From NCBI GenBank assembly GCA_030428885.1, contig JAUIEJ010000004.1:62001-126000 (forward strand): DNA of 64,000 nucleotides, given 5' to 3'. The notes under the pieces are model-generated. The model did no database searches and was not told the DNA's origin. It saw only the letters and a list, made by a program, of their open reading frames with translations. The DNA is from Gemmatimonadota bacterium (lineage in GTDB: Bacteria; Gemmatimonadota; Gemmatimonadetes; Longimicrobiales; Gaopeijiaceae). Below, piece by piece: positions 1 to 64,000 of this stretch. The position numbers and the translations under genes are program-made. Within the stretch, counting starts at the first letter, position 1, and every line of letters begins with the position of its first letter.

Positions 1-106
1 ACGGAGAATCGGAGGCGCCACCGGCGCACCCGCCGGCCCCCAGGGCGAGGCCCAGGGCCAGGACCCCGAAGGTCCACCGGGAGACGACGTTGGGATTCGG
101 GCACAT
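1..106 (-). CDS. Lipoprotein, N-terminal fragment cut by window edge
   Basis: Only the first 35 codons lie in the window. The ATG at 104-106 opens a lipoprotein-type signal peptide: a short N-region ending in Arg10, a Leu/Ala/Gly-rich core at about residues 12-23, then Cys27 preceded by Ala-Gly-Gly. It is on the same strand as the receptor and lipoprotein genes upstream, 116 bases after the lipoprotein stop, with a strong GC hairpin in between. It is probably the third gene of that transcription unit. Its function cannot be read from what is visible. Confidence 0.7.
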   Translation of the reverse strand, partial: MCPNPNVVSRWTFGVLALGLALGAGGCAGGASDSP

Positions 107-142
107 GTCGGTTCGTTGCTGCGAGTTCGGTGATGCAGGGAG

Positions 143-170
143 GGGGGCGTGGGGCCCACCCCACGCCCCC
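143..170 (-). terminator. Intercistronic GC hairpin
   Basis: A 12-bp perfect stem (GGGGGCGTGGGG pairing with CCCCACGCCCCC) with a 4-base loop sits between the lipoprotein gene ending at 223 and the next lipoprotein at 106. No T-run follows on the minus strand, so it may be an attenuator, an RNA 3'-end stabiliser or a Rho-assisted terminator rather than a full intrinsic terminator. Confidence 0.45.
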
Positions 171-222
171 TCGTGTGTCCTGCCGGCGGGCGCCGACCGA
201 CGTCGACGCCCGCCGGGTCGGG

Positions 223-1995
223 TCAGTTCCCGTCCTGATTCGGCCGGGAGTCGGAACCGTCGGTGGACCAGATGGTCCACCCCTCGTGCCATCCCGCCTG
301 CCCGGGCTCGATGGCGCCGGCGTAGTCGGTGTCGACCAGGGTGCGGCCGTCGGTGGGCGCGAACAGCGTCGCCGCATCGAAGGTGATGCTCGTCAGGTCG
401 AAGGCGGCGTACCCGGTGGGCATGGCCGCCACGCCGAAGTCCGGCGGGCTCGACGCCGAGCCAGCGTCGAACGCCGAGGCGTCCATGCCCGGATCGGCCA
501 GCATGTTGTTGAAGGCGTTGAAGAACTGGGTGTTGAGCGCCTGGGTCGACCCACCGCCGCAGGCGTTGAAGTTCAGCGGGTCGTTCCCGGGGCCGCCGTT
601 GTTCCACATGATGTTGTTCTCGAACGACACCGTCGTGGTCGGCGTGGTCTGCCCCGCCAGCCGGTTGTTGGCGTTGACGATGGTCTGGGCGTCCCGGATG
701 CACAGACCCGTGTTGCCGAAGCCGGTGAAGATGGAGTTGTAGACCCGGTAGTTCGAGCCCTCCCGGAGCTGGACCGCATCGTCGGACTCGGCCCCTCCGA
801 TGTCGCCCGTCACCCGGTCCGAACTGGCTCCGATCATGGTGGCGTTGGCCACCACGGCCGTGGACATGGGCGAGGCGTTGCCCGTGTCGCCGTTGTTGGA
901 GAGCTCCATGCCCTGGTCGGCGTCGGCACCGCGCTGCTGCCCGATGATGAACTGCATGAAGCCGCGGTACCCGTCGGTGCCGTCCACCGAGTCGTCGCCG
1001 ATCCCCGAGACCACCAGGTGATCCACCGACACGGTGCCGCCGAAGGGCTCGATGCCGTCGTCCTTGTTGTAGTGGATCTGCACGTACGAGATCGTCGTGC
1101 CGGCTCCCACACCCTGGAGGGCGAGGCCGTTGAGCTGGTCGGCCGGGGTCACGTCGTCACCGGCGTACTCGATCCGGACACCCCGGAGAATCCCCGAGCT
1201 GTCCATGGGGTCGGTGCCGCCGTAGAGCCCCGAGTCGCCCTCACCCGTGGCTTCGTCGCCGGCGTTGGTGGGCGCCATGCCGTTGATGATCATCCCGCCC
1301 CAGTCCTCGGCGGCCCGCTGGCCCATGGGGTTGCTGGAGGTGAAGACGATCACTTCGTCGGCCGTGGGGGCGCGATCCTCACCGCTGGTGGCGTCGGCGA
1401 TGAGCTGCGAACCCCGGCTCACCACCAGGTACGCGCCACGCACGCCCTGGGGCACGTCGACCTTGCCCACGATGGTCGTGCCCGGCTCAATGGTCAGGGT
1501 CGCCTGGACGCACCCGGCCTTGTTGCCGTCGGTCCCGCAGTCCACCCCCACGAAGATGGGCTGGGTGAGGACCCACACCTTGTCGTTGGTCCAGGTGGTG
1601 TTGCTCAGCACGTCGCCCGTGACGTCGACGAAGGTCTCGGGCTCGGCTTCGGTGGCGCCTGCGCCGGTGCCGGCGGGACCGGTGCCGTCACTGTTCACAC
1701 CCACCACCGACGCGAAGTACGTCGTGGCCGGGGTCAGGCCGGTGAACGTGGTCTCCGTCCCGCTGACTCCGTTCTGGGTCCGATCGGCTTCTCCCGCCGT
1801 CGTCAGGGTGACGTTGTACGAATCGGCGTTGGAGACGGCGCTCCACGTCACCGTCAGGGTCTGGCCGTTCGCCGCGATGGCGACGCCGGTGACCTGCGTG
1901 GGCGGAACATCGACATCCACGGGGTCGTCGTCGGAGCATGCTCCGACACCCAGGGTGATGACTCCGAAGAGCGCCAGCAGACGGGTCCACTTCAT
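223..1995 (-). CDS. Surface-type lipoprotein with FN3 domain, partner of TonB-dependent receptor
   Basis: A 590-residue lipoprotein. The signal peptide ends in a clear lipobox (Val-Gly-Ala-Cys20). The cysteine is followed by Ser-Asp-Asp-Asp, resembling the acidic export signal that sends Bacteroidota lipoproteins to the cell surface. Residues about 33-118 form a fibronectin type III domain. The rest is rich in Gly, Asn, Asp and Thr with repeated short beta-strand patterns such as VVSG, YRVYNSIF and FENNIMWN, suggesting a right-handed beta-helix. It begins 43 bases after the receptor gene stop, with GAGG upstream of its ATG. It probably binds the receptor's substrate at the outer membrane. The substrate is not evident; fold and role are inferred. 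Confidence 0.75.
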   Translation of the reverse strand: MKWTRLLALFGVITLGVGACSDDDPVDVDVPPTQVTGVAIAANGQTLTVTWSAVSNADSYNVTLTTAGEADRTQNGVSGTETTFTGLTPATTYFASVVGVNSDGTGPAGTGAGATEAEPETFVDVTGDVLSNTTWTNDKVWVLTQPIFVGVDCGTDGNKAGCVQATLTIEPGTTIVGKVDVPQGVRGAYLVVSRGSQLIADATSGEDRAPTADEVIVFTSSNPMGQRAAEDWGGMIINGMAPTNAGDEATGEGDSGLYGGTDPMDSSGILRGVRIEYAGDDVTPADQLNGLALQGVGAGTTISYVQIHYNKDDGIEPFGGTVSVDHLVVSGIGDDSVDGTDGYRGFMQFIIGQQRGADADQGMELSNNGDTGNASPMSTAVVANATMIGASSDRVTGDIGGAESDDAVQLREGSNYRVYNSIFTGFGNTGLCIRDAQTIVNANNRLAGQTTPTTTVSFENNIMWNNGGPGNDPLNFNACGGGSTQALNTQFFNAFNNMLADPGMDASAFDAGSASSPPDFGVAAMPTGYAAFDLTSITFDAATLFAPTDGRTLVDTDYAGAIEPGQAGWHEGWTIWSTDGSDSRPNQDGN

Positions 1996-2038
1996 GGGGT
2001 AGTTCCTCGCTCGGGTGCGTGTTGCGCGATGCGGGAGC

Positions 2039-4837
2039 TCAGTTGAACTCCCAGGACAGCCCGACGGAGATCGTCCGGCCGACCGAGTACTGTCGCTGCA
2101 CGCGCTCGAAGCCGTTGGCCGCCTGCAGGAACGTGTAGTCCTGATCCAGCAGGTTGGTGGCCTTCACCTTCGCCCGGGCGCCCCGTACCAGCGGGAACGC
2201 CACGGTGGCGTCGAGTGCGTTGCGGGGCTGCTCGAAGATGTCGGGCAGCCCGGAACCGCCGGCGGCGGTCAGTCGCTCGCCGAAACGGTTGTAGAAGAGT
2301 CCCGCCTCGAAGCCGGAGGGACTCGCGTAGTTGATGCCCGTGTTGAGCACGTAGGGGGCCTGGCCCTCCAGAGGGCGCGTCAGGTTCGTGGGTTGGTAGA
2401 TGCCCTCGGCCCGCACGTTCACCTCGGACTCGATGACGGAGAGATTGGCCGACAGCGAGACGTGCTCCAGCGCCTCGCTGAAGCGCCGCCCCGCCAACTG
2501 CACGTCGAACTCCAGGCCGAAGACCTGGCCGTCCAGGGCGTTCTGGAACGAGTAGGCCGACGACGCCGCGGCGATGAAGACCTGCTCGATGGGCGACGTC
2601 ATGTCCTTCATGAAGCCGCCGAACGAGATGATCTCCCCCGGGCCCGGGAACCAGTCGATCCGCAGGTCGGCGCTGACGATCTCGGCGGGCACCAGGAGCG
2701 GGTTTCCCACCAGCTGCCGGAGGCTCGTGGCCTCGGTGAACTGGAACGGGGCCAGCTCCCGGAACTCGGGACGATCCAGGGTGCGACTCCCGGCCGCCCG
2801 GATCTTCACGTTGTCGGAGGCCGAGTAGGTCAGGTTGATGGACGGGGCGAAGTCGGTCTGGGAGAGGTTGTTCAGATCCTCGCCCCGGGACGTCAGCACC
2901 AGGTCGTAGGTCTCGACCCGGGCACCGGCGATGGCCTCGAGCTTCTCCGTGACCGGCACGGTGACCATGAGGTAGCCGGCCACCCGCTCGTCGTCGGCCC
3001 CGTACACGTCACCGGGCTCCACCACCTCGTCGATGCGGAACTCGTTGAGTTCGTCGGGATTCGACGCCGTGACGGACCCCTGATCGAGGGCCGCGTCGAG
3101 ATCGGCGATGGTGTTCCCGAGGAAGTTCCAGTTCAGGCGCCGGGAGCCGAAGTCCCGGGTGCGGTTCCGGTAGGCCCCGCCGAACTTGATCGAGGCGTCC
3201 CCCGATCCGAATTCGAAGGGGAACTCCCAGTCGAGGCCGGCCGACACGTCGTCGTCCACCAGCTCGCTGAAGAAGTACCGGGCGCTCTCGGTGAAGTCGA
3301 GGAGGAAGTACTCCCCGTCGTCCTCGAGGTAGATGGTCTCCCGCATGAACGGCTCGTCGCGCTTGGCCCGGGCCGCCGACACCCGCCAGTCCAGGCGGGA
3401 GTCCATGAAGGTGAGGTGCTCACCGGAGAGCTGGCCCCAGAGCATGAGGCGCTCGACGAAACGGGCCCGCTCGTTGCGGATGTCGCCCCCGATGTCCTCG
3501 TCGTTGTTGCCGGTGAACATCCGGGCCTCGTCGTCGGTGTTCAGGTTCACCGTCGTCCGGAGGCTGATCTTCTGGTTCGGGTTCGGCTTCAGCGTGACGT
3601 TGCCGATGGTGCCCCACGACACCTCCCGGGTCCCCTTGGTGAACTCGTAGTCCACGTTGGGCGTGGAGATGTCGGCCGTGGGCTCCACGAAAGCTTCGGC
3701 CCGCCACTTCCGCTCGATCTCGCCCTCCCGGAGGGTGTACTTGTCGGAGTACGTGCCGGCGGCGAAAAAGCCGACCTCGCCGTCGTCGAACACCGCGGTG
3801 CTTCCCCCCACCGACGCGTCGAACGACCGGTTGAGGGGCGTGTCACCCGACGAGGGGGCGAAGGTGGGCGACGCGTTCTGGAGCGCCTGACCGATTTCCA
3901 CCAACTGGCCGGCGTCGCTGGGAAGGCGTTCCCCGCTCCGCACGTCCCCCATGATCCGCTCCATGACGTCGGGCTGAGCCCGGGTGCCGTCGTCGAGGCC
4001 CAGCCAATCCCGGCCGCCCCCGTCGTACGAGAGGAAGCCGTCCTGGAACTGGCTCACCGTGTTGAAGCTCGTGGACATCCCGAGGCGCACGGTGAAGCGG
4101 TTGGGGAAGTCCTTCGTCTGGATCTGGACCGCGCCGCCCGAGAAATCGGCCGGGAGGTCCGGCGTGTACGACTTCTGGGTCTGGAGGCTCTCCAGGAATC
4201 CCGAGGGGAAGAGGTCGAGAGGCACGACCTCCTTCTCGGGCTCGGGCGACGGCAGGGACGATCCGTTCAGCGACGTCTGGGAGTACCGCTCCCCCAGTCC
4301 CCGCACGAAGACGTACTTGTCGTCGGCCACCGTCACGCCGGTCATGCGCTTGGCCACGTCGGCGGCGTCGGAGTCGGGCCGCCGGGCGATGTCGGCCGCC
4401 CCCACCGATTCCACCAGGGAAGGAGCGGTGCGCCGCTGGTCCAGGAGGGCGGCGTTGCTCCCCGCCTCCCGTTCCGCCGAGATGGTGATCCCGGTGATCT
4501 CCACCGCCGACTCGTCCACCGAGACGTCCAGCGTGGTGACCTCGCCGGCGGCCACGGTCACGCCCGTGACCGTCTTGGTGGCGTAGCCGATGACCTGGAC
4601 CGTCACGTCGACGGAGCCGGCGGGGACGGCGTGGAGCACGTACCGGCCGTTCAGGTCGGACAGCACACCGATGGAGGTTCCCGCCACGAACACCTGCGCC
4701 TGCGACACCGGAGCTGCGTTGGCGGCATTGACGACCCGCCCGATGATTCGCCCGGTGGCCGCGTCCTGGGCAGCCGCCTGCAGGGGGAGAAGAACGACCC
4801 CCGTGGCGAGCACTCCGCGGATGAAGCTTCGCAACAT
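2039..4837 (-). CDS. TonB-dependent outer-membrane receptor with carboxypeptidase-regulatory-like domain
   Basis: A 932-residue receptor. A Sec signal peptide ends near Ala-Ala-Ala-Gln24. Residues about 28-108 form a CarboxypepD_reg-like Ig-type domain (GRVVNAANAAPVSQAQV). The plug follows at about 120-250 with the conserved VFVRGLGERYSQTSLNG stretch, then a long beta-barrel ending in ...VGLSWEFN with the usual aromatic near the C-terminus. It imports a ligand across the outer membrane using TonB-ExbBD energy. It is first in an operon with the FN3 lipoprotein and a further lipoprotein. Helically phased TTACC repeats upstream suggest control by an OmpR/PhoB-type regulator, so phosphate or an organophosphate is a possible substrate. 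That substrate idea is inference only. Confidence 0.92.
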   Translation of the reverse strand: MLRSFIRGVLATGVVLLPLQAAAQDAATGRIIGRVVNAANAAPVSQAQVFVAGTSIGVLSDLNGRYVLHAVPAGSVDVTVQVIGYATKTVTGVTVAAGEVTTLDVSVDESAVEITGITISAEREAGSNAALLDQRRTAPSLVESVGAADIARRPDSDAADVAKRMTGVTVADDKYVFVRGLGERYSQTSLNGSSLPSPEPEKEVVPLDLFPSGFLESLQTQKSYTPDLPADFSGGAVQIQTKDFPNRFTVRLGMSTSFNTVSQFQDGFLSYDGGGRDWLGLDDGTRAQPDVMERIMGDVRSGERLPSDAGQLVEIGQALQNASPTFAPSSGDTPLNRSFDASVGGSTAVFDDGEVGFFAAGTYSDKYTLREGEIERKWRAEAFVEPTADISTPNVDYEFTKGTREVSWGTIGNVTLKPNPNQKISLRTTVNLNTDDEARMFTGNNDEDIGGDIRNERARFVERLMLWGQLSGEHLTFMDSRLDWRVSAARAKRDEPFMRETIYLEDDGEYFLLDFTESARYFFSELVDDDVSAGLDWEFPFEFGSGDASIKFGGAYRNRTRDFGSRRLNWNFLGNTIADLDAALDQGSVTASNPDELNEFRIDEVVEPGDVYGADDERVAGYLMVTVPVTEKLEAIAGARVETYDLVLTSRGEDLNNLSQTDFAPSINLTYSASDNVKIRAAGSRTLDRPEFRELAPFQFTEATSLRQLVGNPLLVPAEIVSADLRIDWFPGPGEIISFGGFMKDMTSPIEQVFIAAASSAYSFQNALDGQVFGLEFDVQLAGRRFSEALEHVSLSANLSVIESEVNVRAEGIYQPTNLTRPLEGQAPYVLNTGINYASPSGFEAGLFYNRFGERLTAAGGSGLPDIFEQPRNALDATVAFPLVRGARAKVKATNLLDQDYTFLQAANGFERVQRQYSVGRTISVGLSWEFN

Positions 4838-4928
4838 GGATTCTCTTTCCAGCGTGAACGAGACGAGACCGCGGACACCCCGTCGGGCTCCCGTGGCGCG
4901 TCTCTGAGGGTGACATCCAACTGCGACT

Positions 4929-4982
4929 ACTCTAGGAGAACGCGGTAACGGCTCCCGCCGACGGTGGTAACGGAGCGGTAAA
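4929..4982 (-). promoter_or_regulatory. 11-bp direct-repeat operator and promoter of the receptor operon
   Basis: On the minus strand TTACC occurs at 4981-4977, 4970-4966 and 4948-4944, spaced 11 and 22 bp, so all three lie on one face of the helix. The last copy is 9 bp from a TANNNT-type -10 box, TAGAGT (4934-4929), about 90 bases before the receptor ATG. Eleven-bp repeats in place of a -35 box are the standard layout of PhoB/OmpR-family activator sites. Which regulator binds is unknown. Confidence 0.5.
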
Positions 4983-5062
4983 GACCACTACCGGTTCGTT
5001 ACGTGGGGGCCCATCCATGGCAGACGGTTGCGACGAAGCCCCTCCCTGCCAGACCTTGCCCC

Positions 5063-6352
5063 ATGCCCCCAGAACTCTCCCGATTGCTCCGCGATGCCGA
5101 TGCGGCCACGGCGTCCCCGTCGTGGGATGCCCGGGCCGCCCGCTGGATCGAGCACCCCGGCGTGGTGCGGGCCCGGCGATACCTGGAATCCGCCGACTCC
5201 CGCACGCTGGACGAACAGGCGGCGCTCGCGGCCGTCCCCGCGCCCCCCTTCCACGAGGAGCGCCGGGGCCGGGTCATGGCCGATCTCATGGCGGCGTCGG
5301 ACCTGGCGGTCCTGGAGACCGACGCCGTGGGCAACGTGGTGGCCCATCTGCCCCGGTCGGCGCCCTGGTCCGCCGGCCCCGGCGTGCGGCTCCCCATCGT
5401 GGTGGCCGCCCATCTGGATACGGTCTTCCCCCCCGACACCCCCATCGAGGTCGTGCGGGACGGCGACCTGCTCCGGGCCCCGGGGATCAGCGACGACGCC
5501 CGGGGGCTGGCGGCGGTCCTGGCCCTCTCCCGGGCCGTGAGCGAGGCCCGTCTGGAGTTCCGCTCCCCGGTTCTGGTGGTGGCCACGGTGGGAGAAGAGG
5601 GCCCCGGAGATCTCCGGGGCGTGCGCCATCTGTTCTCTCCCGAGGGACTCCTGGCCGACGGCTGCGCCGCCTTCGTGTCCCTGGACGGCGCCGGCCTGCG
5701 GCGCATCGTGAACGTGGGACTGGGCAGCCTGCGCTACCGGGCCACGGTCCGGGGTCCCGGCGGACACTCGTGGGTGGACTACGGCACACCGAACCCCATC
5801 CACGCCCTGGCCCGGGCCCTGGACAACCTCACCCGGGTGCCCCTGTCCACCACCCCCGCCACCACCCTGTCGGTGGGCCGCTGGGGCGGCGGGACCGCCG
5901 TCAACGCCATCCCCACCGCGGCCTGGGTCGAGTTCGAGGTGCGCTCGGAGGCCGAGGTGGAGTTGTCCCGCATGGACCTCGAGATCCGGAGCATCCTGGA
6001 CCGGGTCGCCGCCGGGAATCCCGGACGCCCCGGCAGCCACGGACTCACCCTGGAACTGGACGTCCTGGGCCGTCGGCCCGCCGGAGGCACGTCGCCCCAC
6101 CACCCGGTGGTGGAGGCCGCCGTGGCCGCCACCCGGTCCCTGGGCGCCCACCCCGAACTCGGCGTGTCGTCCACCGACGCCAACCTCCCCATGTCGCTGG
6201 GCCTCCCCTCGGTGACCCTGGGGGCCGGGGGCGACGCCGGCCAGGCCCACACACCCGACGAGTGGTTCCGCAACGTCCAGGGCCCGGACGGCATCGCCCG
6301 GGCCCTCATGACCCTCCTCCTGGTGGACGAAGCCCTCACCCGCCACGGGTGA
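5063..6352 (+). CDS. M20-family metallopeptidase (peptidase T-like)
   Basis: A 429-residue zinc-dependent aminopeptidase or deacylase of the M20 family. The metal and catalytic residues are visible: His117 and Asp119 in AAHLDT, the bridging Asp in GISDDARG (144-145), Glu178-Glu179 in TVGEEGPG, Asp208 in SLDGAG, and the C-terminal His in QAHTPDEW near residue 402. GPGGHSW (231-237) marks the lid dimerisation domain. There is no signal peptide, so it is cytoplasmic. An in-frame ATG lies 60 bases upstream, but family alignment favours MPPELSRLL at 5063; neither has a clear Shine-Dalgarno sequence. It is convergent with the RND pump gene, 10 bases away. Exact peptide specificity is unknown. Confidence 0.88.
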   Translation: MPPELSRLLRDADAATASPSWDARAARWIEHPGVVRARRYLESADSRTLDEQAALAAVPAPPFHEERRGRVMADLMAASDLAVLETDAVGNVVAHLPRSAPWSAGPGVRLPIVVAAHLDTVFPPDTPIEVVRDGDLLRAPGISDDARGLAAVLALSRAVSEARLEFRSPVLVVATVGEEGPGDLRGVRHLFSPEGLLADGCAAFVSLDGAGLRRIVNVGLGSLRYRATVRGPGGHSWVDYGTPNPIHALARALDNLTRVPLSTTPATTLSVGRWGGGTAVNAIPTAAWVEFEVRSEAEVELSRMDLEIRSILDRVAAGNPGRPGSHGLTLELDVLGRRPAGGTSPHHPVVEAAVAATRSLGAHPELGVSSTDANLPMSLGLPSVTLGAGGDAGQAHTPDEWFRNVQGPDGIARALMTLLLVDEALTRHG

Positions 6353-6362
6353 GGGCCGACCC

Positions 6363-9300
6363 TCACCCCTCCCGGAAGCGGATCCGGCTGGTCTCCAGCC
6401 ACCGGTAGAGGGTGGGCAGCACCAGGAGGGTGAGGAGCGTGGACGTGGCGATCCCGCCGATGACCACCGTGGCCAGCGGCCGCTGCAGCTCGGCGCCCGG
6501 CGAATGGGACAGGGCCATGGGCACGAAGCCGAAGCTCGCCGCCAGCGCCGTCATGAGCACGGGACGGAGCCGGGTGGCCGCGCCCCGCAGGATCGCGTCG
6601 TCCAGGGCCGCACCCCGCTCCCGGAGCTGGTTCACGTAGCTCACCATGACCACGCCGTTCAGCACCGCGATGCCGAACACGGCGATGAAGCCGATGATGG
6701 CCGAGGTGCTGAGGTTCAGCCCGGCGACCCACAACCCGCCGATCCCCCCCACCAGGGCGAAGGGCACGTTCAGCATGATGAGGGCGGCGTGCCGCATGGT
6801 GCCGAAGGCGGTGAAGAGGAGCAGGAAGATCACGATGATGGCCACCGGCACCAGGATCGCCAGTCGACGCACCGCGGTCTGCTGGTGCCGGTACTGGCCC
6901 CCCCATTCGAAGGCATAGCCCTCGGCCAACTCGATCTCCCGGGCCAGGACCCCGCTGGCTTCCTCCACGAAGCTCCCCACGTCCCGGCCCCGGATGTTGG
7001 CCCCCACCACCACCATGCGCTGACCTCCTTCGTGGGCGTAGGCCTCCGGGCTCTCCCGGCGCTCCACCAGGGCCACGGATTCCAGGGGCAGTAGTCCCCC
7101 GTCGTCGGTGGCCACCGGAAGGGCCCCCAGGAGCTCGGGATCCACGGCGTTGCCCGCAGGCAGGCGCACCACCACGTCGATGCGCCGGGGGCCGTCGACG
7201 ATCTCGGTGGCCACGGCGGCGCCCAGCGCCGCCTCGATCTGCCCGCCCACGTGGGCGCTGGAGAGGCCGTGGCGGGAGAGGGCGGCGCGATCGAGGCGCA
7301 CCCGCAACTCCGACACCCGGGCCGCCGAACTCACCTTCACGTCGGCGGCGCCGGGGATGCCCGAGATCAGGGCCTCCACCCGCCCGGCCAAGGCGGCGAG
7401 GCGATCGGGGTCGGGGCCGAAGATCTTCACCCCCACGTCGGTGGTGATGCCCGTCTCGGCCTCGTCCAGACGCATCTGGATGGGCTGGGTGAAGGCGTAT
7501 TCGAGCCCGGGCACCTCCTGGAGCACCGAATCCATGGCCGCCAGGAGGGCCGGCTTTCCGCCCTCGCGCCACTCGCCCCGGTCCCGGAGCTGGACGTAGG
7601 TATCCGACTCGTAGGTGCCCATGGCTTCGGTGGCCAGGTCGGGACGCCCCAGCTTGCTCACCACCTGGTCCACTTCGGGAAGCTCGAGCAGCCGGGCCTC
7701 CAGCGCCGACGAGAACTGTACGCCCTGCCCCAGGGCCGTGGAGGGCGGGCGGAGGCCCTGCACCAGCACGCTCCCCTCGTCGAGGCGGGGCATGAACTCG
7801 GACCCGAGGCGGGTGCCGCTCCAGAGGGCCGCCACCACCAGGATCGCCGCCGTGGCCGCCACCGGGACCGGTCGGGTCAGCGTGGAGGCCAGCAGCGCCT
7901 GATAGCGGTCCCGGAACCGATCGAATCGGGGCGTCTCGGGCTCCCGGGCGTTGAGGAGGAAGGCCCGGGCCGCCGCCGGCACGAAGGTGAGGGCCAGAAG
8001 CAGCGACCCCAGCACCGCGGCCGTGACCGTGAAGGCCATGGGCACGAACATCCGGCGCTCCGTCCCCGAGAGGGCGAAGATGGGAAGGTACACGGCCACG
8101 ATGATGCTGATGCCGAACACCACCGGGCGCCCCACCTCGGTGGCCGCCTGGGTCATGCGGGCCAGGGCCGATTCCTTCGAGGCCCCAGCCTCGGACTTCC
8201 GCATGATGTTCTCCACCATCACCACCGAGCCGTCCACCAGGAGTCCGAAGTCCAGCGCACCCAGGCTCATGAGGTTGGCCGAGTACCCGAAGATCCGCAT
8301 GGAGATGAAGGCCCACAGCATGGACAGCGGGATCACGAACGCCACGATGATGCTGGCGGCGAGGTTGCGGAGGAACGCCCACAACAGGATCACCACCAGG
8401 GTGGCCCCCAGGAGGAGGTTCTTCTCGATGGTGTGGGTCGTCTGCTCCACCAGGTTGGCCTGGTTGTAGAACGGCACCAGTTCGACCCCCCCGGGGAGGG
8501 TCGGAACGATGCGCTCGACCCGTTCCTCGATGGCGGCGATGACGTCCAGGGCGTTGGCGCCCTTCCGCATGATCACCATTCCCGCCACCACCTCGCCGAC
8601 GCCGTCCAGCGTCACGGCGCCCTGCCGAGGCAGGGGTCCACGCTCCACGGTGGCCACCTCGTGGAGGAGTACGGGGACTCCGTTGCGGGTGGCCACGGGC
8701 ACCTGGGCGAGATCCTCGAGCCCCGTGAGGCGTCCCTCACCCCGCACCACGTGCCGCTCGCCCCGGGCTTCGGTGTAGGTCCCGCCGAAGGTCCGGTTGT
8801 TGGCCGCCACGGCCTCCTGCAGGTCGTCCAGGGTGAGGCTGGACAGGTTGAGTCGCATGGGATCGGTGACCACGTGGTACTGCTCCACGAGACCGCCCCA
8901 GGAGTTGACTTCGGCCACCCCCTCCACCGTCCGGAGCTGGGGCGCGATGGACCAGTCCTGCAGCGTCTTCAGGTCCATGAGGTCCCAGGCGGGGTCCCGG
9001 GAGCGGAGCACGTACTGGAACACCTCTCCCATGGCGGTGGACACCGGGCCCAACTCGGGGCGCACCCCGGGGGGGAGGTCGGCGGTGATGCCGTTGAGCC
9101 GCTCCGCCACGACCTGACGGGCGAAGTAGGCGTCGACCCGATCCGCGAAGATCACCTGCACCATGCTCAGACCGAACTTCGTGGTGGAGCGCACCGACTC
9201 GGTGTTGGGCAGCCCCAGGAGGGACCGCTCGATGGGGAAGGTGACCAACTGCTCCACGTCTTCGGGGGCCATGCCCGGGGCCTCGGCGATGACCGACACC

Positions 9301-9437
9301 GAGTTGGCGGTGAGGTCGGGGAACGCCTCGAAGGGCAGGGTCGTGAACGCCCAGACGCCCGCCGCCACGAGGGTGGCGATCCCCCCGGCGATGAAGAGCT
9401 GCTGCCGGAGGGAGAAGCGGATGAGCCGCTCGATCAT
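6363..9437 (-). CDS. czcA: CzcA-type heavy-metal efflux RND permease
   Basis: A 1024-residue inner-membrane pump of the heavy-metal efflux RND family, with two repeats of one plus five transmembrane helices and two large periplasmic loops. The proton-relay motif in TM4 reads LDFGLLVDGSVVMVEN, with Asp396, Asp402 and Glu409 matching the essential Asp402/Asp408/Glu415 of CzcA. CusA copper pumps carry a different sequence here, so divalent cations (Zn, Co, Cd or Ni) are the likelier substrates. It is last in a czcCBA-ordered operon, and its ATG overlaps the fusion-protein stop by 4 bases (ATGA). Metal choice is inferred from the motif alone. Confidence 0.92.
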   Translation of the reverse strand: MIERLIRFSLRQQLFIAGGIATLVAAGVWAFTTLPFEAFPDLTANSVSVIAEAPGMAPEDVEQLVTFPIERSLLGLPNTESVRSTTKFGLSMVQVIFADRVDAYFARQVVAERLNGITADLPPGVRPELGPVSTAMGEVFQYVLRSRDPAWDLMDLKTLQDWSIAPQLRTVEGVAEVNSWGGLVEQYHVVTDPMRLNLSSLTLDDLQEAVAANNRTFGGTYTEARGERHVVRGEGRLTGLEDLAQVPVATRNGVPVLLHEVATVERGPLPRQGAVTLDGVGEVVAGMVIMRKGANALDVIAAIEERVERIVPTLPGGVELVPFYNQANLVEQTTHTIEKNLLLGATLVVILLWAFLRNLAASIIVAFVIPLSMLWAFISMRIFGYSANLMSLGALDFGLLVDGSVVMVENIMRKSEAGASKESALARMTQAATEVGRPVVFGISIIVAVYLPIFALSGTERRMFVPMAFTVTAAVLGSLLLALTFVPAAARAFLLNAREPETPRFDRFRDRYQALLASTLTRPVPVAATAAILVVAALWSGTRLGSEFMPRLDEGSVLVQGLRPPSTALGQGVQFSSALEARLLELPEVDQVVSKLGRPDLATEAMGTYESDTYVQLRDRGEWREGGKPALLAAMDSVLQEVPGLEYAFTQPIQMRLDEAETGITTDVGVKIFGPDPDRLAALAGRVEALISGIPGAADVKVSSAARVSELRVRLDRAALSRHGLSSAHVGGQIEAALGAAVATEIVDGPRRIDVVVRLPAGNAVDPELLGALPVATDDGGLLPLESVALVERRESPEAYAHEGGQRMVVVGANIRGRDVGSFVEEASGVLAREIELAEGYAFEWGGQYRHQQTAVRRLAILVPVAIIVIFLLLFTAFGTMRHAALIMLNVPFALVGGIGGLWVAGLNLSTSAIIGFIAVFGIAVLNGVVMVSYVNQLRERGAALDDAILRGAATRLRPVLMTALAASFGFVPMALSHSPGAELQRPLATVVIGGIATSTLLTLLVLPTLYRWLETSRIRFREG

Positions 9438-10573
9438 TGCCCTCCCTCCTCGTCGGCGAGGCCACCCTGCTCCAGGGAGGCCCGCACGAAGTAGGCCCCT
9501 TCCACCACCACCCGGGTCCCCACCTCGATTCCCTCCACGGCGATGCGCCCCTCACCCACCGGCATGACCGAGACGGGCACCGGCCGATACCGACCCTCGG
9601 TCACCTCCACCAGCACCACGTCCCGGCCCTCGTAGAACTGAACCGCGTCGGCGGGCACCACCACGGCGGTGCGGGACTCGGCGCCCCGGAGTTCCACGGT
9701 GGCGTACATGCCGGGCCGCGCGCCCGTCGGGGGCGACGGCACGTCGACCCGGATCTCCACCGTGCGGGTCGCGGGATCCACCCGCCCCCCCACCCGAATC
9801 ACCCGGCCCGCCACCGTGTCGCCGGGCAGCGCCCGGAGGGTGATCCGGGCCTCGGCCCCGGGGCGGAGCCGCGCCGCGTGATCCTCGGAGACGTAAGCCG
9901 TGGCCCAGAGGTGATCCACCGAGCCCACCTCCACCAGGGGATCGCCGGGCACCACCGCCGCGGAGGGCTCCACGAAGACCTCCAGCACCTGCCCGGCCCG
10001 GGGCGCCCGCACCGTGACGTCGCCGTCGGGCGACGGATCGAGGTGGTCCACCATCTCGGTGGCCCGGACGTGTTCGGCCCGGGCCCGGTCCAGATCGGCC
10101 CGGCGGCGCTCCACCTCCTCGGCGGCCACGGCCCCGGCGTCCAGGAGGGCGCTGGACCGGTCGAACGCGGCCTGGGCGTACTCCAGGTCGGCCGCCGCCG
10201 AGGTCAGGTCGCGGGTGGCGTCGGCCAGCTCGTGGGAGTGGACGTACGCCAGGGCCTGACCGGCCCGGACCTCGTCGCCCGGGACCACCACCACCCGCTC
10301 CACCCGACCCTCCACGATGGAGCCGATGCGGGCCAGGGCGGTGTCGGGGGGCGCCAGCTCCGCGGGCAGCACCACCGGCACCCGGATCTCGGCGGGGCTC
10401 ACCTCCGCCACCCGGATCCCCGCCGACGCCCGCTGGGTCTCGGTGAGGGTCACCGTGCCGTCTCCCGGGGGAGCGGCTTCGGCCTCGGGTTCAGCCCCGC
10501 CGCAGGCCGCAAGGGTCGACGTCAGGGCCAGAGCGACGGCGCCCCGGAGCATTCCGCGGGTCGTGGCATTCAT
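9434..10573 (-). CDS. czcB: RND efflux periplasmic adaptor (membrane fusion protein)
   Basis: A 379-residue lipoprotein-type membrane fusion protein. The signal peptide ends at Cys24 in LAACGG, so it should be lipid-anchored to the inner membrane. An N-terminal barrel and lipoyl half-motif (SIVEGRVERVVVVPGDEVRAGQALAY split by the usual strands) is followed by an alpha-helical hairpin (about 110-160), a second lipoyl half and a C-terminal barrel with the ADAVQFYEGRDVV segment. It bridges the CzcA pump and the outer-membrane channel. The ATG at 10573 overlaps the upstream stop by 4 bases and the stop overlaps czcA by 4 bases, indicating translational coupling. No extra metal-binding N- or C-terminal domain is seen. 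Confidence 0.9.
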   Translation of the reverse strand: MNATTRGMLRGAVALALTSTLAACGGAEPEAEAAPPGDGTVTLTETQRASAGIRVAEVSPAEIRVPVVLPAELAPPDTALARIGSIVEGRVERVVVVPGDEVRAGQALAYVHSHELADATRDLTSAAADLEYAQAAFDRSSALLDAGAVAAEEVERRRADLDRARAEHVRATEMVDHLDPSPDGDVTVRAPRAGQVLEVFVEPSAAVVPGDPLVEVGSVDHLWATAYVSEDHAARLRPGAEARITLRALPGDTVAGRVIRVGGRVDPATRTVEIRVDVPSPPTGARPGMYATVELRGAESRTAVVVPADAVQFYEGRDVVLVEVTEGRYRPVPVSVMPVGEGRIAVEGIEVGTRVVVEGAYFVRASLEQGGLADEEGGQ

Positions 10574-11811
10574 CGGTTCTCCCGGATCAGGGGGTCGCAG
10601 AAGAGATCGGAGGTGGGCTCCCGGCCCTGGAGGGCCGCGAGGCGGGCTCGGGACGTGCGCCAATCGGCGGCCCAGCGTTCCCGGGCCTCCAGGGCGCGAA
10701 GTCGGGCCCGGCGCGCGTCGAGGAGTTCGGCGAGGGTGCCCTCGCCCAGTTGGAGCCGGACCCGGGCGGCGTCCACCACCCGTTCCAGATCGGCCTCCCA
10801 CCCCGGGGCGGCGAAATCGGCCCGCACCGCGTCGAGGGCGGCGAACCCCCGGAGGGCCGCCGTGGTCTCGGCGTCCACCCGGCGGCGCTCGTCGGCGGCG
10901 TCGGCCCGGGCGGCGGCGGTGGCGGCCCGAGCGCCCTGGACCCGACGCGAACCCCGGTCGAAGAACGGCAGGGCCACGGCGAGGCCGGCGTAGAGGGCCT
11001 CGACCCCCATGGTCCGCCGGAGCCCGATCTCGGGCCGGACGTCGGGGATCCGCTCGGCGCCGGCCACCGACTCGTTCCCCCGGGCCGCCCGCACCCGGGC
11101 CTCGGCGGCGGCCACCCGGGGCGACCCTCCACCGTCGTCGTCCATGGGGGGACCGCACGCCACCGGGGTGATGTCCACCCGGTCGTCCACCGCGAACCCT
11201 CCCCGACGGGCCACGTCGATGAGGGCGGCGTCGGCGGCGGCCCGGGCCCGGGCCCAGCCCTCCCGCACGGTGGTGGTCTCGAGACGGGCCCGGGCGGCGT
11301 CGGCCTCGGCCGCCCGCCCCCGGGCCGCCTGGGCATCGAGGGCGGTGGCCAGCCCCTCCATGGCGTCGAGCTCCTCCCGCACCCCCTGGGCGATGCGGGA
11401 CTCCCGCTGGGCACGGGCCAGGGAGGCCACCGCATCGGCCACGGCGTCGAGGCGGACCGCCCGGGCCAGGGCCGAAGCCTCGTCGGCCTGACCGAGACCC
11501 CGCTCCAGGCGGGCCCCCCGGTCGCCGCCCAGGGGAAGCTCGAAGGTGAACACCGCCTGCCCTTCCAGCCCCTCCGCCCCCGAGAGCCCCGTGACCTCGG
11601 TCTGGGCCCCGACGTTGTCCACCGTGACGGCCAGATCGGGGTTGGTCCACGCACCGGCCTGCCGCGCATCGTGTTCCGCCGCTTCGGCCCGGAGGGCGGC
11701 GGCGGTCACACCGGGACCCTGGTCCACGACCCGCTGGAGATACTCGGCGGCGGAGAGGGTGACCGTGTCGGCCTGGACGACGACGGTGAGGGCGGCCAGA
11801 TGAACGAGCAT
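10570..11811 (-). CDS. czcC: TolC-family outer-membrane efflux channel (CzcC-like)
   Basis: A 413-residue TolC-family protein with long Ala/Arg/Glu-rich coiled-coil helices in two repeats (about 20-190 and 225-405), typical of CzcC. The start is ATG 11811: GGAG lies 6 bases upstream, and the product then begins with a clean signal peptide (LVHLAALTVVVQA). An ATG 15 bases further upstream lacks a ribosome site. It is the first gene of the efflux operon and is read from the divergent promoter next to the regulator gene. Overall similarity in this family is low, so the call rests on helical pattern and gene order. Confidence 0.85.
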   Translation of the reverse strand: MLVHLAALTVVVQADTVTLSAAEYLQRVVDQGPGVTAAALRAEAAEHDARQAGAWTNPDLAVTVDNVGAQTEVTGLSGAEGLEGQAVFTFELPLGGDRGARLERGLGQADEASALARAVRLDAVADAVASLARAQRESRIAQGVREELDAMEGLATALDAQAARGRAAEADAARARLETTTVREGWARARAAADAALIDVARRGGFAVDDRVDITPVACGPPMDDDGGGSPRVAAAEARVRAARGNESVAGAERIPDVRPEIGLRRTMGVEALYAGLAVALPFFDRGSRRVQGARAATAAARADAADERRRVDAETTAALRGFAALDAVRADFAAPGWEADLERVVDAARVRLQLGEGTLAELLDARRARLRALEARERWAADWRTSRARLAALQGREPTSDLFCDPLIRENR

Positions 11812-11871
11812 GGGCGGCTCCAGCATGCGACGGACGTTCGGACGAAACCGGACCGGAGGGGGTCGACGGGA

Positions 11872-11943
11872 ACGATAGCCATCGAAGATGAACCCACGAT
11901 GAACACCGGGTTCATCGTCCGTTCATGGAGCCGGGACTACGTT
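11872..11943. promoter_or_regulatory. Symmetric four-half-site operator with divergent -10 boxes
   Basis: GATGAAC at 11887 and 11898 and its reverse complement GTTCATC/G at 11910 and 11921 form two 11-bp direct-repeat pairs facing one another. A -10 box flanks each side at nearly equal distance: TATCGT on the minus strand (11877-11872, 9 bp from the operator) for czcCBA, and TACGTT on the plus strand (11938-11943, 10 bp away) for the regulator. This is what one expects for an OmpR-family regulator controlling both divergent units. Confidence 0.7.
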
Positions 11944-11949
11944 CTGAAT

Positions 11950-12633
11950 ATGCGCATTCTGCTCGTGGAAGACGATCGCCGCCTGCGGGACGTCCTGGCC
12001 CGGGGACTCCGGGACGCGGCCCACGCCGTGGACGAGGCCGCCTCGGTGGCCGAGGCCCGCCCGCGCCTGGGCGTGGAGAGCTACGACGTCGTGGTCCTGG
12101 ACGTGAACCTCCCCGACGGCTCGGGATTCGATCTGACCCGGGCGGTGCGGGCCGCCGGCCTCCCCGTCCCCATCCTCCTCCTCACGGCCCGGGACGCCGT
12201 GGAGGACCGGGTGGAGGGCCTGGACGCCGGAGCCGACGACTACCTGGTGAAGCCCTTCGCCCACGCCGAACTCCTGGCCCGACTCCGGGCCTTGGGGCGC
12301 CGCCCCACCGAGGCCCTCCCGGCGGTCCTCACGGTGGGCGACGTGAGCGTCGATCCCGCCGCCCGCACCGCCGCACGGGGGGCCCGGGCCCTGGACCTCA
12401 CCACCACCGAGTACGCGCTCCTGGAGTACCTGGTCCGACACGCGGGGCAGGTCCGGGGCCGGGCCGAGATCAGCGCCGCCGTCTGGGACGAGAACTACGA
12501 CCCCGTGTCCAACATCATCGACGTCTACGTGGGTCGGCTCCGTCGCAAGCTGGATCCCGACGGCTCGGCCCCCGTGATCCATACGATCCGGGGCGCCGGC
12601 TACGTCCTGGACCCCCATCGGGAGTCCCCGTGA
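11950..12633 (+). CDS. OmpR-family response regulator next to metal efflux operon
   Basis: A 227-residue DNA-binding response regulator. The receiver domain spans 1-115 with Asp8-Asp9, the phospho-acceptor Asp51, Thr79 and Lys101. A winged-helix Trans_reg_C domain spans about 130-222 (SNIIDVYVGRLRRKLD recognition region). The start was set at the ATG before RILLVEDD; no Shine-Dalgarno sequence precedes it, and a -10 box ends 6 bases upstream, so the message is probably leaderless. It overlaps the kinase gene by 4 bases. Position suggests it senses metal through its kinase and controls czcCBA and itself, as CzcR and CusR do. The signal is inferred. Confidence 0.93.
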   Translation: MRILLVEDDRRLRDVLARGLRDAAHAVDEAASVAEARPRLGVESYDVVVLDVNLPDGSGFDLTRAVRAAGLPVPILLLTARDAVEDRVEGLDAGADDYLVKPFAHAELLARLRALGRRPTEALPAVLTVGDVSVDPAARTAARGARALDLTTTEYALLEYLVRHAGQVRGRAEISAAVWDENYDPVSNIIDVYVGRLRRKLDPDGSAPVIHTIRGAGYVLDPHRESP

Positions 12634-14021
12634 AGCCCCTCCCCCTGCGGTGGCGCCTCACCGCGTGGTTCGTCCTGGGCTTCGGCCTGCTCCTGGGAGC
12701 CGCGGCCCTGGGCCTCCACGCCTGGCTGGCGCGGAGCTACCGGGCTCAGTTCGACCGGGAGCTGGACCGGAGCGCCGGGGCCCTCCAGGAGCTCCACCGC
12801 CAGGAGCGGGAGTACTTTCCCGACGACTGGTCGGCGGCGGAGCACGCGGTGCAGGAGCTCCTCTTCGAGGATCGGGTGTTCGTGGCACTGCGGAGCGACG
12901 GCACCACCATGACCAGTCGGGGCTTTTCCCTGGTGGATCGACTGGTTCCCCAGCTCCCGGCCCACGCCGGCGACACCCTCTTCGACGTCACGGCTGGAGG
13001 CGTGCCCTTCCGGGTGGCCCATCGGCCCCTGGGCTCCGACGTCTCGGCCTTCGTCGTCCTGTCCCGGGCCTCCCTGGACCAGCGCCTCGCCCGCCTCCGG
13101 ACCGCTCTGGCCGGGGGCCTGCCCCTGGTGTTGGTGCTGGGGGGACTCCTGGGAGCCGCCGGCGCTCGCCGCGCCCTCCGCCCCGTGGCCCAGGTCGCCG
13201 CCGCCGCCGGTGCGGTGGCCCGGGAAGTCCACGAGGGACGGGACACGTTCACCCGCCTGCCGCCCACTCCCCTACAGGACGAACTGGGACTCCTCACCGG
13301 CGCCGTGAACGAACTGGTGGATCGTCTGGGCCCGGCCCTGCGCAAGGAGCGGGCCCTGGTGGCCGCCCAGCGGGACTTCCTGGCCTCGGCGGCCCACGAG
13401 CTCCGCATGCCCGTGACGATCCTCCGCTCCGAGGCGGAGGTGGCCCTGGAGGGCGACGCGGCCCCGGGCGCCCACCGGGACGCCCTCCGACGCATCGCCG
13501 AGGAGGCCGAGCAGCTCTCGGTCCTGGTGAACGACCTCCTGCTCCTGGCCCGCGCCGACTCGGTGGCCCCGGAGATCCAGCCGGAGCGGCTGTTCATGGA
13601 CGATCTCGCGGCCCGGGTGCTCCAGCGCGTGGGCCGCCACCCCGCCGCCCGGGGGCGGGAACTCCGCCTCGAGAAGTTCGATCCGGCCCCGGTCCGGGGC
13701 GACCCGACCCTGGTGGAGCGGGCTCTGGCCGTCCTGGTCCACAACGCCCTGATCCACGCCGCCCCGTCGGACGTGGTGGTGGGCTCGGGCAGCGACGGCA
13801 CCACCGCGTGGGTGGAGGTGACGGACCGGGGACCGGGCGTCCCCCCCGAGGAGCGGGAGCGCGTCTTCGAGCGATTCGTACGCCTCGACGGCTCGACCCC
13901 GGGAACGGGGCTGGGCCTCCCCATCGCCCGCTGGATCGCCCGGCTCCACGGGGGCACCCTCACCCTGGAGTCCCCTCCCGGCGGAGGCAGCCGGTTCACC
14001 TTCCGGCTTCCGGCGGCCTGA
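12630..14021 (+). CDS. Sensor histidine kinase, CzcS/CusS-like
   Basis: A 463-residue inner-membrane kinase starting at GTG 12630, coupled to the regulator through GTGA. TM1 is at about 11-33, a periplasmic sensor loop at about 34-155, TM2 at about 158-178 and HAMP at about 180-232. The phospho-acceptor is His256 in AAHELRMP. The ATPase domain shows an N-box (VHNALIHA), a G1 box (DRGPGVP) and a G2 box (GTGLGLPI). The sensor loop has few His or Met residues and no obvious metal cluster. The partnership with the efflux operon is inferred from the divergent arrangement and shared operator. Confidence 0.92.
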   Translation: MKPLPLRWRLTAWFVLGFGLLLGAAALGLHAWLARSYRAQFDRELDRSAGALQELHRQEREYFPDDWSAAEHAVQELLFEDRVFVALRSDGTTMTSRGFSLVDRLVPQLPAHAGDTLFDVTAGGVPFRVAHRPLGSDVSAFVVLSRASLDQRLARLRTALAGGLPLVLVLGGLLGAAGARRALRPVAQVAAAAGAVAREVHEGRDTFTRLPPTPLQDELGLLTGAVNELVDRLGPALRKERALVAAQRDFLASAAHELRMPVTILRSEAEVALEGDAAPGAHRDALRRIAEEAEQLSVLVNDLLLLARADSVAPEIQPERLFMDDLAARVLQRVGRHPAARGRELRLEKFDPAPVRGDPTLVERALAVLVHNALIHAAPSDVVVGSGSDGTTAWVEVTDRGPGVPPEERERVFERFVRLDGSTPGTGLGLPIARWIARLHGGTLTLESPPGGGSRFTFRLPAA

Positions 14022-14030
14022 GGCCCGGAG

Positions 14031-15026
14031 CTACCCCTCCACCACCGAGTCGTCGGCCACGTTGACCCGACCCCGGAGTCCCGAGATCCGGGCCCGGGCC
14101 CCCACCAGGCTCTCGGCCAGGATGGCGTCGGACACCCGGGCCTCGCGCCCCACGATGGTATTCGACAGCACCGCACCCTCGAGTCGGGCGCCGGTTTCCA
14201 CGGTGACGTTGGGGCCGATCCGGCCTCCCTTCACCTCGGCACCGGCCTCGATGCGGACGGGCCCGACGATCTCGGCGCCCTCCACCCGGGCCTCGGGATC
14301 GACCCCGCCTCGGGTCGTCTCCAGCAGATGCCGATTCGTGTCCAGGAGCGTCTCGATCTTGCCGCAGTCGTACCACCCGCCCACCGGCGCCGTCACGAGG
14401 CGGGCCCCGTGATCCACCATGTACTGGAAGGCGTCGGTGAGGTAGTACTCCCCACCCTTCCCGGTCCCGCCGGCCAGCACGTGGTTGATGCCCTCGAAGA
14501 GCAGCCCGTAGTCCCGGATGTGGTAGACCCCGATGTTGGCCAGCTTCGACACCGGCTCCGAGGGCTTCTCCACGATGCGTTCCATGGTGCCGTCGTCCCG
14601 GGTCACGATGACCCCGAACCGCTGGTAGTCCTCCACCTCCTTGGCCCACAGGATCCCCGACACGTCGTCGGGCAGCCGGTTGGCGAGGCCGAGATCGGCG
14701 TCGAAGAGGGTGTCGCTGAAGAGGATCAGGAGCTCGTCGTCGGCCCACGGCTCCGCCAGCTTGATGGCGCCGGCCGTGCCGTCCATGACCTCCTGGGTGG
14801 TGTAGTGGGGCCGCAGCTCGGGATACTCGGAGGCGATGAAATCCCGGATCACCTCGGAGCGGTAGCCCACGATGAACACCATCTCCTCGACGCCCAGAGC
14901 CTTCACGTCGTCGAGGAGATAGCTGAGAATGGGACGTCCGCCGACCCTGAGCAGGGGCTTCGGAGTATGATGGGTCAACGGGCGGAGTCGCGTTCCGCGT
15001 CCCGCCAGGGGAATGATGGCCTTCAT
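14031..15026 (-). CDS. Nucleotidyltransferase with left-handed beta-helix tail (sugar-1-phosphate NTP transferase)
   Basis: A 331-residue enzyme. The NTP-transferase domain (1 to about 235) carries the signature GRGTRLRPLT...PKPLL at 9-26 and the metal-binding region around ILFSDTLF. The C-terminal part is a hexapeptide-type left-handed helix (GAEIVGPVRIEAGAEV, GPNVTVETGARLEG). It should make an NDP-sugar from a sugar-1-phosphate for polysaccharide or lipopolysaccharide. The fusion resembles archaeal-type bifunctional Glc-1-P/GlcNAc-1-P transferases or mannose-1-phosphate guanylyltransferases; the sugar cannot be fixed from sequence. It is convergent with the kinase gene, 9 bases apart, and divergent from the SIMPL gene. 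Confidence 0.86.
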   Translation of the reverse strand: MKAIIPLAGRGTRLRPLTHHTPKPLLRVGGRPILSYLLDDVKALGVEEMVFIVGYRSEVIRDFIASEYPELRPHYTTQEVMDGTAGAIKLAEPWADDELLILFSDTLFDADLGLANRLPDDVSGILWAKEVEDYQRFGVIVTRDDGTMERIVEKPSEPVSKLANIGVYHIRDYGLLFEGINHVLAGGTGKGGEYYLTDAFQYMVDHGARLVTAPVGGWYDCGKIETLLDTNRHLLETTRGGVDPEARVEGAEIVGPVRIEAGAEVKGGRIGPNVTVETGARLEGAVLSNTIVGREARVSDAILAESLVGARARISGLRGRVNVADDSVVEG

Positions 15027-15155
15027 GGTCGTCCGGGTCTTCGGGTGAAGGCCACGGTTTCGACCCGCGGCCGGCGGCGGAAGGTATTCCGCCCCGGCAC
15101 GCGCGAGCAACGGGCCGTGACCCGATCGACACACCACCTTCAGCCGACCCGACCC

Positions 15156-15962
15156 ATGTCCCCATCCCATCCCGCCCGCCTCGCCCGCCCCCTCGTCCGG
15201 GGGGTCGTGCCGGTGCTGGTCGCGGCTTCGGCCTGTGCCCCCGCCGCCGCCAGTGCTCCCGATTCCGGATCCGCCGCCATGACGCCCTCGCCCGCTCCCT
15301 CGGCTCCCGCCCCCTCTCCCGCCGCGGCCGACACCGGGGTCATCCGGGTCATGGGCACGGCCCGGATGGAGGTGCCCTCCGACCGGGCCCGGCTGCGGTT
15401 CGCCATGGAGACCGAGGCCAAGTCGGCCGCCGAGGCCGCCGACGCCAACGCCGAGCACATGCAGGCGGTGCTGGCGGCCGTCCGGTCCGCCGTGGGCGGC
15501 GACGGGACCATCGGCACGTCGGGCTACGGCCTGACGCCGGTCTACAGCCGGCCCCAGCCCGGCGGCACCCAGACCATCACGGCCTACCGGGTGCAGAACC
15601 ACGTGGAGGTGACCCTCACCGACGTCGACCGGGTGGGCGCGGTGCTGGACGCCGCGGTGCGGGCCGGCGCGAACCGGGTGGCCGAACTGTCGTTCTTCGC
15701 CTCCGATCCGGGCCCGGCCCGGCTGGAGGCGATCCGGGAAGCCACGGCGCTGGCCCGGCGGGAAGCCGAGGTCCTGGCCGCCGCCCTGGGGGGCACGTTG
15801 GGCGAGCCGCTGGAGGTGGGGGTCTCGGGCGACATGCCCTACGAGGCCGTCCGATTCCGGGCGGCCCAGATGGCCATGGCCGACACGCCCGTGGAGGCGG
15901 GCTCCCAGACCGTCTCCGTCACCGTGAACATCACCTTCCGCCTGGGCGGTCCGGGCCGTTGA
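15156..15962 (+). CDS. SIMPL-domain (DUF541) lipoprotein
   Basis: A 268-residue envelope lipoprotein: the signal peptide ends at Cys27 (AASAC), a Pro/Ala/Ser-rich linker runs to about residue 60, and the SIMPL/DUF541 domain follows from VIRVMGTARMEV. Family members form periplasmic assemblies related to stomatin-interacting proteins, and their biochemical role is unsettled. It starts a plus-strand run with overlapping genes: its TGA is embedded in the TTGA start of the next gene. No Shine-Dalgarno sequence is visible at the ATG. Confidence 0.85.
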   Translation: MSPSHPARLARPLVRGVVPVLVAASACAPAAASAPDSGSAAMTPSPAPSAPAPSPAAADTGVIRVMGTARMEVPSDRARLRFAMETEAKSAAEAADANAEHMQAVLAAVRSAVGGDGTIGTSGYGLTPVYSRPQPGGTQTITAYRVQNHVEVTLTDVDRVGAVLDAAVRAGANRVAELSFFASDPGPARLEAIREATALARREAEVLAAALGGTLGEPLEVGVSGDMPYEAVRFRAAQMAMADTPVEAGSQTVSVTVNITFRLGGPGR

Positions 15963-16372
15963 CCACCACCGCTTCGGGCCCGAGCTACCGGGTCCGCACC
16001 GATCCGGGCGCCTCCGACGCCCGGCTGCGAGGCCGACGCTTCGCCATTCCCTTCGAGCGGGTGTGGGCGGCCTCGTACCGCCTCCTCGCCGGGGGACTCC
16101 CCCACTGGGGCCTCACCTGGGAGGACGACCGGAGCGGGGTCCTGGAAGCGAAGGTGCCCGAACGAATCCTGCGCCCCGCCGGCCACGTCCGGGTGAGGGT
16201 GTTCCTCGACGCCGACGCCCAGACCTGTGTGGAAATGGCCGCCGGGCCCGTGTCCGGCGGCCGGGACCTGGGGGCCAGCCGCCGTCGGATCCGGCAGTTC
16301 TTCACCGCTCTCGACGCGGAGCTCGCCCCTCGACCCGGCGAAGTGCTCCCGCCGTTTCCGTCGCTCGACTGA
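15959..16372 (+). CDS. DUF1499-like protein
   Basis: A 137-residue protein starting at TTG, overlapping the SIMPL stop by 4 bases, which supports this rare start. The sequence follows the DUF1499 pattern: PFERVWAAS near the N-terminus, an SGVLEAKVPERIL strand, VRVRVF, then a Gly/Asp-Leu-Gly segment leading to RRRIRQFFTALD. It has no signal peptide or membrane helix. DUF1499 proteins have no established biochemical function. Close coupling to envelope lipoprotein genes hints at an envelope-linked role, which is inference. Confidence 0.7.
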   Translation: MTTTASGPSYRVRTDPGASDARLRGRRFAIPFERVWAASYRLLAGGLPHWGLTWEDDRSGVLEAKVPERILRPAGHVRVRVFLDADAQTCVEMAAGPVSGGRDLGASRRRIRQFFTALDAELAPRPGEVLPPFPSLD

Positions 16373-16394
16373 CCCCCCCGGGCTCTCCCACGCC

Positions 16395-17369
16395 ATGCGC
16401 CTTCGTTCCGTCCGGCCCGCGGCCGCATCGGTGATCTGCGCCGCGGCCCTGGCCATGACGTTGGCCGGCTGCGACGCCGGCGTGCCCGACGCCGGCGCGC
16501 CTCCCGCCGAACCCGGAGGGGGCCCCGAGCCCGCCGCCGACACGGGACGGGTCTACGAGCGATCCCTCGTCTTCCTGGGGACCGGCACCGACAGCGTCTT
16601 CGGGGTGCCCTGGCTCCTCTCCGTGAGGACCGGCGGCGACGGGGTGCAGCGGCGCAACCGGGGCTGGTTCCTCCGGGGCGACGTCTGGGACCCCTTTCAC
16701 GACGACGTCTGGGAGACGCCCTCGGTGCGGGCCCCGTGGCGCCCCCTTCCCCACGGCCCCCTGCGCCTGGTGGTGGGCGACGGCGACGCCCTGGAGCAGA
16801 TCTCCTTCGTGGAGGGCGGGCGGCGACTCGACCTCACCCTGGACTCCTCCCGGGCCGAATGGACGGGGCGGCGGGGCGAGACCTTCCGCTTCCTGGGCGG
16901 GGGACTCGTCCTGGCGGAACGGCGGGTCCCGGGTATCGTACTGGACCTGAACCGCACCCGGGACGTGGCCGAGGGCGAAGGGGGCAACTGGGTCGTCCTG
17001 GCGTCGGGGGACTCCCTCCTGGCCGTCCTCCACGCCCCCCTTCGGGAGGGCTCCGACGCCCCCGGGGCCTGGCGAGGGTGGGTGCATCTGGACTTCCGGG
17101 ACATCCCGGTGGCGTCGCTCACGAGCCGTTGGTCGGCGGTGCGCGCCTTCGACCGGGCTCGCCGCGACGTGCCCGTGGGCTGGACCATCGCGTCGTCCGA
17201 CGGCACCGTAGAAGCGGTGCTGGAGGCCCGTTCGTCGATCCTCGCCGCCGATGAGGAGGGCGACGGCCCCCTGCGACCCGTGGACGGGTGGTTCGAGGTC
17301 GACGGCACGCTCCTGGTGGACGGGGGCGAATACCCGGTCCACGGCCTCTTCCGCCACACCCAGGGCTGA
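16395..17369 (+). CDS. Lipoprotein of unknown function
   Basis: A 324-residue lipoprotein. The signal peptide ends at a good lipobox (MTLAGC, Cys about 25) and is followed by a Pro/Glu-rich linker of about 25 residues. The mature part is Trp- and Asp-rich (RGWFLRGDVWDPFHDDVWE) with many beta-strand-like segments, consistent with a compact beta-sandwich or lipocalin-like fold, but I recognise no family. It lies 22 bases after the DUF1499-like gene and 25 bases before the DUF445 gene, so it is probably in the same transcription unit. Confidence 0.75.
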   Translation: MRLRSVRPAAASVICAAALAMTLAGCDAGVPDAGAPPAEPGGGPEPAADTGRVYERSLVFLGTGTDSVFGVPWLLSVRTGGDGVQRRNRGWFLRGDVWDPFHDDVWETPSVRAPWRPLPHGPLRLVVGDGDALEQISFVEGGRRLDLTLDSSRAEWTGRRGETFRFLGGGLVLAERRVPGIVLDLNRTRDVAEGEGGNWVVLASGDSLLAVLHAPLREGSDAPGAWRGWVHLDFRDIPVASLTSRWSAVRAFDRARRDVPVGWTIASSDGTVEAVLEARSSILAADEEGDGPLRPVDGWFEVDGTLLVDGGEYPVHGLFRHTQG

Positions 17370-17394
17370 CCTTCCCCATCGAGTCCCCCACACC

Positions 17395-18963
17395 GTGTCC
17401 GAAGATCTGATCCAGGCGGCCATCACCATCGCGTTCGGCGCGCTGGCCGGTGGCCTGACCAACACCATCGCCATCTGGATGCTCTTCCACCCGTACGAGC
17501 CCCCCACCGTGGGGCGGCTCCGGTTCGGCTGGCTCCAGGGGGCCGTGCCCAAGAACCAGGCCCGGCTGGCCGCGGCCATCGGGCGCACGGTGGGCGACAA
17601 GCTCCTCACCGCCGACGATCTCACCCGCATCTTCGCCGAGAGCGAGTTCCGCGACGCCTTCGACGAGCGGCTGTCGGCCTTCCTGGACGACGTCCTGCAC
17701 CAGGATCGGGGCTCGCTCCAGGACCTCCTCCCCCCCGACATCGTCCCCGAGGTGGAAGGGATTCTGGATACCCTCCTGGACCACTCCCTGGGTCGCCTCG
17801 ACACCTACCTGGCCTCGGAGTCGTTCGAGCAGGCCATGGCCGAACGGACCGGGAGCATCGTGGCGGCGGTGGCCGACGAGCCCGTGGCGGGCCTCCTGAC
17901 CCCCGCCCGGGAATCGGCCGTGGCCGACGCGGTGGAGGAATGGCTGGTGGCGGCGGTGGAGAGCGACGATTTCCGCCAGGCGCTGGACGACTACCTGGAC
18001 CGGGCCGCCGACACCCTTCTCCAGCCCGACCGCACCTTCGAGGAGGTGCTCCCCCTGGGATTGGTGGGGTCGCTGGAACGGGCCATCGGCGGGTATCTGC
18101 CCCTGGCCATCGAACGCCTCGGGGCCCTTCTGGACGACCCCACGGCCCGGACCAAGTTCGAACGCATGCTCCGGGAGTTGTTCCAGCGGTTCCTGGGCGA
18201 CCTCAAGTTCCACCAGCGGGTGGTGGCCCGCCTCGTGGTGACCGAGGACACGGTGGACAAGATCCTGGACACCATCGAGCGGGAGGGCGCCGAGCGGCTC
18301 TCGGAGATGCTCCGGGAGCCCGCCATCCAGGAGGCCATGGCCAAGGGGGTCAACGAGGCCATCGTGGACTTCCTGCGGCGCCCGGTCCGGTCGGTGCTGG
18401 GCCCCCCGGACTCGGCCAGCGTGGTGGACGCCCGGGAGACCCTGGCGGGGTGGATCGTCAACATGGCCCAGGACCCCCAGACCCGGGGCTTCCTGGTGGA
18501 GAAGCTCCAGCAGGGATTGGACAAGGCCGGGGCCCGAACCTGGGGCGACGTCCTGGAGAAGATCCCCCCGGAGCGCATCGCGGGATGGCTCGTCTCGGCG
18601 GGACGAAGCGAGCCCGTACGCCGCATCGCCCGGGATCTGGGCGGTCGGGTCGTGGAGCGGGCCCTCACCCGTCCCATCGGGACTCCGGCGCGGTGGCTGC
18701 CGGGCGACGCGCCCCGGCGCATCGAGAGTGCCCTGGGCCCGGTGCTGTGGGACTGGCTCCAGGGTCAGGTTCCCACGGTGGTGCAGAGGCTCGACGTGGG
18801 ACGCCGGGTGGAGGAGAAGGTCATGGAGTTCCCCATGCCCCGCCTCGAAGAACTGGTCCGGAAGGTCACGGACCGGGAACTGCGCCTGATCGTGCGGCTC
18901 GGCTACCTGCTGGGCGCCATCATCGGCACGGCGCTGGTGGGGATCGACGCGGCGATGAACTGA
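17395..18963 (+). CDS. DUF445-family membrane protein
   Basis: A 522-residue protein starting at GTG. It has an N-terminal membrane segment (about 5-27, AITIAFGALAGGLTNTIAIW) and a C-terminal one (about 495-518, VRLGYLLGAIIGTALVGI), with a long amphipathic helical middle (about 60-480). That is the layout of the DUF445 (YjiN/YheB) family. The conserved N-terminal segment with WMLFHPYEPP and AVPKNQARLAAAIGRTVG is clear. Function is not established; topology suggests an envelope scaffold. It is the last of four plus-strand genes and is convergent with a minus-strand pair, 3 bases away. Confidence 0.85.
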   Translation: MSEDLIQAAITIAFGALAGGLTNTIAIWMLFHPYEPPTVGRLRFGWLQGAVPKNQARLAAAIGRTVGDKLLTADDLTRIFAESEFRDAFDERLSAFLDDVLHQDRGSLQDLLPPDIVPEVEGILDTLLDHSLGRLDTYLASESFEQAMAERTGSIVAAVADEPVAGLLTPARESAVADAVEEWLVAAVESDDFRQALDDYLDRAADTLLQPDRTFEEVLPLGLVGSLERAIGGYLPLAIERLGALLDDPTARTKFERMLRELFQRFLGDLKFHQRVVARLVVTEDTVDKILDTIEREGAERLSEMLREPAIQEAMAKGVNEAIVDFLRRPVRSVLGPPDSASVVDARETLAGWIVNMAQDPQTRGFLVEKLQQGLDKAGARTWGDVLEKIPPERIAGWLVSAGRSEPVRRIARDLGGRVVERALTRPIGTPARWLPGDAPRRIESALGPVLWDWLQGQVPTVVQRLDVGRRVEEKVMEFPMPRLEELVRKVTDRELRLIVRLGYLLGAIIGTALVGIDAAMN

Positions 18964-18966
18964 GGC

Positions 18967-19215
18967 TCACGCCTCGTCGTCGGGAACCGCCGTCCGGAAG
19001 TGGCGGCGGGCTTCGGCGCGGCGCCGGTCGGAGGCCCGCTCGTCCTTGCGCCACCAGTCCAGCGGCGTGAAGTGACGCTTGACCTTGCGGCGGCGGGAGC
19101 CGCCCCGGGCCATGATCTGCTCGATCTCGTCGGTGGACTGCTCGAATCGTCCCGGTAGGCCGAGCCAGAACCCGACGCCCACCGCCACGATGCCCCCCAG
19201 GATCATCCAGACCAC
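18967..19215 (-). CDS. Small single-helix membrane protein with charged cytoplasmic tail
   Basis: An 82-residue protein. I chose GTG 19215 because an AGGGG sits 6 bases upstream inside the previous gene's end; an in-frame ATG three codons later has no site at usable distance. One transmembrane helix at the N-terminus (MILGGIVAVGVGFWLGL) is followed by a 60-residue tail rich in Arg, Lys and Glu (EQIMARGGSRRRKVKRHF, DWWRKDERASDRRRAEARR). It starts 2 bases after the stop of another small membrane protein. I recognise no family; the tail could touch membrane lipid or nucleic acid. Confidence 0.6.
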   Translation of the reverse strand: MVWMILGGIVAVGVGFWLGLPGRFEQSTDEIEQIMARGGSRRRKVKRHFTPLDWWRKDERASDRRRAEARRHFRTAVPDDEA

Positions 19216-19217
19216 GA

Positions 19218-19367
19218 CTACCCCTTCTTCAGGCTCTCCAGCGCGAGAATGCCCAGACCGAAGGAGAGGATGATGGCGACGGCATTGGTGCCCACCGCCA
19301 CCATGGCCACCACGGTCCAGAACACCAGGTGCGACACGACGTAGCCGCCCGGAACGAGATCGCGCAT
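19218..19367 (-). CDS. 49-residue hydrophobic small protein
   Basis: A short gene with ATG at 19367 and TAG at 19218. The product has a short polar N-terminus (MRDLVPGGYV) and about 32 mostly hydrophobic residues (HLVFWTVVAMVAVGTNAVAI...ILALESLKKG), enough for one long or two short membrane helices, and ends in Lys-Lys-Gly. The end of the gene provides the ribosome site for the next small gene, which argues that both are real and co-expressed. I recognise no family. Confidence 0.5.
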   Translation of the reverse strand: MRDLVPGGYVVSHLVFWTVVAMVAVGTNAVAIILSFGLGILALESLKKG

Positions 19368-19475
19368 GGGAGTCGTCTCGAGAGTGTGTGAGTGAAGCGA
19401 TCGAGGCAGGATCGAATATGCCCCGAGCGCTCCTCGGGGTAAACCCGGCGGGGGCCCGGGTTCCGGCCGGGAGCG

Positions 19476-19958
19476 TCAGTCCACCGGTTCGGCGTCGCCG
19501 TCGAAGCCGGTCTCGGCCCGTTTCCGGGCCTCCGAGAGGTAGGGCATGTCCAGGGCCAGGAGCTTGCTGACCTTCCGCATGAGGTAGTCCTCCCGGGCGC
19601 TGAGTTCGCCGTCGGAGAAGACCAGGCCCCACATGATCTCGGCCAGCACCATCTTCTGGCCCACGGAATAGCTCTCCCGGATCAGATTGGTGAACTGCCA
19701 GAGGTCGGGAGCGTTCTGCCGGGCCCGTTCGGCGTGGTACAGGAGGTCCTCGGCCTGGTGGTGATCCAGGCCGAAGTGACGCCGCACGGCGCTTTCCAGA
19801 TGCTGCCGTTCGTCGTCGGTGAAGGCGTCGTCGGCGTGGGCCAGCTCCAGGAGGAGGGCGCAGGCCGCGAGCCGCAGATCCCGGTCCCGGGTCTGGGGCG
19901 GGGCGTCGTCCGGGGGCAGCATGGACGACCGGAAGAAGTTGCGGATGGCGTCGAGCAT
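19476..19958 (-). CDS. TerB-family (tellurite-resistance-like) protein
   Basis: A 160-residue, all-helical protein of the TerB/DjlA-N superfamily. The acidic helix pairs are visible: LLELAHADDAFTDDERQHLE (about 36-55) and IMWGLVFSDGELSAREDYLMRKV (about 107-130), the two D/E-x-x-x-(F/L)-x-x-x-E metal-binding-type repeats. It has no signal peptide. TerB relatives bind divalent cations and are used in stress and membrane-linked systems; the role here is unknown. A TACATT box ends 6 bases before the ATG, so the message may be leaderless. It lies 27 bases after the ABC permease gene. Confidence 0.82.
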   Translation of the reverse strand: MLDAIRNFFRSSMLPPDDAPPQTRDRDLRLAACALLLELAHADDAFTDDERQHLESAVRRHFGLDHHQAEDLLYHAERARQNAPDLWQFTNLIRESYSVGQKMVLAEIMWGLVFSDGELSAREDYLMRKVSKLLALDMPYLSEARKRAETGFDGDAEPVD

Positions 19959-19970
19959 GGCCGCAATGTA
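19959..19970 (-). promoter_or_regulatory. Possible leaderless -10 element of terB-like gene
   Basis: TACATT (19970-19965) matches TANNNT and is separated from the ATG by only GCGGCC. No Shine-Dalgarno sequence is present. No convincing -35 hexamer is seen about 17 bp upstream, inside the permease gene end. Confidence 0.3.
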
Positions 19971-19985
19971 GGTGCGGCCGCCCCG

Positions 19986-21719
19986 TTACTCCACCGTGCG
20001 GATGCGCCGGACCCCGGCCCGGAGGGGGATCACCACGGCCGCTGCGGTCACCGCCGCCGCACCGCCCAGACCCAGGAGCAGGACGGGCCATGCCGCCCCT
20101 TCTCCCCCGGCCATGCGCCCCACCAGGAAACGGTAGACGGGCCACGCCTCCAGGAGCACCACGATCCCCAGGTAGATCACGGCCGACATCATGAACAGGA
20201 GTCCCCCGAACGACGTGGGGATCTCGGCCACGTTCTCGGTGTCCAGGTTGGGGAACAGGGCCCCGAGCCCCAGGGCCAGCGCCGTGAGCGCGAAGGTCAT
20301 GCCCACCATGGATACGGTGGTGAGGGCGAACACGAAGGGCGAACTCTGGAGCAGCACGTTGGTGCCCACGATGAGGGGCACGGCGATGGCCAGGAGGGGC
20401 ACGGTCCCGACCCAGTACTTGGCCCAGAAGAGGGTGCGCACGTCCACCGGCGAGGAGCGCAGCAGCCACATGACCTTGCCCTCGATGGACATGGCCGGAA
20501 AGACGAACCGGGCCGCCACCGCCGCCACCACGAATCCGGCCAGTCCCAGGTTCAGGAACGACACTACCGTGATGAGGACGAACGACACCTGCTCGCCGGT
20601 ATAGAGGGGCAGTTGCCGGATGTTGTAGACGTACACCACCACGAGCACGCCCAGGAGCACCAACTGGGACCACTGGGTGGTATCCCGGAAGAACACCCGG
20701 ATCTCCTTCTCCACCAGTTGCCGGGTCGACGGCCGCAGCGCGGCGAACACCCGGCCCAGGTTCGTGGACCGCACCCGGCCCGGACGCGTGTCGGCCCCTT
20801 CCTGGGCCTTGCTGAATCCGCTCCGGTAGAAGCGCCCGTGGAGCCAGGTGCCCAGGACCACGAAGGCCGCCGCCGTGGTGAGGAGGAGCAGGAGGGGATG
20901 GGCGTCGGGCACCCCGTTGAGACGGGTCATGAGGGCGTCGGCGGCCCACTCGCTGGGCAGCCACGGCGACGTGGGGGTGCGCAGCACCGCCATGAAGTCC
21001 ACCAGGTCCCGGAACTCCTCGGGGCGCATGAGGCGTTCGGGCCGCAGGAACCGGAAGAGGACCACCACTCCGGCCACGGCGAAGAGGCCCACCAGGGCCA
21101 GGAGGTCCCGGGTGCGGCGGGCCGGAAAGACGTTCACCAGCATGAGGGTGAAGGCCGAGCCCAGGACGGCGGGCAACACCAGGAAGGCGGCCATGACCGC
21201 CAACGCCGTGAGGTAGTACGCCGGGCCGGCGGCGTACACCACCCCGTACGCCGCCAGGATGGGCACGGCCATGAGGGCCACCATCCACGACGAGTCCAGG
21301 ATCGTCTCCGACAGCCGGGCTCCGTACAGGTCGCCCGGGCGCACCGGGGCGGCCACCAGGAGTTCCAGGTCGTCGGAGAGGAAGAAGGTGGAGAGGGCGG
21401 TGATGACGTTGGACAGCAGCAGGATCATGAAGAACGTGAGGAACGCGATCCCCAGGAGCTTGCCCGCCAGCAGGTCGCCGATGCCCTGCGTGTTCCGGAA
21501 GTAGAGCAGCATCCGCACGATGACGGCGAACACGAACGTCCAGAAGAAGAGGCCCACGAAGCCCAGGAGCCCCGCCTTGAGCACCCGGCCCCGGGCCGTC
21601 CGGGCCCGGTTCATCTTGGTGCGGAGCTTGGGCCCCACCAGGAATCGCCAGGTGCGGGAGGGGGCCTCGGCCGGCCCTCCCGGGGCCGGTCCCAGGACCG
21701 ACGCGGCGGCGCCGTTCAC
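19986..21719 (-). CDS. ABC-2-type exporter permease
   Basis: A 577-residue polytopic membrane protein with about 12 predicted helices grouped in two halves (about 45-270 and 330-570) and a cytoplasmic linker around 275-330. The GTG start at 21719 overlaps the ATPase stop as GTGA. The sequence has the broad ABC-2 exporter character (FFLSDDLELLVAAPVRPGDLYGARL, SIEGKVMWLLRSSPV), similar to large permeases paired with NatA/CcmA-type ATPases. It works with the ATPase encoded just upstream. The substrate is unknown. Confidence 0.85.
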   Translation of the reverse strand: MNGAAASVLGPAPGGPAEAPSRTWRFLVGPKLRTKMNRARTARGRVLKAGLLGFVGLFFWTFVFAVIVRMLLYFRNTQGIGDLLAGKLLGIAFLTFFMILLLSNVITALSTFFLSDDLELLVAAPVRPGDLYGARLSETILDSSWMVALMAVPILAAYGVVYAAGPAYYLTALAVMAAFLVLPAVLGSAFTLMLVNVFPARRTRDLLALVGLFAVAGVVVLFRFLRPERLMRPEEFRDLVDFMAVLRTPTSPWLPSEWAADALMTRLNGVPDAHPLLLLLTTAAAFVVLGTWLHGRFYRSGFSKAQEGADTRPGRVRSTNLGRVFAALRPSTRQLVEKEIRVFFRDTTQWSQLVLLGVLVVVYVYNIRQLPLYTGEQVSFVLITVVSFLNLGLAGFVVAAVAARFVFPAMSIEGKVMWLLRSSPVDVRTLFWAKYWVGTVPLLAIAVPLIVGTNVLLQSSPFVFALTTVSMVGMTFALTALALGLGALFPNLDTENVAEIPTSFGGLLFMMSAVIYLGIVVLLEAWPVYRFLVGRMAGGEGAAWPVLLLGLGGAAAVTAAAVVIPLRAGVRRIRTVE

Positions 21720-22492
21720 GCCACCTCCGCTCGGGGCGTGCGCAGGGCCGCCACCACGTCGGCCACGGCGTCGCCCCCCGTGACCTTGAGGAAGATGTCC
21801 TCCAGATGGGCCCCGCCCGCCGACGCCTCTCGCCGCAGCTCGTCCATGGTGCCCCGGGCGATGACGGTGCCGCCCTGGAGAATGGCGATGCGGTCGCAGA
21901 GGGCCTCGGCCACCTCCAGGGTGTGGGTGGAGAGGAACACCGTCCCCCCCTCGTCGGCGAACGCCCGGAGCAGGTCCTTCAGGATCCGGGCCGAGCGGGG
22001 ATCGAGCCCCACCATGGGCTCGTCCACCACCACCAGGCTGGGGCGGTGGAGGAACGCCGACGAGATGAGGAGCTTCTGCCGCATGCCGTGGGAGTAGCTC
22101 TCCACCAGCTCGTGCTTCCACCGCGTCAGACTGAAGAGCTCGAGGAGGCGGTCGGCCCGGGCGTCCACCTCGGGTCCCTCGAAGCCCCACAACCCGCCCA
22201 CGAACCGCAGGAACTCGCCCCCCGAGAGTTTCTCGTAGAGGTAGGGCCGGTCGGGAATGTAGCCCACCCGTCGCTTGGCCCGTTCCGGGTCCCGATGCAG
22301 ATCCTCGCCGTCCACCAGGATCCGCCCGTCGGTGGGTTGGAGCACCCCGGCCACCATGCGGATGGTGGTGGTCTTCCCGGCCCCGTTGGGGCCCAGGAAC
22401 CCGAAGATCTCTCCGGCGGCCACGTCGAGGTCCAGTCCGTCCACGGCGGTGAAGCTGCCGTAGCGCTTGGTGACCCCTTCGAGCCGGAGCAT
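21716..22492 (-). CDS. ABC transporter ATPase (CcmA/NatA type)
   Basis: A 258-residue ATPase with Walker A GPNGAGKTT (about 35-43), a Q-loop region near YIPDRPYLYE, the ABC signature as YSHGMRQK, Walker B LVVVDEPMVGLD and the H-loop LSTHTLE. The start MLRLEGVTKRYG at 22492 fits the family length. An in-frame ATG 45 bases upstream would overlap the preceding gene. It is coupled to its permease by GTGA and follows the transglutaminase-like gene by 16 bases. Confidence 0.9.
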   Translation of the reverse strand: MLRLEGVTKRYGSFTAVDGLDLDVAAGEIFGFLGPNGAGKTTTIRMVAGVLQPTDGRILVDGEDLHRDPERAKRRVGYIPDRPYLYEKLSGGEFLRFVGGLWGFEGPEVDARADRLLELFSLTRWKHELVESYSHGMRQKLLISSAFLHRPSLVVVDEPMVGLDPRSARILKDLLRAFADEGGTVFLSTHTLEVAEALCDRIAILQGGTVIARGTMDELRREASAGGAHLEDIFLKVTGGDAVADVVAALRTPRAEVA

Positions 22493-22508
22493 GGACGGGG
22501 GAGTGGGT

Positions 22509-24080
22509 TCAATCGGCACGGGAGTCCTCCACGACATCGATGCGCAGGCGCCCGATGAGGCGCACGAGTTCGACCTGCTGGGCCAATCCCCCCACCACGA
22601 ACCGGATGTGGGAGGCGTCGGCGGGATACTGGCCGAAGGTGGGATCCACCGCCGTCCATTCGCCCAGCCACACCTCGGGCCAGGCGTGGTAGAAGAAGGC
22701 CCCGTTCACGTAGACGAGGCCCACGGCCGTGCGGGCCGGAAGGCCCAGCGCCCGGGCCAGGGCCACGTAGAGCACCGTGTGCTCGTTGCAGTCGCCCTGT
22801 CGGCTCTCCAGCACCTGGACCGCCGACGGCACCGAAAACGTGATGGTCTTCTCCAGCATGTTGAACACGCCGGTGGTGAGCTCCCGGGCCACCCGCCGCG
22901 GATCGGGCGACCACGAGGCCCGGCGCACGGTGAGCTGCTCGGCCATCTCCACGATGCGCGGGTCGGCGCTCTGGATCAGGGGCTCGGGCTGGAGGGCGTC
23001 CCGGAGGTCCATGCGGGGATACGGGAGCCCGAATCCGGGGTCCAGCGCCCGGGGGTCTTCCCGGCGCACGATGAGGGTATCGCCCCGGAGCGTCTGGCGG
23101 CCCCCGTCCAGATCGAAGCCGTCCAGCTCCACGCCCGAGAGGACGAACCTGAGCTCGTCGTACGACTCGGCGTCGGAGAGGTCCACGTTGCTCTGGATCG
23201 CCGTGGCCAGGATCACGTCCTCGTCCACGGCCCCCGACACCCCGTCGCTGCGGGCCTGGGCCAGGGCCTGGGTGGAGAGCTCGTATTCGGTCTTCTCCAT
23301 GGCGAAGCCCAGGGGCGACTCGGCCCGGAGGACCCGGCCGTCGTCGTCCACCCAGCTCTCCACCGACACACCGCCGAACACCTCGGCGATGCGCCACGCC
23401 GGCACCGAGTCCCACGTCGCCGGCTCCCACCGCCCGTCGTCGCCCAGGGCCACACTGTCGGGCACCACCAGGGTGTCGTGCTCCAGGATCCGGACCTCCA
23501 CCGTGCGGGTCGACAGGGTGGAGGGATCGAAGACCGGCATGCGGACGCTCCCCCCCACCTCCAGATCGCCCGCCATGGCCACCCGGATGGGCACCACGGC
23601 GGCGAACACCGGGGGCGACGACAGCCGGTAGCTCACGGTCTGCCGGCTGCCCTGGGAGACGATGTCCACCTCCAGGAGCGTGTCGCCGGTCACGGTCCCG
23701 TCGGCCTGGAACCGACCCACGTCGGACTCCAGGCTGAACGAGAAGCCCCGCATGCGGAGCGACGGATCCAGGTCCACGCCGGTGCGGGCCACGGCGGTGC
23801 CGGTCTGCCCCAGGGCCGGAAGCTCCAGGGACATGAAGTCGTCCAGCCGGAATCCCTCGGCCACCGTGTCCAGGGCCGAGGTGGCCAGCCCCACCGCCCG
23901 ACCGCCCATGGTCAGGGTGTAGAAGCTCGTCCCGGGGTTGAGGGCCAGGGCCGCATCGGCCAGACGCTCCAGTTCCGGCGCGAAGTACTCCCGGCGCACG
24001 TGCTGGGCCAGGAGCACCACCCACGCCGCCAGGATCGCGACCCCGAACACCCGCCCCCGGAGGGCGCCGCCCCCGGTCAC
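22509..24080 (-). CDS. Membrane-anchored transglutaminase-like protein
   Basis: A 523-residue protein with one N-terminal membrane helix (about 11-26) and a large extracytoplasmic part. The C-terminal transglutaminase-like domain has the papain-type triad Cys431 (GDCNEH), His465 (YHAWPEV) and Asp479 (VDPTFGQ). Residues about 40-400 are beta-rich with no recognised domain. Such domains act as proteases, amidases or crosslinkers, so this may process the substrate of the ABC exporter encoded next. It overlaps the macro-domain gene by 4 bases (ATGA), and its own stop lies 16 bases before the ATPase start. Confidence 0.82.
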   Translation of the reverse strand: MTGGGALRGRVFGVAILAAWVVLLAQHVRREYFAPELERLADAALALNPGTSFYTLTMGGRAVGLATSALDTVAEGFRLDDFMSLELPALGQTGTAVARTGVDLDPSLRMRGFSFSLESDVGRFQADGTVTGDTLLEVDIVSQGSRQTVSYRLSSPPVFAAVVPIRVAMAGDLEVGGSVRMPVFDPSTLSTRTVEVRILEHDTLVVPDSVALGDDGRWEPATWDSVPAWRIAEVFGGVSVESWVDDDGRVLRAESPLGFAMEKTEYELSTQALAQARSDGVSGAVDEDVILATAIQSNVDLSDAESYDELRFVLSGVELDGFDLDGGRQTLRGDTLIVRREDPRALDPGFGLPYPRMDLRDALQPEPLIQSADPRIVEMAEQLTVRRASWSPDPRRVARELTTGVFNMLEKTITFSVPSAVQVLESRQGDCNEHTVLYVALARALGLPARTAVGLVYVNGAFFYHAWPEVWLGEWTAVDPTFGQYPADASHIRFVVGGLAQQVELVRLIGRLRIDVVEDSRAD

Positions 24081-24580
24081 GAGGGTACTCCGGCCAGGGC
24101 CCGCTCGAAGACGTCCAGCTCGTAGTCCGACTCCACCACGATGGTGATGGAATCGGGAGTGGGGTTCCGCACGCGATGCTCGGCGATGGCGGCGCCCATG
24201 CTCCGGGCCGACTCCTCGGCCTGGAGGTTCCCGGCGTGGGTGCCCAAGGGCGGGAGGGCCACCTCGGCCATGCCGAAATCGGCAGCGCGGGCCAGGGCGT
24301 TGCCCGTGGCCCGCTGCACCACGGCGGCGGTGACGGGTTCCTGGGCGGATTGAAGCACCACGTGGAGCAGGAAACGAACCGGCAGCTCCCCGCCCGGGGT
24401 CAGGACGGCGCTCCCCACCGGAAGTTCACCCATGGCCTCGACCCGCCGGCGCACGTCGGGGCCGGCGGCGGTTTCGACTCTGCGCGCCACGGGCGTGATG
24501 GACGCGCCGTCGGAGCGGGCAGCCCGAACGACACATTCCCCTTCCCACAGCTCCAGCACTTCACGGACGACCCGGATCAC
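24077..24580 (-). CDS. Macro-domain protein (ADP-ribose binding)
   Basis: A 167-residue stand-alone macro domain. Visible elements are VGSAVLTPGGELPVRFLLHVV (substrate loop and strand), the helix AVVQRATGNALARAADFG, and VALPPLGTHAGNL, where the Gly-rich phosphate loop sits. Family members bind ADP-ribose or hydrolyse ADP-ribosyl and related esters. The start is GTG, with GGGGTG 4 to 6 bases upstream. It is translationally coupled to the transglutaminase-like gene. A link between ADP-ribose chemistry and the export operon is not obvious. Confidence 0.78.
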   Translation of the reverse strand: MIRVVREVLELWEGECVVRAARSDGASITPVARRVETAAGPDVRRRVEAMGELPVGSAVLTPGGELPVRFLLHVVLQSAQEPVTAAVVQRATGNALARAADFGMAEVALPPLGTHAGNLQAEESARSMGAAIAEHRVRNPTPDSITIVVESDYELDVFERALAGVPS

Positions 24581-24642
24581 ATCACCCCACTGTCGTGGAC
24601 TCGTCGGACGACGACGGCCACGGGCGGATCATGGGGGGAGGG

Positions 24643-24978
24643 CTACGGCGCGGCCTCCGTCCGGATCCAGGCGAGATAGCGGTCGAGCCCCCCGTCGAGG
24701 GGGACCACCACGAACTCGGGCACGTCGTACGGGTGGAGCGACACCACCCGGTCCCGGAGAGTGTCGACCCGGTCGGCGCGGGTCTTGAGCAGGAGCAGCA
24801 CCTCGTGGGACTCCTCCACGGCGCCTTCCCAGCGGTACACGGAGTGAAGCCCGGGAATCAGGTTCACGCAGGCCGCCAGCCCCTCCCCCACCACGGCCCG
24901 AGCCAGCTCCAGGGCCACGTCGTACGACGGGGCCGTCACCAGGACCACCCGCACCTCGGCCCCGGGCACCGGGCTCAC
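24643..24978 (-). CDS. cutA: CutA1-like divalent-cation tolerance protein
   Basis: A 111-residue protein of CutA1 length. The core reads VVLVTAPSYDVALELARAVVGEGLAACVNL, then VYRWEGAVEESHEVLLLLKTR and a C-terminal HPYDVPEFVVVPLDGG...YLAW, all family hallmarks. CutA forms very stable trimers; its proposed copper-tolerance role is weakly supported in most organisms. The GTG start overlaps the acyl-CoA ligase stop (GTGA), which also matches the expected family N-terminus. Confidence 0.9.
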   Translation of the reverse strand: MSPVPGAEVRVVLVTAPSYDVALELARAVVGEGLAACVNLIPGLHSVYRWEGAVEESHEVLLLLKTRADRVDTLRDRVVSLHPYDVPEFVVVPLDGGLDRYLAWIRTEAAP

Positions 24979-26831
24979 CACCCGGTGAAGACCGAGCGGT
25001 GCGCGTTGGCCTCGTCGTAGAATCGATCGATGACGGATCGCAGCTCGTCCTGCACCACCCGCCGGCGCACCTTGAGACTCGGGGTCAGGGTGCCGTCCTC
25101 GATGGTGAACTCCCTGTCCAGGAGGGCGATCTTCTTGGGGGTCTCGAAGCTGGAGAGCTCGCCGAGATGCTCCCGGACTTCCCGCTCCATGTGAGCCTGG
25201 ACCGCGGGGTCCTCCAGGAGGGCGCGACGGTCGCCCGAGGGCACGCCCTGGCCCCGGGCCCACGCCTCCAGGACGTCGAAGGCCGGCACCAGGAGGAGGG
25301 CCGGGAACTTCCGCTTGTCACCCACCATCACCACCTGCTCCACGAACCGGTTCGTCTTGAGCCGGTTTTCGATGGGCTGGGGCGCGATGTTCTTTCCTCC
25401 GGCGGTGACGATGATGTCCTTCTTGCGGTCGGTGATCCGCAGGTACCCCTCGGCGGTGAGTTCGCCCACGTCGCCGGTCCGGAACCACCCCTCGGCGTCC
25501 ACCACCTCGGCGGTGGCTTCGGGATTCTTGTAGTACCCCTTCATGACCTGGGGACCCCGGACCAGGATCTCGCCGTCCTCGGCGATCCGAACCTCGGTCC
25601 CGGGGACGGGCGGTCCCACGGTCCCGATGCGGATGGCGTCGGGAGGATTCACGTTGGTGACCGGACTCGTCTCGGTCAGCCCGTACCCCTCGAGGATCGG
25701 GAGTCCCACGGCGAAGAAGAACCGGGCGATGTCGGGCTCCAGGGGCGCTCCGCCGCTCACGAACCACCGCAGGCGCCCGCCCACTCCGGCCCGGATCTTC
25801 CGGTAGACGAGGCGATCGGCCAGGGCGTGGCTCGCCTTCAGCATCGCCCCCCCCGGTCCACCCTCCAAAACGGCGTCGGCCCACTGCTCGGCCACCGACG
25901 TGGCCCACGCCACCAGGCGGGCCCGAACGCCCCCCGTCTCCTGCACCTTGTTGTAGACCTTCTCGTAGAGCCGGGGAACCGAGACCGCCACCGTGGGACG
26001 CACCACCTTGAGGTCCTCGGCCACGTTCCGGATGTCCCGGGCGTAGGCGATGGTGCACCCCGAGGTGAGGAGGAGGTAGTCCACCATGCGCTGCAGCACG
26101 TGACTAAGGGGCAGGAAGCTCAACGTCACGTCGTCGGCCCCCACGTCCAGCACGTCGGAGCAGGCCCACACGTTGGAGTAGAGGTTGCCGTGGGTGAGCA
26201 TCACGCCCTTGGGGGGGCCGGTGGTGCCCGACGTGTAGAGCACCGTGGCGAGGTCGGCGGGGGTGGTCTCCAGCGCCCGGGAGCGGAACGCCGCCGCCGG
26301 TGAAGCCGAGAGGAACTCCCGGCCCCGGGCCAGGAGGTCGTCCCACCCCACCACGCGCCGCGACTCGGGGGCGCCGGGCTCGAAGGCCACCACCGTGAGG
26401 TCCAGCCCGGCCTCCTCGGCGGCTTCCAGCGCCTTGGACACCTGCTCGGGAGAGGACGCGAACACCACCTTCACCCCGGCGTCGCCCAGGATGTAGGCAA
26501 CCTGGGAGGCGATGAGGGTGGAGTAGACGGGCACGTCCACGAAGCCCCCCAGGAGGCACCCGTAGTCGGCGATGGCCCATCCGGGACGGTTCTCCGAGAG
26601 GATGGCCACTCGGTCGCCCCGGTCCAGGCCCAGCGCCGCCAGCCCTCCGGCCACGGCCCGGGCCCGCTCCAGGACCTCGTCGTAGGAGAGGGAGTCGAGT
26701 TCGTCGCCCCGGCCCGTGAACCACTGGAGGGCCGGTGCGTCGCCGAACCGATCCACCGCGCCGAGGAAGAGGGAGCAGAGGGTGCCGGGGGGCGGGGACC
26801 CGGGCGTGGACGCGAAGCTGCGAGACGTCAT
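24975..26831 (-). CDS. Long-chain acyl-CoA ligase (AMP-forming)
   Basis: A 618-residue adenylate-forming enzyme of the FadD15/FAA1 type, activating fatty acids with ATP and CoA. The AMP-binding loop is YTSGTTGPPKG (199-209). GYGLTETSP, WFRTGDVGE and the hinge/Lys region DRKKDIIVTAGGKNIAP follow in order. There is no signal peptide. ATG 26831 was chosen because the domain begins about 20 residues later; upstream codons look non-coding. It forms a two-gene unit with cutA. Chain-length preference cannot be told. Confidence 0.92.
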   Translation of the reverse strand: MTSRSFASTPGSPPPGTLCSLFLGAVDRFGDAPALQWFTGRGDELDSLSYDEVLERARAVAGGLAALGLDRGDRVAILSENRPGWAIADYGCLLGGFVDVPVYSTLIASQVAYILGDAGVKVVFASSPEQVSKALEAAEEAGLDLTVVAFEPGAPESRRVVGWDDLLARGREFLSASPAAAFRSRALETTPADLATVLYTSGTTGPPKGVMLTHGNLYSNVWACSDVLDVGADDVTLSFLPLSHVLQRMVDYLLLTSGCTIAYARDIRNVAEDLKVVRPTVAVSVPRLYEKVYNKVQETGGVRARLVAWATSVAEQWADAVLEGGPGGAMLKASHALADRLVYRKIRAGVGGRLRWFVSGGAPLEPDIARFFFAVGLPILEGYGLTETSPVTNVNPPDAIRIGTVGPPVPGTEVRIAEDGEILVRGPQVMKGYYKNPEATAEVVDAEGWFRTGDVGELTAEGYLRITDRKKDIIVTAGGKNIAPQPIENRLKTNRFVEQVVMVGDKRKFPALLLVPAFDVLEAWARGQGVPSGDRRALLEDPAVQAHMEREVREHLGELSSFETPKKIALLDREFTIEDGTLTPSLKVRRRVVQDELRSVIDRFYDEANAHRSVFTGW

Positions 26832-26874
26832 GTGGACCCCGGGGTGTTCAGGGATGGTGCGGCCGGGCGGCGGA

Positions 26875-27285
26875 TCAGTGCCGCGCGATGGCGATCTCCA
26901 CGTCAAGATCGGTCCGCAGGGAGTGAAACACGCTGCAATAGCGGTCCCGGGACAGATCCACGGCCCGCTGGATCTTCTTCTCGTCGTCCTCTCCCGGCCC
27001 GGCGACATGGACAGTCAGGCGCAGGGCCGTGAACCGTCGCGGGGGCTCGGGAGCGCGATCGCCCTCGATCTCCACCCGGAGGTCGTCCACGGGGACGCGC
27101 CCCTTCTGGAGGATCATGAGGATGTCGATCCCCATGCAGCCGGCCAGGGAGAGGAGCAGCCCATCCATGGGCGAAGGCGCCGCGGCGCCGGCTCCGTCCA
27201 CCACCGTCACGGGCCCGCCGGGAGCTCCGCCCTCGAACCGATCTCCCTCTCCGGTCCACCGGAGTTCGATGTGCTTATCCGCCAT
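26875..27285 (-). CDS. OsmC-family protein
   Basis: A 136-residue OsmC/Ohr-superfamily protein. The two reactive cysteines are Cys50 (LAGCMGID) and Cys118 (RYCSVFHSL), spaced as in thiol peroxidases that reduce organic hydroperoxides, and the N-terminal strand pattern is typical. It belongs to the YhfA/OsmC-like branch rather than Ohr, judging by MADKHIELRWTG and the short length. The ATG at 27285 lies inside the end of the TPR gene (11-base overlap), so expression is probably coupled. Confidence 0.85.
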   Translation of the reverse strand: MADKHIELRWTGEGDRFEGGAPGGPVTVVDGAGAAAPSPMDGLLLSLAGCMGIDILMILQKGRVPVDDLRVEIEGDRAPEPPRRFTALRLTVHVAGPGEDDEKKIQRAVDLSRDRYCSVFHSLRTDLDVEIAIARH

Positions 27286-27724
27286 GGCCGTCGGGAAGAT
27301 CCTGTTCGAACATCTCGCCCCGGAGCTGGGCCAGGGTGGCCCGGGCGTGGGCCACGTGTTCCTGGGCGTCGCCGCCGTCGGGGGGGCTCTCCAGGAACGC
27401 CCGCAGGTGCCGCTCGGCATCCTCGTGCTGGCCGCCCCGGAGGTAGATGAAGGCCAGTCCGTAGTGAGCCCCGGAGGCGTCGGGTTTGTTCTTCAGGACG
27501 TGGCGGTAGGTCTTGGCCGCCTCCTCCGTCATTCCGATGCGCGTGTACGCGATGGCGATCTGCTGAAGCACCACGGGATCGCCGGGGGAGTCCTTCAGGG
27601 CGAGGCGGAACGAGGTCAGGGCCTCGTGGAACTTCCCTTCCCGGAGGAGGCCGAGACCCTCCCGGTAGTAGTCCACCTGGTCCGACTCGGCGGCGCTGCC
27701 GAAGAGCTTGTTCCAGATGGACAT
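27275..27724 (-). CDS. TPR-repeat protein
   Basis: A 149-residue helical repeat protein with about three tetratricopeptide repeats between residues 20 and 125: DYYREGLGLLREGKFHEALT, VVLQQIAIAYTRIGMTEEAA and GAHYGLAFIYLRGGQHEDAE. It has no signal peptide or membrane segment and is a likely protein-binding scaffold in the cytoplasm. The start MSIWNKLFG was preferred over an upstream ATG because it gives a clean N-terminus. Its partner is unknown; the neighbouring OsmC-like gene overlaps it. Confidence 0.8.
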   Translation of the reverse strand: MSIWNKLFGSAAESDQVDYYREGLGLLREGKFHEALTSFRLALKDSPGDPVVLQQIAIAYTRIGMTEEAAKTYRHVLKNKPDASGAHYGLAFIYLRGGQHEDAERHLRAFLESPPDGGDAQEHVAHARATLAQLRGEMFEQDLPDGHGG

Positions 27725-27816
27725 CGCGGTCGACCGTGCAGGGGCGTGGGGGAGGGAGGATCGGCTCAAGCTACCGAGGGGTCAGAACCCGCGCAACGCG
27801 TGACGATCCGGTGGAT

Positions 27817-28452
27817 TCACCACCCCGCCGCGACGACGCCTTCGCCCCGGACGAACCGGGTCAGCCCCGCCCCCCCGAGACGCACCTGCGCGTCGTCGGG
27901 CGGCGCCACCACCGCCACCCGGTGGCCGCGGGCCAGAACCCTGCGGGCCTCCCGGAGTGTCCCCCCCTCCGCCTCGGCGCCGTGGAGGGCGACGCCGGCG
28001 AAGGTGCCGTCGAAGAAGGGCAGCCGGTCGCCCACCGTCACACGGGAGAGGGGGAGCGCCTCGGCCTCGTCCGGTTCGGCCCACGGGACGGCGGCCACCA
28101 CCTCCACCCCGTCGGGCACCAGCGCCGCCAGCGACCCGGCCAGGATCGCGGCTCGCCCCAGGAGGAGCACCCGCCCCCCCGGCGCGTCCGCCACGCCCAT
28201 GGCCGCGGCCACGGGGAGGGCCAGCGACGGGTCCGGGGCGTCGACCGGGTCCGGTGGGGCGGCCAGGGGCCCCCGGGGCGGGGGTCGGAGGTCGGCCCGC
28301 CCCCCCCGGATCGGGTAGCGCTCCCGGCAGTTGGCGCACCCCAGCGAGCCCTCGGCGACCCGCCGCCCGTCCATGGCGTCGGCCAGGAGCACCAGCCCGA
28401 AGGCCGGCCCGCATCGGGGGCAGGCCAGACGGTCGGTGAGGAGGAGGTGCAC
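27817..28452 (-). CDS. Trm112-like zinc ribbon joined to degenerate methyltransferase-like domain
   Basis: A 211-residue protein starting at GTG 28452, 11 bases after the QueD-type gene. Residues 1-55 resemble Trm112/YcaR: LLTDRLACPRC (Cys11, Cys14) and CANCRERYPIRGG (Cys39, Cys42). From about residue 85 it looks like a Rossmann methyltransferase with LPFFDGTFAGVALHGAEAEG and REARRVLARGHRVAVVAPP, but the SAM-binding glycine loop is eroded (RVLLLGRAAILAG). It may be an inactive methyltransferase or partner subunit. It ends the pterin operon, so a pterin or tRNA link is possible but unproven. Confidence 0.65.
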   Translation of the reverse strand: MHLLLTDRLACPRCGPAFGLVLLADAMDGRRVAEGSLGCANCRERYPIRGGRADLRPPPRGPLAAPPDPVDAPDPSLALPVAAAMGVADAPGGRVLLLGRAAILAGSLAALVPDGVEVVAAVPWAEPDEAEALPLSRVTVGDRLPFFDGTFAGVALHGAEAEGGTLREARRVLARGHRVAVVAPPDDAQVRLGGAGLTRFVRGEGVVAAGW

Positions 28453-28463
28453 GACGAGGCCGG

Positions 28464-28886
28464 TCAGGCGCCTTCGTTCATGGAGGGAGACCGGTGGGCG
28501 GGGGCCCAGAGGGGGACCGGGCCGTACTGGGCCCACTGGGTGGGCGTCTCCCACACCCGGGTGTAGAGCAGTCCGCCGGCGAGTTCCCCGGGGAGGCGCT
28601 TCTTCAACTCGTCGTAGAACCACCGGGCCTGGTTCTCGGCACTCGTCTCCACGCCCTGGAACATGGGCAGGTCGTTGAGATTGTAGTGGTCCAGCATCTC
28701 GGCCAGATCCCGGAGCTCCCGCTTCAGATCCACGAAATCGAAGGCGATGCCGGCTTCGTTCAACTCGGCGGTCTGGACCGCGGCTTCCACCACGTAGCGG
28801 TGGCCATGGAGCCGCTCGCACTTGCCCTTGTAGTGCTCGAGGAAGTGGGCGGAGTCGTAGTGGGCCTGGACGCTGACGGTGTACAT
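28464..28886 (-). CDS. 6-carboxy-tetrahydropterin synthase / QueD-type PTPS homologue
   Basis: A 140-residue member of the 6-pyruvoyl-tetrahydropterin synthase superfamily. The zinc ligands are His14 (SAHF), His27 and His29 (LHGH); the catalytic Cys23 is three residues before the HGH, the C-x3-HGH spacing of QueD. QueD makes 6-carboxytetrahydropterin for queuosine and other deazapurines. It shares an operon with FolE and a second PTPS whose spacing is different, so the two probably act on the same triphosphate with different products. Confidence 0.85.
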   Translation of the reverse strand: MYTVSVQAHYDSAHFLEHYKGKCERLHGHRYVVEAAVQTAELNEAGIAFDFVDLKRELRDLAEMLDHYNLNDLPMFQGVETSAENQARWFYDELKKRLPGELAGGLLYTRVWETPTQWAQYGPVPLWAPAHRSPSMNEGA

Positions 28887-28892
28887 GGCGGA

Positions 28893-29606
28893 TCAGCCTC
28901 GTTCGATCTGCAGAAGGGGAATGCGGACGTCGTCGGGACGGCTCAGCACGAACGACACCGCCTCGGCCACGTCCTGGGGGCGGAGCATCTGGGCCCGCCC
29001 GGGAAGGTGGGGGTCGGCGTCGGGGTCCAGGGGGTCCCACAGCGGGGTGTCGGTGGCCGCCGGCTCCAGGAGCGTGGCCGCCACCCCCGTACCCCGGACC
29101 TCCTCCACCAGAACCTCGTGGAGCCCCCGGACGCCGAACTTCGACGCCCCGTAGGCGCCGTTGCCGGGAAAGCCCCGGCGGCCCGCCACCGATCCCACGT
29201 GGACGATGCGCCCGAAGCCCCGGTCCAGGAACCCGGGGAGGAGGGCCCGGAGCACCAGGAACGATCCCCGGAGATTGATGGAGACCATGCGGTCGAAGTC
29301 GGCCACCGACGTCTCGACGATGGGGGCCACGTCGAAGGCTCCGGCCGACTGCACCACTGCCCACGGCCCACCCCCGAGGCGGTCCTGGAGGGCGTCCAGG
29401 GCCGACCACACCGACGCTTCGTCGGAGAGGTCGGCGGGCCACACCGCGCCGCCGGACGTCCGGGCCAGGGTCTCGACGCTCGACGGATCCCGGCACAACA
29501 CGTGGACGCTGCCGCCGGCCTCGGCCACCGCCTCGGCCACCGCGCGCCCGATGCCCCGGCTGCCCCCCGTCACCAGGACCGAGCGCCCTGCGAGTCCACC
29601 CGTCAT
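28893..29606 (-). CDS. Short-chain dehydrogenase in pterin operon (possible sepiapterin-reductase-like)
   Basis: A 237-residue classical SDR. The NAD(P) loop is TGGSRGIG (13-20), and the catalytic set is Ser139, Tyr152 and Lys156 (YGASK). NADPH preference is suggested by the Arg/Ser in the loop. The ATG overlaps the folE stop by 4 bases and the next gene begins 6 bases downstream. With GTP cyclohydrolase I and a eukaryote-type PTPS in the same operon, it is placed to do the final ketone reductions of a tetrahydrobiopterin-like pathway. That assignment rests on context; the sequence alone only says SDR. Confidence 0.85.
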
Positions 29607-30193
29607 CGGCTGAGGGGGCGGTGCGACGCCATGGACAACCGCAGGAACTCGTCCCGGGTGGCCGGATCCTCCAGGAAGGCCCCCCGCATGGCCGACGTGA
29701 TGGTGACGGAGTTCTGCTTCTCCACCCCCCGCATCATCATGCAGAGATGGTGGGCCTCGATGATGACCCCCACACCCTGGGGCGAGACGATGTCCCACAG
29801 GGCCTGGGCGATCTGCTCGGTGAGGCGCTCCTGCACCTGGAACCGCCGACTGAACACCTCCACGAGACGAGCCGTCTTGGAGAGTCCCATGATCTGGCCG
29901 TTGGGGATGTAGGCCACGTGCACCTTCCCGAAGAACGGCAGGAGATGGTGCTCGCAGAGGGAGTACATCTCGATGTCCTTCACCAACACCATGTTGTGGT
30001 GCTGCTCGGCGAAGAGGGCGTCGCCGATGACCTCCTCGGGGGACGAACGGTACCCGTGGGTGAGGAAGCGCATGGCCTTCTCCACCCGCTCCGGGGTCTT
30101 GGCCATGCCCTCCCGCTCGGGGTCGTCGCCCAACCGGCGAATCATCTCGGCCACCAGGTCGGTGTAGGGGACCGACGAAAGGTCGAGGCTCAC
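29603..30193 (-). CDS. folE: GTP cyclohydrolase I (zinc-dependent, FolE)
   Basis: A 196-residue enzyme turning GTP into 7,8-dihydroneopterin triphosphate. The zinc site is Cys80 and His83 ([10 protein letters not shown]) with Cys151 ([11 protein letters not shown]), so this is the type IA zinc enzyme rather than FolE2. Conserved [18 protein letters not shown] and SAMRGAF follow. The GTG start overlaps the upstream PTPS stop as GTGA. In this operon its product probably feeds both PTPS-type enzymes as well as folate. Confidence 0.95.
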
Positions 30194-30630
30194 GCTTCGT
30201 CTCCAGTGGGGACCGGGTCCCCGGTGTATTCGACGTAGTTGCGGGGAGTCTCCCACAACACGATGCGTTCCAACGTCACGCCCCGGGGAAGCTGGTCCAC
30301 CAGGCGGTTCCAGATCGCCACCACGAGGTTTTCGGTGGTGGGCACCTGCCCGGCCAGCCAGGTCACCTCCACGTTGAGGTTTCGGTGATCCAGGTCGGTC
30401 ACCACCCGGGCCTCCACCAGGTCCCGCAGCACCTTCAGGTCGAGAACGTACCCCGTCTCGGGGTCCACCTCGCCCGCCACGGTGACGTCCATTTCGTAGT
30501 TGTGCCCGTGGCCGTGGGGGTTGGCGCATACGCCGAACACCCGGGCGTTGCGTTCGTCCGGCCAGTCGGGGCGGTAGAGGCGATGGGCGGAGTTCCAGTG
30601 AACCCGGCGAGTGACGCGCACGCGCGGCAT
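30190..30630 (-). CDS. 6-pyruvoyl-tetrahydropterin synthase, eukaryote-type spacing
   Basis: A 146-residue PTPS and the first gene of the pterin operon. The zinc ligands are His16, His41 and His43 and the catalytic cysteine is Cys35, five residues before the HGH ([12 protein letters not shown]). The same C-x5-HGH spacing and the following [13 protein letters not shown] stretch are seen in animal PTPS of tetrahydrobiopterin synthesis, whereas QueD has C-x3-HGH. It should convert dihydroneopterin triphosphate to 6-pyruvoyl-tetrahydropterin. It is coupled to folE by GTGA and divergent from the metal-locus gene at 30788. Confidence 0.88.
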
Positions 30631-30749
30631 CGATGCGACTCCGTGGGGTGTGGATGGGGATCGGGCCCGAGGTACCCGGAGACCGCGGGATCGATCCGGA
30701 GGCGCGCGCCGCGACGGGAACCCGCCGGCCCCATTCGGGTTGCAGAGGA

Positions 30750-30779
30750 TTGACCGCACCATCGGCGACGCCCTACACT
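30750..30779 (+). promoter_or_regulatory. Sigma-70-type promoter of the metal-receptor locus
   Basis: TTGACC (30750-30755) and TACACT (30774-30779) are separated by 18 bp. The -10 box ends 8 bases before the ATG at 30788, so transcription should begin at or next to the start codon. This is one of the best promoter matches in the window. Confidence 0.65.
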
Positions 30780-30787
30780 CGCGCGTC

Positions 30788-31138
30788 ATGAATCCTTCCC
30801 GCACTCCGAGTCTGCGCCTCCTCTGGGCCTTCCTGGCCCTGGTGCAGTTCTCCGTCACGGTCGGGGGCCCCCTGGTCGACGCCGCTCTCGAGCGGGGTTC
30901 GGACCGGGTCGTCCACATCGAGTCGGAGTCCGGAGACGAGTGCGGTGTGCACCACGACCACCTGTTCTGCCAGGTCTGCCGCACGGTGGCGCTGGCCGGA
31001 CGGGAATCGCCTCCGGTGCGCGTCCCCCGCTGCCCCATCCTGTCCGACGGCACCCTGGCGGTCCAGGCGACGGATCGAATTCCGTCGTCTCCCGGGAGCT
31101 TCGCGCCGGTGGGGTCCCGGGCTCCACCCCGAGCCTGA
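30788..31138 (+). CDS. Small His/Cys-rich envelope protein preceding ZnuD-like receptor (DUF2946-like)
   Basis: A 116-residue protein. A hydrophobic N-terminal segment (about 8-30, LRLLWAFLALVQFSVTVGG) is a signal peptide or anchor. The mature part has a compact metal-ligand cluster at about 50-67: CGVHHDHLFCQVC, with three Cys and three His. The arrangement of one hydrophobic helix followed by a His-rich stretch and C-x2-C recalls DUF2946 proteins found near metal receptors. It probably binds or senses zinc or copper in the envelope. It opens a four-gene plus-strand locus 161 bases before the receptor. Confidence 0.7.
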   Translation: MNPSRTPSLRLLWAFLALVQFSVTVGGPLVDAALERGSDRVVHIESESGDECGVHHDHLFCQVCRTVALAGRESPPVRVPRCPILSDGTLAVQATDRIPSSPGSFAPVGSRAPPRA

Positions 31139-31232
31139 CCCCGACTCCCATCCGTTCCGGACCTCCGCCGTCGACCTCGGGTCGAGGGCGAGCGCCCCGC
31201 TTCCCGTGAGGGTCGCAGGGTAGCGCGTTCAT

Positions 31233-31248
31233 CTCACCGCCCGGTGAG
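31233..31248 (+). promoter_or_regulatory. Interrupted palindrome upstream of ZnuD-like receptor
   Basis: CTCACCG-CC-CGGTGAG is a perfect 7-bp inverted repeat about 50 bases upstream of the receptor ATG. It could be an operator or, in RNA, a small hairpin. It does not resemble the AT-rich Zur consensus, and no promoter is obvious beside it. Confidence 0.3.
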
Positions 31249-31299
31249 GGGACTCGGAACGTGGTTTCGTGGACCCCATCCCCTCTGCCGGTGCTCGTC

Positions 31300-33540
31300 A
31301 TGTCGAACCGAATCCGTTCGTCCACAATCTACGCCTTGGCTGCGATCGTCATGGTCGCCGCCTCGGCTGCCCCCGTCGCCGGGCAGGATCCCGACGCCCC
31401 CCACGGCAGCGACGTCCACGGTGTGGTACGGGACGACGAGGGGCAGACCCTGGCGGCGGTGGCCATCCGGCTTCCGGCTCTCGGGCGCACCGAGTTGTCG
31501 CACCAGGACGGAACGTTCCACCTGGAGCGGGTGCCCGAAGGCGACCACGTGATCCTCTTCGAACGCATCGGCTACCGGACCCGGAGCATGACGGTGACGG
31601 TGCGCTCGGGCGAAACGACTCGTTTGGAGATCGTGCTGGAGCCGTCGGCTCTCGAGGTCCAGGGCTTCGTGGTGACGGGTGCGCCCACGGCGCGGTCCGG
31701 AGACCGGGTGATCCGGCCGGTGGAGGTGCTGTCGGGGCAGGAGCTCTCCCGTCGCCTCGAAGGCACGGTGGCCGCCACGTTGGAGTCCGAACCCGGTGTG
31801 GCCGCCGTGACCATGGGGCCGGCCACGGCGCGGCCCGTGATCCGGGGACTGGGCGGCGACCGGGTCCTCATGCTGGAAGACGGCGAGCGGGTGGGCGACG
31901 TGTCCAACGTCTCCACCGACCACGCCACGGCGGTGGACCCGGCGTCGGCCCAGCGCATCGAGGTGGTTCGAGGGCCGTCGGCGCTGCTTTACGGAAGCCA
32001 GGCCCTGGGGGGCGTGGTGAACGTGATCCGGGAGGAAGTGCCCCGCACGGTGCACCACGGGTTCCACACCAATCTGAGCCTCCAGGCCCAGACCGTGAAC
32101 GACGGGCTCGTAGGGTCGGCCACGGTGTTGTCGGGGCTGGGGGCCAACGTGGCCCTGCGTTTCGAGGGGGGACTCCGGACGTCGGGCGACCTGACCACGC
32201 CGGAGGGGTCGTTGAGCAACACCGGTGGCGACACCCGCAACCTGGCCGCCGGCGCGTCGTGGGTGGGGGAGCGGGGCCACATCGGTGCGGCGTACCGCTT
32301 CTACGGCAACGACTACGGGATTCCCGGCGGATTCGTGGGTGCCCACCCCACCGGCGTCGACATCGAGATGACCCGCCACGTGGTGAAGGGGGACGCCCAG
32401 GTACGGGCGGTGGGCCCCTTCGACGTGGTGGACGGGTCGGCGAGCCACACCCGGTACAACCACAAGGAGATCGAACCCGGCGGGATCCTGGGCACGGAGT
32501 ACGGGCTCTTCACCACCGCCGGTGAGGTGAAGGGGCGCCACGGCGCGCTGGGATTCCTCACCGGAGGCACCCTGGGCGTTCGGGCCCAGTTCGAACGCTT
32601 CGGATTCGGGGGCGGCCTCTCCACCCCCGACACCCGACGGTGGACGTTCTCCACCTACGCCCACGAGGAGGTGGATCTCGAGGACTGGACCGTGGAGGCC
32701 GGCGCTCGCTGGGATCGGGTCTCGGCCGACGTGCTGGACGAAGATCCCGACGCCTCCATCGGCAACGTCCGCGACCGGACCTTCGACGCCTTCAGCGGGT
32801 CGCTGGGGGTGCTGCGCCGTCTCTCGGGCGACGTCACCGTAGGGGCGAGTCTGGCCCGGGCCTTCCGGGCCCCGGACGTCAGCGAACTCTACTCCGAGGG
32901 CCCGCACCTGGCCTCGTACTCGTTCGAGGTGGGCAACCCGGAGCTGGACACCGAGGTGGGCACGGGCATCGATCTGTTCGTGCGCCTCGATCGAGGATCG
33001 GTGCGAGCCGAGGTGGCGGCGTTCCACAACGACGTGGCCGGCTACCTCTATCCCCGGGAGACGGGCGAGATCAGCCCCCGCACCCAGCTCCCCATCTATC
33101 AGTACACCGGGGCCGACGCCCGCCTCGTGGGACTCGAGGGGGGACTGGATCTGGCCCTCACGAGTCGGGTGGCCGTGGAAAGCACCGTGTCGTGGGTCCG
33201 GGGCACCCTCACCGACGACGACGAACCCCTGCCGTTCATTCCGCCCCTCAACGGGCGCTTGGGACTGAGGTACGACACGCCCTCGTGGTTCGTCGGCACC
33301 GAGGCCCGCATGGCCGCCGAGCAGGACCGGCTCGGCGAGTTCGAAACCCCCACCGACGGCTATCTCGTGCTGGGACTGTCGGGGGGACTCCGCACCACCC
33401 TCGCGGGACGCCTCCACAGCGTCACCCTGCGCCTCGACAACCTCACCGACGAGGCGTACCGCAATCATCTCTCCCGCACGAAAGAACTCATGCCCGAGGC
33501 GGGGCGGGGCGTGAGCCTCGTGTACCGCCTCGTCTTCTGA
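31300..33540 (+). CDS. ZnuD-like TonB-dependent receptor
   Basis: A 746-residue outer-membrane receptor. The signal peptide ends near Ala27-Gly-Gln; a CarboxypepD_reg-like domain spans about 38-115 and the plug about 120-240, with a ZnuD-type stretch (DGERVGDVSNVSTDHATAVD, then RIEVVRGPSALLYG). The barrel ends in ...VSLVYRLVF. The VSNxSxDHA and late NHLSRTKELMPEAGR segments resemble zinc receptors of the ZnuD group, which lack siderophore ligands. The ATG at 31300 gives a clean signal peptide. It is followed 35 bases later by two lipoprotein genes that probably help capture the same substrate. Zinc is inferred. Confidence 0.88.
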   Translation: MSNRIRSSTIYALAAIVMVAASAAPVAGQDPDAPHGSDVHGVVRDDEGQTLAAVAIRLPALGRTELSHQDGTFHLERVPEGDHVILFERIGYRTRSMTVTVRSGETTRLEIVLEPSALEVQGFVVTGAPTARSGDRVIRPVEVLSGQELSRRLEGTVAATLESEPGVAAVTMGPATARPVIRGLGGDRVLMLEDGERVGDVSNVSTDHATAVDPASAQRIEVVRGPSALLYGSQALGGVVNVIREEVPRTVHHGFHTNLSLQAQTVNDGLVGSATVLSGLGANVALRFEGGLRTSGDLTTPEGSLSNTGGDTRNLAAGASWVGERGHIGAAYRFYGNDYGIPGGFVGAHPTGVDIEMTRHVVKGDAQVRAVGPFDVVDGSASHTRYNHKEIEPGGILGTEYGLFTTAGEVKGRHGALGFLTGGTLGVRAQFERFGFGGGLSTPDTRRWTFSTYAHEEVDLEDWTVEAGARWDRVSADVLDEDPDASIGNVRDRTFDAFSGSLGVLRRLSGDVTVGASLARAFRAPDVSELYSEGPHLASYSFEVGNPELDTEVGTGIDLFVRLDRGSVRAEVAAFHNDVAGYLYPRETGEISPRTQLPIYQYTGADARLVGLEGGLDLALTSRVAVESTVSWVRGTLTDDDEPLPFIPPLNGRLGLRYDTPSWFVGTEARMAAEQDRLGEFETPTDGYLVLGLSGGLRTTLAGRLHSVTLRLDNLTDEAYRNHLSRTKELMPEAGRGVSLVYRLVF

Positions 33541-33575
33541 ATACCACAACGACAACGATTCCACAGGAGCACATC

Positions 33576-34046
33576 ATGAGCAGCAGCGCGTACCGCATGG
33601 CAGGATCGATCCTGGCCCTCACCGGCGTCCTGGCCCTTGGGGCCTGCGACGACGACCCGGTGGGCAACGAAGAGGAGCACCTGGAGCCCGTGGGTCTGGT
33701 CATTTCCACCGGCGGCGTCGATCTCGTCACCGTGAACGGCGCCACCGTCACCGGCTCGCTGAGCGTCGATGCGGGTCAGGAAACCGCCCACCTCGACGTG
33801 GAGTTCCTGGACGAGGACGGGGACCGCTTCACGCCCGACGAGGCCGACGAGTGGCTCCGGGTGACCATCGCCAACCCCGCCGTGGCCGATTTCGAGCAGG
33901 ATACGCCGGGAGAGTTCGGAGGCCACCTGCACGGGGAGTCGGCCGGCACGACGACGGCCGTGTTCGACATCATGCACGGCGCCGTGAACTCGTCGTCGGC
34001 CCACCCCGACTACACGTCCCCCGCCATTTCGGTGGTCATCAACTGA
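33576..34046 (+). CDS. Acidic-signal lipoprotein A, paralogue of the next gene
   Basis: A 156-residue lipoprotein with a strong AGGAG site 6 bases before the ATG. The signal peptide ends at Cys24 and is followed by Asp-Asp-Asp, a surface-export-like acidic tract. The mature part is a small beta-rich domain with several His residues (GGHLHG, IMHG, SAHPDY) and a WLRVTIANPAV block. The next gene encodes a paralogue of exactly the same length with the same blocks. Sitting directly after a ZnuD-like receptor, it is a candidate zinc-capturing surface lipoprotein. I recognise no named family. Confidence 0.75.
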   Translation: MSSSAYRMAGSILALTGVLALGACDDDPVGNEEEHLEPVGLVISTGGVDLVTVNGATVTGSLSVDAGQETAHLDVEFLDEDGDRFTPDEADEWLRVTIANPAVADFEQDTPGEFGGHLHGESAGTTTAVFDIMHGAVNSSSAHPDYTSPAISVVIN

Positions 34047-34059
34047 CGGGTGAGCCCGG

Positions 34060-34088
34060 TCCGGCCGGAGGTAACATGTCCGGCCGGA
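34060..34088 (+). repeat. Two palindromes forming an inter-lipoprotein hairpin
   Basis: TCCGGCCGGA occurs at 34060-34069 and again at 34079-34088, between the paralogous lipoprotein genes. Each copy is itself a perfect palindrome, and together they can form a 10-bp stem with a 9-base loop. No T-run follows, so it may tune the relative levels of the two lipoproteins rather than end transcription. Confidence 0.5.
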
Positions 34089-34146
34089 TCGGGTATCTAC
34101 CAAGGACCGATCGCTCCGTCTCCGGCACACCTTCCCTGGACTGAAC

Positions 34147-34617
34147 ATGATGCGTCGCCTCCCCCGCCCCACCGTTCTCGCCCTCGTCGCTGCGACGGCC
34201 CTCGTCGGCGCCGCCTGCGGGGACGACCCCACCGGCAACGAGGGGCACCCGGATCCGTCGGGCCTGGTGGTTCTGAGCGGCGGGGTCGACGTGGTGGAGG
34301 TCCGGGGCCTGGGGATCATCGGCTCCTTCGCCGTGTCCGAGGGCGGCACCTCGGCCGACTACCAGATCCAGCTCATCGATCAGCAGGGCAACCGATACAG
34401 CCCCACCGCCGCCGATCAGTGGCTCCGGGTGATCGTCGCCAATCCCGCCGTGGCCCAGTGGGTCCAGGACGACGTGGGGGAGTGGGGCGGCCGGCTGGAA
34501 GGTCTCACCGGAGGAACCACCACCATCGGGTTCGACCTCATGCACGGTCCCGTGGGCGACGAGGCGGCGTCCCACTTCGACTACCGCACGCCCAACATCC
34601 CGGTCCTGGTGAACTGA
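34147..34617 (+). CDS. Acidic-signal lipoprotein B, paralogue of the preceding gene
   Basis: A 156-residue lipoprotein; the ATG could be 34147 or the adjacent 34150. The signal peptide ends at Cys24, followed by Gly-Asp-Asp. It shares with lipoprotein A the blocks SGLVVLSGGVDVVEV, QWLRVIVANPAVA, GGTTT, LMHG and a terminal H-x-DY-x5-IPV motif, but has fewer His in the middle. A tandem duplication followed by divergence is the simplest origin. It is the fourth and last clear gene of the metal-receptor locus; 100 bases and a hairpin separate it from its paralogue. Confidence 0.75.
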   Translation: MMRRLPRPTVLALVAATALVGAACGDDPTGNEGHPDPSGLVVLSGGVDVVEVRGLGIIGSFAVSEGGTSADYQIQLIDQQGNRYSPTAADQWLRVIVANPAVAQWVQDDVGEWGGRLEGLTGGTTTIGFDLMHGPVGDEAASHFDYRTPNIPVLVN

Positions 34618-34625
34618 CGGGCCTC

Positions 34626-34760
34626 ATGCGTACGAAAAAGGGCCGGCGCCCCCCGAAGGAAGACGCCGGCCCCGAGTACGCATCGGAAGAAATTATTGAA
34701 GCCCGGATGAAATCGTGTGGTAACCTCCCCACTGCGTTCGCCGTCCTCGTAGAGGCGTGA
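34626..34760 (+). CDS. Possible 44-residue basic protein
   Basis: A short open frame with an ATG 8 bases after the lipoprotein B stop. The product would start MRTKKGRRPPKEDAGPEY and end EARMKSCGNLPTAFAVLVEA. Codon use is less GC-biased than the neighbours. It overlaps the terminator hairpin described next and has no clear ribosome site, so it may be chance. Confidence 0.22.
   Translation: MRTKKGRRPPKEDAGPEYASEEIIEARMKSCGNLPTAFAVLVEA
34635..34672 (-). terminator. Intrinsic terminator, minus strand
   Basis: A 9-bp stem (GGGCCGGCG with CGCCGGCCC, loop 15 bases) is preceded on the plus strand by AAAAA, which on the minus strand is a T5 run right after the hairpin. It would end transcripts of the endonuclease IV gene about 210 bases beyond its stop and could also block plus-strand readthrough. 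Confidence 0.65.
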
Positions 34761-34809
34761 CGTCGGCGGCGGGAGTCAGTCCCGGCTTCGCTTGTGTTGG
34801 CTCAATAAT
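34692..34809. repeat. AT-rich inverted repeat in non-coding gap
   Basis: ATTATTGAAGCC at 34692-34703 faces GGCTCAATAAT at 34799-34809, an imperfect inverted repeat with AT-rich cores in an otherwise GC-rich region, flanking about 95 bases with a small GGGAGTCAGTCCC-type hairpin. It could be a degenerate mobile-element relic or an RNA structure. I see no transposase and no target duplication. Confidence 0.25.
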
Positions 34810-34883
34810 GAGGCCTTCCGACACGTGGCCCCAATATACACGGCGTCGGGGCGGGAACGAAAGGCGGGGTCCAGGCAGAGGCG

Positions 34884-35747
34884 TCAGGACGGGGTCCGGA
34901 AGCCCCGCAACAGCGCGAGGTTGCGGCGGTCCAGGGTGACCTCGTCGTCGCCCTTGGGGGTCTCCAGGATCTTGGGTACGTCGGAAAACCGCTCGTCGAG
35001 CAGGAGGGCCCGGAACGGCTCCGGCCCGAGCGTCCCCTCGCCGATGCCCGCATGCCGGTCCCGATGGGACCCCAGACCGTGGAGGCTGTCGTTGAGGTGG
35101 AACAGCTCCAGGGTCGTGAGGGGAAGCGCGTCCTCGTAGGCCTGCCAGACCCCGGTGTAGTCTCCCACCAAATCGTACCCTGCGGCGTAGGCGTGGCAGG
35201 TGTCCACGCAGACCCCCACCCGGTTGCGCAGAGGTTCGGGCACCCCGGCGCGGATGGCGGCGAGGTGGGGGAAGGTGGCGCCGATGCTGGTGCCCGTCCC
35301 GGCCGTGAGTTCCAGGAGCACCCGGGGCCCCGGAACAGCCTCCAGCGCTTCGGTCAGCCCCCGGGCGTTGGCCTCGATTCCCCGCTCCGGATCTCCGTCC
35401 ACCGCGTTGCCCGGATGGGTGACGACGGCCTCCACGCCGAGAGTCGCGCACCGCTCCAGCTCGGCGCGGAAGGAGGCGAGGGACCGACGCCACAGGGCCG
35501 GATCGGGGGAGGCGAGGTTGATGAGGTACGAGTCGTGGCTGACGCACCACTCCACTCCCTCGCGCTCCCGGGCGGCCCGAAAAGCCCGGGCGGTGTCGGG
35601 GGCGATCCGGGGCTCGGCCCAGCGGTTCGGCTGCTTGGTGAAGAGCTGGAGCACCCGGGCGTCCAGGAGGCGGGCCCGGGCCGGGGCCTGATCCACGCCT
35701 CCCCGGCTGGACACGTGGGCCCCCAGTTCGTCGTCGAGGGCGGCCAT
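34884..35747 (-). CDS. nfo: Endonuclease IV (AP endonuclease, Nfo)
   Basis: A 287-residue TIM-barrel DNA-repair enzyme cutting at abasic sites. Metal ligands are recognisable in VVTHPGNAVDG, ELTAGTG, VCVDTCHAYAAGYD and FHLNDSLHGLGSHRDRHAGIGEG, the family signatures in order. The start MAALDDELGAHVSS at 35747 matches the usual N-terminal (LG)-x-H-V-S strand. Upstream in-frame codons include an ATG but look non-coding. It is a single-gene unit ending before a minus-strand terminator. Confidence 0.93.
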   Translation of the reverse strand: MAALDDELGAHVSSRGGVDQAPARARLLDARVLQLFTKQPNRWAEPRIAPDTARAFRAAREREGVEWCVSHDSYLINLASPDPALWRRSLASFRAELERCATLGVEAVVTHPGNAVDGDPERGIEANARGLTEALEAVPGPRVLLELTAGTGTSIGATFPHLAAIRAGVPEPLRNRVGVCVDTCHAYAAGYDLVGDYTGVWQAYEDALPLTTLELFHLNDSLHGLGSHRDRHAGIGEGTLGPEPFRALLLDERFSDVPKILETPKGDDEVTLDRRNLALLRGFRTPS

Positions 35748-35971
35748 CGGGTCCGGGGCGGAAGGAAGAAGTTGCCGGGTCGGGACAATTTTCCGATGGC
35801 CCGGGCGGCGGGTTCGCTTCAGCCCGACCCCGGAAACGTCGCGGAGTTCCGCCACGTTTTCGGGACGGAAGCGGCGACGGCGAAGTGGGCACGCTTCTTG
35901 GTAGATCAGCCCAGCCCAACGCGCACTCAACCTGCAGCCCGCTTCACACGCCCCCGGTAAGGAGTTCCATC

Positions 35972-36415
35972 ATGCGCCAGTTCGGCCGCATCGCCACGGA
36001 CGGTTACATCGACCTGCGGGACCCTCGCCGCGTCCGCACACCGGGCGCCTGGGAGAATCGGGCCGAACCCATGCCCGAGGATCAGGCCATCGCCTTCCTC
36101 CTGTCCCACAGCTTCCCGGGACACCGGAGGGTCGTGCGCTCCCTCACCACCGCCCACCGCCGTCGCATTCGCATGGCGACCTGGGCGGAATCGGTGGAAG
36201 AGCGGATGTCTCTCGTGGATTCGGTCTGGCGCGCCATCACCGAGCCGGTGCTGCCGCCGTCGGGCGACGAAGCCGAGCTCATCCAGGTGATCCACTACGG
36301 AGACCGTGACTACCCGCTGTACATCCAGGGCAACGTGACCCGGGTCATTCCGTCGGGCGGTGTGCCCGCAGAAGTGATGGCCACCGTGCCGGCTCTGGAT
36401 CTCAGGACCGCCTGA
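35972..36415 (+). CDS. Conserved-looking protein of unknown function
   Basis: A 147-residue soluble protein with a strong AAGGAG site 8 bases before the ATG and an intrinsic terminator after the stop, so it is a well-defined single gene. The sequence has a basic central helix (RRVVRSLTTAHRRRIRMATW) and a C-terminal beta part (ELIQVIHYGDRDYPLYIQGNVTRVI). It has no signal peptide, Cys cluster or known motif. A GGCACG-N4-TTGG sequence 70 bases upstream weakly recalls a sigma-54 promoter. I recognise no family. Confidence 0.7.
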   Translation: MRQFGRIATDGYIDLRDPRRVRTPGAWENRAEPMPEDQAIAFLLSHSFPGHRRVVRSLTTAHRRRIRMATWAESVEERMSLVDSVWRAITEPVLPPSGDEAELIQVIHYGDRDYPLYIQGNVTRVIPSGGVPAEVMATVPALDLRTA

Positions 36416-36444
36416 GGGCGGGTTCTCGGTTCGCACACGAGGAC

Positions 36445-36476
36445 GGGGGTGGCCCTTCGCGGGTCACCCCCTTTTT
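36445..36476 (+). terminator. Intrinsic terminator
   Basis: An 11-bp stem with one mismatched pair (GGGGGTGGCCC against GGGTCACCCCC, loop TTCGC) is followed directly by TTTTT. It ends the gene at 35972-36415 in the gap before the convergent fumarase gene. Confidence 0.88.
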
Positions 36477-36508
36477 CGTGCCTGCCCATGGGGGGCGACG
36501 GCCCGGCG

Positions 36509-37897
36509 TCAGTGGGAGAGGCCGGGCTCGGTCATGGACCGCACGTCCAGGGCCTCGTCCAGGACCTCGGCCGGGAGGAGTCCCATCTCATCGACGACCT
36601 CCCGCACCGAACGGCCTTCCTTCGCCGCCTTCTTGGCCACCTCCGACGCCTTGTCGTAGCCGATGTGGAGGTTGAGGGCCGTGGCGATGGAGGGATTCCG
36701 CTCCAGGAGTTCGCGGCAGCGGGCCTCGTTGGCCTCGATCCCCACCACGCAGTGGTCGGTGAAGGCCCGGGAGGCTCCGGCCGTGAGGGCGATGGATTCC
36801 AGGAGGGCCTGGGCCATGACGGGCATCATGACGTTGAGCTCGAAGTTGCCCCGCTGCCCTCCCACCGTGATGGTCGTGTGATTCCCCATGACCCGGGCGG
36901 CCACCATCATGAGGGCCTCGCTCATGACCGGATTGACCTTTCCGGGCATGATGCTGCTCCCGGGCTGGATCGCCGGCAGGCGGATCTCGTGGATGCCCGA
37001 CGTGGGACCCGACGAGAGCCAGCGGATGTCGTCGGCGATCTTCATGAGGCTCACGGCCACCGTGTTGAGGGCCCCCGACGCGTTCACCACGGCGTCTTTC
37101 GCGCCCTGGGCCTCGAAGTGGTTCTCCGCCTCCCGGAAGGGGATCCCCGTGGCCTCGGCCAGACGCCCGATGGTGCCCGACGCGAAGGCGGGGTCGGTGT
37201 TGATGCCGGTGCCCGTGGCCGTCCCCCCCAGGGCCAGTTCCTCCAGTTCCACGGCCACCGCCTTCACCCGCTCCACGCCCCGGCGGAGCTGATGGGCGTA
37301 GCCCCCGAACTCCTGGCCGAGGCGCACCGGGGTGGCGTCCATGAGATGGGTGCGCCCCGACTTCACGATCCCGTCGAAGGCCCGGGCCTTGGCTTCCAGC
37401 GCCCCGGCCAGGTGCTCCAGGGCCGGAATCAACTCTTCCGAGAGGGCCAGGCGCGCCGACACGTGCATGGCCGTGGGAATCACGTCGTTGGACGACTGCC
37501 CGAAGTTGACGTGGTCGTTGGGGTGGACCTTCGTCTCGCCGTCCAGGAGTTCGGTAGCCCGATGGGCCACCACCTCGTTGGTGTTCATGTTCGACGACGT
37601 GCCCGACCCCGTCTGGTAGATGTCGATGGGGAACTCGTCGTCCCAACGACCCTCGGCCACCTCGGCCGCCGCTCGGGCCACGGCCCCGGCCAGGGCCTCG
37701 TCCAGGGCGCCCAGCGCGCCGTTCTGCTCGGCCGCCGCCTTCTTGATGAGCCCCAGGGCCCGGATGAACCGGCGCCCGAAGCGCTGTCCGCTGATGGGGA
37801 AGTTCTGGACGGCGCGCTGGGTTTGGGCTCCGTAGAGGGCGTGGGCGGGCACCTTCACCTCACCCAGGGAATCCTTTTCGACGCGGGTCTCGCTCAT
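36509..37897 (-). CDS. fumC: Class II fumarase
   Basis: A 462-residue TCA-cycle enzyme, fumarate to malate. Family signatures are all present: [15 protein letters not shown] near residue 100, [12 protein letters not shown] near 185, and [11 protein letters not shown] near 320, which holds the catalytic loop serines. The length equals FumC of E. coli. GAGGTG sits 8 bases before the ATG. The polyprenol-kinase-like gene lies 159 bases upstream on the same strand; co-transcription is uncertain. Confidence 0.96.
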
Positions 37898-38056
37898 GGG
37901 GAACGCACCTCGAATCCGGCACTCTCGGGACCGGAGCGACGACCCCGGAGGGGGCCCGGGCGTCGCGCCGGGGGAACGCCCGAAAGGTGGCCTCGCGGGT
38001 CCCGGAAAGCCACCCGCCCGGAGCTTATCGAAGGTCCCGTCCCGGCGCCGGAGCGG

Positions 38057-38719
38057 TCAGGTCGGCGGCAGGGTCTGGAACGCCCACAGAACCGCAGCCG
38101 TAGCCAGGGGAATCGTGAGGTTGTCGTCCAACCCCACCGGGGTCACCTCGGCGACCATGGCCACAAGCGCCGCGGGAAGGGCCACCGGCCACCGGGCCGC
38201 GGCCAGGAGCACGGCGAACGCCACCACGAAGAAGGTCGCGCTCCCCAGTCGGGTGCCCTTGCCCAGGCGTGTCCGACCCCAGGTGCGCCCCACCACCGAC
38301 GCCGCCGGATCGGCGAGCCCGAGCACCAGGATGGCCGCCACCGCCGGCGCGCCGGGGGCGAGGGCCCAGACAAGCGCCGCGCTCAGCACGTACCAGGTGG
38401 AAGAGGCCACGGCCCCGGCCTCCCGGGGCGACGCCAGGGTCCGGAACACGGTGAAGAAGAGCCGGTTCATGGACGAGACCCGGAGGCGCAGCAGGTCGGC
38501 CACGAGAAGAAACACGGTGCCCACGCCGAGAAAAACCGCGGTCGTCCGGGCGTCGAGCCCCAGCGCCCCCGGCGCCAGGGCCAGCGTCAGGCCAGTGATG
38601 GCGTGGACGACCCTCCGCCAGGGTTGGAGACCTTCGGTCCGGGCCACCAGTTCGGCGAAGGGAGGGCCCCCGGGGCCGGGGCCGGGTGAGACCGGGGTTT
38701 GGTGCGGCATGGGGTCCAA
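38057..38719 (-). CDS. Polyprenol/phytol kinase-family membrane protein
   Basis: A 220-residue protein with about six membrane helices. It carries the conserved segments of the SEC59/VTE5-type CTP-dependent lipid kinases: LGLADPAASVVGRTWGRTRLG, GSATFFVVAF and VAEVTPVGLDDNLTIPL. These enzymes phosphorylate dolichol, phytol or farnesol-type alcohols for lipid salvage or carrier synthesis. The start could be ATG 38719 or 38710; both precede the first helix. The substrate is unknown. Confidence 0.8.
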   Translation of the reverse strand: MDPMPHQTPVSPGPGPGGPPFAELVARTEGLQPWRRVVHAITGLTLALAPGALGLDARTTAVFLGVGTVFLLVADLLRLRVSSMNRLFFTVFRTLASPREAGAVASSTWYVLSAALVWALAPGAPAVAAILVLGLADPAASVVGRTWGRTRLGKGTRLGSATFFVVAFAVLLAAARWPVALPAALVAMVAEVTPVGLDDNLTIPLATAAVLWAFQTLPPT

Positions 38720-38753
38720 TGTATCGCCGGGGGTCTCTGAGCCCTCCGGGCCG

Positions 38754-39491
38754 TCAGCGCCGCCGGGGCGGCCGGGACGGGCGCATCTCCACCCGGCTCA
38801 CCAGGGTGTGGGTCGGGTAGGCCACGAGCTGGAGCACGGTCCGGCCCACGTCCTCGGCCTGGATCGCCCACTCCCGGTCGCCGTCGTGTTCGTTGAAGGT
38901 GGTGTTCACGCTCCCGGGCATGATGATGCTGGTCCGGATCCCGTCGTACCGCAGGTCGATCATCATGGCCTCGGTCATGCCCAGCAGACCGAACTTGCTG
39001 GCGTTGTAGCCCGCCCCGTTGCCGAAGCTGTTCCGGCTGGCCAGCGACCCGATGTTGATGAGCCAGGCGTCACCCTCGCCCCCGTTTCCGGCCCGCTGCA
39101 GCAGGGGGAGCGCGGCCTTGGTGGTGACGAAGACTCCCGTGAGGTTGGTCTCCACCTGGAGGCGCCACTCGTCGACGGTCATCTCCTGCACGGGCTTGAA
39201 GATGCCCAGGCCGGCGTTGTTCACCAGGATGTCGAGGCGCCCGAAGCGGTCGTCGATCTCGGCCATCAGGGCGGCGCAACTCTCCTCGCTGCGCACGTCG
39301 CAGGCCCGTCCCACCACGGTGCCGTCGATCTCCCCCGCCACCGCCTCGGCCCGATCCCGGGCGCGGGAGGTGAGCACCACGGCGGCCCCGGCCCGGGCCA
39401 GTTCGGCCACCACGGCCCGCCCGATTCCTTCGGTGCCGCCCGTCACCAGGGCCACCTTTCCGCTCAGGTCCACCGTCTCGGTCCAACTCAT
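38754..39491 (-). CDS. Short-chain dehydrogenase/reductase
   Basis: A 245-residue classical SDR. It has TGGTEGIG (17-24), NNAGLGI, an S-(x12)-Y-x3-K set in IGSLASRN...GYNASK, and a C-terminal EMRPSRPPRR tail. The fold and loop resemble YdfG/3-oxoacyl-ACP-reductase-like enzymes, and the Arg after the second strand (SRARDRAE) suggests NADPH. The start MSWTETVDLSGKVAL fits the family. It is divergent from the pteridine-reductase-like SDR 142 bases away. The substrate is not predictable. Confidence 0.88.
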   Translation of the reverse strand: MSWTETVDLSGKVALVTGGTEGIGRAVVAELARAGAAVVLTSRARDRAEAVAGEIDGTVVGRACDVRSEESCAALMAEIDDRFGRLDILVNNAGLGIFKPVQEMTVDEWRLQVETNLTGVFVTTKAALPLLQRAGNGGEGDAWLINIGSLASRNSFGNGAGYNASKFGLLGMTEAMMIDLRYDGIRTSIIMPGSVNTTFNEHDGDREWAIQAEDVGRTVLQLVAYPTHTLVSRVEMRPSRPPRRR

Positions 39492-39623
39492 GGGCGTTCG
39501 TCTCGTGCTCGGGGTTCGACAGGGGGTGCTGCAACCCGCGGCCCACCCGCGGGGTTCCGGGGTTGCCCCCCTCCGGCGCCTCCACCACCGTGGGGCCGTC
39601 TCCGCCTCTCTCTCCACCCCTCC

Positions 39624-39628
39624 GGAGG
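39624..39628 (+). promoter_or_regulatory. Ribosome binding site fixing a CTG start
   Basis: GGAGG lies 5 bases before CTG at 39634 in the frame of the downstream SDR. No ATG, GTG or TTG is suitably placed nearby, and the encoded protein begins exactly where SDRs normally begin (RKVALVTGG). Confidence 0.6.
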
Positions 39629-39633
39629 ATCCC

Positions 39634-40368
39634 CTGCGCAAGGTCGCTCTCGTCACCGGTGGCGCCGTGCGCCTGGGCCGGGCCGTCACCCTGGGCCTCG
39701 CCGAGGCGGGGTACGACGTGATGGTGCACTACAATGCGTCCGAGGGGCCGGCCCGGGAGACGGTGCGGGCCGTGGAGGCCCTGGGGCGGACGGCGGCCAC
39801 CGTGTCGGGCGATCTCTCCACGGGAGAGGGGGCCGAGGCCGTCGGACGGGCGATCCGGGCGGTGTACGGACGCCTCGACCTCCTGGTCAACGGCGCGGCC
39901 TCGTTCGTCCAGGCCGACCTCCTGGAGGTGGACGAGACCGGCTGGGACCGGGTCATGGCCCTGAACCTGAAGGGCCCGTTCCTGGTGGTGCAGGCGGTGG
40001 CCGATCTACTCCGGGAGGCCCGGGGATCGGTGGTGAACATGGTGGACCTGTCGGCCTTCCAGCCCTGGGTGCGCTACCCCCACCACGGGGTCTCCAAGGC
40101 GGGACTCCTCCACCTGACCCGGGTGCTGGCCCGGGTCATGGCGCCCCACGTCCGGGTCAACGCCATCGCCCCCGGCGCCGTCCTGCCTCCCGACGACTTC
40201 GACGATGACGATCGGGCCCGGGAACTGGCTCGCACGCCCGTGGGCCGACTGGGATCCCCCGACGACGTGGTGCGCACCGTGCTCTTCCTCGCGACCTCGC
40301 CCTTCATCACCGGCGAGTGCGTGGTGGTGGACGGCGGCCGCAGTCTGGAGGGCCCGCTACGGGGCTGA
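39634..40368 (+). CDS. Pteridine-reductase/FolM-like SDR with altered active site, probable CTG start
   Basis: A 244-residue SDR. The cofactor loop TGGAVRLG (8-15) has the Arg-Leu-Gly variant of pteridine reductase PTR1 and FolM. NMVDLS places Asp138 where PTR1 has its catalytic Asp181, and Lys155 matches PTR1 Lys198. The residue at the catalytic tyrosine position is His151 (HGVSK). Either His replaces Tyr or the nearby Tyr148 serves. PTR1/FolM reduce dihydropterins to tetrahydropterins, fitting the pterin operon 9 kb away. The start appears to be CTG with an ideal GGAGG. Substrate and activity need direct test. Confidence 0.78.
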   Translation: MRKVALVTGGAVRLGRAVTLGLAEAGYDVMVHYNASEGPARETVRAVEALGRTAATVSGDLSTGEGAEAVGRAIRAVYGRLDLLVNGAASFVQADLLEVDETGWDRVMALNLKGPFLVVQAVADLLREARGSVVNMVDLSAFQPWVRYPHHGVSKAGLLHLTRVLARVMAPHVRVNAIAPGAVLPPDDFDDDDRARELARTPVGRLGSPDDVVRTVLFLATSPFITGECVVVDGGRSLEGPLRG

Positions 40369-40693
40369 TCACCGCGGCGCGGCGCCCCTCGGGGGCTCCC
40401 CACTCCCCCGGTGGAACCGTCCCCCTGCGCGCCGACCGCGGAGCGCGGCCCGATCCGCCGCCGCGTCGAGAACAACGTGCGGATGAACGCCACTCCGAAA
40501 CTCACAGGCCGGGTCTTGATCCCATGCGATCAGAACGTCGGGATGAACCGGAGTGCGCGGCCTCGAACGCGACGTTGTGATCACCATGGACCCCGAACGC
40601 AGCGGCGAACACCTGGGCGCGGTTCAACCCCACGTTTCGCTCGCCGGGGGAGGGGGGCGAAGGGCTGAGCCGACGGCCACGGCCGCGGCCGCC
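40369..40693. other. 325-base gap without recognised gene
   Basis: Short open frames exist on both strands but are Arg/Pro-rich and lack starts with ribosome sites. CACTCCG (40490) and CGGAGTG (40549) are the only inverted pair noticed. No RNA gene or terminator with a T-run was seen. It separates the pteridine-reductase-like gene from the thioredoxin reductase gene, and both converge on it. Confidence 0.5.
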
Positions 40694-41689
40694 TCAGACG
40701 ACCGGGGCTGCCTCGGGCTGGTGGATGCCGCCGTGGGCCAGCCAGCGCTCGGCCTCCAGGGCGGCCATGCAGCCCGACCCGGCGGCGGTGACCGCCTGGC
40801 GGTAGTAGTCGTCCATGACGTCACCGGCGGCGAAGACCCCGGGCACGTTGGTGGCCGTGCGCCATCCTTCGGCGGGCTGGACGTAGCCGTTGTCCTTGAG
40901 CTCGATCTGACCGTCCAGGAAGCGGGTGTTGGGTTCGTGGCCGATGGCCACGAACAACCCTCGCACAGGGAGCTCCCGCTCCTCGCCCGAGACCGTGTCG
41001 GCCACCCGGAGTCCCCGGATCTCCTCCTCGCCCAGGACCTCCTTCACCACCGTGTTCCACATCACCTCGATCTTCGGATTGCCCAGGGCCCGCTCGGCCA
41101 TGATGGGCGACGCCCGGAACTCCTCCCGCCGATGGATGAGGATCACCTTGGCGGCGAAGTTCGTGAGGTAGATGGCCTCTTCCATGGCCGAGTCCCCGCC
41201 GCCCACCACGGCCAGGGTCTGGTCGCGGAAGAAGGGGAGGGCTCCGTCGCACACGGCGCAGGCCGACACGCCGCCGCCGGTGCGGGCCAGATGCTCTTCA
41301 CCGGGCACCCCCAGCCAGCGGGCGTTGGCCCCGGTGGCCACGATGACGGCGTCGGCCTCCACCACCTTGCCCATGGTGGTCTCCAGGCGGCGCGGATGGA
41401 CCGAGAAGTCGACCTTCACCACGTCTTCGGTGAAGACCCGGGTGCCGAACCGTTCGGCCTGGGCCTTGAAGCCCATCATCATCTCGGGGCCCGTGACACC
41501 GTCGGGAAAGCCCGGGTAGTTCTCCACGTCGGTGGTGAACATGAGCTGCCCCCCGGGAATCATGGTGCGGCTTCCCGCGCCCTCGAAGACCACGGGGTCG
41601 AGGCTCGCCCGGGCCGCGTAGATGGCCGCGGTCCAGCCCGCGGGCCCGGACCCGATGATCACCAGCTTTTCCTTCATGACGTCGGTCAT
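40694..41689 (-). CDS. trxB: Thioredoxin reductase
   Basis: A 331-residue flavoenzyme reducing thioredoxin with NADPH. The FAD loop is [12 protein letters not shown] (11-22), the redox-active pair is Cys144/Cys147 (ACAVCDG), the NADPH loop is [12 protein letters not shown] with HRREEFRAS, and the C-terminal FAD site is [10 protein letters not shown]. The start [13 protein letters not shown] at 41689 was chosen by family length. It lies 10 bases after the ferredoxin-NADP reductase gene, so both redox enzymes are likely transcribed from the promoter at 42739. Confidence 0.95.
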
Positions 41690-41699
41690 CGGCGCCCGC

Positions 41700-42704
41700 T
41701 CAATCCTTGAAGATGGCCATGCTCGTGGAATGCCCCGGGTTGACCCGGGCATCGGGATCGACGAAGTGCACCGCGTTGTTCACCCCCACCGCCGCCTCGG
41801 CGAAACCGGTGGCGATGAGATCGAGCTTGCCGTCGTAGGTGACCACGTCACCGGCGGCGAACACCCCGGGCAGGTTCGTGCGCATGAGGGAGTCCACCCG
41901 GATCCGGTTGCCCTCGAGGTCCAGGCCCCAGGTCTTGATGGGGCCCAGGTCGGGCTTGAAGCCGAGGAACGTCAGCACCGCATCGACCTCCAGGCGGGTG
42001 TCCTCGTCGGTCCGGTTGTCGAATACGGTGACCGCCTCCACGGTTCCCGCCCCGTGGATCTCCCGCACCTCGGTGTAGGTCAACAACTGCATCTCGCCGG
42101 CGGCGCAGGCCGCCTCCATCTGGCCCACCGTGGCCTCGTGGGCCCGGAAGCCCTCCCGGCGGTGGGCCAGGTGGACCTCGGCGCAGACGTCCTTGAGGAT
42201 CAGGGCCCAGTCCAGGGCCGAGTCCCCGCCGCCCACGATGAGCACGCGCTTTCCCTCGTACTCGGCGGGATCGCGCACGGCGTAGTGGACGCCGTGGTAG
42301 AGGAGTTCCCCGTACCCGGGCACCGACAGGACCTTGGGCTCGAACGCCCCCTTCCCCCCCGCCACCAGCACCGCCCGGGAGCGGTACTCCCCGGTGCGAC
42401 ACCGCAACGTCCAGGCGCCGTCGTCCTGCTCCAGCGCCTTGACCTCTTCGTCGAGGTGGACCTCGGGATTGAACTGGAGGGCCTGGGTCACCAGCCCCTT
42501 GGCCAGGTCCTTGGCCAGGATCTTGGGAAAGCCCCCCACGTCGTAGATGTACTTCTCGGGGTAGAGGGCGGTGAGCTGTCCCCCGAGCTCGGGGAGGGAA
42601 TCGACGATGCGGGTCGAAAGCCCCCGCATGCCGGCATAGAATGCGGCGAAGAGCCCGGTGGGCCCTCCGCCGATGATGGTCAGGTCGGCGATGGGTGTGT
42701 GCAT
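41700..42704 (-). CDS. Ferredoxin-NADP reductase, thioredoxin-reductase-like (YumC type)
   Basis: A 334-residue flavoprotein with the thioredoxin-reductase fold but no CxxC pair. The FAD loop is [16 protein letters not shown] (10-25), the NADPH loop is [14 protein letters not shown] with HRREGFRAH, and the C-terminal [26 protein letters not shown] motif is typical of YumC-type reductases that pass electrons between NADPH and ferredoxin. It is the first gene of a pair with trxB. The -10 box ends 7 bases before the ATG. Confidence 0.92.
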
Positions 42705-42711
42705 GGAGACT

Positions 42712-42739
42712 AGTCTACAAAGAGCCGGGACCGGGGCAA
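42712..42739 (-). promoter_or_regulatory. Promoter of the ferredoxin-NADP reductase/trxB unit
   Basis: TTGCCC (42739-42734), a 16-bp spacer and TAGACT (42717-42712). The -10 box is 7 bases from the ATG and no Shine-Dalgarno sequence exists, so the transcript is probably leaderless. Confidence 0.6.
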
Positions 42740-42793
42740 CCCGCTACGGGGCCCCGATGGCGAGGGTGCGGCGCACGGCGCGCGGCGAGGGAG

Positions 42794-44050
42794 CTACGCC
42801 GCGGTGGCGGACTCGTTCCCCCGGTAGAGCTCGCTGCTGCGATACCGCTCCAATCCCCGGATCACCAGGAGCTTCACACCCACGGCGGCGGGCACCCCGA
42901 TGAGGAGTCCCACGAACCCGAAGTAGTACCCCCCCACGGTGAGAGCCAGGACCACCCAGACCGGGTGCAGTCCCACCGAGTCGCCCACGATGCGCGGACT
43001 CACCACGGCTCCCTCCAGGCCCTGGGCCACGGCGAAGACGATGCCCACCTTGAGCAGCGACAGCCCCACGTCTCCGCTGGTGAGGGCCACGATGATGGCC
43101 GGGATCAGACTCAGGACCAGGCCCAGGTAGGGCACGACCCCGAAGACCGCCACCAGCACCCCCAGGAGGAAGGCGTAGGGAAAGCCCGCGATCCACAGCC
43201 CCAGGGCCGTGACGGCGCCGATGGTGGACGCCACCAGGATCTGCCCCCGGAGGTAGCGGGCCAGGAGCCCGTCGTACTCCCGAGCGAACGACACCACGGC
43301 CTCCCGGCGGGGGCGGGGCACCAGCTCGCCGAGGTGGTGGGTGATGGAGTCCCAGTCCCGCAGGAGGTAGAAAGTGAGCACCGGCGTGATCACGAGATAG
43401 CCCAGGACCGAGATCACCGAGCCCAGCCCCCGGCCGAGCCCCAGGACGCCGTCCCACGCCCGGCGCACGAGCATCTCCCGGCGCTCTTCCAGGAAACCCC
43501 CGATGGTGTCGGGGTCGAGGCGGGCCAGGGGCTCCACAACCAGGTCGCCCAGCCCCGGCACGCCCTGGAGCCGGGTCTGGAGGGCCGCGAGCCACTCCTC
43601 GAGCCGCTGGAGGGCCTCCGGGGCCTGATCGATGAGTTCGCCGGCCTGGGTGGAGAGGGCCGGGATGCCCACGAGGATCACCGCCACCAATCCTCCCACC
43701 ACCGGGAGGGCCAGGAGGATCACCGACGTGGTCCGCCCCCGGCCCGTGGCTTCGATGCGGTCGACCAGGGGGTCGAGGATGTAGGCCACCCCCAGGGCCA
43801 GGACGAAGGGGGCCAGGAGGGACCCCGTGGTGGAGAGCACCCACACGCCGGTGATCAGACCGGCCAGCGCCACCACGAGGGAGTGGCCCGGCCGCCCCCG
43901 GAAGGGCTGGAGGGCCACCACCAGGATGACGAAGAGGAAGAGGGGATTCAGGATCTCCCGGCTGACCCAGAGGAAGAGGGCCAGGACCAGGGCGATCCCC
44001 ACCCCCTGGACCATGGGCCACATGCGGCGATCATCGGCGTCGGAACTCAC
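42794..44050 (-). CDS. AI-2E family (PerM/YdiK-like) transporter
   Basis: A 418-residue integral membrane protein with about eight helices. The family core is clear: GRGRTTSVILLALPVVGGLVAV-type TM, then the amphipathic ALSTQAGELIDQAPEALQRL region, YLVITPVLTFYLLRDW, the FGVVPYLGLVLSLIPAIIVAL signature, and the C-terminal HPVWVVLALTVGGYYFGFVGLL. The family includes AI-2 exporters and Na/H antiporters, so the substrate is open. The GTG start overlaps the NUDIX stop (GTGA). It is the last gene of the Mla-containing operon. Confidence 0.88.
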   Translation of the reverse strand: MSSDADDRRMWPMVQGVGIALVLALFLWVSREILNPLFLFVILVVALQPFRGRPGHSLVVALAGLITGVWVLSTTGSLLAPFVLALGVAYILDPLVDRIEATGRGRTTSVILLALPVVGGLVAVILVGIPALSTQAGELIDQAPEALQRLEEWLAALQTRLQGVPGLGDLVVEPLARLDPDTIGGFLEERREMLVRRAWDGVLGLGRGLGSVISVLGYLVITPVLTFYLLRDWDSITHHLGELVPRPRREAVVSFAREYDGLLARYLRGQILVASTIGAVTALGLWIAGFPYAFLLGVLVAVFGVVPYLGLVLSLIPAIIVALTSGDVGLSLLKVGIVFAVAQGLEGAVVSPRIVGDSVGLHPVWVVLALTVGGYYFGFVGLLIGVPAAVGVKLLVIRGLERYRSSELYRGNESATAA

Positions 44051-44502
44051 TGCGCCTCCGGAGAATCGGGGTCGGCTCGGCCGTCGAGATGGCGGGCGGC
44101 CCGGGCCACCATCTCCCGGGCGTTGTCGTAGCTGATGGTCTCCATGGCCTCGGAGAGGGGCAGCCAAAGGCACGCCGTGATGCCCTCGGCCACCTCCGGC
44201 ACCGGGTCCCCCCCGGGCGAACGCATGAGGAAGAAAGTGCAGAACTTGTGCACCGTGCCGCCGTCGCCCCGGAAGTACCAGTCGATGCATCCGAGCTCCG
44301 GCCCCCGGACCATGCCCTCCAACCCCGTCTCCTCCCGCACTTCCCGCACCGCCGCGTCCCACTCGCCCTCGCCCCCCTCCACGTGGCCCTTGGGGAGTCC
44401 CCACTTGTCGTAGGGATCGCGAATCACCAGGACGTGGGGGACTCCGTCCAGGAGTCGCACCACCACACCGCCTGCGCTGCGCTCGATCCGGGGCCGGGAC
44501 AC
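44047..44502 (-). CDS. NUDIX hydrolase
   Basis: A 151-residue enzyme. The NUDIX box GHVEGGEGEWDAAVREVREE with ETGL (about 39-61) keeps all catalytic Glu residues. The N-terminal SAGGVVVRL and KWGLPKG segments resemble diadenosine-polyphosphate or (d)NTP hydrolases of the ADP-ribose/MutT group. It lies 19 bases after mlaD and is coupled to the AI-2E permease gene by GTGA. Why a NUDIX enzyme sits in a lipid-transport operon is unclear; the substrate cannot be assigned. Confidence 0.88.
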   Translation of the reverse strand: MSRPRIERSAGGVVVRLLDGVPHVLVIRDPYDKWGLPKGHVEGGEGEWDAAVREVREETGLEGMVRGPELGCIDWYFRGDGGTVHKFCTFFLMRSPGGDPVPEVAEGITACLWLPLSEAMETISYDNAREMVARAARHLDGRADPDSPEAQ

Positions 44503-44521
44503 GGGTCGGGGCGAACCGGGC

Positions 44522-45526
44522 TCAGAAGATGGACAGGCGCACGTAGCGCTTGGGGTTCTCCCGGAGGTCGGCCAGGAGGAGGTCGAGCTGGGTCAGGACG
44601 TCCGACGCCCGGGTCACCAGGAGGGTGTCGGTCATGAGCTGCCCCAGCACGCCCTCTCCCGCCTCCACCCGGGCCGAGAGGCGATCCACCCGGGCGAAGG
44701 CCGACTCGGCCCGGGCCATGGTGACGTCCAGCCCCGAGGTGGCGGTGGCCATGTGGGCCGAGAGGGAGTCGAGATTGGTGGTGATGGACCCCACGTTGCC
44801 CAGGATCGAGTCGATCTGACCCGAGGCCATGAGGCCGTCGGCCTGCTCCAGGACCCGTCGGCCCACCGACGCCGCGGCGCCGATCTCCGACGCCGCGCGC
44901 TCCACCTCGCTGCTCACGTTGGCGAAGGTCTGGGCCTGCTGGTCGATGAGATCCCGGACGTTTTCACTGGCGTCCTGGATGTTCTCGATGGCCAGGCGGA
45001 TGTTGTCGGCGGTCTCCTCGTTGAACGCCCGGTCCACCCGGTCGGTGAGCACCGAGAGGTTCTGACTGATGTCGAAGGCCGCCGCCGTGAGCCGGGTGAT
45101 GTCGGGCATGGTGAAGCCGCCCAGGACCGGCACGTCTTCCTGCTCGGAGCCGGCGGGGACCTCGAAGTACACGAAGGGCACGGCCGAGCGCGATACGAAC
45201 TCCACCTGCCATTCTCCGAAGAGGGACTCGGGGGCGATGAGGGCCCCCACGTCGTCGGGGAGGTCGGGCGCCCGATCCAGGGTCAGGAGGATCCGCACGG
45301 CCTCCCCACCGGGCTCCACCTCGAACTCCATGACCCGCCCAACGGGCACACCGCGGAAGCGCACCTGGTTGCCCTCGGCGAGCTGTCCGATCTCCTCCAC
45401 CAGGACGTCGACCCGCACCGACGGTCGACCGAAGTTCGACCCCTTGAGCCAGAGGGTCCCGATCACGGTGACGGCGATCCCCACGAGGATCACCGCGCCC
45501 ACCATCACCTCACGTCCACGAGTCAC
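44522..45526 (-). CDS. mlaD: MlaD-family MCE lipid-transport protein
   Basis: A 334-residue substrate-binding component of an MCE/Mla transporter. One N-terminal membrane helix (about 9-27, VMVGAVILVGIAVTVIGTLWL) is followed by the MCE domain (about 36-120, RVDVLVEEIGQLAEGNQVRFRG...VGRV) and a long coiled-coil tail (about 165-310) longer than in E. coli MlaD, which could bridge the periplasm as PqiB or Mce1 tails do. The GTG start overlaps the mlaF stop (GTGA). It binds phospholipid in the periplasm and passes it to the MlaEF permease. Confidence 0.9.
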   Translation of the reverse strand: MTRGREVMVGAVILVGIAVTVIGTLWLKGSNFGRPSVRVDVLVEEIGQLAEGNQVRFRGVPVGRVMEFEVEPGGEAVRILLTLDRAPDLPDDVGALIAPESLFGEWQVEFVSRSAVPFVYFEVPAGSEQEDVPVLGGFTMPDITRLTAAAFDISQNLSVLTDRVDRAFNEETADNIRLAIENIQDASENVRDLIDQQAQTFANVSSEVERAASEIGAAASVGRRVLEQADGLMASGQIDSILGNVGSITTNLDSLSAHMATATSGLDVTMARAESAFARVDRLSARVEAGEGVLGQLMTDTLLVTRASDVLTQLDLLLADLRENPKRYVRLSIF

Positions 45527-46272
45527 GATGCGTCCTCCCAGAGTTCGGGCTCGCCGGTGATGAAACCCCGAACCACGGGGTCGTCGACGGCCTGGATGTC
45601 GTCGGGCGGGCCCTCCCACCGGATCCGCCCCTTGTGGAGCATGGCGAGATGGTCCGAGATGCGATAGGCGCTGTCCAGGTCGTGGGTGATGACCAGGCTG
45701 GTCACACCCAGTTCGTCTCTCATGCGCAGGATCAGCCGATCGATCATGGTGACGGTGATGGGATCCAGGCCCGTGGTGGGCTCGTCGTAGAGCAGGTAGC
45801 GCGGCCGCAGGGCCACCGCCCGGGCGACCCCGGCCCGCTTCCGCATGCCGCCGGAGAGTTCGCTGGGATACTTCTCCTGGACACCGTCGAGATCCACCAG
45901 CGCCAGGGACTCCCGGACCCGCTCCTCGATCTCCCCGGCGGAGAGTTCACCGGCCCGGTGGAGGCCCATGGCCACGTTCTGGCCGATGGTCATGGAGTCG
46001 AAGAGGGCGGCGAACTGGAAGACGAACCCCACCTTGCGCCGAAGGTCGTAGAGGTCGTCCCCCTCCAGCTCGTCGACCCGGACCTCGTCGACCCACACCT
46101 CGCCCTCGTCGGGTTGGATCAGACCGATCACCAGCTTCAGGGTGGTGGACTTCCCCGAACCCGACGGGCCGATGATGGTGGTGATGCCCTCTTCGGCCAC
46201 GTCGAGGGAGAAGCCGTCCAGCACCGTCAGGTCGCCGAAGGTCTTCACCACGCGGTCGAGGCGGATGCTCAT
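45523..46272 (-). CDS. mlaF: MlaF-family ABC ATPase
   Basis: A 249-residue ATPase with Walker A GPSGSGKST (about 35-43), Q-loop FVFQFAALFDSMTI, signature ELSGGMRKRAGVARA, Walker B YLLYDEPTTGLDP and H-loop VITHDLDSAY. The QFAALFDSM segment and GMRKR signature are typical of MlaF and its plant and actinobacterial relatives. It powers phospholipid movement through MlaE. It starts 13 bases after mlaE. Confidence 0.95.
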   Translation of the reverse strand: MSIRLDRVVKTFGDLTVLDGFSLDVAEEGITTIIGPSGSGKSTTLKLVIGLIQPDEGEVWVDEVRVDELEGDDLYDLRRKVGFVFQFAALFDSMTIGQNVAMGLHRAGELSAGEIEERVRESLALVDLDGVQEKYPSELSGGMRKRAGVARAVALRPRYLLYDEPTTGLDPITVTMIDRLILRMRDELGVTSLVITHDLDSAYRISDHLAMLHKGRIRWEGPPDDIQAVDDPVVRGFITGEPELWEDAS

Positions 46273-46285
46273 GGCCGGGCCCCCA

Positions 46286-47059
46286 CTACAGGAGGGCGGC
46301 CGCCCAGAAGGCGTCCAGCACGAGGATCAGCATGCTGGCGCCCACCACGGCCCGAGTGGTGGACCGGCCCACGCCGGCGGCGCCGCCGGAGCAGGTGTAG
46401 CCGAAGAAGGCGCCCACCCCCGTGACGGTGATGCCGAAGCTCGCCGCCTTGATGAGGGCGAACTGGACGTCGTAGGGCTCGAAAAACAGCCGCAGCCCCC
46501 GGACGAACTGGGGGGTGCTCAGATCCAGCAGGAAGAGCGAGGTGATCCAGCCGGCGGCGATCCCCACGGCCATGGACATGCCCACCACCACCGGGAACAT
46601 CACCAGCCCGGCGCCCACCCGGGGCACCACCAGATAGGCCACCGGATCGTAGGCCAGCGACTCCAGGGCGTCGATCTGCTCCGTGACCCGCATGGTGCCC
46701 AGTTCGGCGGCGATGTTGGCCCCCACCCGCCCGGCAAGGGCCAGCCCCGTCAGCACCGGACCGAGTTCCAGGATGATGGTCTTTCCCACCAGGGCCCCCA
46801 CGAAGTAGAGGGGCACCGTGCCGGTGAAGGTGTACGACGCCTGGATCGCCAGCACGATGCCGGTGAAGGCGGCGATGAAGAGGGCGATGGGCACCGACGC
46901 CACCCCCACGGCGGCGAGCTGGGGCACGAAGAGGGGGCCCCAGATGTCCACCTTCCGGAGGGCTCGGACGGCCCCCACGGCCAGATGCCCTCCCTGCCCC
47001 ACCGCCCCCACGCCGCGGATGGCGGTCCGGCCGATGGCCTGGAGTGACGAGGCGAGCAC
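46286..47059 (-). CDS. mlaE: MlaE-family permease
   Basis: A 257-residue permease, the usual MlaE size, with five to six helices. The GTG start at 47059 matches the family N-terminus. Hallmarks are PLYFVGALVGKTIILELGPVLTGLALAGRVGANIAAELGTMRVTEQIDALE, split over TM2-TM3 and the coupling helix, and ALIKAASFGITVTGVGAFFGY near the end. It forms the membrane core with MlaF. No MlaB or MlaC gene is present nearby, as is common outside proteobacteria. Confidence 0.95.
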   Translation of the reverse strand: MLASSLQAIGRTAIRGVGAVGQGGHLAVGAVRALRKVDIWGPLFVPQLAAVGVASVPIALFIAAFTGIVLAIQASYTFTGTVPLYFVGALVGKTIILELGPVLTGLALAGRVGANIAAELGTMRVTEQIDALESLAYDPVAYLVVPRVGAGLVMFPVVVGMSMAVGIAAGWITSLFLLDLSTPQFVRGLRLFFEPYDVQFALIKAASFGITVTGVGAFFGYTCSGGAAGVGRSTTRAVVGASMLILVLDAFWAAALL

Positions 47060-47099
47060 GGACGATCCGGGGTGGTGAGGAGGCGCCGGGGCCGAACCG

Positions 47100-47456
47100 T
47101 CAGGTCCGGGCCCGGGGAAGGGCGCCCTCGATGACGAACTCCACCTCGTCCTGGCCCCCGTCGGGCGTCTCCACACGGCAGGCGAGGCGGACCCGGGTCA
47201 CCTGGGCGGTGGGATCGTGAACGGCCACCTCCACCCCCAGCCCCTGGTCCGGCGATTCGATGGAGGTGCGCACCCGGTCGCCGGGATCGGCTTCGCCCCG
47301 GGCGAGAGGGTTCTTGAAGAGCGTCTTGGTACTCTGGCGCCCGGACTCCAGGGTCCGGGTGACCTTCACCAGGCGGAGCCAGTCGGGCTGGTACCCGACC
47401 CGGTACTCGTACCCGCGCTGATCGGCGCCGGTGCCTTCCCGATTATGCCGCGCCAT
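47100..47456 (-). CDS. 118-residue protein of unknown function, first gene of Mla operon
   Basis: A small soluble protein with GGAG 5 bases before its ATG. The first 20 residues are polar and basic; the rest is beta-rich (WLRLVKVTRTLESGRQSTKTLFKNP, GVEVAVHDPTAQVTRVRLAC, EVEFVIEGAL). No signal peptide or known motif. It precedes mlaE by 40 bases and probably shares its transcript. Two palindromes lie directly upstream of its start. Confidence 0.65.
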   Translation of the reverse strand: MARHNREGTGADQRGYEYRVGYQPDWLRLVKVTRTLESGRQSTKTLFKNPLARGEADPGDRVRTSIESPDQGLGVEVAVHDPTAQVTRVRLACRVETPDGGQDEVEFVIEGALPRART

Positions 47457-47474
47457 GACTGCTCCGCGAGGATG

Positions 47475-47509
47475 GGTTTTTCCGGAAAAACCTCCGTAAA
47501 CGAACGTTT
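47475..47509. promoter_or_regulatory. Tandem palindromes upstream of the Mla operon
   Basis: GGTTTTTCCGGAAAAACC (47475-47492) is a perfect 18-bp palindrome with A5/T5 blocks, 19 bases before the 118-residue protein's ATG. Six bases beyond it is AAACGAACGTTT (47498-47509), a 5-bp inverted repeat around AA. A loopless palindrome suggests a dimeric repressor site rather than an RNA hairpin. No named operator fits. Confidence 0.5.
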
Positions 47510-47625
47510 CCTCCCAGGGCCCCGGATGTCAAGGTTCGCCCCGTGGTGCGGGGGCGTCCGTGGAAGGCCGGAGGCCCGGTCGGACCGGGGAGGAGTCCCT
47601 CGTTTTTCGTCGGTTCCGTCGCGGG

Positions 47626-48624
47626 CTACATGACGATGGGGACGGGCGCGAACACCAGGGGGAGGAGGAGGAGCGCCCCCACCCCCACCGCCGTGCGCAC
47701 CCGGCCCGGGGGTTCGGCGTCGGCGCCCGTGGGCGGATGACGCACCCGCCCTCGGTTCACCATCCAGATCACGCCCGCCCACAGCCACCACCCCCACCAC
47801 ACCACCCCCAGGGGGATCAGGACGGCCAGGGCCAGGCGACCCGGCCAGCGCTGGTGCCGCCCCACCAGGGCGAAGAGCACGTGGCCGCCGTCGAGCTGCC
47901 CCACGGGGAGGAGGTTCAGGGCGGTGACGAAGAGGCCGAGCCATCCGGCGAGGGCCAGGGGGTGGAGCAGGATGGGCGCGTCGCCGAACGCCTCGGGAAA
48001 GAGGGCGGTCCCGGCCCAGTGGAGGAGGGGGCTGGAGCCCAGCAGGATCGGCTCCCCCAGGAACCGGATCAGGAAGGGCGTCGTGGCCGAGACGGGGCCG
48101 GGCACGGGCGTGGACGCCGCCAGGCCGAACCAGAGAATGGGCACCGACACCACGAACCCCGCCCACGGACCCGATGCGCCCACGTCCAGCAGCGCGTTGC
48201 GGGTCCGGACCACGCTGCGCATGCGGATGAAGGCCCCCAGGGTCCCCACCAGGGAGAAGTAGGGCGGAAAGGGAATGAAGTAGGGCAGCGACACCCGGAT
48301 CCCGTGGCGCCGGGCCGCCACGTAGTGGCCCATCTCGTGGGTGAGGAGGATCCCCAGGAACCCCAGGGCGAAGGGCGCTCCCACCCCCAGGGCGGAGAGA
48401 CGCAGCCCCGTGGGGTAGGGCAGGAGCACGTCCCCCACCGTCAGGAAGCGCGTACGCAGCGGATCGACCCCCTCGAGGAAGGCCCCGGCCACCAGGGTGG
48501 AGAGGGTCGTGAGGGCCAGGAGCAGGCCGTGGAACCCGACCCGGCCCGGGGCCGCGCCGCGGGGCAGGAGGATCGGTGTCGAAGTGTGGTCGTCGATCTG
48601 CTTGACCCCGTCGAAAGCGGGCAT
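47626..48624 (-). CDS. Site-2-protease-like M50 metallopeptidase
   Basis: A 332-residue multi-helix membrane protease. The zinc site is His96-Glu97-x2-His100 (LLTHEMGHY) and the third ligand is Asp in LNLLPVGQLDGGHV near residue 273, in the S2P/M50B arrangement. A conserved GNP-like turn is replaced by ASGPWAGF. It has no PDZ domain, unlike RseP. It probably cuts a membrane-bound regulator, but no anti-sigma factor gene is adjacent. The start MPAFDGVKQ was chosen because upstream in-frame sequence looks non-coding. It is divergent from rho. Confidence 0.88.
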   Translation of the reverse strand: MPAFDGVKQIDDHTSTPILLPRGAAPGRVGFHGLLLALTTLSTLVAGAFLEGVDPLRTRFLTVGDVLLPYPTGLRLSALGVGAPFALGFLGILLTHEMGHYVAARRHGIRVSLPYFIPFPPYFSLVGTLGAFIRMRSVVRTRNALLDVGASGPWAGFVVSVPILWFGLAASTPVPGPVSATTPFLIRFLGEPILLGSSPLLHWAGTALFPEAFGDAPILLHPLALAGWLGLFVTALNLLPVGQLDGGHVLFALVGRHQRWPGRLALAVLIPLGVVWWGWWLWAGVIWMVNRGRVRHPPTGADAEPPGRVRTAVGVGALLLLPLVFAPVPIVM

Positions 48625-48796
48625 TACCGTCGAATCATCTCTCCGAACCGCGGTCCCGAGATCCGGGGCCGACACCGGAATCCCAAGGGCGTCCTGCCGT
48701 CCGCAGCGCCCACGCCTCACCGTGCTCCGCCGGACGTCGTCGTCTTCGGCGGTTCCATGCACACCGCGCGGTTGCCCTCCCCGCCGGAGCCCCACC

Positions 48797-50050
48797 GTGG
48801 ACATCGCGGAACTCAAGTCGAAAACCGTAGGCGAACTCCACGAAATGGCGGAGTCGCTGAACATCCCGAACTACTCGGGACTCCGCAAGCAGCACCTGGT
48901 CTACAAGATCCAGCACAATCTGCTGAAGAACGACGTGGACCTCACGGCCCATGGCGTGCTGGAGATCCTGAAGGAAGGGTACGGATTCCTCCGCTCTCCC
49001 GAGTGGAGCTATCTGCCGAGTCCCGACGACGTGTATCTGGGGCAGCACCACATCCAGAAGTGCGGGCTGCGCACCGGCGATTCCATCGTGGGCAAGGTGC
49101 GCCCGCCCCGGCGGCGGGAACGCTACGAGGCCGTGGTGGAGGTGCTGTCGGTCAACGGCGATCCGCCGGAGGTGGCCGCCCAGCGCACCCCCTTCGACGA
49201 CCTCCGTCCCCGCTACCCCGACACCCGGATCCGCCTGGAGACCCTGGACCACGATCTCTCCATGCGGGTGGTCGATCTCTTCTCGCCCATCGGCAAGGGC
49301 CAACGAGGTCTCATCGTCTCGCCTCCCAAGGCGGGAAAGACGACGCTGCTCCACAAGATCGCCCGCTCCATCGTGGAGAATCATCCCGAGGTCACCCTGG
49401 TGGTGCTTCTCGTGGACGAGCGGCCCGAGGAGGTGACGGAATTCCGGCAGAACGTCGACGCCGAGGTCATCGCCTCGACCTTCGACGAGCCGGCGCGACG
49501 CCACACCGCCGTGGCCGAGATGGTGCTGGAGAAGGCGAAGCGCCTCGTGGAGTCGGGCCGGGACGTGGTGGTGCTCCTGGACTCCATCACCCGACTCGCC
49601 CGGGCCTACAACATCATCGCCCCCAAGTCGGGGAAGATCCTGTCGGGCGGCGTCGAAGCCAACGCGCTCCACAAGCCCAAGCGGTTCTTCGGGTCCGCCC
49701 GCTGCATCGTGGACGGGGGCTCCCTCACCATCATCGCCACGGCCCTGGTGGACACGGGGAGCCGCATGGACGAGGTGATCTTCGAGGAGTTCAAGGGCAC
49801 GGGCAACATGGAACTGGTGCTGGACCGCCAGGTGGCCGATCGCCGGATCTTCCCGGCCATCGACCTGGGTCGGTCGGGCACCCGCAAGGAAGAGCTCCTC
49901 CTGGACGAGGTCGAGCTCAACCGCATGTACCTGCTGCGGAACTTCCTGGCGGACATGGGGCCCCAGGAGGCGGTGGAGTTCCTCCTGGACCGGATGAAAC
50001 GCTACGAGACCAACCGGGACTTCCTGGACGCCATGGCCCAGGGCGGGTGA
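48797..50050 (+). CDS. rho: Transcription termination factor Rho
   Basis: A 417-residue hexameric RNA helicase. The N-terminal helix bundle ([20 protein letters not shown]), the RNA-binding cold-shock-like domain (about 50-115, [20 protein letters not shown]), Walker A region [12 protein letters not shown] (about 172-183), Walker [18 protein letters not shown]-loop VLSGG-equivalent [11 protein letters not shown] and R-loop region [12 protein letters not shown] are all present. The GTG start with GGAG 7 bases upstream gives the expected length; there is no long N-terminal insertion of the actinobacterial kind. Its presence fits the scarcity of T-run terminators in this window. Confidence 0.97.
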
Positions 50051-50068
50051 CCGTCGACCCCGCCGGGT

Positions 50069-50605
50069 CTACTCGTCCAGGACGTCGCGGTAGCGGGGAT
50101 TCACCACGAGTTCGCCCCCTTCGAACACCTTCCGATCCCACGGGAAGATGATGGTTTCGTCGGTCTCCAGAGCGTACCAGTCGGGACGATAGCCCCCGGG
50201 CCGAATGAAGGCCGTGGCCGTCCGCACCTCGGCGGGTCCCGAGTCCCGCACGGCCGCCAGGGCCAGCCGCAGCGTGTCGCCCGAGGTGGCCACTTCGTCC
50301 ACTACCAGCACCCGCTTGTCGGCGAGGCCCCGGGGCGCCGCCGAGAGGATGGCGGGCCGCTCCCGCACCTGCTCCGCACCGTCCTTCCGGGTCACCAGCA
50401 TGGAGTGGAAGTCGATGCGGAGGATCGAGGCGATGACGGCGCCGGGAATCACCCCGGCCCGGGCGATGCCCACCACCACTTCGGGGTCGTACTCGCGTGC
50501 TACCCGCAACGCCAGCGCCCGGGAGAGTTCTCCGAACATCATCCAGGAGACGTCGAGGAACCGATCGGGGGACGGGCCGGGCCCGGAAGGGAAAGGAGAG
50601 TGCAC
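50069..50605 (-). CDS. Phosphoribosyltransferase (xanthine/hypoxanthine type)
   Basis: A 178-residue type I phosphoribosyltransferase. The PRPP loop is VLVVDEVATSGDTL (about 100-113), and VVGIARAGVIPGAVIA and YALETDETIIFPWDR fit the Gpt/Hpt-like purine salvage branch. The GTG start at 50605 is firm: GGAGG lies 6 bases upstream, and the expected FLDVSWMMFGELSRALA helix follows. The base used (xanthine, guanine or hypoxanthine) is not certain. It is convergent with rho, 18 bases apart. Confidence 0.88.
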   Translation of the reverse strand: MHSPFPSGPGPSPDRFLDVSWMMFGELSRALALRVAREYDPEVVVGIARAGVIPGAVIASILRIDFHSMLVTRKDGAEQVRERPAILSAAPRGLADKRVLVVDEVATSGDTLRLALAAVRDSGPAEVRTATAFIRPGGYRPDWYALETDETIIFPWDRKVFEGGELVVNPRYRDVLDE

Positions 50606-50727
50606 GTGTCGCCTCCGAAGGGGAGCGGGGTGGAGGGACGAGGGAAGGTAGGGGTGGCGGTTGACCCCGGCCACCCCCCGGAGCACCTTCCCCCTTCCCT
50701 GCGACCCTCCCCTCCCGACGTGGATCC

Positions 50728-51180
50728 GTGGCCGACGATCTCCAAGCCCGCGCCGACGCCCTCCTGGACGAAGCCCTGGCCGCGGCCGGAGCCCGGGACC
50801 CCCGGGAATTCTACCGAAGCCGCCTGCGGGAACTCCGGGATCGGGACCGATCGGCCTACGATCGGGCGGTGGCCTACTACCGCGACGAACTCCTCCCCTC
50901 CATCGTCGACGGCGCCGAGCCCCTGGCGGCCTGGTCGGAGTACGGACGCACCCTGGCCGAACTCCACGGACCGGGTCGTACGGTGACGGTGGACGCCTCG
51001 GGCACGGCCGCCCCGTACGCGTCTCCGCCGGACCCGACCCACCTGGTGCTCCACCTCCCCGACTCCGGCCGGGAACCGGCCCTCCTGGTGGGCCTTCCCC
51101 TGGAGTTGAGCGGGCCCCAGCGGGCCACCTACGACTGGCTGGTACAGGGCCGGAACCGCCTGCGGGACGGCGAGGAATGA
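50728..51180 (+). CDS. Protein of unknown function
   Basis: A 150-residue soluble acidic protein starting at GTG. The N-terminal two thirds is helical (LQARADALLDEALAAAG, REFYRSRLRELRDRDRSAYDRAV) and the C-terminal part beta-like (THLVLHLPDSGREPALLVGLPLELSGPQRATYDWL). There are no Cys, membrane or catalytic motifs I recognise. It is coupled to the next gene through an ATGA overlap, so the two products probably work together. Confidence 0.65.
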   Translation: MADDLQARADALLDEALAAAGARDPREFYRSRLRELRDRDRSAYDRAVAYYRDELLPSIVDGAEPLAAWSEYGRTLAELHGPGRTVTVDASGTAAPYASPPDPTHLVLHLPDSGREPALLVGLPLELSGPQRATYDWLVQGRNRLRDGEE

Positions 51181-51458
51181 GCGAGGATCGGCTCCAGGCG
51201 CCCCGGAACATGGCGTGGACGCCCCGGCCCGGGTGGGCCACCGTTCGCCTGGTGGGCACCTGCGCCGACCGCACCCTCCGCCGCGGTCAGGTGGTGCTCC
51301 ACGCTCCGGGCGAGGAGTACGACATTCCCGGCCGCGACGACGGGCTCGAGCCCGGGGCGCTGGTGATCATCCTCTCCGAAGCCGCGCGCCTCGTGGAAGA
51401 CGATCTCCACCTGGTGCCCGACGGCGCCATCGTGGCCGTGGGCGAACCCCTTCCGTAG
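51177..51458 (+). CDS. Small protein of unknown function
   Basis: A 93-residue protein whose ATG overlaps the preceding stop. It is mostly beta-strand (TVRLVGTCADRTLRRGQVVLHAPGEEYDIPG, ALVIILSEAARLVEDDLHLVPDGAIVAVG) with a single Cys, and may form a small barrel or hairpin domain. No family is recognised. It is convergent with the M1 peptidase gene, 8 bases away. Confidence 0.6.
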   Translation: MSEDRLQAPRNMAWTPRPGWATVRLVGTCADRTLRRGQVVLHAPGEEYDIPGRDDGLEPGALVIILSEAARLVEDDLHLVPDGAIVAVGEPLP

Positions 51459-51466
51459 GGGACTGC

Positions 51467-54400
51467 TCAGCGGTTCAGGAAGCCCACCTGGATCCGGAAG
51501 CCGACGTTGTCGCTCCGGGCCCCCGAGGCCACCTCGGGATGAGCCACCCAGAAGGGCATGTCGAGGCGGAGACGCCAGCCGGACCGGGCCAGCCCCGCCT
51601 CCACTCCCACCCCCGCCGAGGCCAGCAGTTCGCCCGAGGGCAGCCCGCTCCCGGGTCCCGGCGAGCCGGCGGCGCCCACACCCACGGCGGCCAGGGGCCG
51701 TAACTGGATCCCGGCCACCCCGGCCGCCGGCGCCCGCAGAGTGGTGCCCAGGGTGGCCAGCCACGGCACGGGCACCCGGGGATCGTAGCCCCGCAACGTA
51801 CCGCCTCCGGGCATCCACCCCTCGGCGTCCAGGGCGGCTCCCGCCGACCGGAGCCAGGGATTGGAGGTGGTCTGCCACGGGTCGGCCGAGGAGAGGAAGA
51901 ACCTCCGCTCGGCGGGGGCGTTCAGGCCGTTCCACCCGTCGTCGATCTGCTCCGGATCCCGGGCTGCCACGCCCCCCGCGAACGCGGCGGCCTCCACCTC
52001 CCAGCCGTCGCCCACGGGGCGCCGCACCGACGCGTCCACGGAGAGGCGGGCCCACCGGTGGTTCTTCGTGTCGAGCCCCACGCCGACCTGGGTGGCGAAG
52101 CGCCCCCGGCCGTCGGCGGTGGTGCGGACCATGCCGCCGAACAGCTCGCCGCCGTACTTCCGCTCGGTGGTCCACGCCGGCGTGGCCACGTAGTCGGGTT
52201 CGTAGATCCACGAGACGGTGGCGCCCCAGAAGGCCGTGGACGACGCCCCGCCCAGGGGGCGCTCGGTGCGGGTGCGGTCGTGGCGCACCTGGGCGAATCC
52301 CCGCCCTTCACCCACGAACGCCTCCAGGCCGAAGGAGCGTCCCGCCGCCGAGCCCACCCCCCGGCGCGTCCATTCCAGGTAGAGGCTCCCGGGATCGAAG
52401 ATGTCGCTGTCGTCGCCGATGTCGCCGGCCCGGACCGCCGGGAGTCCCAGTTGCAGCCGAAGATTCCGCACCCCCATGACCGAACGCCTCATCTGGAGGC
52501 CCGCCACGATCCCTGCGGCGTCGTTGCCCCAGACCAGGGGGAAGAACCCCACGGGGATCCGGGTGCGATGGGTCGCCTGGGGGCGGAGGGGGTCGTCCCA
52601 CCCCGTGACGCGCACGGGGTCGGCCAGCAGTCCCCTGCCCCACCCGTCGTTGGCCGGGTTCCAGTCCAGGGTGGAGCCGTCGGGGTCCAGCACCGCCGCC
52701 ACCGGCCGGAACGGCGTCTCGATCTCGTGGCGCGCCGACGTGGCGGCGCCGGGCACCCGGATCCGGGCCGTCTCGCCCTGGGCGCCCCGGAACTCCACCT
52801 CCGGCGCCATGCGGATGTCACCCTCGTTCCGCACGGTGAAGCGGGTGAGCCAGCCGCCGCCGGACGTCTGGACCGAGGCCACCTCGTCCAGGGCGTAGTC
52901 CACCAGTCCCGTGGTGTGAAGCCAGGCCCCGAAGAAGGGGTCCAGGTCGACCCCGAGGACCTCTTCGGCCACCGCCTGGAAGTCCTGGGAATCCACGTGT
53001 CGGAAGCGGTAGCGGTCGTAGTAGGTGCGGAGGATCCGGGTGAAGGCCTCCCCGCCGAACCGCTCCCGGAGCATCCAGAAGATCACCGATCCCTTGGTGT
53101 AGATGGCGGCGCTGTACTGGCCGAACTCGGTGTAGTCCTCGCCGGCCAGGACCACGGGCTCGCTGACCCCGGCCAGATCCCGGCGCACCGTGCCCTCCAC
53201 CGATCCCTCCCACACCCCGGGGCCGCCCCCGGCCCGCTCGTTGAACCACGCCGTCTGGAACGACGACAGCCCCTCGTCGAGCCACCCTTCGTACCACTCG
53301 TTGTTGGCCAGGATGCCGTGGGCGTAGATGTGGCCCACCTCGTGGAGAATGAGCCCCTGGGACGCCGATCCGTCCATGACCAGCATGGGGAACTCGGTGC
53401 CGCCCCCCTCGATGCGGTGGAGGTTGGTGACCTGGGGGTAGGGGTAGTCGCCGAAGATGGAGTCGAGCCACTGGAGCGCAACGGCGGTGCGCCGCACGGC
53501 CACCCCGCCGCCCCAGCTCTCCTCGTCACCGGGCCGATAGAGCACGTGGATCGTCACGTCGTCCCACGCGCCCTGCTCGTAGATGTACTCGGGGCTCGTG
53601 GACCAGGCGAAGTGGTGCACGTTTTCGGCCACCCAGCGGATCCGCTTCCAGCCGTCGCCGGCCGAGGAGCCGCTCAGGAGTCCCAGGGATTCCTCGGCGT
53701 TCAGATTCACGGCGGGGAACTGACCGCACACCCGTTCGCCCCCCCGCTCGATGCAGGGAGGCCCGCCCAGGCTTCCGTACCACTCGCGGTCGTAGGCGAT
53801 GGGGCCCGTGCCCGGCGCCGCCGCGTCGGCCCACCCCGGATCACCGGCCACCGCCACACCCGTGGCCCCCAGCACCTGATCGCTCCGCACCTCGGTGGTG
53901 ACGTCGTAGCGGGCGAACTCGCCGTAGAACTCGCCGGCCCGGTAGAGGGGGTGCCGCCGCCATCCCTGGTCGTCGTAGACCACTACACGGGGGTACCACT
54001 GGGCGAAATCGTACTGGCGGTCGCGTCGACCCTGGCGTCGGGGCACCGCCGAGGGACGGGCGTCCCAGGAGTAGTCCATCTCCAGGGAGCCCCCCGGGGG
54101 GAGGGGCCGGGGCAGTTCGAAGCCCACGATGGTGGAGTCGGGAGCGAAGGGGTAGACGAGGCGCACGGGCTGGCCGTTGACCTCCAGAGCCGTGATGCGC
54201 TCGAAGCCGTGTTCGTCGGGCCCCAGATCCTGGAAGGTGGTGATGCCGGCCTCGAGATCGGTGCGGGCCCAGGCCGAGTTGGGCCGGAAGGCGTTCAGGT
54301 AGAGGTGGAACCAGAACGAGTCCAGGGTATCGGGGCTGTTGTTGCGATACCGCAGCCGCGCCCGGGCATGCAGCGTCTCGGCCCCCTCGTCGAGCTGGGC

Positions 54401-54502
54401 CTCGATCCGGTACTCCACCCCCTGCTGCCACACCGCCGGCCCCGTCCCGGCCCCCGCCCCCACCTGGACCGCGAGGGCCGCCACCACCGTCATGCCCGTC
54501 AT
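51467..54502 (-). CDS. Secreted M1-family metallopeptidase
   Basis: A 1011-residue gluzincin. A short hydrophobic N-terminus (about 4-18) is a probable signal peptide. The catalytic domain has GGGTEFPML (about 366-374), replacing the GAMEN exopeptidase motif, and the zinc site His387-Glu388-x2-His391 with Glu410 eighteen residues on (HEVGH...WLDEGL). Residues after about 560 are beta-rich and unlike known M1 tails, ending in repeated Gly/Trp-rich strands resembling an outer-membrane beta-barrel (NVGFRIQVGFLNR at the C-terminus). This resembles the large M1-like peptidases with barrel-like tails seen in Gemmatimonadota and Bacteroidota. Peptide substrate is unknown. Confidence 0.87.
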   Translation of the reverse strand: MTGMTVVAALAVQVGAGAGTGPAVWQQGVEYRIEAQLDEGAETLHARARLRYRNNSPDTLDSFWFHLYLNAFRPNSAWARTDLEAGITTFQDLGPDEHGFERITALEVNGQPVRLVYPFAPDSTIVGFELPRPLPPGGSLEMDYSWDARPSAVPRRQGRRDRQYDFAQWYPRVVVYDDQGWRRHPLYRAGEFYGEFARYDVTTEVRSDQVLGATGVAVAGDPGWADAAAPGTGPIAYDREWYGSLGGPPCIERGGERVCGQFPAVNLNAEESLGLLSGSSAGDGWKRIRWVAENVHHFAWSTSPEYIYEQGAWDDVTIHVLYRPGDEESWGGGVAVRRTAVALQWLDSIFGDYPYPQVTNLHRIEGGGTEFPMLVMDGSASQGLILHEVGHIYAHGILANNEWYEGWLDEGLSSFQTAWFNERAGGGPGVWEGSVEGTVRRDLAGVSEPVVLAGEDYTEFGQYSAAIYTKGSVIFWMLRERFGGEAFTRILRTYYDRYRFRHVDSQDFQAVAEEVLGVDLDPFFGAWLHTTGLVDYALDEVASVQTSGGGWLTRFTVRNEGDIRMAPEVEFRGAQGETARIRVPGAATSARHEIETPFRPVAAVLDPDGSTLDWNPANDGWGRGLLADPVRVTGWDDPLRPQATHRTRIPVGFFPLVWGNDAAGIVAGLQMRRSVMGVRNLRLQLGLPAVRAGDIGDDSDIFDPGSLYLEWTRRGVGSAAGRSFGLEAFVGEGRGFAQVRHDRTRTERPLGGASSTAFWGATVSWIYEPDYVATPAWTTERKYGGELFGGMVRTTADGRGRFATQVGVGLDTKNHRWARLSVDASVRRPVGDGWEVEAAAFAGGVAARDPEQIDDGWNGLNAPAERRFFLSSADPWQTTSNPWLRSAGAALDAEGWMPGGGTLRGYDPRVPVPWLATLGTTLRAPAAGVAGIQLRPLAAVGVGAAGSPGPGSGLPSGELLASAGVGVEAGLARSGWRLRLDMPFWVAHPEVASGARSDNVGFRIQVGFLNR

Positions 54503-54590
54503 TCCGATCTCCGTCTGTTCGTCGCTCCCGGGACCCGGGAGCCGGTTTCCGTGCCGGGACCTTGGCGCGGCATCCTCCCGGTGTCCAGGG

Positions 54591-56105
54591 TCAGGACCCC
54601 TCCATGACCCGGAAGTCCGCGTCGACCCGGGGGGGAGGACGGGTGGCCCGGCTCACCAGCACCGTGGCCACCGCCGAGACCAGCACGGCGGGAATCAGTT
54701 CGTACAGCCGGCTCTTGAGGGCCGGGGTGAGATACCACACCACCGTGGTCAGGGCGCCGGTGACGAGGCCCGCGAACACCCCGGCCCGGGTGGTTCCCCG
54801 CCAGTAGAGGGCGAGGATCAGGGGCGGTCCCACCGACGCCCCCAGCCCCGCCCAGGCGAAGAGGACGAGCCAGAACACGAGCTGCTCGGCCACCACACCC
54901 AGGGCCAGCGCCGCCACCACCAGGAGGGCCACGGCGGCCCGGGACAGGCGCACGAGCTGGGTGTCCGACAGCACGGCGCCCCGGCCCTGCACCAGGTCCC
55001 GCACCACGGCCGAGGCCGCCACCAGGAGCTGGCTGTCGGCGGTGGACATGATGGCGGCGAAGATGGACGCCACCACGATGCCGAAGAGGAGGGGGGGAAG
55101 GTGGGTCTGGGCCAGGACCGGGTAGAGGTTTTCGGTGTCGGCCCCGGGAAGGAGGGCGGCGTCGGCGAAGTACACCCGCCCCACGACGCCGATGATCACG
55201 GCCGCTCCCCCCATGAGGACGTTCCACAGCGTGCCCACCACACCGGCGAAGCGGAGGTTGCGGGCGTCGTCGATGGCCATGTAGCGCACGACGATGTGGG
55301 GATTGCCCGGCGACCCCAGGCCGATCCCCACCAGCCCCAGGAACGCCCCGAATCCAAGCGCCGTGGGGTCCAGGAAGCCCACCTCCCCCGCCAACGCCGT
55401 GGTGACGGCGTCCCACCCGCCGGCGTCGCCCACGGCAAGCACGGGAACGGCGAAGAGCCCCACCAGCATGAACACGGCCTGGAGGGTGTCGGTGAGGCTC
55501 ACGGCCAGGAACCCGCCCACGCCCGTGTACAGGAGCACGATGAAGGCGGTGAGCACCACGCCGGTCCCGGTGCCCAGGCCGAACGACGCGCCGATGGCCT
55601 TCCCTCCCGCGGCGAACTGGGCCGAAACGTAGCTCACCATGAAGGCGATGAGGATCACGGCCAGCACGGCCCTCAGACGACCGTCCTCGTCGCCGAAACG
55701 GGCGGCGAAGACGTCGGGGAGGGTCACCGAGTCGTGGACCTCGGCGAACCGCCGCAGTCGGACGGCCAGGGTGAAGAAGAGCACCCCCTCCACCACCGTG
55801 TAGCCCACCACGGCCCAGAGGGCGCTGGCCCCCTGGGCGAAGGCCATCCCCGTGACGCCCAGGAGGAGCCAGGCCGATCGCCCCGACACCACGGCCGAGA
55901 GGGCCACCACCACCCGGTTCATGCGCCGGCCGCCCACGAAGAACTCCCCCACGCCCTGCGACGAGAAGCGGGCCGACCAGGCGCCGATGCCCACCAGGAG
56001 CAGGAGGTAGGCGCCGAACGCCCCCAGGGCCACGGCCGAACTCCCCTCCACCACCAGGCCGCCGCCGAGGCCCTCCTGGGCGGCCCTCGCCACCCCCCAC
56101 GTCAC
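54591..56105 (-). CDS. Sodium:solute symporter (SSS family, PutP-like)
   Basis: A 504-residue transporter with about 13 helices in the LeuT fold. Family signatures are SAVVSGRSAWLLLGVTG in TM2, the region GIGLGSPGNPHIVVRYMA, and FGIVVASIFAAIMSTADSQLL with the sodium-site Ser/Thr residues. The SGRSAWLLLG and GSPGNPHIVVRYMA pattern is PutP-like, so proline or a related amino acid is likely but not proven. The start is GTG, 4 bases after the DegV-fusion stop, so the two genes probably share a transcript. Confidence 0.9.
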   Translation of the reverse strand: MTWGVARAAQEGLGGGLVVEGSSAVALGAFGAYLLLLVGIGAWSARFSSQGVGEFFVGGRRMNRVVVALSAVVSGRSAWLLLGVTGMAFAQGASALWAVVGYTVVEGVLFFTLAVRLRRFAEVHDSVTLPDVFAARFGDEDGRLRAVLAVILIAFMVSYVSAQFAAGGKAIGASFGLGTGTGVVLTAFIVLLYTGVGGFLAVSLTDTLQAVFMLVGLFAVPVLAVGDAGGWDAVTTALAGEVGFLDPTALGFGAFLGLVGIGLGSPGNPHIVVRYMAIDDARNLRFAGVVGTLWNVLMGGAAVIIGVVGRVYFADAALLPGADTENLYPVLAQTHLPPLLFGIVVASIFAAIMSTADSQLLVAASAVVRDLVQGRGAVLSDTQLVRLSRAAVALLVVAALALGVVAEQLVFWLVLFAWAGLGASVGPPLILALYWRGTTRAGVFAGLVTGALTTVVWYLTPALKSRLYELIPAVLVSAVATVLVSRATRPPPRVDADFRVMEGS

Positions 56106-56109
56106 GCCG

Positions 56110-57921
56110 TCAGTCCTCCACCATGTAGGCCACGCCCCACGCGCCGATGCCCAGGTGGGTCGAGATGACCGGCGTGGCCGGGGCCCTCAGGACCTCGGTG
56201 GGCCCGAAGCGCCGCCGCAGCTCCTCCTCCACCACCGGGACGATCTCGGGGCACCCCACGTGGACGACCCCGAACCGGACCCGCTGGGCGTCGGCGGCCA
56301 CCCGGGCCCGGACCGCGTCCAGGAGGGTCTGCATCACCCGTTTCCGCCCGATGGCCTTGCCCACGGGAATCACCCCTCCGCGCTGGTCCAGCCCCAGCAC
56401 CGGCTTCACGTTCATGAGGGTGCCCAGAAGTGCCCGGCCCCGCCCCACCCGACCCGAGCGGATGAGGCGCTCGAAGGTGTCCACCGTGAAGAGAATGCCC
56501 GATTGCCGCCGGATCCGGCGCAGCTCCTGGGCGATCTCGGCGGGAGGGGTGGCCAGTTCGGCGAGTTCGGTGGCCTTGAGGACCAGGAGTCCCTGGAGGA
56601 GCGAGGCCCCCAGGGAGTCCACCAGGTGCACCTCGGCGCCGTGGAAGCGCTTGGCGGCGACCTCGGCCGAGCCGAAGGTGCCCGACAGGCCCGACCCCAG
56701 GATCACGCCCACCAGTTCCTCGCCGTCCTCGGCGGCCCGGGCGAACGTCTCCAGGAAGTCCGCAGGGGCGGGCTGGGAGGTGGTGGGCAGGGTATCGGGC
56801 GCCTCGTCGAGCCGCCGGTGGAATTCGGCGGCGGTGATGTCGAGGCGGTCCCGAAACGTGTCGTCGTCGGTGACCAGGACCAGGGGCGTGATGTGGATCC
56901 CGTGGGCCCGCACCACTTCGTCCGGAAGGTCGCACGCCGAGTCGGTCACCACCGTGACGGGCCTCCGGGCCAGGGTCACGTGGCCCTCCCGGGCCGCCCG
57001 GCCCACGGCGGCATGCTGGGCTTTCATGTCCTCGGCCTTGTGGGTGGCCAGGGTCCCCAGGGTGCGGAGGTAGGCGAAGACGTCGTCGGGATCGTCGGTG
57101 TGGATGTGGACCTTGAGGACGTCGGCGGCCCGGATCACGATGAGGGAGTCGCCCCGATCCCGGAGGTGGTCGCGGACCACGTTCTGCTCGGGCAGCGCCC
57201 GTCCCCGGACCAGGGCCTCGGTGCAGAAGCGATACTGCTCCTCGTCGTCGGGATACTCCACCTCGAGGATCCCGGCCCCGACCTCCTCGGGGGCCGCGGC
57301 CACGATGGGGTCCCCGTGGATGAAGAGGAGGACGCCTTCCAGGAGCGAGACGAATCCCTTGGCCCCGGCGTCCACCACCCCCGCCTTCCGCAGCACCGGC
57401 AGGAGGTCGGGCGTGCGGGCCAGCGAGGTCCGGGCCCGATCCACCAGATGGTCGATGAGGGGCACGAAGTCGGGAATGCCCGATCCCTCGGCGGCGGTGG
57501 CGGTGTCGCGCATCACCGTGAGGATCGTGCCCTCCATGGGGCGCTCCAGCGCGGCGTACAGATGGTCCACGCCGGCGGCCAACGCCTCGGCGAACTCGTG
57601 GGTGGTGATGCGCTCCCGGTCGTTCACCCGGCCCGAGAACCCCAGCAGGAAATGCGACAGCATCATGCCGCAATTCCCCCGGGCCCCCATGACGGCGGCC
57701 TGGGCCGCGGCGCTGGCCACGGCCGACACCTCCCGGTCCCGATTCGCCCGCAGGTGATCGGCGATGGCCCGAACCGTCAACGCGAGATTCGTCCCGGTGT
57801 CGCCGTCGGGCACGGGGAAGACGTTGATGCGGTTCAGCTCCGCCCGCTGGCGCTGGGCGTGGTCGCACGCCGCCACCAGCGAGCGCCGCAGGCGCGGGCC
57901 GTCGATGTAGGAGATCTGCAT
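56110..57921 (-). CDS. FakA-FakB-like fusion: DhaL kinase domain joined to DegV domain
   Basis: A 603-residue fusion. Residues 1-200 are a DhaL/DAK2 ATP-binding domain (VPDGDTGTN at 37-45, GARGNCG at 77-83). Residues about 213-305 match the FakA middle domain (FCTEALV, KVHIHTDDPDDVF). Residues about 322-603 are a DegV/FakB fatty-acid-binding domain with VTDSACDLP, TSQP (381-384) and SGTFGSA (414-420). In Firmicutes FakA phosphorylates fatty acids held by separate FakB proteins; here the FakA C-terminal domain appears replaced by FakB. It likely makes acyl-phosphate from exogenous fatty acids for phospholipid synthesis. The reaction is inferred. Confidence 0.87.
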   Translation of the reverse strand: MQISYIDGPRLRRSLVAACDHAQRQRAELNRINVFPVPDGDTGTNLALTVRAIADHLRANRDREVSAVASAAAQAAVMGARGNCGMMLSHFLLGFSGRVNDRERITTHEFAEALAAGVDHLYAALERPMEGTILTVMRDTATAAEGSGIPDFVPLIDHLVDRARTSLARTPDLLPVLRKAGVVDAGAKGFVSLLEGVLLFIHGDPIVAAAPEEVGAGILEVEYPDDEEQYRFCTEALVRGRALPEQNVVRDHLRDRGDSLIVIRAADVLKVHIHTDDPDDVFAYLRTLGTLATHKAEDMKAQHAAVGRAAREGHVTLARRPVTVVTDSACDLPDEVVRAHGIHITPLVLVTDDDTFRDRLDITAAEFHRRLDEAPDTLPTTSQPAPADFLETFARAAEDGEELVGVILGSGLSGTFGSAEVAAKRFHGAEVHLVDSLGASLLQGLLVLKATELAELATPPAEIAQELRRIRRQSGILFTVDTFERLIRSGRVGRGRALLGTLMNVKPVLGLDQRGGVIPVGKAIGRKRVMQTLLDAVRARVAADAQRVRFGVVHVGCPEIVPVVEEELRRRFGPTEVLRAPATPVISTHLGIGAWGVAYMVED

Positions 57922-58043
57922 GAGGGGGCAGTATCGGACCCGGCCGCGCGACGGGCAACGGCGCCGCCGCCTTCCGGCCGCTGGTTTCGCACAGGTCGGG
58001 CCGCGACCTTCCGGAGGCCCCCGCACCTCCCCCCACGCCGCCC

Positions 58044-58841
58044 ATGTCCGACGACGCCTTCGACTTCGAGTTCCTCACCGTTCACCGGGACGGCCCCCTC
58101 CTCCACGCGCGCCTGAACCGGCCCGACAAGCTGAACGCCTTCGCGGGCACCGTCCGGGACGACCTGCGCCGGGTGGTGGACGCGGCGGATTCGGACCCGT
58201 CGGTGGGGTGCCTGGTGATCTCGGGCGAGGGGCGGGCGTTCTGTGCCGGTGGCGACGTGGGGGTCATGGAACAGCTCCGGGCCGACGACGATCGGGCCGG
58301 GTTCGAAGCCATTCTCGACGCGGCCAACGCCGCTGCGGCGGCCCTCCACCGGTGTAGGGTGCCCACCGTGGCCCTGGTGCACGGCGCCGCCGCCGGCGCC
58401 GGCGCGAACCTGGCCCTGGGCTGCGACGTACGCTGGGGTTCGCCCACGGCGTCGTTCACCCAGAGCTTCATCCACTTGGGACTCGTCCCCGACTGGGGAG
58501 GCAGCCGACGTCTGGTGGACATCGTGGGGCTCGATCGGGCCCGGGAACTGCTCCTCACGGGACGCACGGTGCGGGCCGAGGAGGCCCACGCCCTGGGCCT
58601 TCTGCACCGGATCGTGGACGATGCCCAGGCGCTGATCACCGAGGGAATGGCCCTGGCCCGGACCCTGGCCGGGCGGTCGGCCACGGCGGTGGCCGCCCTG
58701 GACGACCTCCTGGGCGCCGCTGGATCGGGCGGGTCGTTCGACGACCAGTTGGTCCTGGAGAAGAGCTGGCAACTGCGGTGCTTCGACAGCGCCGAAGCCC
58801 GGGAGGCGTTCCGGGCGTTCCTGGCCCGGCGGAACCGGTGA
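58044..58841 (+). CDS. Enoyl-CoA hydratase/isomerase
   Basis: A 265-residue crotonase-fold enzyme. Oxyanion-hole segments are SGEGRAFCAGGD (about 66-77) and GAAAGAGANLALGCD (about 114-128). The catalytic region FIHLGLVPDWGGSRRL has Asp where many hydratases have Glu, as in isomerase-type PaaG relatives. It probably acts in fatty-acid or aromatic beta-oxidation. It is divergent from the fatty-acid-kinase-like fusion gene, which suits a shared lipid theme. Hydration versus isomerisation is undecided. Confidence 0.88.
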   Translation: MSDDAFDFEFLTVHRDGPLLHARLNRPDKLNAFAGTVRDDLRRVVDAADSDPSVGCLVISGEGRAFCAGGDVGVMEQLRADDDRAGFEAILDAANAAAAALHRCRVPTVALVHGAAAGAGANLALGCDVRWGSPTASFTQSFIHLGLVPDWGGSRRLVDIVGLDRARELLLTGRTVRAEEAHALGLLHRIVDDAQALITEGMALARTLAGRSATAVAALDDLLGAAGSGGSFDDQLVLEKSWQLRCFDSAEAREAFRAFLARRNR

Positions 58842-58905
58842 AGAAACGACGCCCCCGCCCCGTACTGGTTCCGAACGGCATCCTGCCCCGAAGGAGACGA
58901 CGACG

Positions 58906-60159
58906 ATGACGTACAGTTCCGCGCACCGCGGTTCCGCCTTTCTGAGCCTCGCCCTCACCGCCACCCTCGCCGCCTGCGGAGGCGGCGGATCGGCCACCGC
59001 CGAGGACTGGACCGGCACCGTGTCCGATTCCGCCGGGATCCCGGTGGTGTCGAATCCCCAGGAGGGAATCTGGGCCTCTGCCCCGGGGTGGACGCTGGAG
59101 GAGGAATACCGGGTGGGAGGCATGGACGCGCCCACCGAGGCCCAGATGGGCCAGATCGCCCCCATGGGCCTCGACTTCGACGCCCAGGGCAACGTGTACG
59201 CCGGCGACACCCAGGCCCAGACCGTGCGGGTCTACGCCCCCGACGGCAGCCTGCTCCGCACCATCGGGATCCCGGGCCAGGGGCCGGGCGAGATCGGCCA
59301 GGGCATGACGGCCCTCTTCGTGGTGGGCGAGGAAGTGTGGGTCGCCGACATGGGCAACCTGCGCATCAACCACTACGGCCTGGACGGCACCTTCCTGGAG
59401 GCGACGCCCCTGGACATCACCCAGGGGATTCCCATCCGGTGGGACGAACTCGCCGGTGACCGGGTGGTGGTCCAGCGCCGGGGCATGGACATGGAGGGCA
59501 TGACCGCCTCCACCGACGGCGACGCCCTGGTCTTCCTGGGCGACGCTCCCGACACGCTGGCCGTGCTCCCGGCGGGCCAGAGTTTCCAGATGTCGGGGGG
59601 AGTGCCCCAGTTCCGCTTCTTCGAGGCCGAGCCCGTCTGGGACGCCGCCTCCGACGGCCGCCTCATGTCGGCCATGAACGGCGACTACCGCATCGAGGTC
59701 CGAGACCCCGAAGGCACGCTGGTCCGGATCATCACTCGGGACTTCGAGCGGCGGCCCGTCACGGAAAACGACCAGCGGCTCATGACCCAGGCCATCCGGC
59801 AGCTCATGCTGGACCAGGGCGCGCCGCCCCAGGCGGTGGAAATGATCCTCCAGCAGGCCAGCTTCGCCGAGAACTACCCGGCCTTCGCCCAGCTCCTGGC
59901 GGGTCCCAACGGGTCGCTCTGGATCCAGCGGATCTCGTCGGCCCAGGAGCTCGGGGAGTCCGACGACTTCGACCTCCAGAACCTGGGGTCGGACGTGTGG
60001 GACGTCTTCGACGCCGAGGGACGGTACCTGGGCATCATCACCATGCCCCCGAAGTTCACGCCCATGCGGGTGGACGGCGACGCCTTCTGGGGCGTCCAGC
60101 GCGACGAGTTCGACGTCCAGTCGGTGGTGCGGTACCGCCTCAACGAAGGCGGCGCCTGA
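58906..60159 (+). CDS. Six-bladed beta-propeller lipoprotein
   Basis: A 417-residue lipoprotein: strong AAGGAG upstream, lipobox ending at Cys24 (LAACGGG), then NHL/6-bladed-propeller repeats such as GLDFDAQGNVYAGDTQAQTVRVYAPDGSLLRTIG and VWVADMGNLRINHYGLDGTF. The FDAQGNVYAGD and GQGPGEI blocks are frequent in families of this type abundant in Gemmatimonadota. Probably a ligand- or protein-binding envelope lipoprotein; no catalytic residues are evident. A pair of GC hairpins follows. Confidence 0.85.
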   Translation: MTYSSAHRGSAFLSLALTATLAACGGGGSATAEDWTGTVSDSAGIPVVSNPQEGIWASAPGWTLEEEYRVGGMDAPTEAQMGQIAPMGLDFDAQGNVYAGDTQAQTVRVYAPDGSLLRTIGIPGQGPGEIGQGMTALFVVGEEVWVADMGNLRINHYGLDGTFLEATPLDITQGIPIRWDELAGDRVVVQRRGMDMEGMTASTDGDALVFLGDAPDTLAVLPAGQSFQMSGGVPQFRFFEAEPVWDAASDGRLMSAMNGDYRIEVRDPEGTLVRIITRDFERRPVTENDQRLMTQAIRQLMLDQGAPPQAVEMILQQASFAENYPAFAQLLAGPNGSLWIQRISSAQELGESDDFDLQNLGSDVWDVFDAEGRYLGIITMPPKFTPMRVDGDAFWGVQRDEFDVQSVVRYRLNEGGA

Positions 60160-60171
60160 CCGACGACGGCA

Positions 60172-60220
60172 GGTCCGGGGTCCCCGCGCCGCGGGGGCTC
60201 CGGGCCGACCCCGGGGTCGG
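60172..60220. terminator. Tandem GC hairpins between convergent genes
   Basis: A long imperfect stem (GGTCCGG pairing with CCGGGCC and inner CCCCGC with GCGGGG) is followed by a perfect 16-bp palindrome CCGACCCCGGGGTCGG (60205-60220). They lie in the 69-base gap between the convergent beta-propeller and thyX genes and could act on both strands. No T-run is present. Confidence 0.45.
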
Positions 60221-60228
60221 GTTGCGGA

Positions 60229-61206
60229 CTACTCGAACGACCCGGGCACGGCCCGCTCCAGGCGGGCCGCCATCTCCTCGGCCGACCGCATGATCCCCAG
60301 GTCGAGATCGAATTCGGGACGTTCGGGCGCCTGCATCTTCATCAGGAACTCCCGGATCTCCCGCCCCGACAGACCACACTCGGCCAGATCGGCGCTGCTC
60401 AGCCGAGCGCCCGTGCCGGCCAGCCCACCGTCGTCGTCCGACGACACGAGACGGGACAGGGCCTCCCGCTCACCCCGGGAGAGGGGTCGGCCCGAGAGGT
60501 CGTAGTCGATCCACGCTTCGTAGGTGAGGGGAGCGACCCGCCGGACCATGGCCGCCATGACCGCCGCATAGGCCCGGATCTCGTACTGGGCGTGGGGATC
60601 CACCCGCAGCGTGAGGAAGTGGAGCAGGTTGTGGAGGTCGATCTTCCAGTACCACTGGGTATAAGTCGACAGGGGCAGGTCGATGCGGGCGATCTCCCGG
60701 GCCACGTTCTCTTCCAGGAGCCATCCGTAGAGGTCGCCGGCGTCGCGCCGCAGGGCGTCCCACCGCTCCACGGCCTCCCGGTGGACGGCGTGAGCCGCCC
60801 GCTCCCCCCGGCCCTGGTTGTTCACCTCGCTCTGCAGCGAGAAGTGCTCCTCGTCGGGGCGGTAGAACAGAAGCGGCATGAGGGAATACCGGCCGCTGTA
60901 CTCGTTGACGTTGGCCGTGCGATGCCGAATCCACTGCCGGGCCACGAACATGGGCATGGCGCAGTGGAACTTCAGCTCCACCATCTCCGACGGCGTGGTG
61001 TGGCGGTGCCGCCGGAGATAACGCACCAACCCCCGGGTGCGGCTGGCGGTCCGGGTGCCGTAGCCGTACGAGACCCGGGCCGCCCGTTCCACGTCGGCGT
61101 CGCCCCCCATGTAGTCCACCAGCGACACGAAGCCGTGGTCCAGGACCGGAAAGTAGCCGCCCAGGATCTCCTCGGCGGCGGGGTTCGTGGGGCGGCGGGT
61201 GTCCAT
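60229..61206 (-). CDS. thyX: FAD-dependent thymidylate synthase
   Basis: A 325-residue flavoprotein making dTMP from dUMP with methylene-tetrahydrofolate and NADPH. The ThyX motif is RHRTANVNEYSGRYS (94-108). Asn99 stands where many enzymes have Ser, a variation also common in alphaproteobacterial ThyX. HLRxxxxxxH-type and RxxxxxS regions follow (LHNLLHFLTLRVDPHAQYEI). ThyX returns tetrahydrofolate, so the cell need not carry dihydrofolate reductase. The ATG 61206 matches the family N-terminus. The chain is longer than the roughly 220-residue minimum, with an extra C-terminal part from about 240. Confidence 0.95.
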   Translation of the reverse strand: MDTRRPTNPAAEEILGGYFPVLDHGFVSLVDYMGGDADVERAARVSYGYGTRTASRTRGLVRYLRRHRHTTPSEMVELKFHCAMPMFVARQWIRHRTANVNEYSGRYSLMPLLFYRPDEEHFSLQSEVNNQGRGERAAHAVHREAVERWDALRRDAGDLYGWLLEENVAREIARIDLPLSTYTQWYWKIDLHNLLHFLTLRVDPHAQYEIRAYAAVMAAMVRRVAPLTYEAWIDYDLSGRPLSRGEREALSRLVSSDDDGGLAGTGARLSSADLAECGLSGREIREFLMKMQAPERPEFDLDLGIMRSAEEMAARLERAVPGSFE

Positions 61207-61303
61207 GGGCGAGGCGGTGTGAGGTGCGGGTCCGGGATCGCAATATGACCAACCTCGGCCCCGCGGCAACGCCGGGTCCAGGTCCTGCCGGGCCGTCCCG
61301 GCG

Positions 61304-61840
61304 TCAGTCCGCCTCGGACACCGTGGTGCGGCCGGCGACGCGGCGGTCGAGTCCCTGGTGGATCGAGGGGTGGGGCGCCCCGTCGCCGCTCTCGATCCAG
61401 GGCCCCTCCGACGGCAACCCGTACGCCGTGCCCAGGTCGGAGCCGAAGAAGTTCGTGCCCTCCAGGACCGCCCCGGTGAACACCGCCCCGGTGAGATCCG
61501 AGCCGGTGAGCTTCGCCAGGGTCAGGTCGGCCTCCACGAAGGCCGTCCCCCGGAGGATGCACGCATCCAGGAGGGCTCCCCGCATGCGCGCCCGGTAGAA
61601 CGAGGCGCCCGACAGGTCGGCCCGTCCCAGATCGGCCCGGTCCAGCACCGCCTCCGACAGGAGCGCGCGCTCGAGGCGGGCGCCCTGGAGCAGGGCGTAC
61701 CAGAGATCCGCACCCCGGAGATCGAGGCCCCGGAGATCGGCTCCCCGGAGGTCGACCTCGGCGAGCTCGACGCTCTGGCGCCACGCGTTCCACGCGGCGA
61801 CACCCTCGCGAAGGCGGGACAGGATGGATGGATCGGCCAT
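61304..61840 (-). CDS. Pentapeptide-repeat protein
   Basis: A 178-residue protein. Residues about 25-140 contain consecutive A(D/N)LxX repeats (VDLRGADLRGLDLRGADLWY, DRADLGRADLSGASFYRARM, ADLTLAKLTGSDLTGAVFTG) that fold as a right-handed quadrilateral helix. The ends are non-repetitive. Such proteins can mimic DNA or bind partners, but no specific function can be assigned. The message is probably leaderless. It is divergent from the OmpA-like gene. Confidence 0.88.
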   Translation of the reverse strand: MADPSILSRLREGVAAWNAWRQSVELAEVDLRGADLRGLDLRGADLWYALLQGARLERALLSEAVLDRADLGRADLSGASFYRARMRGALLDACILRGTAFVEADLTLAKLTGSDLTGAVFTGAVLEGTNFFGSDLGTAYGLPSEGPWIESGDGAPHPSIHQGLDRRVAGRTTVSEAD

Positions 61841-61845
61841 GATCA

Positions 61846-61876
61846 AGAATAGGACGGAGCGCCGGGGCGCGTCCAA
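61846..61876 (-). promoter_or_regulatory. Promoter of the pentapeptide-repeat gene
   Basis: TTGGAC (61876-61871), a 19-bp spacer and TATTCT (61851-61846), which ends 5 bases before the ATG. No ribosome site is present, so translation is probably leaderless. Confidence 0.5.
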
Positions 61877-62065
61877 TCGCGGGATCGGGGTCGTTGCTCC
61901 ATTCCGAATCGCCACCCCGGCGTCCTCGTGCTGAATCGACGCTCACGGGCGGGCATACGACCGGGAATCCGGAGCGGGCGCCGAAGACGTAAATGCCACC
62001 GACGTCGCGGTTTGTGGCGGCCATCGGCGACATCGCCGAGCCGTGGGCGCCTCGGGCACGGAGGT

Positions 62066-62081
62066 TGGCACCGTTCCTGCA
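62066..62081 (+). promoter_or_regulatory. Sigma-54-type promoter of the OmpA-like gene
   Basis: TTGGCACCGTTCCTGCAA (62065-62082) has the GG of the -24 element and the GC of the -12 element exactly 10 bases apart, as required by sigma-54. Two of the other positions differ from TGGCACG-N4-TTGCA. Predicted start near 62092, then GAGGAG and ATG at 62136. No enhancer-binding-protein gene is in the window. Confidence 0.55.
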
Positions 62082-62135
62082 AAGAGTGGGGGGTCCCCGC
62101 GAGTCCGCTCGCTCACCATACGAGGAGAAACGACG

Positions 62136-62810
62136 ATGATGGAAGGATCCCAGGGACGCTTCCTGGTTGCCGCCGCGCTGGTGTTCACCACCGCGGGATG
62201 CGCCACCGTGAAGCAGGACGAGTTCCAGGCCGAGATGGAGCGCGTCCGGGCCGAGATGGCCCAGGGCGATCAGGCCGTCGAGGACCGGCTCAACAACCGG
62301 GTCGACGGCGTCGAGACCTCCGTACAGGAGCTCGAGACCCGCATGGCCGCCCTGGAGACCGATCTCCAGGCTCTGGCCGCCGAGATGGACGCCACGGTGC
62401 AGCGCCTCGAGGCGTCGCTCCGGTTCACCGCCCCCGTGCACTTCGGCTTCGACGCCGCCGAGGTCGACTCCGACGGGCGGGAGACCCTCCAGCGCTTCGC
62501 GTCGGTGGTGAGCGAGCACTACCCCACCGCTCTCGTCACCGTGGAAGGCTTCACCGATCCTTCGGGTTCGGCCGAGTACAACCTCCGGCTCGGCCAGCGC
62601 CGCGCCGAGGCCGTGAAGTCGGTCCTGGTGGACGACGCCGGCATGAACGGCGAGACCATCCGCGCCGTGAGCTACGGTGAGGACACCCGCCGTCTGGTCC
62701 AGCCCGGTGAGACCGGGCCCGGTGCCCGGGGTCGGGCCAACCGTCGCGTCGTGCTCGTGATCGAGCACGCCGATGCGGCCACCGCCGCGAGCATCGTCGC
62801 GGGCTCGTAA
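62136..62810 (+). CDS. OmpA-like peptidoglycan-associated lipoprotein
   Basis: A 224-residue lipoprotein. GAGGAG lies 8 bases before ATG 62136. The lipobox ends at Cys (TTAGCATV), then a coiled-coil stalk of about 70 residues (MERVRAEMAQGDQAVEDRL, ETRMAALETDLQALAAEM) with Asp/Glu-rich heptads leads to a C-terminal OmpA domain (about 100-205) with TVEGFTDPSGSAEYNLRLGQRRAEAV and GRANRRVVLVI. It should anchor the outer membrane to peptidoglycan, like Pal with a stalk. The upstream sigma-54-type promoter is unusual for such a gene. Confidence 0.9.
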   Translation: MMEGSQGRFLVAAALVFTTAGCATVKQDEFQAEMERVRAEMAQGDQAVEDRLNNRVDGVETSVQELETRMAALETDLQALAAEMDATVQRLEASLRFTAPVHFGFDAAEVDSDGRETLQRFASVVSEHYPTALVTVEGFTDPSGSAEYNLRLGQRRAEAVKSVLVDDAGMNGETIRAVSYGEDTRRLVQPGETGPGARGRANRRVVLVIEHADAATAASIVAGS

Positions 62811-62835
62811 GCCCCGACACCCACACACCTGGGCG

Positions 62836-62868
62836 CGCCCCGGATCGCTTCGGCGGTCCGGGGCGTTT
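62836..62868 (+). terminator. Terminator after the OmpA-like gene
   Basis: A 9-bp perfect stem (CGCCCCGGA with TCCGGGGCG) around a 12-base loop is followed by TTT. The short T-run makes it a moderate intrinsic terminator. Confidence 0.65.
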
Positions 62869-62901
62869 CCAGTTCCGGGTCGCCGGGCGACCTTCGGTGC
62901 C

Positions 62902-64000
62902 ATGAAACGAGTTCTCTACGTCGAACTGAACGAGGACGGCACCGTCGGCGGATCCCACCGGATCCAGGCCGATCTGGTGACGCGCCTCCCCGACGAACTC
63001 GAGCCCGTGGTGCTCCACTACGAGGACAACCGGTGGGCCCGTCGTCTGGCCGCGGGCGGCGTGGAGGTTCACACCTGGGACGAGGTCCGGCGCCGGGAGG
63101 TCGACGCCATGAACGCCGGGGGCCGGCTCACCACGGCCCGGGTCCTGGCGAGCATGGTCCAGACCCGGCGTCGCTTTCTCCGGGACCACCGCATCGACCT
63201 GCTCCATCTCAACAACTCCCCCTTCCAGGGCCGGGACGACTGGCTTCCCGCCGCCCTCCTCGCGGGCGTGCCCTGCGCGGTCTACGGCATGGGCGACGCC
63301 ATGCCCGAGCCCAGCGCCTTCCGCCGGTGGCTCATGCGCCGCTTCGATCTGATCCTGCCCCTGAGCCGGCTGGTCCAGGAGAGCCTGGCCGACAACGGGA
63401 TCCCCCGAGATCGCATGGTGCTGGCCTATCCGGGCATGGACATCGACGGGATCGAGCGCAGCGCCCGACGAGCGGCAGCCCAGGTCCGGGCCGAATTCGG
63501 ACTCCCCCCGGAGGGTGTCCTGGCCGTCATGGTGGGCAACCTCCGGCACTGGAAGGGCCAGCACGTGGTGGTGGAGGCGATGGGGGCCCTGACGCCGGAC
63601 GAGCGCCGGGACCTGACGGTGCTCCTGGTGGGTGACATCGGCCCTCTCCACGAGGCCTACACGGCCCAGCTCCAGGAGCGGATCCGCGCATTGGATCTGG
63701 TGGACACCGTGCGGGTGGTGGGGCACCGGGACGACGTGCCCGACCTCCTGGAGGCCGCCGACATCGCCGTCCACGCCTCGGTGATTCCCGAGCCCTTCGG
63801 CCTCGTCGTGCTGGAGGGCATGGCCCACGGCTGTGCCATGGTGGCGGCGGGAGCCGGAGGCCCGGTGGAGATGCTCACACCCGAATCGGGGCTGCTCTAC
63901 GATTCGGCCCGCCCCGAAGAACTGGCGGCGCACCTGCGCCTGCTCCTCTCCGACCCGGCGACCCGGGCGGAGTTCGGACGACAGGCGCGGCGGCGGGCCC
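62902..64000 (+). CDS. Group 4 glycosyltransferase, C-terminus cut by window edge
   Basis: At least 366 residues. It has the GT-B layout: an N-terminal Rossmann half (VLYVELNEDGTVGGSHRIQ, LLHLNNSPFQGRDDW), a linker near residue 160, and the C-terminal donor domain with VGNLRHWKGQHVVVEAM, VLLVGDIGP, VRVVGHRDDVPDLLEAADIAVHAS and the EX7E region EPFGLVVLEGMAHG, where the two Glu are visible. It transfers a sugar from an NDP-sugar in polysaccharide or lipopolysaccharide assembly. The start at ATG 62902 is clear, though the ribosome site is weak. Acceptor unknown. Confidence 0.9.
   Translation, partial: MKRVLYVELNEDGTVGGSHRIQADLVTRLPDELEPVVLHYEDNRWARRLAAGGVEVHTWDEVRRREVDAMNAGGRLTTARVLASMVQTRRRFLRDHRIDLLHLNNSPFQGRDDWLPAALLAGVPCAVYGMGDAMPEPSAFRRWLMRRFDLILPLSRLVQESLADNGIPRDRMVLAYPGMDIDGIERSARRAAAQVRAEFGLPPEGVLAVMVGNLRHWKGQHVVVEAMGALTPDERRDLTVLLVGDIGPLHEAYTAQLQERIRALDLVDTVRVVGHRDDVPDLLEAADIAVHASVIPEPFGLVVLEGMAHGCAMVAAGAGGPVEMLTPESGLLYDSARPEELAAHLRLLLSDPATRAEFGRQARRRA

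Follow-up and report, generated by a model that had tools for sequence, protein, structure and literature searches.

The window (the whole stretch of 64,000 nucleotides analysed here) contains four plus-strand genes between positions 30788 and 34617, each found where the initial annotation had placed it. The four genes are real and form one set. The features of the locus are listed below.

30750-30779, plus strand: sigma-70-like promoter (TTGACC-18-TACACT) immediately upstream of the first gene; one match, against 0.1 expected by shuffling
30788-31138, plus strand: first gene, P1, 116 aa, signal peptide present; CruR/DUF2946-like putative uORF for a metal-sensing arrest peptide
30941-30979, plus strand: P1 metal-site motif C52-GV-HHDH-LF-C61-QV-C64
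31118-31129, plus strand: putative P1 arrest motif R111-A-P-P (RAPP at 111-114 of 116)
31139-31299, plus strand: intergenic gap between P1 and receptor, 161 bp; P1 end and gap are C>G enriched
31300-33540, plus strand: second gene, 746 aa; ZnuD-like TonB-dependent receptor (CarbopepD_reg_2, plug and barrel)
31918-31923, plus strand: receptor D207-H208, aligned with ZnuD Asp99-His100
32467-32469, plus strand: receptor E390, aligned with ZnuD Glu340
32905-32907, plus strand: receptor H536, aligned with ZnuD His499
33576-34046, plus strand: third gene, lipoprotein 1 (LIP), 156 aa; predicted Ig-like fold; lipid Cys24; candidate ligands H35, H134, H143 and D145
34147-34617, plus strand: fourth gene, lipoprotein 2, 156 aa; tandem paralogue of lipoprotein 1
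34639-34673, no strand assigned: 16-pair hairpin just after lipoprotein 2, with a terminator-like score on the minus strand; weak (1 found, 1.2 expected in shuffles)

A first gene of this type, a receptor and a lipoprotein recur together throughout the family, and also in more distant members of the class. The gene set therefore exceeds chance association.

As initially claimed, the receptor carries the VSNxSxDHA stretch (here VSNVSTDHA), and all four zinc ligands of Neisseria ZnuD (Asp99, His100, Glu340 and His499; PMC4557270) have aligned counterparts. ZnuD is its best PDB match (E 6e-39; 1.5e-61 in a profile search) and its best NCBIfam model (NF038289, E 1.9e-69), with 235 bits against a curated cut-off of 950 bits that is not reached. 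The Asp-His-Glu-His (DHEH) ligand set is present in 74/74 receptors of the group, and none of 41 other TonB receptors nearby has DH at the zinc-ligand position. Judged from its sequence, the receptor is of ZnuD type and would be expected to take up zinc. ZnuD of Neisseria meningitidis (structure 4RDR) binds zinc and not haem (PMC4557270); it shares with the window receptor the TonB-receptor architecture and the zinc site in plug and barrel, with no metallophore genes seen alongside. In contrast to ZnuD, the window receptor has an extra N-terminal CarbopepD domain, lipoprotein partners and an upstream RAPP peptide. It also lacks the His/Asp-rich extracellular capture clusters of ZnuD, with at most 3 His per 20 residues (P0002). 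Nine proteobacterial ZnuD homologues on plasmids have DHEH and no RAPP uORF. Because mean pLDDT was 61, with the plug below 50, the predicted receptor structure was not used for site geometry. A copper receptor (OprC/CrtA-like) was also considered and was rejected because of its metal-site residues and operon contents.

ZnuD was itself first taken, wrongly, for a haem receptor, and some points speak for a haem or iron operon here as well. The haem-receptor model TIGR01785 is the second-best NCBIfam match, FRAP and NPEL-like motifs occur in the receptor, FUR genes are adjacent at about 9 loci (with Fur-like boxes at L161 and L158), and a FeoB-like Gate protein is encoded in 5 loci. However, the ZnuD model clearly outscores TIGR01785 (235 against 181 bits), the zinc-site Asp and Glu are invariant beside the two His, no haem-handling gene was recognised among the recurrent neighbours, and peptides like P1 are linked to ZnuA-ABC3 operons, as described below. 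We consider haem or iron an improbable substrate.

The two 156-residue lipoproteins had been described as tandem paralogues with His-rich blocks, and this holds: they are 48% identical over 149 aa (E 2e-43), and MHG and H-x-DY occur in both, although lipoprotein 2 retains MHG...H-x-D without GHLHG. The lipoboxes read ..AC-DDD in lipoprotein 1 and ..AC-GDD in lipoprotein 2. The Asp-rich residues after the lipid Cys, to which the initial annotation had drawn attention, are thus present in both window proteins, but relatives start with CESSTEP, CSDTT and similar, so the stretch is not a conserved signal. Within the family Cys24 is invariant, H134 and H143 are each 96% conserved, and D145 is 95% conserved. 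A DHEH receptor adjoins 73 of the 88 lipoproteins (67 of them within 300 nt), an arrangement seen also in distant families of the class, while 15/88 are not beside such a receptor. The earlier idea that these lipoproteins are linked to ZnuD-like receptors therefore passes its test, since the homologues lie mostly beside DHEH receptors and share conserved His and Asp residues as candidate ligands. They have a lipobox and adjoin the receptor gene; they are candidate surface lipoprotein partners, and a histidine-bearing lipoprotein that travels with the receptor probably helps collect zinc.

The family was restricted to Gemmatimonadota in the scans made; Pfam and NCBIfam gave nothing above threshold for the lipoproteins, and the plasmid search gave no match. 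VIA-align listed no metal-binding lipoprotein family for LIP, an absence that excludes nothing. The predicted fold is Ig-like and resembles bacterial Ig-like (Big-type) domains, with SbsC domain 5 (Z 10.7) and Leptospira LigA (Z 9.3) as matches. Identity to these is about 20% or less and no metal role is claimed for them; there is no metal-binding precedent among the top fold matches, and the Ig-like fold is a common scaffold, so that sharing it shows no function.

HmuY and TbpB are surface lipoproteins paired with TonB receptors. BtuG-BtuB and similar surface-lipoprotein/TonB-receptor pairs (PMC10404256, PMC7857515) likewise combine a receptor gene with a lipoprotein gene, and in all of these systems capture followed by hand-over is a precedent for the proposed role of LIP. 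The proteins and ligands differ from LIP, however, and we found no description of such a lipoprotein partner for zinc and ZnuD in the literature searched. Instead of capture partners, the lipoproteins might be periplasmic- or surface-facing zinc buffers, receptor-assembly factors or plugs that are merely co-regulated. Some stand alone with their own uORF (L114, L217, L066) or have no receptor nearby, five ZnuD-type receptors without LIP exist, and we know of no surface-export signal for lipoproteins of Gemmatimonadota. Set against this are the immediate adjacency to the receptor in 67/88 and the conservation of His and Asp in receptor-linked copies, whereas the lone paralogues L044, L069 and L071 lack the two His. 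On balance we find a non-capture role rather unlikely, though worth keeping in mind. Because strikingly His/Asp-rich loops are found in only 2/5 of the LIP-less receptors, the other 3 having mainly acidic loops, replacement of the ZnuD His/Asp loop by LIP stays a suggestion.

P1 carries the cluster CGVHHDHLFCQVC. In the alignment of 22 sequences C52, H56 and C61 are invariant, H58 is at least 90% conserved, and R111, P113 and P114 are invariant. The plan of the protein is a signal peptide, then C-x3-H-x-H-x2-C, then a C-terminal R[AG]PP two residues ahead of the stop, followed by the 161-bp gap. A Cys-bearing ORF ending in R[AG]PP lies upstream of 58/69 DHEH receptors (background, 114 of 12,229 ORFs), and RAPP and RGPP are established ribosome-arrest motifs (PMC12992588, PMC10951233). 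Similar peptides are found elsewhere: a P1-like uORF heads a porin-ZnuA(-ABC3) operon at 20 loci of this family, including one (L226) in the window's own genome. All 20 of these peptides carry C-x2-6-H-[DN]-H-x2-C, and in every one the spacing between the last Cys and the Arg is exactly 46 residues. By Pfam, the L226 operon encodes a ZnuA-type binding protein (PF01297, E 2.9e-41) and an ABC-3 permease (PF00950, E 9.8e-25), the components of a predicted zinc importer; the nearest NCBIfam models are those of AztC/AztB (zinc), with scores below their cut-offs.

The initial annotation had counted this first His/Cys protein as part of metal capture. That reading finds no support here; on account of the C-terminal RAPP/RGPP, the fixed spacing, the leading position and the recurrence ahead of ZnuA-ABC3 operons, P1 is probably a regulatory nascent peptide, encoded by an upstream ORF with a regulatory role like that of CruR/DUF2946. 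With its signal peptide, His/Cys cluster and place in the operon, P1 might still be secreted and bind metal as a finished protein, a metallochaperone, RAPP being incidental. This is very improbable given that the R, P and P are invariant so close to the stop and belong to known arrest motifs, that the distance from metal motif to Arg is fixed in the Znu-type peptides, and that other parts of mature P1 are poorly conserved.

The closest described system is the CruR (bp2923)-bfrG/crtA-bp2921 operon of Bordetella pertussis (DUF2946; PMC9426467, PMC12914433). CruR has 49 residues from Cys to Arg and a gap of 162 bp, requires RAPP and is Rho-dependent (PMC9426467), and its arrest has been demonstrated in vitro (PMC12992588). 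Both operons begin with an exported small Cys protein ending in RAPP, with a TonB receptor second and an accessory gene third. The corresponding values for P1 are 50 residues and 161 bp, with a C-rich peptide end in both. CruR/DUF2946 proteins are expected to have a CXXC at a fixed distance from RAPP, 45 residues give or take one or two; window P1 has CQVC, with 46 residues between it and RAPP, but most of its relatives have no CXXC. A profile comparison of P1 with an alignment whose seeds were class-level DUF2946 loci reached 90% probability, although that alignment held some wrong ORFs, and P1 scored below the gathering threshold of Pfam DUF2946 (PF11162; 12.5 vs 23.7 bits, E 0.27). In the CruR operon the genes that follow encode a copper receptor and a PepSY_TM protein, whereas P1 precedes a ZnuD-type receptor and a lipoprotein and, unlike CruR, has sister peptides that head ZnuA-ABC3 operons.

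These similarities raise the question of whether P1 is simply a CruR with CQVC as its copper sensor, beside a copper-transporting receptor and copper-binding lipoproteins. Plan, spacing and gap length fit, as does the CQVC itself, and most relatives of CruR and CutF stand at the head of copper operons. However, CXXC is absent from 44/58 receptor-linked upstream peptides, which keep C/H/H/C with fixed spacing. The receptor has all four ZnuD zinc ligands, which are missing in OprC, and its alignment with OprC is poor at the metal site. Furthermore, the recurrent neighbours included no recognised copper gene, and the ZnuA-ABC3 link points to zinc. A copper operon thus appears improbable. It should also be noted that the copper-type CXXC is retained in several related peptides, among them those of class-level relatives and window P1 with its CQVC; the motif is therefore no proof of metal specificity. 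CutF resembles P1 in its signal peptide, Cys/His metal motif and C-terminal Pro-rich motif, and acts on the downstream gene. Unlike the proposed P1, it has copper as the metal it acts on, and it enhances a process resembling stalling; some CutF-like proteins have been suggested to sense nickel or cobalt, and zinc is absent from that report (PMC9973294).

The C-G excess of the P1 end and gap is above that of the receptor gene in 22/23 relatives, which is compatible with a Rho-dependent terminator and is not proof of one. Rfam gave no match over the window, which therefore holds no known riboswitch. No AT-rich palindrome of the Zur-box type was found upstream of window P1. Some loci without the peptide carry a FUR-family regulator and a Fur-type box instead; every such box belonged to a locus that has a FUR gene but lacks the uORF, and the boxes do not discriminate zinc from iron.

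Taken together, we lean towards reading the locus as a zinc-acquisition operon with an arrest switch (P1), a ZnuD-type receptor and zinc-delivering lipoproteins. P1 would be a variant of CruR, an arrest peptide responsive to zinc instead of copper, and would control zinc uptake. By analogy with CruR, from the RAPP literature and the conserved anatomy, a ribosome translating P1 would stall at RAPP when zinc is scarce and keep Rho off the message, allowing transcription of the receptor and lipoprotein genes. When zinc is plentiful, the ion would bind the nascent C-x3-H-x-H-x2-C and release the arrest, and transcription would stop within the 161-bp gap. The receptor would move zinc across the outer membrane through its Asp-His-Glu-His site. 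The Ig-like lipoproteins may bind zinc via His134, His143 and Asp145 (and His35) and hand it to the receptor, possibly substituting for the capture loop of Neisseria ZnuD. Since a like peptide heads the inner-membrane ZnuA-ABC3 operon in the same genome, P1-type peptides would govern zinc importers of both membranes. More tentatively, at a little under an even chance, we suggest that in Gemmatimonadota zinc-sensing arrest peptides head ZnuD-type receptor and ZnuA-ABC3 operons, in place of or beside Zur, for much of zinc uptake, and that the receptor takes zinc from Ig-fold lipoproteins in trans.

Zinc uptake genes are normally described as under DNA-level control by Zur, and we found no description of a zinc-responsive arrest peptide in the literature searched. 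If a nascent peptide does read zinc on the ribosome, CruR-type control extends from copper to zinc. P1-like peptides and CruR differ at precisely the positions that should determine which metal is sensed (CXXC in CruR, C-x3-H-x-H-x2-C in most P1 relatives), so a residue swap in a reporter could test metal specificity directly. If ZnuD has a lipoprotein partner, zinc joins the small set of nutrients (B12, haem, transferrin iron, glycans) served by lipoprotein-receptor pairs.

A ZIP transporter gene was rejected as a general neighbour, most operon-bearing genomes having no Pfam Zip match; the one convincing case is locus L114, where it adjoins a P1-lipoprotein pair.

The four consecutive plus-strand genes of the initial annotation were recovered at the same coordinates, in a genome assembly of 5.39 Mb (G000). 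A sigma-70-like promoter lies immediately upstream of the first gene, P1, and was the only one detected in the region.

30788-31138, plus strand: P1, a 116-residue His/Cys peptide (first gene)
31300-33540, plus strand: receptor, TonB-dependent, 746 residues (second gene)
33576-34046, plus strand: lipoprotein 1, 156 residues
34147-34617, plus strand: lipoprotein 2, 156 residues

The receptor contains CarbopepD_reg_2, plug and TonB barrel domains, and its closest solved structure is Neisseria ZnuD (E 6e-39; E 1.5e-61 with the group profile). The high-affinity zinc site of ZnuD comprises Asp99, His100, Glu340 and His499 (PMC4557270), which two alignments place at D207, H208, E390 and H536 of the receptor. 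These four residues (DHEH) are invariant in 74/74 unique receptors of the group. The DH pair occurs at the plug position in 0/41 other TonB receptors of the same loci, a partial control because 18 of the 41 had no alignment there. Since the receptor scored 235 bits against the 950-bit cut-off of the curated ZnuD family (NF038289), and since ZnuD-like His/Asp-rich loops were not found in it, we refer to it as ZnuD-type rather than as a member of NF038289. Zinc import by this receptor is very probable.

P1 had been read as a small metal protein. That view was not borne out, as a metal site combined with R[AG]PP (RAPP or RGPP) near the stop codon points to an upstream ORF encoding an arrest peptide. 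The alignment of P1 and 21 relatives shows no more than six invariant residues (C52, H56, C61, R111, P113 and P114), and these belong to a C-x3-H-x-H-x2-C site and the R[AG]PP motif. RAPP and RGPP are described ribosome-arrest motifs (PMC10951233, PMC12992588). Among described systems, the nearest parallel is CruR of Bordetella pertussis (PMC9426467). This DUF2946 protein carries CXXC and RAPP motifs separated by 45 residues, and a TonB receptor follows it after a 162-bp gap. Similarly, 46 residues separate CQVC from RAPP in P1, and a TonB receptor follows after 161 bp. In the published model, copper on nascent CruR lifts the arrest, leading to Rho termination (PMC9426467); the arrest was later demonstrated in vitro (PMC12992588).

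A Cys-bearing ORF with an R[AG]PP end precedes 58 of 69 DHEH receptors, and at least four of the 11 apparent misses (L034, L048, L068, L148) have a P1 by profile search. The motif lies two residues before the stop in 46 of the 58 peptides; such ends occur in 114 of 12,229 background ORFs. By analogy with CruR, P1 is very probably an arrest peptide. Rho may also act in this operon: in 22 of 23 loci the P1 end plus gap has a higher C content than the receptor gene, which is compatible with Rho as weak evidence. Nine proteobacterial plasmid homologues of ZnuD also carry DHEH, and no RAPP ORF was found upstream of any of them.

A FUR-family gene lies nearby in about nine loci. In two loci lacking P1 (L158, L161), a FUR gene is present and a Fur-type palindrome lies directly upstream of the receptor, and two further peptide-less loci (L057, L058) have a perfect palindrome, TTGAGAATCTGTTCTCAA, upstream of it near 4121-4146. 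It looks as if one regulator has been exchanged for another, which supports a regulatory role for P1. In five loci (L042, L111, L120, L135, L158), genes for a Pyr_redox_3 flavoprotein and an FeoB-like 'Gate' membrane protein lie downstream of the receptor and may provide a path for metal across the inner membrane.

The strongest evidence on metal identity comes from outside the window. A second P1-like ORF in the source genome (C4:151812-152123) heads genes for a porin-like protein, ZnuA (PF01297, E 2.9e-41) and an ABC-3 permease (PF00950, E 9.8e-25). Searching the family for P1 and reading the matches gave 20 such P1-porin-ZnuA(-ABC3) loci, including this one. All 20 peptides contain C-x2-6-H-[DN]-H-x2-C, and in every one the distance between its last Cys and the Arg is exactly 46 residues. 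Five further loci (L268, L270, L280, L283, L284) have a P1-like peptide ahead of a ZnuD-type receptor without the lipoproteins; in L280 and L283 the receptor loops are very rich in His/Asp. Furthermore, CXXC, which CruR needs for copper, is absent from 44 of the 58 peptides in the window's group. Taken together, these sequence patterns favour zinc over copper as the metal of the P1 family, and P1 itself probably answers to zinc. The family could conceivably sense manganese, iron, nickel or cobalt instead. The nearest NCBIfam models for the ZnuA/ABC-3 pair are the zinc proteins AztC/AztB, which score above the manganese models and under their own cut-offs, and the Fur-type boxes give no indication of metal. 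The idea that members of this class respond to different metals has been raised before: CutF-like proteins with His motifs only, located ahead of HupE/UreJ, were proposed as nickel or cobalt sensors (PMC9973294). Zinc goes unmentioned in that paper, in PMC9426467 and in PMC12992588. In L226 (5856-7250), the porin-like outer-membrane protein between the P1-like peptide and ZnuA ends in GPHKHETY; a porin-like protein has this place in the sister loci too. It matched no Pfam or NCBIfam model and is perhaps a zinc porin.

No Pfam or NCBIfam model scored above threshold for the lipoproteins. A good AlphaFold model (mean pLDDT 87.6) is all-beta with an Ig-like fold. Its closest structural matches are S-layer SbsC domain 5, with Z 10.7 and an rmsd of 2.1 across 89 residues, and LigA of Leptospira, with Z 9.3. 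Within the family, 34 of 96 genomes encode relatives; a profile search across the phylum recovered them in 72 of 249 genomes. The expectation that they adjoin ZnuD-like receptors held: among 88 distinct lipoproteins with sufficient flanking DNA, a DHEH receptor lies upstream of 71 (67 within 300 nt) and downstream of two. The link is kept in other families of the class (L212, L213, L215, L216, L218, L219), where the lipoprotein sequences are barely recognisable. Across 95 lipoprotein domains, His134 (96%), His143 (96%), Asp145 (95%) and His35 (91%) are conserved; the His pair is lost in distant, lone paralogues without a receptor (L071 on G000:C13, L069 in G004, L044 in G085). As His134 ends one strand of the model and His143/Asp145 begin the next, we infer a putative metal site around that loop. 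Surface lipoprotein-receptor pairs are on record for B12 and others. By this analogy, the lipoproteins could be surface-located, bind zinc and hand it over, although whether they capture zinc for the receptor we regard as evenly balanced. Neither a zinc arrest peptide nor a lipoprotein partner of ZnuD was found in the literature searched, mostly outside subscription journals.

Several loci depart from the usual arrangement. L066 (4894-7720) encodes a 555-residue lipoprotein of four fused domain copies and, between receptor and lipoprotein, an additional RAPP peptide, this one with CXXC (7199-7720). An IS3-type transposase pair occupies that position in L037 (4937-6060), leaving the lipoprotein frame unbroken. 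L114 (4627-6483), like L208 at the same place, has P1 and a lipoprotein but no receptor, and a ZIP zinc-transporter gene is oriented divergently to them.

The named relatives are Gemmatimonadota MAGs (Longimicrobiales, Gemmatimonadales, Palauibacter and others). The operon or lipoprotein also occurs in four MAG loci titled Rhodospirillaceae or Gammaproteobacteria (L108, L124, L137, L138), probably mislabelled Gemmatimonadota through binning or naming errors. Divergent to the operon in the window, on the minus strand (28464-30700), two QueD/PTPS-like genes, an SDR-type reductase and a GTP cyclohydrolase I (CEHH motif) stand in a row, a set that resembles a tetrahydrobiopterin pathway.
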